Shown here: positions 1 to 38,084 of the stretch, piece by piece
Numbering within the stretch: position 1 is the stretch's first letter
Layout of the letters: each line of letters begins with the position of its first letter
Assembly: GCA_030523345.1 (NCBI GenBank)
Contig: JAUNIR010000015.1
Coordinates: 1 to 38,084 of the forward strand
From: Lachnospiraceae bacterium
Lineage (GTDB): Bacteria; Bacillota; Clostridia; Lachnospirales; Lachnospiraceae
DNA: 38,084 nt
Reading direction: 5' to 3'
Program-made: the position numbers and the translations under genes
The notes under the pieces: generated by a model
Seen by the model: the letters and a program-made list of their open reading frames with translations, nothing else
Told to the model about the DNA's origin: nothing
Databases searched by the model: none

Positions 1-1256
1 CCTTCCTTCTTAACATGAGCACCAGCTTCCATTGAAAGCTCTCTAATCTTCTCATGAAGAACCTGTCTGTCCCCACCAGCCTTAACAGCATCCATCATAA
101 TATTCTCTGTTGCCATAAATGGAAGTTCTGACATAATACGCTTGTAGATTACCTTATCATTTACAACAAGACCATCTACAACGTTAATGCAAAGATCTAA
201 CACACCATCTGTTGCAAGGAATGCTTCTGGAACTGAAAGACGCTTATTTGCCGAATCATCAAGTGTTCTTTCAAACCACTGTGTTGCAGATGTTATAGCA
301 GGATTAAGAGCATCTATCATTACGTATCTTGATAATGATGCAATTCTCTCTGAACGCATAGGATTTCTCTTATATGCCATAGCTGATGAACCAATCTGAT
401 TCTTCTCGAATGGCTCTTCAACTTCTTTAAGATGCTGAAGGAGTCTGATATCATTTGACATCTTATGAGCACTTGCTGCAATGCCCGCCAAAGCATTAAC
501 TACTCTTGTATCAACCTTTCTAGAATATGTCTGTCCTGATACCGGATAGCACTCTTTAAAGCCCATCTTTGCAGCGATCATTGGATCAATCTTATCAATT
601 GTTGCCTGATCACCATCAAACAATTCAAGGAAGCTTGCCTGAGTACCTGTTGTTCCCTTTGAACCAAGCATTTTCATTGTAGAAATAACAAAATCGAGTT
701 CTTCTAAATCAAGCATGAATTCCTGGAGCCAAAGAGTTGCTCTTTTACCAACAGTTGTTGGCTGTGCAGGCTGAAAATGTGTAAATGCAAGAGTTGGTAA
801 AGATTTATACTCTTCTGCAAACTTTTTAAGTTCTGCGATGACATTGATGAGTTTCTTACGAACAAGCTTAAGCCCCTCTGTCATTACAATAATGTCTGTA
901 TTATCTCCAACATAACAAGATGTTGCTCCAAGGTGAATGATTCCGGCAGCCTTAGGGCACTGTAATCCATATGCATATACATGGCTCATAACGTCATGTC
1001 TTACAAGCTTTTCTCTCTCTTTAGCTTCTGCATAATTAATGTCATCCTTATGTGACTTAAGCTCTTCAATCTGCTCATCTGTAATTCTAGGATTACCTTC
1101 TGCATCCTTTAAGCCTAACTCCTTTTCTGTTTCAGCTAATGCAATCCATAATCTTCTCCATGTTCTGAACTTCATGTCAGGTGAGAAAATGTACTGCATT
1201 TCCTTACTTGCATACCTCTCTGATAAAGGGCTTACATACTTGTCTGTTGTGCTCAT
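1..1256 (-). CDS. purB: Adenylosuccinate lyase, 3' end beyond window
   Basis: Partial gene of about 418 codons; the C-terminal end lies outside the window. PurB removes fumarate from SAICAR and from adenylosuccinate in purine synthesis and works as a cytosolic tetramer. Reading the minus strand gives a protein starting [20 protein letters not shown]. The fumarate-lyase signature [15 protein letters not shown] lies near residue 285, and the [14 protein letters not shown] and [13 protein letters not shown]-type regions are also present. The ATG at 1256 is preceded by AAAGGAG at about the right spacing. The gene starts 37 bases after the PilZ gene with no terminator between them, so it may be read through from the DUF5717/DUF5716 cluster. 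Family assignment is near certain. Confidence 0.96.
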
Positions 1257-1293
1257 AATAATTCTCCTTTTATTTACATGACAATTATAGTCA

Positions 1294-1644
1294 TTATACT
1301 GCTGTATCCTCTTCGAATGTTTGAAGCATCTTCTTAACAGATGGGGAAACAGATACAAACTGTGCGCCATAATGATAATTTTCTCTATCAATTGCGCTGC
1401 TTCTTACAATTCTCACATCTGTAATAATCTGTGGAAGATTATTTGATACTTCTATATCTGCGATAAAATAATATCCAATTGGAAGAATGCATTTTGAAAT
1501 AAACCCTATTCCATGAGACGAAATATCAGTGACCTGAATTGATGATTCAAGGTCTACTATTGCATCTACCCCGTCTTTATATAAATCTGAAATAGAAAGT
1601 GACATTCCTATTGGTATTCTTTTGTCTATTCTCTTCTCATCCAT
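1294..1644 (-). CDS. PilZ domain protein (putative c-di-GMP receptor)
   Basis: A 116-residue single-domain protein. It carries the two PilZ ligand motifs: an RxxxR motif in the N-terminal stretch KRIDKRIP, and DISSHG, which fits D/N-x-S-x-x-G, about 40 residues later. Beta strands and the closing YGAQFVSVS follow, as in PilZ folds. PilZ domains bind cyclic di-GMP and pass the signal to a partner; this one has no other domain, so any partner must be a separate protein. I start it at the ATG at 1644, which has an AGGAG site eight bases upstream; the same frame extends 14 codons further without a good ribosome site. It is last in the five-gene DUF cluster, 45 bases after the coiled-coil membrane gene, which suggests, but does not prove, that c-di-GMP controls that system. 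Confidence 0.88.
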
Positions 1645-1689
1645 TTTATCATCTCCTGGAAAAAGACTATAAATCAAATTTATCAATTA

Positions 1690-2910
1690 CTATTCATATT
1701 CATCGACTATTCTTAATATGTCCTTTGAATACTGCGGATACTGCTTCACAAGGTTCTCAATTTCATTTTTATATGCATCAAGATTATATACTTCAAAGTC
1801 CATACCTTTACGAAGTCTCTGTCTCTCTATTACAAGCTCGTGCCTTCTTGCAGCCATCTCCTCATCATATACAAGAAGCGCTGGCTGATATACAAACTGA
1901 GCTGGCTCCTTTATTCTATAGCGCTTGATGGCTACATTGAGTTCCTCTCTCAAAATCTCAAGTTGTAAAACTGCATTTTCCGTATGGTGTCTTGCTTCTT
2001 TTTCCTCTAAATATTTTTCATATAAATATTCAAGCTCATGTGAACTATTTATGCCATATTTAGAATATCTGTAGTCTATCGCATTTGTAATATTTACATA
2101 CTTAATCTTTGCAGTGTTTTGAAGAGTTATTGCCCTATTAATCTGCTTACTTAACTTATTAACACTCGCCACAGAATCTCTGTATGTAACAAATATCGCA
2201 GTAAAACAAATAGCCACAATTCCTGTTACACATGTTACCGGCATCTTAATATCAAAATAAAACATGCTTCTAAGCGCAGCAATAACCATATATGCCAAAA
2301 ATGATGCCACAAGACATATAACGAAGCTTGATTTTGAAGATGTGATTCTCTTTTTATTTTCTTTTCTGTCGTATGCCAGACCTGCTTTTTCACCCTCTAA
2401 AAGGTTCATGTCTCTTCGTACTTTAGTCTGGTAGTCTTCGTTTTCTTTTAAGTTCCGTATTATTTCCGGAAGTTCTTTCTCAATTTGCTCCACTTCATGG
2501 TATTTTGACTCAGAAATCTTACTAACCGGTCTTTTATACTTTGCCTCCTGTGCCTCAAAATCAAGAATCTTTTTTGCCTTTTCCCTAAGTTCTTGTCTAT
2601 CAGCTTTAGGTAACGCATCTATTTCTTCCATATCCTGAAGCTTATCTGTCACCTTCTGGTAATCAGTCTTCTTATAATCAACATCAGAACTAGCACCAGA
2701 CATAAGTTCGCATATATGTCTTACATATTGTTCTCTTTCAACCTCATTATGAACGTTTAAATCTCTTCTAAGTAAACTTTCTCCACTAACTGCATCAGAA
2801 ATAGACTTTGCATCATCCCCTTCTAAAGTAAAGTTAGGGAGTTCAAATCCATACTCATCATCGTCTTCAAAAAAGCCTAATTTGTCTAAAATCCAATCAA
2901 AAAAACTCAT
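1690..2910 (-). CDS. Two-TM coiled-coil membrane protein of unknown function
   Basis: A 406-residue protein I do not recognise. It begins with an acidic segment (residues 1-35, MSFFDWILDKLGFFEDDDEY). A charged, probably coiled-coil region follows (about 85-190), then two hydrophobic helices (about 195-217 and 222-243) separated by a very short turn, then a second charged helical region (about 245-405). This gives a helical hairpin in the membrane with both long arms on the same side, probably the cytoplasm. No enzymatic motif is visible and there is no signal peptide. The start lies nine bases after the TPR-like gene and lacks a clear Shine-Dalgarno site, which points to translational coupling. 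Together with its neighbours it could anchor an otherwise soluble complex to the membrane; that role is inference. Confidence 0.8.
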   Translation of the reverse strand: MSFFDWILDKLGFFEDDDEYGFELPNFTLEGDDAKSISDAVSGESLLRRDLNVHNEVEREQYVRHICELMSGASSDVDYKKTDYQKVTDKLQDMEEIDALPKADRQELREKAKKILDFEAQEAKYKRPVSKISESKYHEVEQIEKELPEIIRNLKENEDYQTKVRRDMNLLEGEKAGLAYDRKENKKRITSSKSSFVICLVASFLAYMVIAALRSMFYFDIKMPVTCVTGIVAICFTAIFVTYRDSVASVNKLSKQINRAITLQNTAKIKYVNITNAIDYRYSKYGINSSHELEYLYEKYLEEKEARHHTENAVLQLEILREELNVAIKRYRIKEPAQFVYQPALLVYDEEMAARRHELVIERQRLRKGMDFEVYNLDAYKNEIENLVKQYPQYSKDILRIVDEYE

Positions 2911-2919
2911 ACTAATAAT

Positions 2920-3768
2920 TTATCTAGCACTTCGTGCAATCATCTGTTCTCTGTACTCCTGTTTCCAGGATGCAAAAGTTTTATCTATCTGTGAATAATA
3001 CTCACTTATCCTGCCCTCGGATCTTAATTCTTTTATTTCTTCAATGTCCCTTGTATAGTCGGAATCTACATCCTCGTTTTTAGCACTTGCAAGCCTTTCT
3101 TCAGCTTCTCTTATGATAGAGTCTGCATAACCCATTCGTAACACAAATCTTTCGTAAGCATCTTTTTTCATTATAAGCCTTAAAGACTGAAGATAGTGAA
3201 TTAATAGTTCCTTATCATCACTTATAACCGAAGCCTCTTTAAAGTAATATGATGCTTTGTCATACATAAACATTCTTGCATATGCAACACCAATATTATG
3301 AAGCACTAACGCATACATCTCTGGTTCTTCTGACTTCTTCATTCTATTTAGCATATACTGATATTCATCTATCGCACGGGTATACTTTCTTGCTTCTAAA
3401 AGATTATCAGCTCTCTTCTTTCTTTTTTCAACAAAACTTAGGGACGCATTATCTACTAATACCTGTTTGATTCTAGCAAGTTCATCATCTTCAAGATATC
3501 CTGTCATCTTAAGAAGCTGAGTAACAAATTGTCCAAGAGAAGCGCCTCTATATATAAGAGATTTGAGAGCATCCGCTATGTCAGTAAGACCCAATTCATC
3601 AGCTATAAAATCGCATAATTTATCGTCCATTACATCATTGTCCAGGATATACGCATCCTTGACAAAGTAATAGCAAAGCTCCTCGATAGAATATACATTC
3701 ATACCAAGGCCAACGATGTAGTAAGGATTTTCTGATAATCTGCCCTTGCAGAGAATTAACTTACTCAC
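2920..3768 (-). CDS. TPR-like helical repeat protein of unknown function
   Basis: A 282-residue soluble, helix-rich protein. Residues of about 115-200 read like tetratricopeptide repeats, for example ARKYTRAIDEYQYML, YALVLHNIGVAYARM and YDKASYYFKEASVI, with the usual small/aromatic residue spacing. The N-terminal part (1-105) is a conserved-looking domain starting MSKLILCKGRLSENPYYIV, with no match I can name. TPR modules bind proteins, so an adaptor role is likely. The start is a GTG at 3768 that overlaps the stop of the upstream Hsp70-like gene in a GTGA junction, the classic sign of translational coupling. This ties it to the DUF5716/DUF5717 genes as one functional unit. Confidence 0.82.
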   Translation of the reverse strand: MSKLILCKGRLSENPYYIVGLGMNVYSIEELCYYFVKDAYILDNDVMDDKLCDFIADELGLTDIADALKSLIYRGASLGQFVTQLLKMTGYLEDDELARIKQVLVDNASLSFVEKRKKRADNLLEARKYTRAIDEYQYMLNRMKKSEEPEMYALVLHNIGVAYARMFMYDKASYYFKEASVISDDKELLIHYLQSLRLIMKKDAYERFVLRMGYADSIIREAEERLASAKNEDVDSDYTRDIEEIKELRSEGRISEYYSQIDKTFASWKQEYREQMIARSAR

Positions 3769-5045
3769 AGCTTAAACTCTATATCCCTTTCCCAGACTTT
3801 TCCCGAACTTATATAAAATTCTCCAAATCCTAAGTCTGATATTTTTATATGCATCTTAACGTCTGACTCAAACGTAGCCTCAAGTCTTAATCTTGTTGCC
3901 CTATTTGGTCTATTTGGCAATCCGCCTAGTACTATTTCTTCCGTTCTCTGTCTGCCACCATCAAGAGGTGTAACAATAATATCTACACTATTGCCCTCTT
4001 CCAAAATAAACTCCAATGCATTTTCAGCATCGTACCACGTCTCTCCGGCGTCAACTAAAACAACATATTCTTCCTTGCCATTAACTCTCATTTTAAGGCC
4101 AGAATTTGCCTTAAGTTTGTCTTTTCCAAGGAAAATATGACTCCTATTTATTTCCTTTGGAGCATATTTGTCTGATGCGCAAAAACATGCTCCCTTAGAA
4201 TAAAGATTTTTGCCCTGGAATACATGTCTGCCCATCAGCAAAAAATTCTTAGTATTCTTAAACCAGTCTCCTTCAAATCCTTCCCCAATCAGATATACCG
4301 CTCCTATGCTTCTTCCTGCAAAGTAACTTCTAATTGTCTGAAGAATTAATTCATCAAGACTTTCTTCTTTATTATCAGAGAACTCCTCTCCAATCATAAA
4401 TTTAGGAAGCTTTATATGTTCATATCCTACATAATCTACAAATCCAACTACTGGAGTTGTATTTCTATTCATCCATAACTCGTATGACTTCATATAGTCT
4501 GTAGAATAATCAAAAACCATTACATTGTTCTGCCAAAGATCCGAAGCCTGGTGGATCATGTAATAATAAATGCTTTCATCATATGTCTGAAATACTATAT
4601 TTTCCCTATCGATAGAGACTGCTGCAACTATTTTTTCTAAAATATCAATCATAGTCTGATCAAGATGATCAACAGTAATAACAAGCTTCACAACAGACTC
4701 TGGGTTTACATAAGCAGAAATTATGTTAAGTGAACGTTTGAAGAACAATATTAAAAGATCTATAGGATCGTATGCCTCTCCCTCAATCTCAAGTCTTGCT
4801 CCAGAAATTGCAAAACTAAGCAATTTACCAACAAGAGTTCCGTCACCTCTGTTAGCACAAGTTATTGCCTCTCTACCAAAATACCACTGATTCACACCAT
4901 TTCTTTTACACAAAACAGTAGGAATACCTAGCTTTTCATCATTGCCATCTCCTCCAACTGCTTTAAGTCTTCCATCATGTATTTCAGAAAAACTTATCTG
5001 GCTCACATTTTCATTTAAATCATAACCTATTACGTATTCTGTCAT
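3765..5045 (-). CDS. Divergent Hsp70/actin-fold protein (DUF5716-like)
   Basis: A 426-residue protein that I recall as the DUF5716 family; the domain number is from memory. The sequence has the outline of an Hsp70. Residues 4-17 (YVIGYDLNENVSQI) sit where the phosphate-1 loop would be. LVITVDHLDQTMIDILEKIV resembles the Hsp70 ITVPAYF/RQAT region and is followed by IVFQTYDESIYYYM, in the place of the INEPTAAALAYG helix. VMVFDYSTDYMKSYEL is in the phosphate-2 position, and AVYLIGEGFEGDWF in the adenosine-motif position. The last ~110 residues (EIVLGGLPNRPNRATRLRLE and onward) look like the Hsp70 substrate-binding beta domain. The glycines and acidic residues of the ATP site are partly lost, so ATPase activity is doubtful. 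Its ATG follows the DUF5717 stop by two bases without a ribosome site, so translation is probably coupled. Cytosolic; function unknown. Confidence 0.85.
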   Translation of the reverse strand: MTEYVIGYDLNENVSQISFSEIHDGRLKAVGGDGNDEKLGIPTVLCKRNGVNQWYFGREAITCANRGDGTLVGKLLSFAISGARLEIEGEAYDPIDLLILFFKRSLNIISAYVNPESVVKLVITVDHLDQTMIDILEKIVAAVSIDRENIVFQTYDESIYYYMIHQASDLWQNNVMVFDYSTDYMKSYELWMNRNTTPVVGFVDYVGYEHIKLPKFMIGEEFSDNKEESLDELILQTIRSYFAGRSIGAVYLIGEGFEGDWFKNTKNFLLMGRHVFQGKNLYSKGACFCASDKYAPKEINRSHIFLGKDKLKANSGLKMRVNGKEEYVVLVDAGETWYDAENALEFILEEGNSVDIIVTPLDGGRQRTEEIVLGGLPNRPNRATRLRLEATFESDVKMHIKISDLGFGEFYISSGKVWERDIEFKL

Positions 5046-5047
5046 TT

Positions 5048-8000
5048 TTATACTACATTAAATACTCTCTCAGTAAATGCATCTTCCATAGCATACTCTT
5101 CCATAAGGTCAATAAGTGTTGCTTCATCTCTTAATGTCTTAGCAACAACCATTGAATTAAGTATGTTATATCTTGAATCAACTCCATCATTAACAGTCTC
5201 ATCAATGCTTACAGAATCAGATAACGTAAGGACTTCTCTGCCTCCAACCTCTTCTGTAACGTAATACTGAAGCCTTTCTCCAAAGAAAAGCATAAACTCC
5301 TTAGAGAAAATACCACCAAACATGTTTCTCATTTCTTCAGTCTTATATGTATCGTCCTCGTCATCATCAAGAATATAGTGAAGCACAACCCTTGCCTTAG
5401 GATTAGTACGATATTCAATAAACAAAGCACTCTGGAATGCAGCAAGTTCTGGAACTATTTCCACATACTCTGAGAAAAATTTGAAATACACATTTTTATG
5501 TAAGAATTCTTGGATAAATTCTATAATCATATCCTTAATTCTTTCTGTGATTTCCTTCTCATTATCTGTATAGTACTTAAGAATTGCTAACTTACAGCCA
5601 TCATTTAATGGTTCTCCCTGTCTGTAATTATCTACAATCTTTGTAAAAATGCTCTTATCTGTAATTCTTTCCTTAACAAAATAATCATATGCCGCATATG
5701 ATAAATATGCCATCTCAACTCTAGGTGACGCACCACTTGAAACATAGTCTTCAAATATATATTCTTTCTCACCTACTGTTGTCCTTGTAAAGAGCATCTG
5801 AATAATGAGTTTCTCAGTTAACACATAGCACTGGGTATCGAATGACTTTGCCGCTCTCCACAAATCCCTTAATTCCTTAGTAAGTCCACCATAATTATTA
5901 ACTAAATAATCAATGGTGTTGCCATCATACTTACCATTCTTAAATGCACTATAGGCAATAGCTGTAAGCATAACATCCCTTACACCATCAGTCTTCTCTA
6001 TCATATGTGAGCAAACCTTGACAAGCGACTTGGCTGAAATTAATTCATCACCATAAACAGTTATGAGATCATAAGCCTGATCATACATAGCCCTCTTAAC
6101 ATAGAAATCTATAAGCTCGCCACGCTCTCTTGATGTAAGTTCCGCAACGTTGATGTTAAGAAGGAACTCATCAAGAGTAGAAATCCTGTCTCTATCAAAA
6201 TAATAATGTAAAAGCGACATTCTTATCTCTGACTTAAGGCTTGCCGAAATGCTCTCCGCCTCAACAAGATCTCTACAAAAATCAGCATTCTCTTCTTCAA
6301 CTGAAATATACTGTCTCTTACCCTCACATAAATATAAGAAGAATGGTAAGTTTCCTGTAACATATCTTTTAATTATATGAATGTAATTGTTTTCATTTAT
6401 AATATGCTTTGCTTCCTCGGTCTCCACATAAGTACGCTTACCGGCCTCATCCTCATAGAAGAGTGATACATTCTTAGTATAGATTCTCGGATACGCTCTA
6501 CCGTCATCAATCGGATATACAAATTCATCTACAAACTCATCACACACTACAATGAGATTTTTATACTTTCTGTTATCTGTCCTAATCATTCTGGCAAAAA
6601 TAATAGAAGATAAATTATTAGCCATATTAGGCTTTATAAACTCTGGCAACAAAATATCTTCATAAATCATAGCCAGATGTTCGCTAATATGATTATCCAT
6701 GACCTGCTCAATGGCAAATACTAAAATGTTCTCCCTATTTGACTCATATAGGTCAGGCATTCTGTTTTTATATTTAATCAGATTAGCATATATATATGCT
6801 TTACGTTCATAATCCAGACGATTTTGGAATCCAAAATACATTATTACCGATTTAGGAAGTGCTCCCTCTTCTAACTTAAGGGATGATGAGTATATAAAAT
6901 ATTCATAGAGTTTTGTTATCTTTAACTCTAGCTTAACACCTTCTCTGTACCATTTATGGTACACGTTATCTGTAACATCTGCTCTTATAAGCATTGTACA
7001 TATAGCTTCAACAATTTCCGGATCATTATAAAGACCATATATGTTAATTAATAAATCTAACAGACGTTTTGAAAATTCCCTTTGTCTCAACGCAAGCATT
7101 GAAACTTGGCCAATTATTTCCCCACTTATTTTTCCATTTTTAACAGCAAAATTTAACACCTCAATTTCAAAAGGTGATAGCTTACTAATTATCTGAGGAT
7201 TTGCAACATATACATTGTATGCTTCCACAAATAGAATCGGACTATGAACACCCATTTTTGTTATCTGTTCTATAGCACTTAATTTCTTAGTTGCACTTCC
7301 ACTAAGTTCCTCATCAAGATATATAAGCATCCATAAAAGTGGCATACTCGTAGGATATAACGAATAGTATGATGCTATTCTTGCAGTCACATCATCTACA
7401 TACTGATCTTCTCTTTTTATAAGCGTTGTTAGATACAAATAATAAGCATAGCATTCATCATCATGCTCAATAATTTTCATTTCATTGAATACATGTTCAA
7501 GTATCCACTTAGCTTCACTGACTCTATTCTCCACTAAAAGAAGTTGTGCTTGAAAAAGTCTTGAAATAGGGTTTTTATCATCAAGAAGGTTCATTCTCTC
7601 CACAACCTTCATCGATTCTCTTACCCACCCATTAGTATTCATTTGCTTTGTTCTAAAGCGGACATAACAATTCATTAGCCTGTACTGAAGGAGTTTCGAT
7701 TCCTTCCTTACTGCTCTCTTTGCTTTATCTCCACCTCTTTGCATAGCAATGATTGTTATTGTTATATCATTATTTTTGTTGGATACCTTTATTGTTCCAT
7801 AGTTACGGCCTTCGTGTAACTTGTCATCATCAATTGTAAATACAAGCTTATATTCTGGAGAATTAAAATCTTCATTATGAATATATTCTTTTTCTAAAAC
7901 AATAAAATCAACATCTGTTGAAATCTTTGCCTCTATAAATCCCCAGTTTGATTTCCTTACTAAAAGCTCGCATCTTAACTTAGTTGTTACCTCAGAAAAC

Positions 8001-8602
8001 TCAAAAACATTCTTCTCTACAATGAGTTCTACCGGCTTTTTCTTATTAATGCTACATAGGAAATCCTCCACCGACTGACGATCTCCTTTATTGTTAGAAA
8101 AGCCTCTATATTTCGTAAGGTTAGATTTATCGTTACCATCAAATACTCTTACAAAATCTGGTGTATAGAATATCTGAGTCGCTTCAGTAAAATCAGTCTG
8201 CGCAAGATTCGTAAAATGGAACAAATTACGCACTCCGCTCACTTTGCTATCTTTAGCTGCTGATAAAATTGTAAACTCAAATGGCAAATAATACTCACCT
8301 GCAGAGGATACAATCTGAACATCACCCTTTACTACATCACCAGCCTCAAGACCTGTAGGATCAAAGATATATTCAACAATAAAATCATTTGTATTAAATT
8401 CGGTTTCTCTTACAACAAATCTCATATTTGATGAATAGATAAAACCTTTAACAGGAGTATTTTCCTCTGATGTTATATGAATTGTTCCTTCGTGAATTTC
8501 TTTAGTGCTAAGTTTTACCTCAATTGACTGTACATCAAATAAAAGTTTATCGGTATCATACTCGAAAACTCCATCGACAAGTTTATCAATTATCTCACGC
8601 AA
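5048..8602 (-). CDS. Large beta-sandwich plus helical-repeat protein (DUF5717-like)
   Basis: A protein of about 1184 residues, which I recall as the DUF5717 family found beside DUF5716. The first ~300 residues are rich in beta strands and read like two or three Ig-like/ASH-type sandwiches (for example IEVKLSTKEIHEGTIHITSE). From about residue 300 to the end it is almost all helical, with TPR-like pairs such as SRLFQAQLLLVENRVSEAKWIL, suggesting a long alpha-solenoid. There is no signal peptide and no clear TM helix. I start it at a TTG at 8602 (MREIIDKLVDGVFEYD), preceded by GGTGAG at short spacing. The frame stays open to a TTG at 8656, which would add 18 residues but has poor ribosome-site spacing. 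It is the first gene of the cluster and probably the scaffold. Function unknown. Confidence 0.85.
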   Translation of the reverse strand: MREIIDKLVDGVFEYDTDKLLFDVQSIEVKLSTKEIHEGTIHITSEENTPVKGFIYSSNMRFVVRETEFNTNDFIVEYIFDPTGLEAGDVVKGDVQIVSSAGEYYLPFEFTILSAAKDSKVSGVRNLFHFTNLAQTDFTEATQIFYTPDFVRVFDGNDKSNLTKYRGFSNNKGDRQSVEDFLCSINKKKPVELIVEKNVFEFSEVTTKLRCELLVRKSNWGFIEAKISTDVDFIVLEKEYIHNEDFNSPEYKLVFTIDDDKLHEGRNYGTIKVSNKNNDITITIIAMQRGGDKAKRAVRKESKLLQYRLMNCYVRFRTKQMNTNGWVRESMKVVERMNLLDDKNPISRLFQAQLLLVENRVSEAKWILEHVFNEMKIIEHDDECYAYYLYLTTLIKREDQYVDDVTARIASYYSLYPTSMPLLWMLIYLDEELSGSATKKLSAIEQITKMGVHSPILFVEAYNVYVANPQIISKLSPFEIEVLNFAVKNGKISGEIIGQVSMLALRQREFSKRLLDLLINIYGLYNDPEIVEAICTMLIRADVTDNVYHKWYREGVKLELKITKLYEYFIYSSSLKLEEGALPKSVIMYFGFQNRLDYERKAYIYANLIKYKNRMPDLYESNRENILVFAIEQVMDNHISEHLAMIYEDILLPEFIKPNMANNLSSIIFARMIRTDNRKYKNLIVVCDEFVDEFVYPIDDGRAYPRIYTKNVSLFYEDEAGKRTYVETEEAKHIINENNYIHIIKRYVTGNLPFFLYLCEGKRQYISVEEENADFCRDLVEAESISASLKSEIRMSLLHYYFDRDRISTLDEFLLNINVAELTSRERGELIDFYVKRAMYDQAYDLITVYGDELISAKSLVKVCSHMIEKTDGVRDVMLTAIAYSAFKNGKYDGNTIDYLVNNYGGLTKELRDLWRAAKSFDTQCYVLTEKLIIQMLFTRTTVGEKEYIFEDYVSSGASPRVEMAYLSYAAYDYFVKERITDKSIFTKIVDNYRQGEPLNDGCKLAILKYYTDNEKEITERIKDMIIEFIQEFLHKNVYFKFFSEYVEIVPELAAFQSALFIEYRTNPKARVVLHYILDDDEDDTYKTEEMRNMFGGIFSKEFMLFFGERLQYYVTEEVGGREVLTLSDSVSIDETVNDGVDSRYNILNSMVVAKTLRDEATLIDLMEEYAMEDAFTERVFNVV

Positions 8603-8647
8603 GAAACTCACCACACTTTGTATTGAACTAGATTTAATACTTCCTAC

Positions 8648-8665
8648 TAAGCACAAAAAGGCATA
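8648..8665 (-). other. Five-codon leader minicistron overlapping the DUF5717 frame
   Basis: The best ribosome site in this leader, AGGA five bases before an ATG at 8665, opens a frame reading MPFCA and then TAG at 8648. It overlaps the upstream end of the large DUF5717-like frame, which is offset by one base. A run of five T lies at the crossing point; six T would join this ATG to the long frame. It may be a translated leader, a slippage site or a one-base sequence error. Confidence 0.35.
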
Positions 8666-8693
8666 GTAATCCTACATTAAACCCATTATAGTA

Positions 8694-8721
8694 TTTTACA
8701 AGATATGAATATGTCGTTCAA
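8694..8721 (-). promoter_or_regulatory. Putative sigma-A promoter of the DUF5717/DUF5716 operon
   Basis: On the minus strand, TTGAAC (8721-8716) is followed after 16 bases by TAAAAT (8699-8694). A TATAAT lies just downstream (8691-8686) but has no good -35 partner. This is the only promoter-like pair I see between the terminator at 8741-8760 and the first gene of the cluster. Confidence 0.4.
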
Positions 8722-8734
8722 GATTACATAAAAT

Positions 8735-8765
8735 AAAAAAAGCCTCAGTTTCCTGAGGCTTTTTT
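8735..8765. terminator. Strong bidirectional rho-independent terminator
   Basis: A perfect 8-bp stem AGCCTCAG / CTGAGGCT (8741-8748 and 8753-8760) with a TTTC loop, flanked by A runs on the left and T runs on the right, so it works in either direction. Its main role is to end the alanine-rich gene pair just upstream. It also insulates the DUF5717 operon promoter from read-through. Confidence 0.92.
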
Positions 8766-8787
8766 ATAAAAAACAGTTTTATTAATC

Positions 8788-9795
8788 TTACTTAAGACCT
8801 GCTGCTGCCTGAGCCTGTACCCATGCTGCATCTACTGCTGTCTTAGCTGCGATTGCATCAAGATTAGCCTGTGCTGCTGCAAGACCTGCTGCTGCCTTAG
8901 CTTCTCTGTCTGCTGCTGCTGTTGCGCATACTGACTTAGCTGCATCAATTGCTGCCTGACCTGCTGCGATACCTGCTGCTGCCTTAGCATCTCTATCTAC
9001 TGCTGCTGTTGCACATACTGACTTTGAAGCGTCAAGTGCTGCCTGTGCTGCTGCAACGCCAGCTGCTGCCTTAGCGTCTCTGTCTGCTGCTGCTGGAGCG
9101 ATTGCTGCCTTAGCTGCATCAAGTGCTGCCTGTGCTGCTGCAATACCAGCTGCTGCCTTAGCATCTCTGTCTGCTGCTGCTGGAGCGATTGCTGCCTTAG
9201 CTGCATCGATTGCTGCCTGTGCTGCTGCAATACCAGCTGCTGCCTTAGCGTCTCTGTCTACTGCTGCTGTTGCGCAAGCATCCTTAGCTGCATCAAGTGC
9301 TGCCTGTGCTGCTGCGATACCAGCTGCTGCCTTAGCGTCTCTGTCTGCTGCTGCTGGAGCGATTGCATCCTTAGCTGCGTCAAGTGCTGCCTGTGCTGCT
9401 GCAATACCAGCTGCTGCCTTAGCATCTCTGTCTACTGCTGCTGTTGCACATACTGACTTTGAAGCGTCAATTGCTGCCTGTGCTGATGCAACGCCAGCTG
9501 CTGCCTTAGCGTCTCTGTCTGCTGCTGCTGGAGCGATTACTGCCTGTGCTGCATCAAGTGCTGCCTGTGCTGATGCAAGACCAGCTACTGCCTTAGCATC
9601 TCTGTCTGCTGCTGCTGGAGCAATTGCTGCCTGTGCTGCATCAAGTGCTGCCTGTGCTGATGCAAGACCAGCTGCTGCCTGTGCCTGTACCCATGCTGCG
9701 TCTGAAGCTAAATCAGCCTTAACTGGAACAGCTACTGTTGCAACTGCAACTGTTGCAGCCATAATACCTGCTAATAATTTTGAAATACGTGACAT
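8788..9795 (-). CDS. Secreted alanine-rich 29-residue-repeat protein
   Basis: A 335-residue protein of unknown function. It has a Sec signal peptide (residues 1-27, hydrophobic core after MSRISKLLAG, likely cut after VKA). The mature part is about half alanine and consists of nine near-identical 29-residue repeats (residues 40-300) plus a divergent tenth. Each repeat starts AAAG and ends DRDAK. Two versions alternate: one with Ala-Pro in the middle (IAPAAADRDAK) and one with Cys-Ala-Thr (VCATAAVDRDAK). The array is bounded at both ends by DAAWVQAQAAAGL, which holds the only tryptophans. The pattern fits long amphipathic or alanine-zipper helices on the cell surface or in the medium. There is no LPxTG, SLH or lipobox anchor. 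An AGGAGG site lies seven bases before the ATG. It is the second gene of a pair with the paralogue at 9848-10411. Not a known family to me. Confidence 0.85.
   Translation of the reverse strand: MSRISKLLAGIMAATVAVATVAVPVKADLASDAAWVQAQAAAGLASAQAALDAAQAAIAPAAADRDAKAVAGLASAQAALDAAQAVIAPAAADRDAKAAAGVASAQAAIDASKSVCATAAVDRDAKAAAGIAAAQAALDAAKDAIAPAAADRDAKAAAGIAAAQAALDAAKDACATAAVDRDAKAAAGIAAAQAAIDAAKAAIAPAAADRDAKAAAGIAAAQAALDAAKAAIAPAAADRDAKAAAGVAAAQAALDASKSVCATAAVDRDAKAAAGIAAGQAAIDAAKSVCATAAADREAKAAAGLAAAQANLDAIAAKTAVDAAWVQAQAAAGLK
8809..9678 (-). repeat. Tandem 87-bp coding repeats (ten units)
   Basis: Ten back-to-back 87-bp units inside the alanine-rich gene, each encoding one 29-residue repeat; nine (8896-9678) are close copies and the tenth has diverged in its second half. 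The units are in frame with no spacer. Third-base differences are scattered between units, so the array is not a very recent expansion. It should be prone to copy-number change by recombination or slippage. Confidence 0.9.
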
Positions 9796-9847
9796 GTTAG
9801 TGTCCTCCTATAAATTTAATGTGTAAAACATTTTTACCTGAAATAAA

Positions 9848-10411
9848 TTAGTGTAAACCAGCTGCTGCCTGTGCCTGTACCCATGCTGCATCTGCTGCTG
9901 TCTTAGCTGCGATAGCATTAAGGTATGCCTGGCCTGATGCCATTCCTGCTGCTGCTTCAGCTGCAAGCTCCTGCTGACGTGCAATTGCAGCTGCCATACC
10001 TGCTGCTGCCTGTGCATCTCTTGCTGCTGCTGCATTGATGCATGTTGCCTGTGCTGCACTAATAGCTGCCTGATTTGCTGCCATTCCTGCTGCCGCCTGT
10101 GCTTCTCTTGTATTTGCAGCATTCACACATGTTGCCTGTGCTGCATCGAGTGCTGCCTGGCCTGATGCCATTCCTGCTGCTGCTGCCTTAGCGATATCCT
10201 CCTGATGAGCGACTGCTGCTGCCATTCCTGCTGCTGCCTGTGCTTCAACTGCAGCCTTATCCTTAGCTGCCTGTTCTGCAAGCTGCTGAAGGTATGCAAG
10301 ACCTGCATTAAGACCGTCTGAAGCTGCATCTGCCTTAACTGGCATGATTGTTACTGATGCAACAATAGCTGCGATAACTATTCCTGAAACAATTTTTGCA
10401 ATACGTGACAT
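9848..10411 (-). CDS. Secreted alanine-rich repeat protein, paralogue
   Basis: A 187-residue relative of the neighbouring 335-residue protein and the first gene of the pair. The signal peptide (MSRIAKIVSG..., likely cleavage after VKA at residue 28) is nearly the same, and the C-terminus is the same block, IAAKTAADAAWVQAQAAAGLH. The repeats are fewer and more varied. AAAG recurs at residues 59, 77, 106, 135 and 153, spacings of 18, 29, 29 and 18, so the units are 29 or 18 residues long. There are two cysteines, at 95 and 124, one repeat apart. Methionine follows AAAG here where its sister has Ile, Val or Leu. It has a GAGGAGG ribosome site. The gap to the second gene is 52 bases with no terminator. 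Function unknown; a secreted helical surface or matrix protein is the most I would infer. Confidence 0.83.
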   Translation of the reverse strand: MSRIAKIVSGIVIAAIVASVTIMPVKADAASDGLNAGLAYLQQLAEQAAKDKAAVEAQAAAGMAAAVAHQEDIAKAAAAGMASGQAALDAAQATCVNAANTREAQAAAGMAANQAAISAAQATCINAAAARDAQAAAGMAAAIARQQELAAEAAAGMASGQAYLNAIAAKTAADAAWVQAQAAAGLH

Positions 10412-10476
10412 AATAATGTCCTCCTCTATATAGTATAAGATAATCCCTATTTATACTCTGTTCCATCTAACATTTT

Positions 10477-10505
10477 ATTCTACATTTAATTAGTGTTCAT
10501 GTCAA
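10477..10505 (-). promoter_or_regulatory. Near-consensus sigma-A promoter of the alanine-rich pair
   Basis: Minus strand: TTGACA (10505-10500), a 17-base spacer, TAGAAT (10482-10477). This predicts a leader of about 60 bases before the ATG at 10411 and strong constitutive-type expression. The -35 box is perfect and the -10 box matches five of six. Confidence 0.75.
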
Positions 10506-10530
10506 TTTATAATAGCGAAAAAACGCCTAA

Positions 10531-10941
10531 TTATTCAACATCTGATGTACAACATGGGCACTTTGTAGCAGCTATGTTAATTTTTGACTTACAGTAAGGA
10601 CATTCCTTCTCTGTAGGAGCTGCTTCTGGCTCTGGTTTTCTCATCTTATTCATAGCTTTGATGATACAAAAAAGAACAAACGCAATCAAAAGGAAATTTA
10701 TTATTGATGCAATAAATGCTCCATAGTTGATTGATGCAGCATCTTCTGCGTCAGAAAGCTTGATACTAAGTGCTGCAAAATCCACCCCACCAGTTAATAC
10801 AGAGATAAGTGGCATTACAATATCATTTACGACTGAATTAACTATTGCAGTGAATGCACCACCTATAATAATACCAACAGCCATATCCATAACATTTCCT
10901 CTGGATATAAACTTCTTGTACTCGTCAAAAAACTTTTTCAT
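10531..10941 (-). CDS. mscL: Large-conductance mechanosensitive channel with zinc ribbon
   Basis: MscL forms a homopentameric pore in the cytoplasmic membrane that opens under membrane tension and releases solutes on osmotic downshock. The 136-residue protein starts MKKFFDEYKKFISRGNVMDMAVGIIIGGAF, the typical MscL N-terminal helix and first TM segment (about 17-45). The second TM segment is about 72-97. The tail is unusual: instead of only a charged helix it ends in a four-cysteine zinc ribbon (C114, C117, C128, C131; CPYC and CPCC). A GGAG site lies eight bases before the ATG. The gene stands alone with its own promoter and is divergent from the GH5 gene. Channel assignment is secure; the role of the ribbon is unknown. 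Confidence 0.96.
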   Translation of the reverse strand: MKKFFDEYKKFISRGNVMDMAVGIIIGGAFTAIVNSVVNDIVMPLISVLTGGVDFAALSIKLSDAEDAASINYGAFIASIINFLLIAFVLFCIIKAMNKMRKPEPEAAPTEKECPYCKSKINIAATKCPCCTSDVE

Positions 10942-10982
10942 CCTTGATTCTCCTTCAATATTTGTAGTCTAAACTATGTATA

Positions 10983-11011
10983 ATTATATATTTTATTCTT
11001 GAATTATACAA
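10983..11011 (-). promoter_or_regulatory. Sigma-A promoter of mscL
   Basis: Minus strand: TTGTAT (11011-11006), 17 bases, TATAAT (10988-10983). It lies about 40 bases upstream of the mscL ATG in the divergent region shared with the GH5 gene. I see no equally good promoter for GH5 in the remaining bases, although TTGAAT at 10999 on the plus strand is a possible weak -35. Confidence 0.6.
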
Positions 11012-11087
11012 ATGTAATATGGTAAAAAAATAACTGATAGAAGCTTAATTTTTTATCAATTTATTACAAAAAAGAGAGGTTATACTA

Positions 11088-12116
11088 ATGCGTAATTTTG
11101 ACGGTTTCACAAAAGGCATCAATCTTGGTGGTTGGCTCTCCCAGCACGAGCTAACAGATGAGCATATGAACACTTTCATCAAGGAAGAAGATATTAAAAA
11201 AATTGCCGAAACAAAAGTTGATCATATAAGACTTCCTATTGACTATTCAGTAATTGAGAACGAGGATGGCACAGACAAGCCAAACGGTTACAAGCACATT
11301 GACAACTGCTTTGAATGGTGTAGAAAATACGGTCTTAACATGGTATTAGACCTTCATAAAGCTGCCGGTTACATTTTTGATGATGCTGAAAACTGCAAAG
11401 GTTTCTTTGAAGACAAAGAGCTTCAAGACAGATTCAAAAAGCTTTGGGACAAATTATCAAAAAGATACGGTTCATATCCTGAAAACATGGCGTTTGAAAT
11501 TCTTAATGAAGTTGTTGATCCAGATGTTAAAGATTTGTGGAATGACATAGCAGAAGAAACAATAAAAGTCATTAGAAAAAACGCACCTGATTCTTGGATT
11601 CTTATTGGTGGCACAAGAAACAACAGCGTTGTATCTGTTAAAGAGCTCAAGGCTCCATATGATAATAAAATAGCATTTAACTTCCACTGCTATGAACCAC
11701 TTATATTTACTCACCAGGCAGCTTATTGGGTTCCTGGAATGACCGATGATTTCAAGATCTCTTATCCTAAAGATCTTGGCGAGTACTACGAAATCGCTGT
11801 CAAAACAATTGGTGAATTCTACGCTGGCCTTACTAAAGGTTATGATGGCACAATGTGTGACAAAGAGTTCTTCAAACGTTATTTCAAAGAAGCTGTTGAT
11901 ATAGCAGACAAATACAATGTCCCACTATACTGTGGTGAATACGGTGTTATAGACAGAGCCGATCCAGAAGGCACTCTTAATTGGTTCAAGGATATTAACG
12001 CCGCCTTCGAAGAATATGGAATTTCAAGAAGTGTATGGTCTTACAAGGAAATGGATTTCGGACTTATAGATGAGCATTATGCTAGCATATATGATGAATT
12101 AATTAAGTACTTGTAG
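11088..12116 (+). CDS. Glycoside hydrolase family 5, intracellular
   Basis: A 342-residue retaining beta-glycosidase of the GH5 (cellulase/glucanase) family with a TIM-barrel fold. Visible markers are GINLGGWLS near the N-terminus, HIRLPIDY (R48), LDLHKA (H90), the acid/base in FEILNEV (N140-E141), HCYEP (H200, Y202), the nucleophile in YCGEYGV (E284) and a late tryptophan in SVWSYKEMDFG (W317). There is no signal peptide, carbohydrate-binding module or dockerin, so it should act in the cytoplasm on imported oligosaccharides; glucoside, mannoside or another linkage cannot be told from sequence. A GAGAGG site lies upstream of the ATG. It is the only plus-strand gene in the first 21 kb, monocistronic, and followed by a terminator. 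Confidence 0.93.
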   Translation: MRNFDGFTKGINLGGWLSQHELTDEHMNTFIKEEDIKKIAETKVDHIRLPIDYSVIENEDGTDKPNGYKHIDNCFEWCRKYGLNMVLDLHKAAGYIFDDAENCKGFFEDKELQDRFKKLWDKLSKRYGSYPENMAFEILNEVVDPDVKDLWNDIAEETIKVIRKNAPDSWILIGGTRNNSVVSVKELKAPYDNKIAFNFHCYEPLIFTHQAAYWVPGMTDDFKISYPKDLGEYYEIAVKTIGEFYAGLTKGYDGTMCDKEFFKRYFKEAVDIADKYNVPLYCGEYGVIDRADPEGTLNWFKDINAAFEEYGISRSVWSYKEMDFGLIDEHYASIYDELIKYL

Positions 12117-12142
12117 TAATGGTAAAATAGGACAAATATGAT

Positions 12143-12176
12143 AAAAGCGTAGCGGATTTACTCCACTACGCTTTTT
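12143..12176. terminator. Bidirectional terminator between GH5 and the ABC operon
   Basis: Stem AAAAGCGTAG / CTACGCTTTT (12143-12152 and 12166-12175), with a possible inner GGA/TCC pairing across a C-A mismatch, flanked by A and T runs. It lies between convergent genes and can end both the GH5 transcript and the minus-strand ABC transporter transcript. Confidence 0.88.
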
Positions 12177-12240
12177 ATATACAAATTATTCTCTCTGCTA
12201 TGATGTCATAAGTTCACAGCAAGACCATTTGCAATCACAT

Positions 12241-13026
12241 TTAAGATAACAGAATCCTATCGTTATCAAGTGCCTTTCCAGAACCCTCCTTAAACTTATC
12301 AAGAAGATCATTTACGCCGAGTCCCTTCTTTGCTTCCTCATCTATGTCTAGTACTATCTTACCACTATCCATCATAAGAACTCTATTACCCATATCAAGT
12401 GCATTCTGCATATTGTGAGTTACCATCAAAGTAGTAATCTTATGTTCCTTAACGATACTATTTGTTATTTCAAGCACTTTCTCAGCTGTAGCTGGATCAA
12501 GAGCGGCCGTATGCTCATCTAAAAGTAAAAGCTTCGGCACGTCAAGAGTCGCCATCATAAGTGTGAGTGCCTGTCTCTGTCCACCTGACAAAAGGCCTAC
12601 AGGCTGTTTCATTCTATCCTCAAGTCCCATCCCAAGGAGCGCTAGTCTTTCTCTAAATCTAGCTCTGTCTTCCTTTGAAATACTCGAAAACCATCCACCA
12701 TGGCCAGCTGCAAGACTAAGATTTTCTTCAATACTCATGCCTGGTGCAGAACCTCTCATAGGATCCTGAAAAAGTCTTCCTATTCTTCTAGCTCTTTCAT
12801 GAACCTTTGTAAAAGTAATATCCTCACCGTCAAGCACTACCGATCCAGTATCTGTCATAAAGTCGCCGCATATTGCATTGAACATTGTAGACTTTCCTGC
12901 ACCATTCGAACCAATTATTGTTGCAAAATCGCCTGGCTTTAAGTGAAGGTTTACTCCTGAAAGTGCTGTCTTCTCATTAACAGTACCTGCATTGAAGGTT
13001 TTAGTGATATTTGTTAATTTAAGCAT
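12241..13026 (-). CDS. ABC importer ATP-binding protein (TrpZ-like)
   Basis: The 261-residue ATPase of an ABC importer; it powers solute uptake at the inner face of the membrane. Walker A is GSNGAGKST (residues 39-47), the signature is LLSGGQRQALTLMMA, Walker B is LLLLDEHTAALDP, and the switch histidine is in MVTHNM. I start it at the ATG at 13026, eight bases after GGGAGG, not at the GTG two codons upstream, which sits too close to that site. It overlaps the permease gene by a few bases and is the last gene of a three-gene operon with the permease and a lipoprotein. The set matches the TrpXYZ type of uncharacterised importers. The substrate is unproven; aromatic amino acids are likely from family precedent. 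Confidence 0.93.
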   Translation of the reverse strand: MLKLTNITKTFNAGTVNEKTALSGVNLHLKPGDFATIIGSNGAGKSTMFNAICGDFMTDTGSVVLDGEDITFTKVHERARRIGRLFQDPMRGSAPGMSIEENLSLAAGHGGWFSSISKEDRARFRERLALLGMGLEDRMKQPVGLLSGGQRQALTLMMATLDVPKLLLLDEHTAALDPATAEKVLEITNSIVKEHKITTLMVTHNMQNALDMGNRVLMMDSGKIVLDIDEEAKKGLGVNDLLDKFKEGSGKALDNDRILLS

Positions 13027-13954
13027 TTTCACTACCTCCCTTCTTTGCTTTAAGTCTTCTTAAGAGCATTGGATACTGGCTCTTTAAGTATGGTCCTGAA
13101 ATTGCAATTACAACTATTACAGAAGAAACAAACTTAAGCATGAATGCCGGCATATTGAATCTCAATGCAATTGTGTAAACAATTCTAAATATAACCGATC
13201 CTAATACTACACCTACTGCTCTTTTTAGTATGCTTCCCTTTCCCATAAAAGTATTTCCAATAAGGAGTGAAGCAAGAGCAACTGTGAGCATTCCAGAACC
13301 TATATCTATGCTGACAGACTTCTGAGCCTGCCCTAAGAGACATCCAGAGAGACCTGTAAAAGCATTTGCCACACAAAGTCCCACTGTCGTCGTAAATACT
13401 GGATCAATTGATGATGATTTAACCATGTCCTGATTATTACCAGTAGCTCTAATTGCAAGACCAAGCCTTGTTCTTAAAAACATTGTGAGGAATGCAATTA
13501 TTACAGCAACAATAATTGCTGTGACTATTAGTATATTCCTACTACCTACTGTTGAATTATTAAAAGCTGACTTAAACATTGTAAATACTGTCTCTGTTTT
13601 ATTCATGTTAAGAAGGGATGACCCTCCCATAACTGCAATATTCACAGAATAAAGAGCAGTGTTAACAATGATACCCGCAAGTAGGCTATCAACTCCCATT
13701 CTTGTCTGAAGAAAAGCTGTAACAAATCCAGAAATAACACCTGCTAACATCGCTGCAGGAATCGATAATAATGGATGACCAGAAATTGCCACTACAGCTC
13801 CAACACATGCCCCAAATGTAAAGCATCCATCTGTTGAAAGGTCACAAACATTAAGCATTGAATAGCTCAAAAAAAGTGCCAAAACTGTAAGCGAACAAAT
13901 AAGTCCAAGTTGTAATGCTGTTTCTCCTAAATTAAATACAATAGCTAAGGACAT
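13019..13954 (-). CDS. ABC importer permease (TrpY-like)
   Basis: A 311-residue membrane protein with about eight to ten hydrophobic helices. It is of the branched-chain/ribose-type permease superfamily, as seen in LSYSMLNVCDLSTDGCFTFGACVGAV and GLAIRATGNNQDMVKSSSID, the latter being the cytoplasmic coupling loop that touches the ATPase. One permease gene only, so the channel is probably a homodimer. A GAGGAG site lies five bases before the ATG, and the gap to the lipoprotein gene is 14 bases. It works with the proteins encoded on either side. Confidence 0.92.
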   Translation of the reverse strand: MSLAIVFNLGETALQLGLICSLTVLALFLSYSMLNVCDLSTDGCFTFGACVGAVVAISGHPLLSIPAAMLAGVISGFVTAFLQTRMGVDSLLAGIIVNTALYSVNIAVMGGSSLLNMNKTETVFTMFKSAFNNSTVGSRNILIVTAIIVAVIIAFLTMFLRTRLGLAIRATGNNQDMVKSSSIDPVFTTTVGLCVANAFTGLSGCLLGQAQKSVSIDIGSGMLTVALASLLIGNTFMGKGSILKRAVGVVLGSVIFRIVYTIALRFNMPAFMLKFVSSVIVVIAISGPYLKSQYPMLLRRLKAKKGGSENA

Positions 13955-13968
13955 GATTTCTCCTCAAA

Positions 13969-15090
13969 TTATTCAAAGCTTTCTGCTGTCTGAATTGGAT
14001 TAACCTGTGTACACATAGGTGCAAACACTGATTTAATATCGTCATAGTTCAAACCAATAGCTTCACATGTCTCTGTATTAATTGTTGCTGTACCATTGTC
14101 AAATGTCATGACAGGTGTTGTTGCTGGATTTGCACCATTAACAAGAATTTCATAAACCATGTTAGCTGTCTCTACACCAAGATTAGCATAGTCAACACCA
14201 TAGCCTAAGAACGCACCATTAAGTGCAAATGAATCAGCTCCTGTATAATGTGGAATCTTTGCATCAATGAACTTCTCATAAATTGAAAGTTCAGCTGTCA
14301 TGATAGTGTTATCTGTTGGTGTAAAGATTGCATCAACCTGATCTGCAACAAGTGCATCTGCAGCAAGCATAACTTCATCTGTTGTTGTACCTGTACGATC
14401 AACGTATTCAATACCCTTCTCATCAAGGTAAGCCTTTGCATTTGTAATAGGTGTTGTTGATGAATCCTGACCCTGGTCATATAAGAAACCAATCTTCTTT
14501 GCATCTGGGTTCTGAGCTAAGATAAGGTTCATAATTGCATTTGTGTCAAGGAAATCTGATGTACCTGTGATATTTGCTCCAGGAGCGGCATTGCTTTCAA
14601 CAAGTGCAGCACCTTCTGGATCTGATACTGCTGAAAATACTACTGGCATATCCGTTCCTTCTGTTGCTGCCTGCATAGCCATTGCTACAGGTGTAGCAAC
14701 ACCTACCATTAAATCAACCTGATCTGCCTGGAAGTTTGCAATAATCTGGTTAAGAACTGTTGCATCTGCATTACAGTTATCATAAAGAATTTCAAACTTT
14801 ACTTCAGATGTTTCTAATGACTTAAGCTGCGCCTGAATATTTTCTACAATCTGATTAAGTGAAGCATCATCTACATAGTTACAAATACCAATCTTATAAA
14901 CAGTTGAAGCGCTAACTGTTGTATCACCATCTGCTACGACTTCTTCTGTCTCTGGTGCTGCTGCTTCTTCTGTCTTACCTGCTTCTGCTGCAGGTGCTGC
15001 TGCATTCGAACCACATGCTACAAGACCAAAAGCCATAGCTGTGATAAGTAATGCTGCAGTTAACTTTTTAACTACATTCATTTTTTTCAT
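13969..15090 (-). CDS. ABC importer substrate-binding lipoprotein (TrpX-like)
   Basis: A 373-residue solute-binding protein of the ABC_sub_bind family (PF04392, the TrpX group). It begins MKKMNVVKKLTAALLITAMA with the lipobox LVACGS, so it is lipid-anchored outside the membrane. A low-complexity Ala/Glu linker follows, then two Rossmann-like lobes (YKIGICNYVDDASLNQIVENI; DLMVGVATPVAMAMQ; PVVFSAVSDPEGAALV; KIGFLYDQGQDSS). I start it at the ATG at 15090, which has GGGAG at good spacing; the same frame extends 26 codons further through the promoter region, which is not plausible. It is first in the operon and has its own promoter. TrpX relatives bind tryptophan or tyrosine; here the substrate is inferred only. 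Confidence 0.93.
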   Translation of the reverse strand: MKKMNVVKKLTAALLITAMAFGLVACGSNAAAPAAEAGKTEEAAAPETEEVVADGDTTVSASTVYKIGICNYVDDASLNQIVENIQAQLKSLETSEVKFEILYDNCNADATVLNQIIANFQADQVDLMVGVATPVAMAMQAATEGTDMPVVFSAVSDPEGAALVESNAAPGANITGTSDFLDTNAIMNLILAQNPDAKKIGFLYDQGQDSSTTPITNAKAYLDEKGIEYVDRTGTTTDEVMLAADALVADQVDAIFTPTDNTIMTAELSIYEKFIDAKIPHYTGADSFALNGAFLGYGVDYANLGVETANMVYEILVNGANPATTPVMTFDNGTATINTETCEAIGLNYDDIKSVFAPMCTQVNPIQTAESFE

Positions 15091-15138
15091 AATAATCTCC
15101 CTTTCTGTCACTAATTGCGACAATAAACATACCGATAA

Positions 15139-15168
15139 ATTATAACTTTTTTTCACAGTTTCAGTCAA
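15139..15168 (-). promoter_or_regulatory. Sigma-A promoter of the ABC importer operon
   Basis: Minus strand: TTGACT (15168-15163), an 18-base spacer, TATAAT (15144-15139). It begins directly after the U-run of the upstream terminator. The leader to the ATG at 15090 is only about 40 bases, which leaves no room for a T-box or other large riboswitch. Confidence 0.78.
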
Positions 15169-15169
15169 T

Positions 15170-15195
15170 AAAAAAAGCCTTAAATAAGGCTTTTT
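15170..15195 (-). terminator. Terminator overlapping the stop codon of the YkgJ-like gene
   Basis: A perfect 11-bp stem AAAAAGCCTTA / TAAGGCTTTTT around a two-base core (15172-15182 and 15185-15195), followed on the minus strand by a run of seven T. The stop codon at 15180-15182 lies within the stem. It ends the transcript coming from the DUF362-DMT-hydrolase-YkgJ run. Confidence 0.88.
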
Positions 15196-15833
15196 ACTTT
15201 GTTTATTCTTGTATAAAAGTCGTTATAGAACTCCTCATCATATGACGTTCTATAAAAAATCTGTAAAATTGCTGAATTAATTTGGTTTGATTCTTCATCC
15301 GAAGCCGACTTCACATACTCCATTAAATCCATTAGGAAGTAGTGCCAATCACATACAAACTTTTCATATTTCGTCAATTCCTTTGTCCCAAGCCAGTTCT
15401 TGATTTTCACCTTAGTTTTGGAAGGATGAGGACACTCATCTTTTTGTAGAAAATAATAAAAAGATTCATTCTCATAAGCTCTTCCAAGGGGAAACAACCT
15501 ACAAATTCCAGATCTATAATCATGAATTTTGCATCGACCCTCCTCATTTAAAAAAGTACAGGCTTTCGTGTCAGCATCCATCATAAGTGTCGGAATAATA
15601 ATTCCTCTGTCTACGCTAAGTTCTATGTGTCGATTAACTAATGAATCAAAATTCTCACCGTTTAGCCCAGAAATCATCCTATGTATATCGTATGGGTCAA
15701 GTGTTATAAGCCCATCCATTTCCCTGCAGCACTTACTACACCCATAACATTCGTTACATCCAATTTTTACGATGTCGGATGATGTATATTTTTTTCCATC
15801 TGAAATTTCATTTATATCAATGTTTCGTTCCAT
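15180..15833 (-). CDS. YkgJ-like cysteine-cluster protein
   Basis: A 217-residue protein of the YkgJ/UPF0153 group, named for cysteine clusters that probably bind zinc or an Fe-S centre. Cysteines fall at 26, 29, 32, 35 and 36 (CNECYGCSKCC) and at 92, 101 and 111 (CTFLNEEGRCKIHDYRSGICRLFPLGR), the family layout. The rest is helical with no TM segment, so it should be cytosolic. The molecular role of the family is not established. The ribosome site is weak. It lies 39 bases after the lipase-like gene and is the last gene before a terminator. Confidence 0.87.
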   Translation of the reverse strand: MERNIDINEISDGKKYTSSDIVKIGCNECYGCSKCCREMDGLITLDPYDIHRMISGLNGENFDSLVNRHIELSVDRGIIIPTLMMDADTKACTFLNEEGRCKIHDYRSGICRLFPLGRAYENESFYYFLQKDECPHPSKTKVKIKNWLGTKELTKYEKFVCDWHYFLMDLMEYVKSASDEESNQINSAILQIFYRTSYDEEFYNDFYTRINKVKSLI

Positions 15834-15872
15834 ATACTACGACCATTACTACTTTATTCTGCTATCAGATAA

Positions 15873-17249
15873 TTAAAAGCCTCGTTCCTTCAGGTCAGCC
15901 ACAAGGTTTACATAAAACTCTCTAACATCAAATCCTGGTATATTCTCTCTATTAAGATCAATCATATCAGCATGAGATATTCCTCTTTTATGAGTTTCAT
16001 TTTCAAGAAGTGTATATTTTTCACCCCATTCAAATGACTTTTCTCCTACTAGTCCATCATTTCTTCCATCGAAATATTTAACAAAAGAATGAGTCATATT
16101 AAGCGGAAATCTTCCACTCTCTGGCTTTCGCAAACATGATCCAACACTCTGATAATATACATTTTTTGAATCTATAACTTCTTCGTTACGCTTAGCACAC
16201 TTGGATGCTGTCAAATCATTTACTGCTGACATGAAATCTGGATGTTCATCTCCTAATTTCTTGAGTGCAACGTTATATGCCTTTTCAATTTTAATCTGCT
16301 TTGATTTAGGAATAACTGAAAGCAAATAATCTGCAAATTCGCATCCTCTATGCGGCGTATTTATAGTCGTAAGTGAAGCCACTTTGTCATCCATTCCTAA
16401 CATACTAATAGCGTATCTTGAGTCAAGTCCACCTTTCGAATGTGCAATTATGTTAACCTTTTCTGCTCCGGTTTTTCTAAGCACCTGTCTTATTCTATCT
16501 GCTAGATCTTTTGCGCTTTCACATACGCTCAACGCAGAATCTTGGTTTCCGTAGTAAACCGTTGCTCCATTTTTCTCAAGTTCTTCTGGTACTCGTCCCC
16601 AATAATTTAGTAGCTTTGAATCTCTAAAAAATACACCGTGAACAAGAAGTAGTGGGTATTTTGTTTTACATATCTGCTCCTTAACTCTCGAATAGTTAAG
16701 TTCTAGCTTTTTATCTTCAAAAACAACTTCAGCATATGCAAGTCTCAATATATGAAACAGTATAAAAAGATTAACTACAGGAACCATTCCAAAAATCGCT
16801 CCTATAACCCTCCATTTAATTCGAATCTGAGTTGACGACAAATAAACCCTGATTATTCCTGCCCAGAAAAACGAAGCTTCGACCAAAACAGCAACCAAAA
16901 TATGAAGACCAAAATAAAGAGGACTTACACGAATTCCCGGATGAAACGGAACATCTCTTACCATTATAAAAAGCGAATAAAAAATGGACATAACTGAAGA
17001 GATTAAAAATCCCGTAAGTAAAGTACAGCCACCGTAACAGAGTGTTAAAATCTTTGAATCAAGTTTCATAATAAAAAGCGATGGTCTTATGATCATTAAT
17101 AGATAGCATATTGCTATCAATACAATTACCGCCTTTTCTAATGGTGTTTCATGAAACTCTTTTATTATATAAATATTGGCTACTATGAATGTAATGATTG
17201 CAAAAAACACTGCATCAAAAATCATTCTTGGCTGTCCTTTAAATTTCAT
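15873..17249 (-). CDS. Membrane-anchored lipase-like alpha/beta hydrolase
   Basis: A 458-residue protein in two parts. Residues 1-175 hold about five or six TM helices (for example 11-29, 38-56, 68-97, 111-138, 146-172). Residues 195-458 form an alpha/beta hydrolase like bacterial triacylglycerol lipases. PLLLVHGVFFRDSKLLNYWG is the oxyanion strand and loop. IIAHSKGGLDSRYA is the nucleophile elbow (S271, A-H-S-K-G in place of G-x-S-x-G). TINTPHRGCEFAD is the typical post-nucleophile segment. D394 or D397 (YFDGRNDGLVG) and H426 (GISHADMID) complete the triad. The catalytic domain follows the last helix directly; which side of the membrane it faces is unclear. The substrate is probably a lipid or ester, unproven. 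The ribosome site is poor. It lies between the DMT transporter and YkgJ-like genes. Confidence 0.87.
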   Translation of the reverse strand: MKFKGQPRMIFDAVFFAIITFIVANIYIIKEFHETPLEKAVIVLIAICYLLMIIRPSLFIMKLDSKILTLCYGGCTLLTGFLISSVMSIFYSLFIMVRDVPFHPGIRVSPLYFGLHILVAVLVEASFFWAGIIRVYLSSTQIRIKWRVIGAIFGMVPVVNLFILFHILRLAYAEVVFEDKKLELNYSRVKEQICKTKYPLLLVHGVFFRDSKLLNYWGRVPEELEKNGATVYYGNQDSALSVCESAKDLADRIRQVLRKTGAEKVNIIAHSKGGLDSRYAISMLGMDDKVASLTTINTPHRGCEFADYLLSVIPKSKQIKIEKAYNVALKKLGDEHPDFMSAVNDLTASKCAKRNEEVIDSKNVYYQSVGSCLRKPESGRFPLNMTHSFVKYFDGRNDGLVGEKSFEWGEKYTLLENETHKRGISHADMIDLNRENIPGFDVREFYVNLVADLKERGF

Positions 17250-17288
17250 TCCGTTATATTTCCCGACTTATGTAAACTTATTCACCCA

Positions 17289-18149
17289 TCACAACATAAT
17301 AATTGCAATAATTACTAAAACAACTCCCACAATTTCAGTGACACTTAGTATTTCATGAAAAACAATAAATCCAAAAGCTGTTGCCATTATAGGTTCAATA
17401 CATGCTAATACAGCTGCTTTTGAATTCTCGATTTTTGTAAGGCCTATTGTATAAAAAATATATGGTAAAATTGTGACCACTATCGATGTTCCGATTACAT
17501 AACAAATATTTATGTTAACATCTCCCGTTGATAATTTCTGAACTACTTGAACAGGATTTGTTAGAAATACTAACGCTACCGCAGAAAATAAAAAGCTGTA
17601 ATATGTAATGGTCAATGCACCATATTTTTTGTTAATCGCATATCTTCCAAATATGCTGTAAAGTCCATACCCAAGTCCCGATCCAAGACCTATTAGAATC
17701 CCAATAATGGATAAATTTGCACCATTTCCTCCAATAATTCCTGAAACAAAAGCACATCCTAGTATTGCTATAATTACGCAGACAATTTTCTTTTTTGTAA
17801 TTTTTTCCTTAAACAAAATTGCTGATAATAGTAAAACAAAAACTGGCGATGTATAAAGGAGTACCGCCGCTACTGACATAGAGGTCATCTGGATTGTTGT
17901 GAAATAACAGTATCCAAAAAAAGTTAGGCTCAAAACACCAGTTCCAACGAATACCCAGATGTCTTTTAGTCTAATTTTCAGTGCGTCTCTTTTGAATATT
18001 AAAAAATATATGGTCATCAAAAAAACAGCTGTGACCATTCTAATAAAACATATTTCAATGCTTGAGAGCCCGCATTTCGCGAGCCCTCTTACAAAAATTC
18101 CCATTGCTCCCCAAAGAGAGCCTGCTAATATTACAAATAATGTTCCCAT
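17289..18149 (-). CDS. EamA/DMT-family transporter
   Basis: A 286-residue inner-membrane protein with about ten hydrophobic helices in two repeated EamA halves. The first half begins LFVILAGSLWGAMGIFVRGL and ends near SPVFVLLLSAILFKEKIT. The second starts around IGILIGLGSGLGYGLYSIFGRYA and ends near CIEPIMATAFGFIVFHEILSV, both with the family's E-x-hydrophobic ending. DMT exporters and importers move amino acids, nucleotide precursors or other small metabolites; the substrate cannot be told. It follows the DUF362 gene by 19 bases and has no clear ribosome site. Confidence 0.92.
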   Translation of the reverse strand: MGTLFVILAGSLWGAMGIFVRGLAKCGLSSIEICFIRMVTAVFLMTIYFLIFKRDALKIRLKDIWVFVGTGVLSLTFFGYCYFTTIQMTSMSVAAVLLYTSPVFVLLLSAILFKEKITKKKIVCVIIAILGCAFVSGIIGGNGANLSIIGILIGLGSGLGYGLYSIFGRYAINKKYGALTITYYSFLFSAVALVFLTNPVQVVQKLSTGDVNINICYVIGTSIVVTILPYIFYTIGLTKIENSKAAVLACIEPIMATAFGFIVFHEILSVTEIVGVVLVIIAIIML

Positions 18150-18168
18150 TAAACTATCTATACATGAT

Positions 18169-19305
18169 TTAAATTCTTACTAGTTCGTAGTCCTTAGTAC
18201 CTAAGCCTAACTCTTCTGCATGTTCAATACAGCTTCTCCACTCTGTATCAGGGTGTGTCATTTCGAAATGATCATGCTTGTGGTGATCGTGATGTTCTCC
18301 CTCATGGAATACATCTGCATCAATATTATCTGCAAGAATACTTCCTGGATTTGCTGGCATCTTGTTAACAAGATCTGCACATGCAACATCAAGAGCAACT
18401 GGGTCAAAGCTTGCAAGCATTCCAATGTTTGGTACGATTGGAATATCATTTTCTGAATGACAGTCACAGTTAGGTGATACATCGCAAATAAGTGAAATAT
18501 GGAAGCTTGGTCTGTCCTTAAGAACAGCGTATGCGTACTCTGCCATTCTGTAATTAAGCATCTTAATAGAGTCATCAAAGTTAGCTTCAATAGCATCCTT
18601 TGGACATACAGCAAGACATCTGCCACAACCTACACACTTATCTTGATTAATTGTAGCTTTACCGTTTTCTACTACTGGAGCACCATGTGCACAGATTCTT
18701 GTACATGCACCACAACCTACGCAGCCCCCATCTATTACATGTGGCTTGCCATCACAGTGCTGTTCCATCTTACCAGCACGCGAACCACATCCCATACCAA
18801 TGTTCTTAATAGCACCACCAAAACCAGCCATTTCATGACCCTTAAAGTGATTAAGTGAAATAAAAATATCAGCATCCATAATTGCATGTCCAATTTTTGC
18901 TTCTTTTACGTATTCACAATTAATTGGCACTAATGTCTCGTCTGTACCCTTAAGACCATCAGCAATAATAACCTGACATCCTGTCTGTAAAGGTGAAAAC
19001 CCATTTACATATGCTGTGTCGAGATGATCAAGTGCATTCTTTCTTGATCCAACATAAAGAGTATTACAGTCTGTAAGGAATGGACGTCCGCCCTGCTCCT
19101 TAATAAAGTCTGCAACAACCTTTGCATAGTTTGGACGAAGGAAAGCAAGGTTTCCATATTCTCCAAAGTGAATCTTGATAGCTGTGAATTTGTCGTCAAA
19201 GTCAATATCTCCCATACCAGCTGTCTTGATTAACCTGTTAAGCTTCTGGAGAAGATTTTCACTTCCTGTTGTTTTAAATGTTGTGAAATATACTTTTGAA
19301 CTCAT
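18169..19305 (-). CDS. DUF362 protein with 2x[4Fe-4S] ferredoxin domain
   Basis: A 378-residue cytosolic iron-sulfur protein. The N-terminal ~185 residues and the part after the clusters form the DUF362 domain (IKIHFGEYGNLAFLRPNYAKVV, FISLNHFKGHEMAGFGGAIKNIGMG). Between them lies a bacterial ferredoxin with two four-cysteine motifs (CVGCGACTRICAHGAP and CVGCGRCLAVCPKD, about residues 195-240). The C-terminal region has a histidine-rich stretch, HEGEHHDHHKHDHFEMTH, which may bind a metal. Electron transfer is likely; the reaction is unknown. An AGGAGG site lies five bases before the ATG. It heads the run DUF362-DMT-hydrolase-YkgJ, and a TTATGTAAAC motif lies upstream at 19382-19391. Confidence 0.93.
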   Translation of the reverse strand: MSSKVYFTTFKTTGSENLLQKLNRLIKTAGMGDIDFDDKFTAIKIHFGEYGNLAFLRPNYAKVVADFIKEQGGRPFLTDCNTLYVGSRKNALDHLDTAYVNGFSPLQTGCQVIIADGLKGTDETLVPINCEYVKEAKIGHAIMDADIFISLNHFKGHEMAGFGGAIKNIGMGCGSRAGKMEQHCDGKPHVIDGGCVGCGACTRICAHGAPVVENGKATINQDKCVGCGRCLAVCPKDAIEANFDDSIKMLNYRMAEYAYAVLKDRPSFHISLICDVSPNCDCHSENDIPIVPNIGMLASFDPVALDVACADLVNKMPANPGSILADNIDADVFHEGEHHDHHKHDHFEMTHPDTEWRSCIEHAEELGLGTKDYELVRI

Positions 19306-19412
19306 GTTTTCCTCCTAATGTTTTGTAATGAGTTTACGGTACCATAATAATGTGTTTTTTGTGTGTTGCATTTAGGTTATATTATGTAAACCCATCCACC
19401 TTTTACACCTTT

Positions 19413-20588
19413 TTATTTAATTTGCTCCAACATAAAGTCTTTAACTTTTGTAAGAGCCGTCTCTTCCCAATTATTTTTATCTACATCTAGCGAAAGTGGA
19501 TATACAATCTGCATATCAAGGAGTTTACCTGGAACTCTTCCAGACCTTAGCGGTTCATAGAAATTCTTTTTAAATTCCTCTTCTGTTGCGTTTGTATAGA
19601 TATCAGGCTTTAAGTATTTAAGCTGTCTCTTTGTATTTTCAATAAACATTTTTGCTGCCAGTGGTAAAAGCTTTTTATACTCGTCCTCTCGAACATCAGC
19701 AAATATGTCAGGAATGTTCCATTTTATGATATGATCAGTGTTTCTATCTATTTTTATTCCAAATGGTTCAAAGCTAAAATCATCACTTGTAAAATTAAGT
19801 TTTAAGAATAATCCAAACTCAGTGTTAAACTGTGATCTCTGATAGTCAGTATCAAAAATAAAATTCCCAAGTGAATAAAAAATCGCCTTTTTACCATTAT
19901 CCAATGTCTCATAGTTCATAGGTACATGGGGATGGTGAGCAACAATTATATCTGCCCCCAAGTCAAGATATTCCATGTATCGATCCCTTGTATATGGCAT
20001 TGGAAGAGCCGTAAATTCCTCGCCATCATGGGCAATAACAACACACCATCTACAAGATTTCTTGACTAGTTCTATCTGCTTTTTAACAACATCCATTCTG
20101 CTAAAGTTAAGGCAGCCTGGTGTATCGTCCCCTGCAATTCGGCACGCTCTCTCATATCCTATAGACACAAGTCCAATGCCGCCTGCTTCTTCTAAAATTA
20201 GAGGCTTACTTGCTTCATCAAGATTAAGTCCTGCTCCAATTGTTTTTACTCCATAGTTATTAGCTTCTGCAAGAGTGTCTCTAATCCCTTTCTCGCCAGC
20301 ATCCATAATGTGATTATTGTTAATATTCCAGATATCTGCACCAAGTTTATCGAAAAATTTAGCCACTTCAGGATTCATACTATGAGTTAATGCAACTACA
20401 CCGTTGTCGCGAACAATTTTTTCTTGAACAGAAAGCGGCCCCTCCACATTAATGCAAAGGTGCTTCCCAGAACGTAAAAAATCAAGACACTCTTCTGAAA
20501 CGAGTGCTTCATCTTCCCATTTTCCATCCATGTACTTGTCAAAGCCAATATCGCCTGTAAAAACTATACTAGTATTCATACATCCCAT
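19413..20588 (-). CDS. CapA-family metallophosphoesterase-like protein
   Basis: A 391-residue protein of the CapA/PgsA (PGA_cap) family, with a calcineurin-like phosphoesterase fold. Motifs in order: FTGDIGFDKYM (metal site), CINVEGPLS, WNINNNHIMDAGEKG, VVIAHDGEEFT, DIIVAHHPHVPMNYE and IFYSLGNFIFD. CapA proteins are linked to poly-gamma-glutamate capsule synthesis, but no PgsB/C genes are nearby and no signal peptide or N-terminal TM anchor is present. A cytosolic hydrolase is therefore at least as likely. The start overlaps the end of the HAD phosphatase gene by about 20 bases; an ATG three codons in (20579) is an alternative. The overlap suggests coupled translation with the HAD gene. Confidence 0.9.
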   Translation of the reverse strand: MGCMNTSIVFTGDIGFDKYMDGKWEDEALVSEECLDFLRSGKHLCINVEGPLSVQEKIVRDNGVVALTHSMNPEVAKFFDKLGADIWNINNNHIMDAGEKGIRDTLAEANNYGVKTIGAGLNLDEASKPLILEEAGGIGLVSIGYERACRIAGDDTPGCLNFSRMDVVKKQIELVKKSCRWCVVIAHDGEEFTALPMPYTRDRYMEYLDLGADIIVAHHPHVPMNYETLDNGKKAIFYSLGNFIFDTDYQRSQFNTEFGLFLKLNFTSDDFSFEPFGIKIDRNTDHIIKWNIPDIFADVREDEYKKLLPLAAKMFIENTKRQLKYLKPDIYTNATEEEFKKNFYEPLRSGRVPGKLLDMQIVYPLSLDVDKNNWEETALTKVKDFMLEQIK

Positions 20589-21360
20589 TATTAAGAACTC
20601 TCATTACTCCGTTGTCATCATTAGATGGCGCAATGTATTTTGCATGCTTGAACACATCCGGATGCCCGCTCTCCATACAATAACTTTCACCGCATGCTTC
20701 CAAAAGTTCTACATCATTGAAATAATCTCCGAATGCCATGCAGTATTTACTATCTATATCATACTTTTTTTGAATTACTTTCATAGCTTCGCCCTTATTA
20801 ACAGTATCTGTTGATATATCAATCCAGCTAACACCTGAAAGCACAGATATAATATGATTCGGTAGACTAGCAAACTCTCCTGTATGCATTTCCGCATCTT
20901 CAGCATCATAATATATTGCTATTTTAACAATTCTATCATTTTCAATTGCTTTTCTAACATTATCAGTTTTTTCCAGTCTTCCACAAAACATTGTGCAGAC
21001 TTCCCACTCGTGATCCGTAGGATTTTCTATATACGCAGAATTTGCACCACATGGAACTGCTTTTGCATAAGGCATCTTGTCTATAAGATCAAGACAGTAC
21101 AATACGGCCTCCCTTGGCATTTCATCGCAATGAATTATTTCATCATGCTGAAATATAAGCGCACCATTTTCGGCGATATATATAAGCCTATCGTGGATTG
21201 GAACAAAATCCCTTTTTAACGCGTAATACTGTCTTCCACTGGCTATCACAAATTTGACGTCCTTGTGCTCACTTACCCAGTCAAAAAAACCTTCCGGCAT
21301 ATTCTTTTTACTATCTAAAAGTGTGCCATCCATATCAGTGGCTATCATCTTTATTTTCAT
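20569..21360 (-). CDS. Cof-type HAD-IIB phosphatase
   Basis: A 263-residue haloacid-dehalogenase phosphatase of the Cof type, which removes phosphate from sugar phosphates, FMN or similar small molecules. Motif I is IATDMDGTLLDS (D9 nucleophile, D11). Motif II is FVIASGRQY. Motif III is the lysine in NKGEAMKVIQ, and motif IV is AFGDYFNDVELLE. The IIB cap lies between about residues 85 and 185. It is first in a unit with the CapA-like gene, downstream of an extended -10 promoter. The specific substrate cannot be predicted. Confidence 0.94.
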   Translation of the reverse strand: MKIKMIATDMDGTLLDSKKNMPEGFFDWVSEHKDVKFVIASGRQYYALKRDFVPIHDRLIYIAENGALIFQHDEIIHCDEMPREAVLYCLDLIDKMPYAKAVPCGANSAYIENPTDHEWEVCTMFCGRLEKTDNVRKAIENDRIVKIAIYYDAEDAEMHTGEFASLPNHIISVLSGVSWIDISTDTVNKGEAMKVIQKKYDIDSKYCMAFGDYFNDVELLEACGESYCMESGHPDVFKHAKYIAPSNDDNGVMRVLNNGMYEY

Positions 21361-21413
21361 TTTAGTATTATCCTGTTTGTAGTAGATGCTAGGAAGTCAC
21401 TAGCACCTGTGGT

Positions 21414-21422
21414 ATTATACCA
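21414..21422 (-). promoter_or_regulatory. Extended -10 promoter element before the HAD gene
   Basis: Minus strand TGGTATAAT, a perfect extended -10 box (TGn-TATAAT), 54 bases before the ATG of the HAD gene; the -35 region is poor. The box lies within a small palindrome, GGTATTATACC (21411-21421). A second inverted repeat, GCTAG / CTAGC (21388-21404), follows in the leader and could be an operator. Confidence 0.45.
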
Positions 21423-21454
21423 TTGTTGCAAATGTATTATCTAGAGGTTTTATT

Positions 21455-21925
21455 ATGAAATATAAATGTGAAAATGAACTAAATACACTTAGTTTTAAGG
21501 ACTTTGGTCTGTCGTCAGTTTCATACACAAATGGTAAACTCACACTTATGACAGATGGCGGTATTGCAAGATATGACAATTCCTGTAACGAAATGCTCGA
21601 GGAAAGATACATTTCTGAATGCGAAATCACTTTTTTCGATGCTAATATTCTTAGATTTTTTAAAGAAGGAGGAAAATACTTCGACGCTAATGACAAGCTT
21701 ATCGAGGAATATCCTGATGTAGACATCGATCCTTCTGAATATGAAAAAATGCTTAAAGAGCTCACTAAAGAAGGCGTTATATTCTTCCTATCTTCTTCTA
21801 AAACCGAAGCTCGTCCATATTATGAATTGTCCGTTGATGTAGTTAATGACACTTATTGGATTAATATTGACGCGAGTAAAGTTATTGTTGGATTTGAAAG
21901 ATTCATGAATAAGGTGGTTCAGTAA
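21455..21925 (+). CDS. Hypothetical protein
   Basis: A 156-residue soluble, acidic protein that I cannot assign. The N-terminal half reads as short beta strands (KLTLMTDGGIARYD, ISECEITFFDANILRFFKEGGKYF), possibly a small beta-propeller-like or sandwich fold. The second half has a helix (PSEYEKMLKELTKEG) and further strands ending in IDASKVIVGFERFMNKVVQ. No signal peptide, TM segment or catalytic motif. GAGG lies seven bases before the ATG, and the codon use matches the neighbours. It is followed 45 bases later by the CYTH gene with no terminator, so the two probably share a transcript. Confidence 0.72.
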   Translation: MKYKCENELNTLSFKDFGLSSVSYTNGKLTLMTDGGIARYDNSCNEMLEERYISECEITFFDANILRFFKEGGKYFDANDKLIEEYPDVDIDPSEYEKMLKELTKEGVIFFLSSSKTEARPYYELSVDVVNDTYWINIDASKVIVGFERFMNKVVQ

Positions 21926-21970
21926 TTTCACGGATTGCCCTTGGCTAGTTTGAAATATCTGAGTATAAAA

Positions 21971-22591
21971 ATGATTGAATGTGAAATTAAGTTACAAATT
22001 AATAATATGACAGAAGTTAAGGAAAAGCTTCTCTCTATTGGTTTTATCGAGGCTTATAGGCTCACTGAAACTGATACGTACTTTGATAACGTAAGTGGCG
22101 ATATTCGCGCAAATGACAACGCTTTACGAATTCGTAAAACTATTAATCATTCGACAAAATCAAAATCCAGCCAATTAAATTTCAAAGGCAAAAAGCTTGA
22201 TAGCATTTCTGTATCAAGACCTGAATATGAGACTGGAGTTGACGATTCGGATGCCGTAGTAAGCATACTAAATTCTCTTGGTTACGCACCAGTTTCGCCT
22301 AAAGTTGTTAAAAATCGTACTCTATTAAATGCTAAATCCTTAGACAAAAAGCAACTTGCTGAACTTGGAATTGATGGATTCACAGATATGTTTTCTATTA
22401 ATGCTTGTCTTGATGAAGTAGAGGACCTAGGTGATTTCCTAGAACTAGAAGTAATCGTAACTACCGAGTCAGAAAAAGAATTAGCTCTTGAGTTAATAAC
22501 AAATATTCTTGTATTTCTTGGGTATCATATATCTGATACAACTGCAACATCATACTTAAGCGCACTACAGAAAAAAACAGCAAACTCATAA
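21971..22591 (+). CDS. CYTH-domain protein (class IV cyclase/triphosphatase type)
   Basis: A 206-residue CYTH (triphosphate tunnel) enzyme. It begins with the family's ExExK motif (MIECEIKLQI, E3-E5-K7). DTYFDNV, RANDNALRIRKT, SQLNFKGKKLD, RPEYETGV and later ACLDEVEDLGDFLELEV follow; these supply the acidic and basic residues that line the tunnel and bind divalent metal and triphosphate. Members include class IV adenylate cyclases and tri/thiamine-triphosphatases; which applies here is open. I start it at the ATG at 21971 because ExExK is normally at the extreme N-terminus; a TTG 12 codons upstream is less likely. The stop codon lies in the loop of the terminator. Confidence 0.9.
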   Translation: MIECEIKLQINNMTEVKEKLLSIGFIEAYRLTETDTYFDNVSGDIRANDNALRIRKTINHSTKSKSSQLNFKGKKLDSISVSRPEYETGVDDSDAVVSILNSLGYAPVSPKVVKNRTLLNAKSLDKKQLAELGIDGFTDMFSINACLDEVEDLGDFLELEVIVTTESEKELALELITNILVFLGYHISDTTATSYLSALQKKTANS

Positions 22592-22610
22592 TTGAGCTTG
22601 CTGTTTTTAT
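22571..22610. terminator. Bidirectional terminator at the CYTH/sbcC junction
   Basis: A 13-bp stem with one A-C mismatch, AACAGCAAACTCA / TGAGCTTGCTGTT (22576-22588 and 22593-22605), around a TAAT loop and flanked by A and T runs. It ends the plus-strand CYTH transcript and, in the other direction, the long minus-strand run ending with sbcC. Confidence 0.9.
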
Positions 22611-22627
22611 TTCTACAAATGAAATAC

Positions 22628-25279
22628 CTATCCAACTGTTTGCACAAGGTGGCTTCCGTTCCCATCATCTACAGCAATAAGCTTCGTAGCAATTCGTTCT
22701 TTAAGAAGTGGCATATGAGATATAATTCCAACGATTCCATTAGCTTCCTGTATACTTGTAAGAATATTCATAGCATCATTGACGCAATTGACGTCCAGAG
22801 TTCCGAAGCCCTCATCTATAAACATCGCATCTATTCTAATTCCACCTCTCTTGGCAACAGATGACATTCCGATTGAAAGTGCAAGTGATGTTAAGAATTT
22901 CTCTCCTCCGGACAAAGTGTGAACAAATCTTCCTTCTTTATCATCACTATACTTATCAATTACTTTAAGTTCCAGACCACTCTTATTAGATCCTCCAAAC
23001 TTATCGTCTGACCTGAACAGCCTGTATCTTCCACCATTAAATAGTTCTAGCATTTTGTTAGCTTCTGCCACAACTTGCGAAAACATTATTCCGAGAACAT
23101 ATCTCTGAAGACCTACACCTGTATCTCCACGTAATTTCTTAGCCATTGCCCAATCTGTGTCTGCATCATTTATTTTCTCATCAAGACCTTCAAGTTCTTT
23201 AGCTAGCCTCTTCTCTTTTTCAGAAAGATCAGCAATTTCTTTCTCTATTACTGCAAATTTCTTTGCAAAAGATTCCTTAGATGCATGTGCCTCATCGACC
23301 TGTTTCTTTAGCAATATAGCATCAGGTCTTTCTTTACCATTAAGCTCCTCGTTAAGTTTACATAACTCCTCGTTACAGTATTTTACTTCACTGTCATAAT
23401 CAGCACACGTCTTTGTAATATCTTCTATTTCTTCATCACTGCGAATAAGTTTTTTTGCTTCATCCTCTGATTCAATATTGTATTCAGCTAACATAGACTT
23501 AAGTTCTTCTTCACTATCCTTAAGCCGCTCTTCGGAAAGCTTTACTTCACTAAGAGCTGCATCTTTCATGGAATTCTTAGCAGTATATTCTTCGCTATAT
23601 TTTTTTACTTCTTCTTCATACTGCGATTTTTTCTTAGCAAAGGCCTCAACCTCGGCATCAATTTTCTTAATTTCGTTAATTAAAATCTCATAAGAATCTA
23701 TGCCCTCAATAAGACTTGTAATTACACTGTCATATTTTGCCTTACACTGTATCGCTATGTTATGTAAACCCTCTGTGCTATCGTGCAGACGTTTCAATTC
23801 TTTTTCTGCATTGTCCTTATTTGCAATTGCTTTCTGCAGCTCATCGTATTTCGCATCAAGTTCGGACTTCTTAAGTTCTACTTCATCTTTTGATGCTGTT
23901 ATAGGTAATAGCTTTGCTTTGTGTGGATGTGTTGTACTTCCACAAACTGGGCATTCATCGCCATCTTTTAATTGTGAAGCTAACTCCCCAGTAATTCCAT
24001 CTATATAAACCGCTAAAATATGTCTGTGTTCTTCATCTAGCTCTTTATATTCATTTTGCAGATTAACTATTGTTCCATCTAATCTGCTAACATGTTCCTT
24101 AGCCTTATCCTCTTCCTGCCTTGCATCCACCTCTGATTTTTCGGCCTTAAAAAGTTCTTCTTTAGCAGTTCCTACTTCTTTGTAAGCATCAATTTTACCC
24201 TCATATTGAACCTTTTGCGCTTTAAGCTTTTCTATATCTGATTCCTTTAAGAGCTGCTCCTCTAACAATATACTAGCTTCTGCTTTCTTTTCGCTTGCAG
24301 ACTTAACATTTTCTTCTAGCTGTTCTAACCCTCTAATTCTATCATCGTAATCCTTCTTACATGCAGCTACACTTTCAATGGAAGGCTTAATCTTTGCCGC
24401 CCTCTTAGCTTCCTTAAGCGTATTTTTAAGCCCTTCTATTTCATCTTTACGGCTTCCAAGTAAAGCCTTCTTATCTGCAAATTCATCTAGTTTTTCAAAT
24501 CGTGCAGCAAGTTCAAGTAACTCAGAATTTCTCTTAATTACTCCATCATAATCACTATCTTTAAATTCCTTACTAAGACTTTCTTCTTCCTGCTTTTTGC
24601 CTTCAATTATCTGTCTTAACCCTTCAAGGCTTTCGCAATTTTCTTCCATAAGACTAATTCTTACTTTTTCTTTAACTGCCTTAAGAGCTTCTTTTTTCTC
24701 TGTAGCATCTGAATAAATCTTTTCAGCAATTTTCTGCCACATATCCTCGCCAAAAATATTTGACAAAATCTTTTCTTTATCGTCGGTTGATGACACCAAA
24801 AGTTTCTCAAATTTACCCTGTGGAAGAATTATTACCTGAACAAACTGACTGTAATCAAGCCCTATAATCTCAACCGCTTTTTTATTAAGGTCTGACTCTT
24901 TTGTATTTTCAAAAAACACCTGCCAGTTGCCATCAGGATCTTTCCATCTGCCATCAAAACTTTTATGCAAATTAACCCTCTTCTTCTGAAGGCGTCTTTC
25001 AAAAATATAAAACTGTCCGTTATTCTCAAACTCGATCTTTACAAAAGTATCTGTTTTGTCGTCTGCATTTTTACAGCGCATCTGCTCAAAACTATCTCTT
25101 AATCCACCACTGCTTTTTCCATAAAGTGCAAAGGTCATTGCGTCAAGAACTGTAGTTTTTCCCGTGCCTGTACCACCGCATATTAAGAACAAGCCTTTTG
25201 ATGACAAAAGACTAAAGTCAACTACTTCATAACCCCTGTATGGTCCAAATGCTTGGAATTCAACTTTTATAGGTTTCAT
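22628..25279 (-). CDS. sbcC: Exonuclease subunit SbcC (Rad50-like ATPase)
   Basis: An 883-residue SMC-type ATPase, the Rad50 partner of SbcD. The SbcCD complex opens hairpins and blocked DNA ends during repair. The N-terminal head has Walker A GGTGTGKTT (residues 35-43). Two long coiled-coil arms flank a zinc hook, DECPVCGSTTHPH, near residue 443. The C-terminal head has the signature HTLSGGEKFLTSLALS (near 788) and Walker B MFIDEGFGTLD (near 821). I start it at the ATG at 25279, nine bases after GGGGAGG; the frame extends seven codons further into the end of sbcD. It follows sbcD by one base, so it is co-translated with its partner, and is last in its transcript. Confidence 0.96.
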   Translation of the reverse strand: MKPIKVEFQAFGPYRGYEVVDFSLLSSKGLFLICGGTGTGKTTVLDAMTFALYGKSSGGLRDSFEQMRCKNADDKTDTFVKIEFENNGQFYIFERRLQKKRVNLHKSFDGRWKDPDGNWQVFFENTKESDLNKKAVEIIGLDYSQFVQVIILPQGKFEKLLVSSTDDKEKILSNIFGEDMWQKIAEKIYSDATEKKEALKAVKEKVRISLMEENCESLEGLRQIIEGKKQEEESLSKEFKDSDYDGVIKRNSELLELAARFEKLDEFADKKALLGSRKDEIEGLKNTLKEAKRAAKIKPSIESVAACKKDYDDRIRGLEQLEENVKSASEKKAEASILLEEQLLKESDIEKLKAQKVQYEGKIDAYKEVGTAKEELFKAEKSEVDARQEEDKAKEHVSRLDGTIVNLQNEYKELDEEHRHILAVYIDGITGELASQLKDGDECPVCGSTTHPHKAKLLPITASKDEVELKKSELDAKYDELQKAIANKDNAEKELKRLHDSTEGLHNIAIQCKAKYDSVITSLIEGIDSYEILINEIKKIDAEVEAFAKKKSQYEEEVKKYSEEYTAKNSMKDAALSEVKLSEERLKDSEEELKSMLAEYNIESEDEAKKLIRSDEEIEDITKTCADYDSEVKYCNEELCKLNEELNGKERPDAILLKKQVDEAHASKESFAKKFAVIEKEIADLSEKEKRLAKELEGLDEKINDADTDWAMAKKLRGDTGVGLQRYVLGIMFSQVVAEANKMLELFNGGRYRLFRSDDKFGGSNKSGLELKVIDKYSDDKEGRFVHTLSGGEKFLTSLALSIGMSSVAKRGGIRIDAMFIDEGFGTLDVNCVNDAMNILTSIQEANGIVGIISHMPLLKERIATKLIAVDDGNGSHLVQTVG

Positions 25280-25280
25280 A

Positions 25281-26420
25281 CTACTTAACCTCCCCGCCAA
25301 ATTCGCTTAATGCATTTTCAAACATTTCTTTAAATCTGTCTGATGGAGCAATACCCAAAACATCCTCACAATATGCCTTGAATACAAGATTTGGATCATT
25401 TTTTATTTCTTCCAAGTCCTCCACAGACATAGTAATGTTTTCTTCTTCTGCCTCTATTGATGGGCATGAATATTCCAAATAATTGATATACTTATCTTTG
25501 AAAAGTGAAGCCGTATCATAACCTACGTATGTATCTGTAACTTCGATTCTTACATATCCATTCAAAATATCCTCATCATAATCTGCTTTAAGTATATTTT
25601 CGAGTGTATCTTTGATTGTAATTCTTTTTCTAAATGGCTTGAGCGCCACTAATTTCTGTTCACCTGTATTAGTGTCATAGATTACTACACTCTTTGTTTG
25701 TTTTTCTTCTGTTCCAAATGAATAAACAAGAGGCGAACCTGAATATCTTATTTTGTCACCAACTTTTTGTGGGCCATGAATATGTCCGAGCGCAACATAA
25801 TCAAATCCTTCAAATACACTTCCGCTAATCATTGCGGCCTTTCCAACAACTGCAGCGGTGTCGCTCACCGATGTTTCGGCCCCTGATACAAAAGCATGAG
25901 ATACAATTATATTTTTATGACCAGCAACAAATTTGTCTCTGTATTTGTCTAACACTACTCTATATGCAGACTCCAGGGAATCAATTTTTTCTGCATCATC
26001 TGTATATACAGTCTTAACCTTATCTGTAGAAATCCATGGAAGAAGAAAAATATCAGTCTCCCCCACACTATATATCTGCGGTTCTTTCTCAAGACTTCCT
26101 GCAATGTATACACCACTTTTCACTAGAAGCTTACGAAGCTGCGCCAGTCTATCTGAGCCATCATGATTTCCAGCAATAATAAACACAGGAATATTTAGCT
26201 TATCACTTATATATGTGATAACCTCATCATAAAGTCTAATAGCTTCTGAAGACGCTACATTTTTGTCGAAAACATCTCCTGCAATAATCAAGCCATCAAC
26301 CTTCTCGTCCTGTGCTATCCTAAAAATTTCGTCTATTATGTATTTTTGATCTTGAGTGTAATTAGATGCACCTCTGACAGTAATGCCAAGGTGCCAATCT
26401 GAAGTGTGCAATAATTTCAT
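25281..26420 (-). CDS. sbcD: Exonuclease subunit SbcD (Mre11-like nuclease)
   Basis: A 379-residue metal-dependent nuclease, the Mre11 partner of SbcC. Phosphoesterase motifs in order: LLHTSDWHLG (D8, H10), IAGDVFDK, IAGNHDGSD, IIVSHAFV and ALGHIHGPQ; these bind the two metal ions. The C-terminal part is the DNA/SbcC-binding cap. I start it at the ATG at 26420 because SbcD proteins begin MKxLHTSDWHLG. The frame runs 13 codons further upstream to an ATG right after the hydG stop but with no ribosome site. It sits between hydG and sbcC. Confidence 0.96.
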   Translation of the reverse strand: MKLLHTSDWHLGITVRGASNYTQDQKYIIDEIFRIAQDEKVDGLIIAGDVFDKNVASSEAIRLYDEVITYISDKLNIPVFIIAGNHDGSDRLAQLRKLLVKSGVYIAGSLEKEPQIYSVGETDIFLLPWISTDKVKTVYTDDAEKIDSLESAYRVVLDKYRDKFVAGHKNIIVSHAFVSGAETSVSDTAAVVGKAAMISGSVFEGFDYVALGHIHGPQKVGDKIRYSGSPLVYSFGTEEKQTKSVVIYDTNTGEQKLVALKPFRKRITIKDTLENILKADYDEDILNGYVRIEVTDTYVGYDTASLFKDKYINYLEYSCPSIEAEEENITMSVEDLEEIKNDPNLVFKAYCEDVLGIAPSDRFKEMFENALSEFGGEVK

Positions 26421-26461
26421 TCTGTAAAACCTAAAATCTATCTGTCCGGCCCATGCCATTA

Positions 26462-27916
26462 TTAAAATCTAAAATCACGACGATTTGAATTTCTTATGTC
26501 TTCGATATTTTTATCCGCAATTGCTCTAACTTTCTCGTTCGGAATATTGAGAAGTTCACGGTCAATTACTTCATTTCCAATTTTCTTTGTACCATCAGAA
26601 GCATAATCTTTGAGATATTCACAAAGTGTCATCAATGCATTCGGGTGACAACAATTCTGAATCTGGCCATTTTTACACAAAGCCATAAATCTGTCTCCCG
26701 TTCTTCCCTCTCTATAGCATGCTGTACAAAATGATGGAATATGTCCTTCCTCCATAAGCCATGCCACAACTTCATCAAGGCTTCTTATGTCCGAAACGTC
26801 AAACTGCTCTGTATCATGTGGTCGTTCGTCGCTTGAATATCCTGCATATCCACCTACGGATGTTCTTGAACCTCCACTTACCTGAGATACGCCAACTCTT
26901 AACATCTTAGTACGTACATCTTCCGATTCGCGAGTCGACACTATCATTCCAGTGTAAGGTACTGCAAGTCTTATACATGCCGCTATTTTTATGAATGTAT
27001 CATCATCTATTCCATTGTCAAAACTATCTGGATCAATATCATCAGCTTTCTTTACTCTTGGTACGCTTATTGTATGAGGACCAACACCATGAACTGATTC
27101 CAAATGTTCTGCATGCATTAATAATCCTGCAAATTCATATTTATATTTTTCAAGACCAAATAAAACTCCAAGACCAACATCATCAATTCCACCTTCCATA
27201 GCTCTGTCCATGGCTTCTGTGTGATATGCGTAGTCATGCTTCGGTCCTGTTGGGTGAAGAAGTTCATAGCTTTCCTTATGGTATGTTTCCTGGAACAAAA
27301 TATAAGTTCCAATACCGGCATCTTTTAGCTTTTTGTAATTTTCCACAGTTGTAGCAGCTATGTTGACATTTACACGTCTTATATCACCATTTTTGTGATG
27401 CACACTGTAAATTGTTTTAATGCAATCAAGAATGTATTCGATAGGATTATTTACAGGATCTTCACCTGACTCTATGGCAAGTCTCTTATGCCCCATATCC
27501 TGAAGAGCAATTACTTCGTCCCTTACTTCATCCTGCGTAAGTTTTTTACGAGGAATATGTTTATTCTTTAAATGATATGGACAATAAACACATCCATTTA
27601 CACAATAGTTTGATAAATACAGAGGTGCAAAAATAACAATCCTATTTCCATAGAATGCAAGCTTAATCTCCTCTGCAATTTCATACATCTTTTCAATTTT
27701 TTCAGGAATTTCACACGCAAGAAGAACAGACGCTTCTCTGTGGCTAAGGCCACTGCATCTATAACCTGTTTCTGTCTTTACAGGCCTTGCTTTTTCAAGA
27801 ATTTCGTCTATCAGATCAACATTATCTTTATTAGCCTCTGCGTAGGCTAATGTATCAAGTATTTCTTTATCGTCAATAAACTCTTCTGCTCTAAGAGATG
27901 TTTTATTGTACCCCAT
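26462..27916 (-). CDS. hydG: [FeFe]-hydrogenase maturase HydG (radical SAM)
   Basis: A 484-residue radical SAM tyrosine lyase that splits tyrosine to give the CO and CN ligands for the H-cluster of [FeFe] hydrogenase. The SAM-binding cluster motif is CVNGCVYC (C105, C109, C112; CX3CX2C). The HydG-specific second cluster is CTACYREG...QNCC, fitting CX2CX22C, near the C-terminus. GEDPVNNPIEYI and FQETYHKESYELLHPTGPKHDY are typical of the family. Its length is as usual. Hydrogenase assembly needs HydE and HydF too; neither is in the window. The ribosome site is GAGGGG at long spacing. It is followed closely by sbcD, with which it shares no known function. Confidence 0.96.
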   Translation of the reverse strand: MGYNKTSLRAEEFIDDKEILDTLAYAEANKDNVDLIDEILEKARPVKTETGYRCSGLSHREASVLLACEIPEKIEKMYEIAEEIKLAFYGNRIVIFAPLYLSNYCVNGCVYCPYHLKNKHIPRKKLTQDEVRDEVIALQDMGHKRLAIESGEDPVNNPIEYILDCIKTIYSVHHKNGDIRRVNVNIAATTVENYKKLKDAGIGTYILFQETYHKESYELLHPTGPKHDYAYHTEAMDRAMEGGIDDVGLGVLFGLEKYKYEFAGLLMHAEHLESVHGVGPHTISVPRVKKADDIDPDSFDNGIDDDTFIKIAACIRLAVPYTGMIVSTRESEDVRTKMLRVGVSQVSGGSRTSVGGYAGYSSDERPHDTEQFDVSDIRSLDEVVAWLMEEGHIPSFCTACYREGRTGDRFMALCKNGQIQNCCHPNALMTLCEYLKDYASDGTKKIGNEVIDRELLNIPNEKVRAIADKNIEDIRNSNRRDFRF

Positions 27917-27958
27917 ATATTAATGAACCCCTCAGTTTAATATACCCTTTGCAATTTA

Positions 27959-28013
27959 GTTTACATAACGCGGTATGACGCGGTACGGCGTTCCACTATG
28001 TTGGTTTACATAA
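27959..28013. repeat. Direct repeat of GTTTACATAA around a GC-rich core
   Basis: Two identical decamers, GTTTACATAA (27959-27968 and 28004-28013), are separated by 35 bases that include a GC-rich tandem, ACGCGGTATG and ACGCGGTACG, unlike the AT-rich surroundings. The second copy overlaps the stop codon of the YczE-like gene; the first lies upstream of hydG. The same decamer recurs at other gene borders in the window. Confidence 0.6.
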
Positions 28014-28659
28014 TCCCGCTTTTCTTATATATAGAATTAATTATCTTCTCATTCATTGGCATGAAAAAATTCGCAACAGGTCCAACTAAAAACGCACAAC
28101 ATAGCGTTCCTACTCCTACTGTTCCTGAAAGCATAAAGCCTACTGCCACAAATAATACATCAACAATGATCCGGATAACGCCAAAGTTCTTTTTGATCTT
28201 GTCACTAATTACTACTGCCACTAAATCGTTAGGACCCGTTCCACAGTCTGACTTTATTACAATCGTCATACCAAAGGCAAGAATTATACTTCCAAGGGCC
28301 ATTGCAATAATTCTTACTACCAAGTTATCTGTTATGATGTTTTGTAAAAGAAGTGTAAACACATCAATAATTGGCCCACCAAATATCATACATAAAAGTG
28401 TTCCTATCTTGATATAGGATTTATCAACTATCAAAAGTACTAGAACTATAATTACACATACTACAACATGCACTCTTCCATGTGTTAAAAACTCAAGTCC
28501 TGTCGCTCCATAAATACTTCTGTATAAGCCCTGGATTAAAACATTATATGGATCATTTCCAAGATTACTTAAAATAAATAAAGTGCATCCAAGGTGTGCG
28601 ATTGTAAGACCAATCATTAAAACTATAATTTTAACTGCCCATTTTTTTACAAAATTCAT
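28006..28659 (-). CDS. YczE/YitT-like integral membrane protein
   Basis: A 217-residue protein with about five hydrophobic helices, of the YczE-like group (YczE/YyaS/YitT). Recognisable stretches are LIGLTIAHLGCTLFILSNLGNDPYNVLIQGL near the N-terminus, FGGPIIDVFTLLL in the middle and SDCGTGPNDLVAVVISDK after the fourth helix. In Bacillus, YczE affects surfactin or bacillomycin production by an unknown route, but the family is broad and no transport substrate is established. GAGAGG lies just before the ATG. It sits between the antiporter gene and hydG with gaps of about 90 bases on each side, both of which contain TTATGT-type motifs. Confidence 0.82.
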   Translation of the reverse strand: MNFVKKWAVKIIVLMIGLTIAHLGCTLFILSNLGNDPYNVLIQGLYRSIYGATGLEFLTHGRVHVVVCVIIVLVLLIVDKSYIKIGTLLCMIFGGPIIDVFTLLLQNIITDNLVVRIIAMALGSIILAFGMTIVIKSDCGTGPNDLVAVVISDKIKKNFGVIRIIVDVLFVAVGFMLSGTVGVGTLCCAFLVGPVANFFMPMNEKIINSIYKKSGIM

Positions 28660-28749
28660 ATAAACCTCTCTGTGTTATGTAAACTTCATTGCAATATTTT
28701 GCGTGTAAATGAATGTTCAGTGTTGCTTATATTATTTTATGTAAACCGA

Positions 28750-29694
28750 TTAGATTGTAACAAACAAATATGCCACATATGCTGCAAGCATAATGATTCC
28801 CTGAATCTTATAAGCCTTTTCCTTTACTACCATAGGAATAACCGCAATTAGACATATTAAAATACATGCTGGAAAGTCGATGGATAAACATTGCTGTGAC
28901 ACTGCAAATTTTCCGCTTGAAACAAAAGTACAAACAGGAAGAATAAGCGACAGATCAATAATATTAGCGCCTATAATATTACCAACTGAAAGGCTTGATT
29001 CTTTCTTTCTAATTGCTGTGATCGTTGTTACAAGTTCTGGAAGTGAAGTTCCAATTGCAACCATTGTAACAGCAATTACTCTCTCTGGTACACCAAGAGC
29101 TGTTGCAATTGATGAACCCCCATTTATGAGACAATTTGATCCAAGAACGATTCCTACTGCGCCTACAATGAACAAGCCAACATTTTTCATAATATCATTT
29201 TTGCTAAAATCAGGTTTGTCTGACTCTTCAGCTTCTGGCTGGTCTTTTGCAACAACCGCATTTAATACCATGAATAATACAAAAAGAATAATCAATACAA
29301 CACTGGCCCATGGTGCAAGATTTCCAGTTAAGCTACCCGCCCATAATACGACGCCTGCTACAACAAGCATAACACACTGCTTAAGGTATGTCTTTCTAGG
29401 AGTTACAATAATCATAAACACCATTGCAATACCCATTATCATACCTGTATTAGCTGTAACAGAACCGACCGCATTTCCGACGGCCATATCATTTTTACCC
29501 TCTAAGCTTGCCATAACAGAAACAATCATTTCTGGTAATGTAGTTGCAAAGCTTACAATTGTCGCTCCAATAATAAAAGAAGGTATGTTGGCAGCTCTTG
29601 CTATAAAACTTGCTGCATCAACAAACCAGTCTCCACCTTTAATTACTAGTACTATTCCTACTACAAATAGTATTACTGCTACAAACATATTCAT
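28750..29694 (-). CDS. Na+/Ca2+ exchanger-family antiporter (YrbG-like)
   Basis: A 314-residue CaCA-family cation antiporter with about ten TM helices in two inverted halves. Both alpha-repeats are clear: IIGATIVSFATTLPEMIVSV with EGKNDMAVGNAVGSV, and VAIGTSLPELVTTITAI with SSLSVGNIIGANIIDLSLIL. They hold the conserved acidic residue and Gly/Ser/Asn ion ligands. It probably exports Ca2+ in exchange for Na+ or H+. GGAGGG lies before the ATG. The gene starts only 20 bases after trpF with no terminator, so it may be expressed by read-through from the trp operon, although its function is unrelated. Confidence 0.93.
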   Translation of the reverse strand: MNMFVAVILFVVGIVLVIKGGDWFVDAASFIARAANIPSFIIGATIVSFATTLPEMIVSVMASLEGKNDMAVGNAVGSVTANTGMIMGIAMVFMIIVTPRKTYLKQCVMLVVAGVVLWAGSLTGNLAPWASVVLIILFVLFMVLNAVVAKDQPEAEESDKPDFSKNDIMKNVGLFIVGAVGIVLGSNCLINGGSSIATALGVPERVIAVTMVAIGTSLPELVTTITAIRKKESSLSVGNIIGANIIDLSLILPVCTFVSSGKFAVSQQCLSIDFPACILICLIAVIPMVVKEKAYKIQGIIMLAAYVAYLFVTI

Positions 29695-29714
29695 ATTTTT
29701 CCCTCCACCAGAAT

Positions 29715-30344
29715 TTACATTCTGACTTTTGATACAAACTTTTCTATTTTTGCCGGATCTTTACCTGTCTTAACTCGTCCATCATCTAAAACTACATCCT
29801 CAAGTTCCACTCCGGAAGATACATCTACACCATCTGGCTTAACAAACTCAATTGCCTCTTTAACATTTGACTCATTTAAGCCTCCAGCTAAAATATATAG
29901 CTTATCCTCTTTTCTATCAAGTTTTTTAAGCATATTCCAGTCAAAAGTTTTTCCACTTCCCGGCTTGCCTGCATCGAATACAAATCCTTTTATATTATCA
30001 AAAGTAAGGTAATGCTCGTATTTATCAGTATCTTCTACATTAAATGCTTTAAATACTAAAATACTGCAGCCAGAAATTATATCATCGTCCACACTACCGT
30101 GTATTTGGATATAATCAAAGCCTGCAGCCTCTATTTCCTTAACCTGTTCCATACTTGGAGAAACTGTAACGGCCACCGACTTAATGTCAGGGGCCAGTTC
30201 TCCTAGTATTTCCTTTGCCTGATTAATACTAATATTTCTTTTACTTTTTTCATAAAAGAGTACCATCCCGGCAAAGTCAACTTTATTCTCTTTTAAATAC
30301 TGAACTTCCTTTTTATCTGTCAGTCCACATATTTTTATTAACAT
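29715..30344 (-). CDS. trpF: Phosphoribosylanthranilate isomerase
   Basis: A 209-residue TIM-barrel enzyme that isomerises N-(5-phosphoribosyl)anthranilate to CdRP, the third step from chorismate to tryptophan. LIKICGLTD carries the general base C6, FVFDAGKPGSGKTFDW the general acid D124, and YILAGGLNESNV with GVDVSSGVE the phosphate-binding end. It is the last trp gene here, after trpA, instead of the usual place between trpC and trpB. The gap to trpA is eight bases, with a weak ribosome site, so translation is probably coupled. Confidence 0.95.
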   Translation of the reverse strand: MLIKICGLTDKKEVQYLKENKVDFAGMVLFYEKSKRNISINQAKEILGELAPDIKSVAVTVSPSMEQVKEIEAAGFDYIQIHGSVDDDIISGCSILVFKAFNVEDTDKYEHYLTFDNIKGFVFDAGKPGSGKTFDWNMLKKLDRKEDKLYILAGGLNESNVKEAIEFVKPDGVDVSSGVELEDVVLDDGRVKTGKDPAKIEKFVSKVRM

Positions 30345-30352
30345 ATTTTTTA

Positions 30353-31126
30353 TTAACGAATAGCCTTAACAATACTATCAACAAACTCACCGACAACAGG
30401 TGCTGCGTCTTTACCATACTCAGCAACCTTTTTTACAATTGCTGAACCGACGATGACACCGTCAGATATTTTAGCCATTTTTGCAGCCTGTTCAGGACCC
30501 GAAATACCAAATCCAATTGCACATGGAATATCGTTATTCACTTCTCTTACAAGGCTAATCATTCCTTCAAGGTCTGTTGAAATCTCTGAACGTGTACCTG
30601 TTACACCAAGTGATGATACACAATATAAAAAGCCTTCTGCTTCCTTTGCAATCATCTTAATTCTATCATTAGAAGTAGGTGCAATTAAGCTAACAAGTTC
30701 CATACTATACTTTCTACACATAGGCGCAAAGTCTTCTTTTTCTTCAAATGGAACGTCAGGTAAAATAAGGCCATCCATTCCAACTTCTGAAGCCTTCTTA
30801 AGAAACTCTTCAGTACCATATGAGAAAACTACATTGGCATATGTCATAAATACAAAAGGAACGCTAATTTCCTCTCTTAATTCCTTTACCATATTAAAAA
30901 CATCATCAGTTGTTACTCCTCCTGACAATGCACGAAGGTTTGCGCCCTGAATTACAGGTCCCTCCGCTGTAGGATCTGAAAATGGAATTCCAAGTTCGAT
31001 AAGATTTGCTCCCTTAGCAACCATTTCTTTAACTATTTTTTTTGTTGTTTCTAAATCAGGATCTCCACATGTAATAAAAGGGATAAATGCTTTTCCATCC
31101 TTAAATGCTTCTTTGATTCTACTCAT
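30353..31126 (-). CDS. trpA: Tryptophan synthase alpha subunit
   Basis: A 257-residue TIM-barrel subunit that cleaves indole-glycerol phosphate to indole and passes the indole to Trp[12 protein letters not shown] and [20 protein letters not shown] are visible; E44 matches the catalytic Glu49 of the Salmonella enzyme. The position of Asp60 is Glu here (SDPTAEGP instead of SDPLADGP). I start it at the ATG at 31126, inside the end of trpB (ATGAGTAG overlap) and four bases after GGGGAGGAA. The frame extends 17 codons further, which would duplicate trpB sequence in another frame. The overlap fits the tight TrpA-TrpB pairing. Confidence 0.95.
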
Positions 31127-32309
31127 AGATTTCCTCCCCTCTGTATCTTGCGATTGCAGCACAGTCTTTGTCGCCACGACCTGATACAGTAATTACAATG
31201 ATTTTATCCTTATCCATAGTAGGTGCAATTTTCATAGCATGCGCAACTGCATGTGATGACTCAATCGCAGGAATAATTCCTTCAACTCTTGATAAAAATT
31301 CAAAAGCATTAACTGCTTCATCATCAGTTACTGGAACATATTCCGCTCTTCCAATGTCATGAAGCCATGCATGTTCTGGTCCAATTCCAGGATAATCAAG
31401 TCCAGCTGATATAGAATAAACAGGAGCAATCTGACCGTATTTGTCCTGACAGAAATATGATTTCATACCGTGGAAAATACCAAGTCTTCCTGTAGCAATT
31501 GTAGCTGCTGTTTCAAAAGTATCAACTCCACGTCCTGCTGCTTCGCATCCAATAAGTCTTACATCCTTATCCTCAATAAAGTTATAGAATGTTCCCATGG
31601 CATTTGATCCACCACCAACACATGCCATTACAACATCTGGAAGTCTTCCTTCTTTTTCTAACATCTGCTGCTTAATTTCTCTTGAAATAACTGCCTGAAA
31701 ATCACGAACAATTGTTGGGAATGGATGTGGTCCCATTACTGAACCAAGGCAGTAATGTGTATCATCGATTCTATTTGTCCATTCTCTCATAGCCTCTGAT
31801 ACAGCATCTTTAAGAGTTGCAGTTCCTGTCTTAACAGGAATTACCTCTGAACCAAGAAGCTTCATTCTATATACGTTAAGAGCCTGTCTCTTAGTATCTT
31901 CTTCACCCATGAATACAACACATTCCATATCAAGAAGTGCTGCTGCTGTAGCTGTTGCAACACCGTGCTGGCCTGCACCAGTTTCTGCTATAAGTCTTGT
32001 CTTACCCATTTTCTTTGCAAGTAAAGCCTGGCCAAGAACATTATTAATTTTATGAGAACCTGTATGGTTTAAATCTTCTCTCTTTAAATAAATCTTAGCT
32101 CCGCCAAGTTCCTTTGTAAGCTTTTCTGCATAATAAAGTCTGCTTGGTCTTCCCGCATATTCATTAAAAAGTTCTGTAAGTTCCCTGTTAAACTCAGGAT
32201 CATCCTTATAATGGTTATAGGCTTCTTCAAGTTCTATAACAGCATTCATAAGTGTTTCCGGCATGTACTGTCCGCCGTGCTGACCAAATCGTCCTCTTGA
32301 ATTACTCAT
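31119..32309 (-). CDS. trpB: Tryptophan synthase beta subunit
   Basis: A 396-residue PLP enzyme that joins indole and serine into tryptophan, forming an alpha2beta2 complex with TrpA. HTGSHKIN holds the PLP lysine K87, [11 protein letters not shown] the catalytic E109, and [10 protein letters not shown] the phosphate-binding loop. It begins [20 protein letters not shown], the classic TrpB1 start. The ribosome site is AGAGAGG. It follows trpC directly because trpF has moved to the end. The 58-base gap before it holds two TTATGTTAAC motifs and a possible internal promoter. Confidence 0.97.
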
Positions 32310-32326
32310 TATATGTTCCTCTCTGT

Positions 32327-32356
32327 ATTATGTTAACCTATATGGTGTATCCGCAA
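32327..32356 (-). promoter_or_regulatory. Possible internal promoter before trpB
   Basis: Minus strand: TTGCGG (32356-32351), 18 bases, CATAAT (32332-32327), in the trpC-trpB gap. Two copies of TTATGTTAAC (32328-32337 and 32359-32368) flank or overlap it. Both boxes are imperfect, so this is tentative; it would give trpBAF partly T-box-independent expression. Confidence 0.3.
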
Positions 32357-32367
32357 CGTTATGTTAA

Positions 32368-33189
32368 CTACTGCATACCCTTAAGTTCATTTAACATCTT
32401 CTTTTTATCTGCTGCTCTCATAAGTGTTTCACCGACAAGCACTGCATTAACGCCGATTGTTTCTAACTTTGCCACATCTTCCCTTGTCTTAATTCCGCTT
32501 TCTGCCACAAAGAGTGTTTCTGCTGGCACTAAAGCTCTTAGTCTTCCAGAATTATTTATGTCAACCGTAAAATCCTTAAGATTTCTATTATTAACACCAA
32601 TAATTCTTGCCTTTGCCTTCATCGCAGACTCAATCTCTTTTTCATCATGCGCTTCCACTATATGAGACAGTCCCAGTGAATCTGCTATATTAATATACTC
32701 AGTCAATGTGTCCGTATCAAGTAGCGAACATATAAGCAATACAGCACCCGCACCGTATATTTTTGCCTGATAAATCATATACGGATCTACAGTGAAATCC
32801 TTACGAAGGCATGGTATTGATACTGTTTCAGCTATTTCCTCTAAATATCTGTCACTTCCTAAGAACCACTTTGGCTCTGTAAGTACAGAAATAGCTGTTG
32901 CTCCTGCAGCTTCATATTCCTTTGCTATATCAATATATGGAAATTGTTCTGCAATAAGGCCTTTTGAAGGTGACGCTTTTTTACACTCACATATAAATGA
33001 CATCTCCTTCTCTTTTCGTATGGATTCTTCAAAAAGAAATGCCTTACCATCTTTTTCAAGATTATTTATGTCAACCTCCATAACGGCAAGCTTTTCGGCT
33101 AATCCTCTTACTTCTTCCTCAGGAATTGCCTTTTTTTCTTTTTCAATTCGCTCTTTTGTGTACTCTGCGATTTCATTAAGTATTGTCAT
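32368..33189 (-). CDS. trpC: Indole-3-glycerol phosphate synthase
   Basis: A 273-residue TIM-barrel enzyme that closes the indole ring: CdRP to indole-3-glycerol phosphate. FICECKKASPSKG carries E68 and K70, CLRKDFTVDPYMIYQAKIYGAGAVLLI the central strands and catalytic lysine, GVNNRNLKDF the product-binding Asn, and VAESGIKTREDV the phosphate site. I start it at the ATG at 33189 (MTILNEIAEYTKERI), the usual family N-terminus. A TTG 12 codons upstream keeps the frame open but lies inside a hairpin. It is monofunctional, with trpF separate. Confidence 0.95.
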   Translation of the reverse strand: MTILNEIAEYTKERIEKEKKAIPEEEVRGLAEKLAVMEVDINNLEKDGKAFLFEESIRKEKEMSFICECKKASPSKGLIAEQFPYIDIAKEYEAAGATAISVLTEPKWFLGSDRYLEEIAETVSIPCLRKDFTVDPYMIYQAKIYGAGAVLLICSLLDTDTLTEYINIADSLGLSHIVEAHDEKEIESAMKAKARIIGVNNRNLKDFTVDINNSGRLRALVPAETLFVAESGIKTREDVAKLETIGVNAVLVGETLMRAADKKKMLNELKGMQ

Positions 33190-33204
33190 TATCTTACCAC
33201 TCAC

Positions 33205-33231
33205 AAATGCTTTTACAATTAACAAGCATTT
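33205..33231. other. Hairpin between trpD and trpC
   Basis: A perfect 8-bp stem AAATGCTT / AAGCATTT (33205-33212 and 33224-33231) with an 11-base loop, 15 bases before the trpC ATG. It has no T-run, so it is not a terminator. It may affect trpC translation or mRNA cutting and stability. Confidence 0.45.
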
Positions 33232-33253
33232 ATCTGATCATATACAACTTTAA

Positions 33254-34270
33254 TTACTTGTTACTCTCTGCAATGATAAGTTCAAGTGTCTCCATTGCTT
33301 TTCCAGAATCAATAAGATCTGCAGCGAGTTTAATTCCATCACCTATTGTATCAGCCTTTCCAGCAATATACAAAGCTGAACCTGCATTCATTAATACAGC
33401 ATCTCTCTTTGCACCCTTTTCGCCAGATAAGATTCCTCTTAATATTTTAGCATTTTCTTCTGGTGTTCCACCAACAATATCTTCTTTCGTAGCTCTAGCA
33501 AGTCCAAATACCTCTGGACAAATTTCATATGTCTTATAAATTCCACCTTCAAACTCACAAACCTTTGTTGGTGCACTAATCGAAATCTCGTCAAGCTTAT
33601 CAAGTCCGAAAACCACCATACCACGCTTAACACCAAGAGATGAAAGAACTCTTGCAAGTGGCTCAACTAACGCCTCATCGTATACACCAAGAAGCTGATA
33701 TACTGGCTTTCCAGGATTTGTAAGAGGTCCTAAAATATTAAATACTGTTCTGAATCCAAGTTCTTTTCTGATTGCGCCTACATACTTCATTGCTGAATGA
33801 TATTTCTGAGCAAAGAAGAAACACATTCCTGCATTTTTGAGCATCTCAACACACTTCTCTGGCTCCTGCTGAATGTTAACTCCAAGTGCCTCAAGACAAT
33901 CTGCTGTTCCGCAAAGTGATGATGCAGCTCTGTTTCCATGCTTTGAAATCTTTACTCCTCCTGCTGCCGCAACAATAGCTGAAGTTGTAGAAATATTAAA
34001 GCTGTGAGCTCCGTCTCCACCTGTTCCAACAATTTCCATTGTCTCCATTCCTGTATTACAAGGTGTAGCCTGCTCACGCATTGCTGTTGCACAACCAGCG
34101 ATTTCGTCTGTAGTTTCTGCCTTTGTACTCTTTGTAGAAAGAGCTGCAAGGAAAGCTGCATTCTGTGTCTGAGTTGTTTCACCTGTCATAATTTCCTTCA
34201 TAACAGCATATGCTTCATCGTATGTAAGGTCACCTTTGTTAACTATCTTTTCAATTGCTTCTTTAATCAT
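33254..34270 (-). CDS. trpD: Anthranilate phosphoribosyltransferase
   Basis: A 338-residue enzyme that transfers phosphoribose from PRPP to anthranilate. The PRPP/Mg site is [16 protein letters not shown] (GTGGD at 82-86), KHGNRAASS (110-118) binds anthranilate and phosphate, and DEISI is the later metal site. The N-terminal four-helix domain is normal. It is not fused to trpG, unlike the E. coli gene. AGGAGG lies before the ATG, 19 bases after trpG. Confidence 0.97.
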
Positions 34271-34289
34271 TTTTATTTCCTCCTAGTTT

Positions 34290-34868
34290 TTAATTAGCTT
34301 TAGCTAGATCTAAAAAGTTCTTAATTATTTTGCCACCATCTGGTGTAAGTATTGACTCTGGATGAAACTGGAGTCCATACACGTCATAATTCTTATGTGC
34401 CACTCCCATTATAACTCCATCTTCAGTCTCGCATGTGATTTTTAGACATTCTGGAAGCGACTCTCTCATCGATGCTAATGAATGATACCTTGCTACCTTC
34501 ATAATATCATCGCATCCTTTGAATATAGCACATGTTTTATCTATTTTTGTTTCCGACTGTTTTCCATGCATTATCTGATCTGCATAAGAAACAACTCCGC
34601 CGAATGCCACAGTTATCGCCTGGTGTCCCAGACATACACCAAGGACTGGTATTTTTCCAGCGGCTGCCTTCACAAGCTCAACGCATATTCCGGCATCCTC
34701 TGGCTTTCCAGGCCCTGGTGAAATCACGATAACGTTTGGTCTTAAGTCAAGTACCTCATCTACTGTGAGTTCATCATTTCTAATAACTTTTATATCTTCA
34801 TCAAAGGAGCCTATTAGCTGATATAAGTTATATGAAAAACTATCGTAATTATCTACTAGTAAAATCAT
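34290..34868 (-). CDS. trpG: Anthranilate synthase glutaminase subunit
   Basis: A 192-residue class I glutamine amidotransferase that feeds ammonia to TrpE. The triad is C79 in GVCLGHQ, H169 and E171 in LQFHPES; the oxyanion strand is VISPGPGKPEDAG. TrpG can also serve PabB in folate synthesis; no pabB is in the window. It overlaps the trpE stop in an ATGA junction, so the two subunits are made in step. Confidence 0.97.
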   Translation of the reverse strand: MILLVDNYDSFSYNLYQLIGSFDEDIKVIRNDELTVDEVLDLRPNVIVISPGPGKPEDAGICVELVKAAAGKIPVLGVCLGHQAITVAFGGVVSYADQIMHGKQSETKIDKTCAIFKGCDDIMKVARYHSLASMRESLPECLKITCETEDGVIMGVAHKNYDVYGLQFHPESILTPDGGKIIKNFLDLAKAN

Positions 34869-36322
34869 ATTTCTTTCTGTGCCTCCTTTATTGCCTTAAC
34901 TACTGCCGCAGCCTTATTCAAGCATTCCTGATATTCATTTTCTGGAACAGAGTCTGCAACAATTCCTGCACCACTTCTTACAAATACATGATTGTTTTTC
35001 TTATAAGCAAGTCTGATTCCAATGCAGAGATCTAAGTTTCCGGTGAAATCAATATAGCCAATTGCTCCGCCATATATTCCTCGCTTATTACCTTCCAAAT
35101 CATTAATAAGCTGACATGCCCTAATTTTTGGTGCTCCTGAAAGTGTTCCTGCCGGGAGAACTGCATCTACTGCATCAAGTGCATCATGTTTATCATCGAT
35201 TTCTCCCCTTACAGTTGATCCTATATGCATTACATGTGAGTATCTTAGTACGTCCATGTATCTCTCAACTTTTACTGAACCGAACTTGCTTATTTTTCCA
35301 AGATCATTTCTTCCAAGGTCCACTAGCATGTTGTGTTCAGCTCGTTCTTTTTCATCTGCGAGGAGTTCCTTTTCCAAAGCTTTATCCTCCTCGTCTGTCT
35401 TACCACGCCATCTAGTTCCTGCAAGTGGGAATGTATGTAGTACACCATCTTCTAATTTAACTAATGTCTCCGGAGATGCTCCTGCAACTTCCATATCTGA
35501 GCTTGTAAAGAAGAACATATATGGTGATGGATTAACTGTTCTTAACACTCTATATGTATTAAGAAGTGATCCTTCAAAATCTGCTTCCATTCTGTTTGAT
35601 AAAACAATCTGGAATATATCTCCTTCCTTAATGTGATGCTTTGCTTTATTAACCATTTCGCAAAATTCATCTTTTTCAAAATATGGTTTTATTTCTGAAT
35701 TAAGCTCACCCTTAGGTGGTTCTTTTACTTCTCCATTTTTTACAAGGTTAACAAGTTCTGCGAGTTCGATTTCTGCTTTAGCATAATTCTCCTCGATGTT
35801 ATCAGTGCCAATATTAACTATGAATACTATCTTCTGTCTAAAATTATCGAAGGCAATAACTTTGTCAAAAAGCATCAAATCCACATCATTGAATCCTTCA
35901 GAATCTTCCGCATCAAGCTTAAGCGTAGGCTCCGCATACTTGATATAGTCGTAAGCAAAATATCCTACAAGACCACCTGTGAATGGTGGGAGTTTTTCAA
36001 TCTTAGGACTATTGTAATCCTTAAGTACCTCTCTGATTTTGTCCTGCGGATTTTTTGTCTCGAAAGTCTCGCTTCCAATTTTCATCTTCCCATCAAGACA
36101 TGTTATTTCAAGCTTAGGATCATATCCAAGAAAAGTATAGCGTCCCCACAGCTCATTATCCGCTGCTGATTCTAACAGATAACTATGCTTTGATACACCC
36201 ATTAAAATCTTAAGAGTTTCTACAGGAGTACGAATATCAGAAAGTATTTCTGTACTTACCGGAATTATCTTGTACTCTTTATTTTCTGCAATTTTCTTTA
36301 CCTCTTCAAGTGTAGGATACAT
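34865..36322 (-). CDS. trpE: Anthranilate synthase component I
   Basis: A 485-residue chorismate-binding enzyme that, with TrpG, makes anthranilate, the first committed step to tryptophan. The N-terminal domain has the tryptophan feedback site (LLES, residues 49-52, and RYTFLGYDP). The catalytic domain shows IKEGDIFQIVLSNRME, NPSPYMFF, AGASPETLVK, FPLAGTRWRG, EHNMLVDLGRNDLG and AGTLSGAPKIRA. Both allosteric inhibition and T-box control are therefore expected. TAAGGAGG lies seven bases before the ATG. First structural gene of the operon. Confidence 0.97.
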   Translation of the reverse strand: MYPTLEEVKKIAENKEYKIIPVSTEILSDIRTPVETLKILMGVSKHSYLLESAADNELWGRYTFLGYDPKLEITCLDGKMKIGSETFETKNPQDKIREVLKDYNSPKIEKLPPFTGGLVGYFAYDYIKYAEPTLKLDAEDSEGFNDVDLMLFDKVIAFDNFRQKIVFIVNIGTDNIEENYAKAEIELAELVNLVKNGEVKEPPKGELNSEIKPYFEKDEFCEMVNKAKHHIKEGDIFQIVLSNRMEADFEGSLLNTYRVLRTVNPSPYMFFFTSSDMEVAGASPETLVKLEDGVLHTFPLAGTRWRGKTDEEDKALEKELLADEKERAEHNMLVDLGRNDLGKISKFGSVKVERYMDVLRYSHVMHIGSTVRGEIDDKHDALDAVDAVLPAGTLSGAPKIRACQLINDLEGNKRGIYGGAIGYIDFTGNLDLCIGIRLAYKKNNHVFVRSGAGIVADSVPENEYQECLNKAAAVVKAIKEAQKEI

Positions 36323-36386
36323 AACGCTTCCTCCTTAATTAAAAAACTTCTGGCATTTACTTTCTTCTGCTAAGTTTCTTTTAAAC

Positions 36387-36429
36387 AAAAAAACTGTCCA
36401 GACAGTCATTCTGCTAACTGTCGGGACAG
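36387..36429 (-). terminator. T-box-regulated terminator
   Basis: Stem CTGTCC / GGACAG (36429-36424 and 36399-36394) stacked, across a C-T mismatch, on GACAGT / ACTGTC (36422-36417 and 36406-36401) with a 10-base loop, then seven T (36393-36387). In the alternative fold the T-box sequence just upstream would pair with the 5' part of this hairpin. Confidence 0.9.
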
Positions 36430-36740
36430 GTAAATTCTTCCTGCGGTGCCACCCGGCTTGACATAAAAAATGCCCTCTCAATGCATACAACTTGCAATCG
36501 GAGAACATCAACCTAACCTGTGTCATATAAGTGAATGCATACTCTCGATAAATCAATTTATATGCTGCTGTTATTAACGAAGTGCCTCTCCGTCTCCCCT
36601 ACTCACGCATTTATACGATTTCAGGTCGCCCTCTGGAGCCCATTCACAATCGCCTTGCCTACTGCAATCACACCATCTGCAGTTCTCTCTTAGGTAGTAT
36701 CGAAGGCTACTTACTCTCCTTCAACGGTTTGTTTATTTAT
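36387..36740 (-). ncRNA. Tryptophan T-box riboswitch leader of the trp operon
   Basis: A T-box leader on the minus strand. It senses uncharged tRNA-Trp and lets transcription into trpE continue. Stem I is closed by GGAG (36719-36716) and CTCC (36638-36635). The specifier loop has AGTAAGTA on its 5' side and GTGAATGGG on its 3' side; the specifier codon is TGG (36642-36640), which reads tryptophan. The T-box proper, TGGCACCGC (36451-36443), lies in the antiterminator and is preceded by AAGCCGGG. A strong terminator hairpin follows at 36429-36387. The region holds no gene. Confidence 0.93.
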
Positions 36741-36748
36741 CTTTTACT

Positions 36749-36777
36749 AATTTAGCATGGCAAAGTAGGGATGTCAA
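36749..36777 (-). promoter_or_regulatory. Sigma-A promoter of the trp operon
   Basis: Minus strand: TTGACA (36777-36772), exactly 17 bases, TAAATT (36754-36749). Transcription would begin near 36742, at the start of the T-box leader. Confidence 0.85.
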
Positions 36778-36798
36778 GAGGGGAGGATTTACCAGAGC

Positions 36799-36906
36799 CT
36801 ATCTATCGGCTCCAACCTCAAAGTGATATTTTACAATTCCTTTATCAACTTTACTGTGTACTTCACCCTTTGTCATGTATTCCTGTAAATCAAATTTTTC
36901 ACTCAT
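36799..36906 (-). CDS. Small 35-residue ORF, possible gene remnant
   Basis: A short frame of 35 codons (MSEKFDLQEYMTKGEVHSKV... ending VGADR). It has its own strong promoter and sits alone between the last gene of the window and the trp promoter. GGGG lies just before the ATG. The first dozen residues look like the beginning of a normal cytosolic protein, so this may be the 5' stub of a deleted gene; it may equally be a real small protein. I cannot assign a function. Confidence 0.4.
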   Translation of the reverse strand: MSEKFDLQEYMTKGEVHSKVDKGIVKYHFEVGADR

Positions 36907-36934
36907 TTCCCCTGTCCTTATATTGTGTTAAATT

Positions 36935-36989
36935 AGATTGCATTCAATCTGTATAGTTATATACTACCTTATAAAATTGCTAGTGTCAA
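36935..36989 (-). promoter_or_regulatory. Strong promoter with adjacent palindrome
   Basis: Minus strand: TTGACA (36989-36984), 17 bases, TAGTAT (36966-36961). Just downstream of the expected start lies a perfect inverted repeat, AGATTGCATTCAATCT (36935-36950), whose core TTGCATTCAA resembles MarR-type operators. It could be a repressor site or a short RNA hairpin. It drives the 35-codon ORF. Confidence 0.65.
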
Positions 36990-37001
36990 GGATTTAAGTA
37001 G

Positions 37002-38084
37002 CTACATATCATCATTATAATCACTAACTCTTCTCATAATGCCATCTGTCAAATTAGTAATAACTTCAGTATCATTGACTATAATTGATGCCGTGTCGCC
37101 ATCCACAGTCATTTCTACCGTATACGTATACCCATTATGTACGGACCATCCATCTCCTGCTTCATCAGTAGATCTAACATTGAATATTAGCAAATACTTA
37201 TTCGGTCCGATTTGTTCATATTTTCCTATGTCCATATTACGATATCCTGTACATATGGCGTTACCCTCGTCATCTAGTTTAATTGTATAGCTATTGGCCC
37301 AATTATTAACCTCGTCATAATCTTCGGTGTTCCATCGTCCTACTGCACTAGCAACTTCTTTCACCTTTCCTATGCATTCGAAATATGTTTTTTTAATTTC
37401 CTCGTTTTTATTTACTATCTCGCTATAATCTCCATTAAATTGAACTTTGACCAAATAATAAGGATTATCATTTCTAATATTTATAAAATCGGTTTCTTCA
37501 AGCATCCAGTTAAAAGGAATAGTATACTCACTACCTTCAACAACCCCGTTAATCTCTGATTCGAAAGAGTCTTCAATAACATGCAAATTATAACCCGTAT
37601 CTGTCTTGTCAACATTCTCAATATAGCCAGCAACCACATCTCCACTTTCCATGTATCCACTTACCATATCATTGCTATCTTTTATCCAAATAAAAAAACC
37701 CTCCACTGGATTAATCCAAAATCCAATATATTCTTGGTTCTGCACATTCTCACTACTCTTTTCCTCTACTATCGATACTTTTTGCAAATCATCTGTTGTT
37801 TCCTTTTCCTCTATATCACTATCTGTTTCTTTCGCCATATCATACTCACGATCAACAGATACGGCTTCTTCTTTAGATCTCACATTGATTGAACGGTACT
37901 TTTTAATACCAGCCACGAGCATTATTAGAACAACTGATAGCAAAGCTAATACTGCCATTACTGTTTCAAATTTATATTTTTTAGTCTTAGCTACTCTCTT
38001 TTCCGGAATAGCCTGCTGTTCAACCGGTTTAACAGTACCTTCTTTAAAAAAACTTAATTCTGGTGACTGATATAATTTTTTGAA
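37002..38084 (-). CDS. Membrane-anchored extracytoplasmic protein, 5' end beyond window
   Basis: The frame is open to the window edge, giving at least 360 residues; the N-terminus is missing. The visible order is a basic cytoplasmic segment (ending TKKYKFETV, about 42 residues), one TM helix (about 43-62, MAVLALLSVVLIMLVAGI), a charged Glu/Lys/Ser linker of about 45 residues, and an outer domain. The outer domain starts near EYIGFWINPVEGFFIWIK and consists mostly of beta strands, including a repeat-like pair (IGFWINPVEG... and VGRWNTEDYD...). There is no known catalytic motif. The layout is that of a type II anchored surface or sensor protein. An internal ATG at 37958 exists, but the upstream frame clearly continues. 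Function unknown. Confidence 0.7.
   Translation of the reverse strand, partial: FKKLYQSPELSFFKEGTVKPVEQQAIPEKRVAKTKKYKFETVMAVLALLSVVLIMLVAGIKKYRSINVRSKEEAVSVDREYDMAKETDSDIEEKETTDDLQKVSIVEEKSSENVQNQEYIGFWINPVEGFFIWIKDSNDMVSGYMESGDVVAGYIENVDKTDTGYNLHVIEDSFESEINGVVEGSEYTIPFNWMLEETDFINIRNDNPYYLVKVQFNGDYSEIVNKNEEIKKTYFECIGKVKEVASAVGRWNTEDYDEVNNWANSYTIKLDDEGNAICTGYRNMDIGKYEQIGPNKYLLIFNVRSTDEAGDGWSVHNGYTYTVEMTVDGDTASIIVNDTEVITNLTDGIMRRVSDYNDDM

Follow-up and report, generated by a model that had tools for sequence, protein, structure and literature searches.

Five tightly packed genes in a Lachnospiraceae genome raise the question of whether they form one system and, if so, what that system does. 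The window (the whole stretch of DNA analysed, 38,084 nt) contains five minus-strand ORFs spanning 1294–8656. An earlier note read them as a single co-translated, c-di-GMP-tuned machine with a scaffold, an Hsp70-like switch and a membrane tether. The features of the locus are:

5048..8614, minus strand: BIG (DUF5717 protein), 1188 aa from GTG 8614; the ORF opens at 8656
3765..5045, minus strand: pseudo-Hsp70 (DUF5716 protein), 426 aa
2920..3768, minus strand: TPR protein, 282 aa, with a conserved N-terminal domain
1690..2910, minus strand: CC, a two-TM hairpin protein, 406 aa, with coiled-coil-like flanks
1294..1644, minus strand: PilZ-domain protein, 116 aa from ATG 1644
8736..8765, minus strand: terminator-like hairpin that precedes BIG and closes the upstream unit

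Inspection of the junctions confirmed the tight packing (a TAA-AA-ATG junction, a GTGA overlap and a nine-base gap), and no clear Shine-Dalgarno sequence was found ahead of the DUF5716, TPR and CC genes. PilZ probably begins at ATG 1644, 45 nt past the CC stop and behind a Shine-Dalgarno-like site of its own, CCAGGAGATGATAAAATG, so co-translation of PilZ is not required. BIG more probably begins at GTG 8614 than at TTG 8656, as DUF5717 relatives open at VV..LREIVDKL-like residues. Two weaker terminator-like hairpins on the same strand are intragenic (7176–7157 and 4032–4014), and none was listed from CC to the downstream gene. The latter matches Pfam Lyase_1, is presumably purB, and may be on the same transcript as the unit.

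Pfam searches bore out the first two family assignments of the earlier note. BIG matched DUF5717_N (7e-270, 898.1 bits) and DUF5717 (3e-99, 332.4 bits), each with a curated cut-off of 25, and the pseudo-Hsp70 matched DUF5716_C (5e-99, 331.5 bits; cut-off 34.7). The TPR protein did give TPR matches in Pfam, but these were weak and all below the curated cut-offs. With NCBIfam, the seven window proteins queried gave no match over a cut-off. A scan of genome contigs with a single DUF5716 protein returned no relatives, and 10 stretches fitted a pattern.

The neighbourhood survey that the earlier note had proposed as its own test gave a divided answer: DUF5717, DUF5716 and TPR genes are conserved neighbours, while PilZ is not. 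Gene order and strand were kept in 74 of the 80 named loci; five of the six exceptions run into a contig end, and in the sixth (L188) DUF5716 is present as two ORFs. This conservation is far above chance. DUF5717 was found in 148/150 sampled Lachnospiraceae genera, and DUF5717_N and DUF5716_C exceeded their cut-offs in the same 16 of 391 genomes of the class. This class sample has at least three non-Lachnospiraceae genomes of the order among the matches listed, so that the limits of the distribution are thinly sampled. A total of 94 non-Lachnospiraceae genomes matched; since Hsp70-B (see below) is itself picked up by DUF5716_C, some of them may match through that protein. BIG-C gave seven short, weak matches outside the order (6.6e-9 to 2.1e-4; 391 genomes), which are probably chance helical-repeat matches; the weak DUF5716_C match in genome G355 and the weak DUF5717_N match in G155 are likewise probably chance.

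The membrane hairpin proposed for CC was corroborated in CC orthologues other than the window's own protein: these have two predicted TM stretches, with starts about 20–32 residues apart, although the orthologue at L248 has a single one. Against the PDB, CC (alignment A9) matched generic coiled coils (best 0.004). CC can no longer be regarded as an obligatory part, for of 38 additional, author-selected Lachnospiraceae genera, 22 had no detected CC at the locus. A search elsewhere in 25 CC-less genomes gave no strong match, while positive controls were recovered in 4/4 cases. CC is thus often lost, and it is also present in three larger loci (L044, L046 and L257).

These larger loci, found in other families, are collinear and encode three Hsp70s (A, B and C; C also has a VWA domain) together with a GrpE-domain protein, a DUF5716 pseudo-Hsp70, BIG-N, BIG-C and a TPR protein. 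The gene order was identical in 25/25 stretches, 17 of them with the full set. The N-terminal ∼300 aa of BIG match the separate ∼400-aa BIG-N, and the remainder matches the ∼900-aa BIG-C, whose profile (A6) recovers the window BIG at 4e-86. BIG is split into two proteins in L044 and L046, while BIG-N and BIG-C also occur in a single protein in L125, L136, L257 and L258. A PDB sequence search with the Lachnospiraceae BIG profile gave no match up to E 1, and besides DUF5717_N the BIG-N search returned scattered weak matches only; BIG presumably comprises a beta N-terminal part and a long helical part. The TPR protein shares the N-terminal motif PY...VYS.EE with that of the larger loci, and in two genera (L256 and L274) it is naturally fused to DUF5716.

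The Lachnospiraceae retain a fused BIG, the pseudo-Hsp70, the TPR protein and, variably, CC. No A, B or C orthologue was seen in 20/20 Lachnospiraceae genomes, each with DnaK, whereas A, B and C occur beside DnaK in 9/9 non-Lachnospiraceae genomes. The Lachnospiraceae unit has the appearance of a pared-down version of the larger locus. Mainly from L044, we infer that the direction was loss in the Lachnospiraceae rather than gain elsewhere.

The earlier note had also described the DUF5716 protein as a divergent Hsp70. By descent and fold it does belong to that superfamily, having an actin-type NBD followed by an SBD-beta, and the model predicts a full Hsp70 fold, the structural comparison being that of VIA-align alone. 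The Lachnospiraceae DUF5716 profile matched nothing in the PDB up to E 1, and hhalign gave it only 2.4% probability against Hsp70-A. It is linked by homology, however, to DUF5716 of other families and to Hsp70-B, and the DUF5716 protein of L046 matches both DnaK structures (E 4e-10, residues 35–506) and Pfam HSP70 (1.9e-16). The connection to Hsp70 thus runs through sequence intermediates and a predicted fold. In the tree, both DUF5716 groups formed one clade (support 1.0) that joined Hsp70-B (0.993), with low support for the monophyly of Hsp70-B (0.51) and of other-family DUF5716 (0.73).

Residue numbers and roles, including those of Lys70 and Thr199, are assumed to follow E. coli DnaK. The catalytic Lys70 was present in 22/22 Hsp70-A, 25/25 Hsp70-B and 20/21 Hsp70-C rows (one gap), but in none of the 26 Lachnospiraceae DUF5716 rows (2 gaps) and none of the 26 from other families. 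Thr199 was found in one of the 26 Lachnospiraceae rows and in 0/26 of the others, where Glu171 and Thr11 were each present in 5/26. The proposal of an ATP switch is therefore not upheld. Among the Lachnospiraceae rows, 26/26 retain Asp8, 22/26 retain Asp194 and one has Thr199, so the protein may still bind nucleotide. In these rows 13–19 residues follow SBD-beta, and the medians after this domain are 9–21 aa, against 159 in DnaK, indicating that the protein is lidless. DUF5716 thus lacks both Lys70 (and, bar one row, Thr199) and the SBD-alpha lid of a canonical Hsp70, while Trp337, Arg385, Asp404, Gly406 and Gly408 are invariant in its SBD-beta.

We consider it somewhat more probable than its negation that the unit is the core of an order-specific, dedicated Hsp70-type complex whose ATP-driven part was lost in the Lachnospiraceae. 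BIG would be the scaffold, a role that seems plausible, and the pseudo-Hsp70 would bind to it, as suggested by gene order. With no ATPase cycle involved, the altered SBD-beta would grip a peptide segment belonging to a client or partner. The TPR protein would dock onto the pseudo-Hsp70, and CC, where retained, would tether the complex to the membrane. Such a complex might serve, independently of ATP, as a holdase or as a scaffold for assembly, and could possibly pass clients to the housekeeping DnaK, by analogy with the transfer from Ssz1 to Ssb. The unit may therefore be the remnant of a dedicated protein-handling machine. A fuller evolutionary account has, in our estimate, an even chance of being correct: a second, lidless Hsp70 machine would have evolved in a bacterial lineage, with a large scaffold carrying four paralogues, of which three (∼75% identity) have intact ATPase residues and the fourth is catalytically dead; the Lachnospiraceae would then have dropped the GrpE-domain protein along with the three ATPases, and the dead subunit would have become a near-universal, pseudokinase-like, ATP-independent core, convergent with Ssz1.

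The loss of the catalytic lysine would also fit a static structural or cytoskeletal scaffold, in which BIG and the actin-fold pseudo-Hsp70 build an assembly, either fixed or polymeric (for envelope, division or shape), that binds no clients. The size and fast evolution of BIG (BIG-C median identity of 24% in other families) are consistent with this, as is the membrane hairpin that some of the family have, and the SBD-beta groove may be closed or occupied solely by a structural partner. Retention of SBD-beta with invariant positions, and the relationship to a locus that encodes three Hsp70s and a GrpE domain, which points to protein handling, make this reading unlikely. Alternatively, the complex could be an adaptor that takes over from Hsp70s A, B and C by directing DnaK/GrpE towards particular clients, as the DnaK-containing genomes without A, B and C might suggest; moreover, the window genome has one GrpE, adjoining dnaK. 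The four core proteins, however, gave no J-domain match, and we regard an adaptor as quite unlikely. More improbable is a derivation from the HSP70/GrpE theme of the GAP1-N2 GTPase conflict systems, that is, a defence or cell-suicide switch. That theme (Kaur et al. 2020, PMC7159879) brings together, as genomic neighbours, HSP70, GrpE, an extra HSP70 variant and proteins with FNIII or TPR, and the parts in common extend to a beta-rich protein, VWA and a TM protein. Yet no GTPase, GAP1 or effector family was listed for the nine proteins of L046, the one locus fully scanned (best 25 of 32 families for the TPR protein), and the near-universality of DUF5717 also speaks against this origin. PADLOC gave no match for the five window proteins (ten proteins queried in total), while three Hsp70s of L046 matched PDC-M61B (4e-5 to 5.5e-9).

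The PilZ domain itself was verified (Pfam PilZ 2.6e-5, above the cut-off), and the protein has RxxxR and DxSxxG, which we take to be the PilZ motifs. The profile used to locate PilZ excluded a 302-aa ORF that is partly antisense to the lyase gene downstream. It placed PilZ in 9 of 13 other genus loci (L033 stops at CC, and L040–L042 show no PilZ within the available stretch) and in 14/80 named loci. PilZ was always on the opposite strand, and only where BIG is at least 47% identical to the window BIG; in the window genome alone does it share the strand of the unit. As a core component PilZ was rejected on orientation and distribution: judged from these loci, it is a neighbour of the unit. A c-di-GMP-tuned five-gene machine regulated by PilZ, for which the detected domain and the shared strand in the window genome had spoken, is thus most improbable, given the opposite strand in relatives and the separate ribosome-site-like sequence. 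The earlier note is thus supported on gene packing, family identities and a core unit, and is not supported on PilZ membership, c-di-GMP tuning, the ATP switch and an obligatory CC.

The window proteins are members, far over the cut-offs, of Pfam DUF5717 (PF18983/PF18984) and DUF5716_C (PF18980), the descriptions of which name no function; the kinship with Hsp70 and the larger locus are added by the present analysis. In the open-access literature searched, DUF5717 was not mentioned, and DUF5716 occurred in one unrelated paper. Among the open-access papers listed for Lachnospiraceae, for degenerate Hsp70s and for Hsp70/GrpE/VWA/TPR neighbourhoods, nothing was recognised as dealing with this locus except the related theme of PMC7159879. 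The two families can now be framed as a testable hypothesis, an Hsp70-derived complex working without an ATPase cycle in a major gut family. Families with the larger and the small locus offer a natural experiment on a pseudo-Hsp70 without active partners, and the two natural fusions point to DUF5716 with TPR as the first candidate interaction.

The larger locus has a GrpE-type C-terminal domain in common with DnaK/GrpE, and its Hsp70s A, B and C retain the ATPase residues that were checked. Unlike DnaK, its four Hsp70s (A, B, C and DUF5716) all lack a DnaK-type lid, and their interdomain linker differs. In yeast, Ssz1, a lidless, non-hydrolysing Hsp70 that forms the ribosome-associated complex with Zuo1, hands nascent chains to Ssb. 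The resemblance to Ssz1 would be a likeness of build, and no orthology is claimed: the DUF5716 unit is bacterial, its neighbours are BIG and TPR, and the Lachnospiraceae pseudo-Hsp70 has no active Hsp70 beside it. Neither the core proteins of the window nor the nine from L046 had a J-domain or DnaJ family among their listed matches, which for the L046 TPR protein are the best 25 of 32 families. The larger locus resembles the GAP1-N2 theme (PMC7159879) in combining Hsp70s, GrpE, an extra Hsp70 variant and TPR. It differs in that its extra Hsp70 keeps SBD-beta and lacks the catalytic lysine, and the Lachnospiraceae unit is near-universal rather than accessory.

Positions 1294-8656 hold five ORFs, all on the minus strand, the last coding for a PilZ protein; the first four are, in 5'→3' order:

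Gene 1, minus strand: BIG (the DUF5717 protein)
Gene 2, minus strand: DUF5716 (a pseudo-Hsp70)
Gene 3, minus strand: TPR protein
Gene 4, minus strand: CC (a two-TM coiled-coil protein)

Inspection of the junction sequences confirmed the tight packing described in an earlier note, which had proposed a membrane-attached, c-di-GMP-tuned machine including PilZ. The more likely start of BIG is GTG 8614, with a terminator-like hairpin upstream of the gene, and that of PilZ is ATG 1644, which lies 45 nt after CC and has its own Shine-Dalgarno-like site in front. The gene downstream of PilZ gave a Pfam Lyase_1 match and is presumably purB. In the window's group this lyase gene stands at the downstream place taken in other loci by a valyl-tRNA-synthetase-type gene, a frequent neighbour (L044 and L046 by Pfam; L251, L252, L262, L273, L275 and L277 from the start sequence). 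Two neighbouring alanine-rich proteins (8788-9795 and 9848-10411), with signal-like N-termini by eye, are made up of tandem repeats with an 87-bp unit (9.4 copies, 86% matches; 2.2 copies, 81%) and had no match in a Pfam search. Locus L051 carries a relative of both some 6.5 kb from its operon.

Scanning the named collection yielded at least 591 pattern matches, at least 538 of them encoding BIG relatives, and the best 80 were retained. BIG, DUF5716, TPR and CC followed in this order on one strand in 74 of these 80 loci, with median intergenic gaps of 13-18 bases; five of the six exceptions meet a contig end, and the sixth (L188) has DUF5716 in two ORFs. Each of 13 further loci from the window's genus also had all four genes. 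Most record titles of the best 80 read Lachnospiraceae or name members of that family, such as Kineothrix alysoides, Acetatifactor muris and Parablautia intestinalis; a few are less specific. The one titled Muribaculaceae (L209), with a Lachnospiraceae-type operon, is probably mislabelled or a mixed bin.

PilZ behaved differently. A rebuilt profile found it in 14 of the best 80 named loci, where BIG is 47-52% identical to that of the window, and in 9 of 52 loci of a second genome set (contigs partly shared), every copy running in the opposite orientation to the operon. Within the window's genus it was present in 9 of the 13 other loci (6 kb away in L038); the four without it are L033, which ends at CC, and L040-L042, whose compared stretches had none. 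The window is exceptional in having PilZ co-directional, and the proposed c-di-GMP input is not supported.

DUF5717_N was present in 148 of 150 Lachnospiraceae genera, each represented by a single genome of at least 90% completeness. In 38 further genera hand-picked from this survey, BIG, DUF5716 and TPR occurred in order in all 38, DUF5716 and TPR being a single protein in two (L256, 709 aa; L274, 684 aa), and CC was found at the locus in 16. A CC profile that recovered 4/4 positive controls was run on 25 genomes whose locus lacks CC: 23 gave no match, and two gave only short marginal ones (4e-4). The smallest common Lachnospiraceae core is therefore BIG, DUF5716 and TPR, with CC variable. 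One Lachnospiraceae group (L269-L272; genomes G798, G711, G754 and G770) has BIG cut to about 1100 aa, its DUF5717_N match ending near profile position 748-779.

DUF5716_C matched 142 of 295 genomes of the order, presumably Lachnospirales, 48 of the 142 being Lachnospiraceae (rows counted by hand). DUF5717_N and DUF5716_C exceeded the cut-off in the same 16 of 391 genomes of the class, and searches of these 391 with DUF5717_N, DUF5716_C and BIG-C gave only weak matches outside the order. One genome assigned to a different family (f8) carries a Lachnospiraceae-type DUF5716 (G563:C40:2962-3861; 3.9e-94), either by transfer or by misplacement.

In other families of the order the genes belong to a larger, collinear locus:

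Members of the larger locus, in order (Pfam values from L046)
1. BIG-N: about 400 aa, matches DUF5717_N 8-305
2. BIG-C: about 900 aa, matches the remainder of DUF5717
3. Hsp70-A: HSP70, 2e-77
4. GrpE-domain protein: C-terminal GrpE domain, 1e-14
5. DUF5716 protein: also HSP70, 1.9e-16
6. Hsp70-B: HSP70, 2.5e-57
7. Hsp70-C: HSP70, 2.5e-95; C-terminal VWA domain
8. TPR protein
CC: present in some

In 25 of 25 stretches, chosen from DUF5716 matches, the order of the genes present was identical, even where unrelated genes are inserted (L121). The set was complete in 17, including four with BIG-N and BIG-C as one protein, as in Lachnospiraceae (L125, L136, L257, L258), and L044, in which Hsp70-C and TPR are each split over two ORFs. 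In the remaining stretches a contig or stretch end truncates the locus, or members are missing: no BIG was found within L126, L130 and L131, and L132 holds neither Hsp70-C nor TPR, an Hsp70-C-sized gene lying on another contig of that genome. Four further partial stretches (L047-L050; L047 and L048 are contigs of one genome) kept the order. One of them (L050:5816-10915, family f16) is reduced to BIG-N, BIG-C and DUF5716, which suggests BIG plus DUF5716 as a minimal pair. In L138:3914-8704 three lipoprotein-like ORFs (by eye) lie between the GrpE-domain gene and DUF5716. Hsp70-A, -B and -C, all lidless, have median identities of 73-76% across families, against 24-36% for the other proteins measured (L045, L046, L119-L138). 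In Hsp70-C (L046:12517-14676) the VWA domain follows SBD-beta and has a metal-site-like DTTGSM motif.

In the window genome dnaK is the one full Hsp70 gene, beside one partial match (1.9e-15, 337-aa frame), and the single GrpE gene adjoins dnaK. At E 1e-20, DnaK was the only Hsp70 in 14 of 20 Lachnospiraceae genomes; the other six held further Hsp70 genes or fragments, and the 10 of these that were compared scored best with DnaK, at most 239 bits versus at least 860 for true Hsp70-A, -B or -C. DnaK plus Hsp70-A, -B and -C (assigned by place and size) occurred in 9/9 genomes of other families. Since L044, whose DUF5716 is nearest to the Lachnospiraceae type, retains the larger locus, the three Hsp70s were probably lost in Lachnospiraceae rather than gained elsewhere.

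Gene order, kinship, the lost catalytic lysine, the retained SBD-beta and the two DUF5716-TPR fusions suggest a model in which BIG would be the scaffold and DUF5716 a non-cycling, peptide-holding subunit on which the TPR protein may dock, with CC as the putative membrane anchor where kept.

DUF5717 and DUF5716 are already known families; the open-access papers searched included none that addresses what either does. The nearest parallel in print is the HSP70/GrpE theme of GAP1-N2 systems, which come with GTPase and GAP1 genes (PMC7159879); neither is among the Pfam matches listed for L046. No J-domain family was among the matches listed for the proteins scanned, which counts against membership of an Ssz1-type system. 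Yeast Ssz1 is lidless, with a complete SBD-beta, binds ATP without hydrolysing it and takes part in passing nascent chains to Ssb (PMC7083937); by analogy, DUF5716 would resemble it in mechanism, not in membership.
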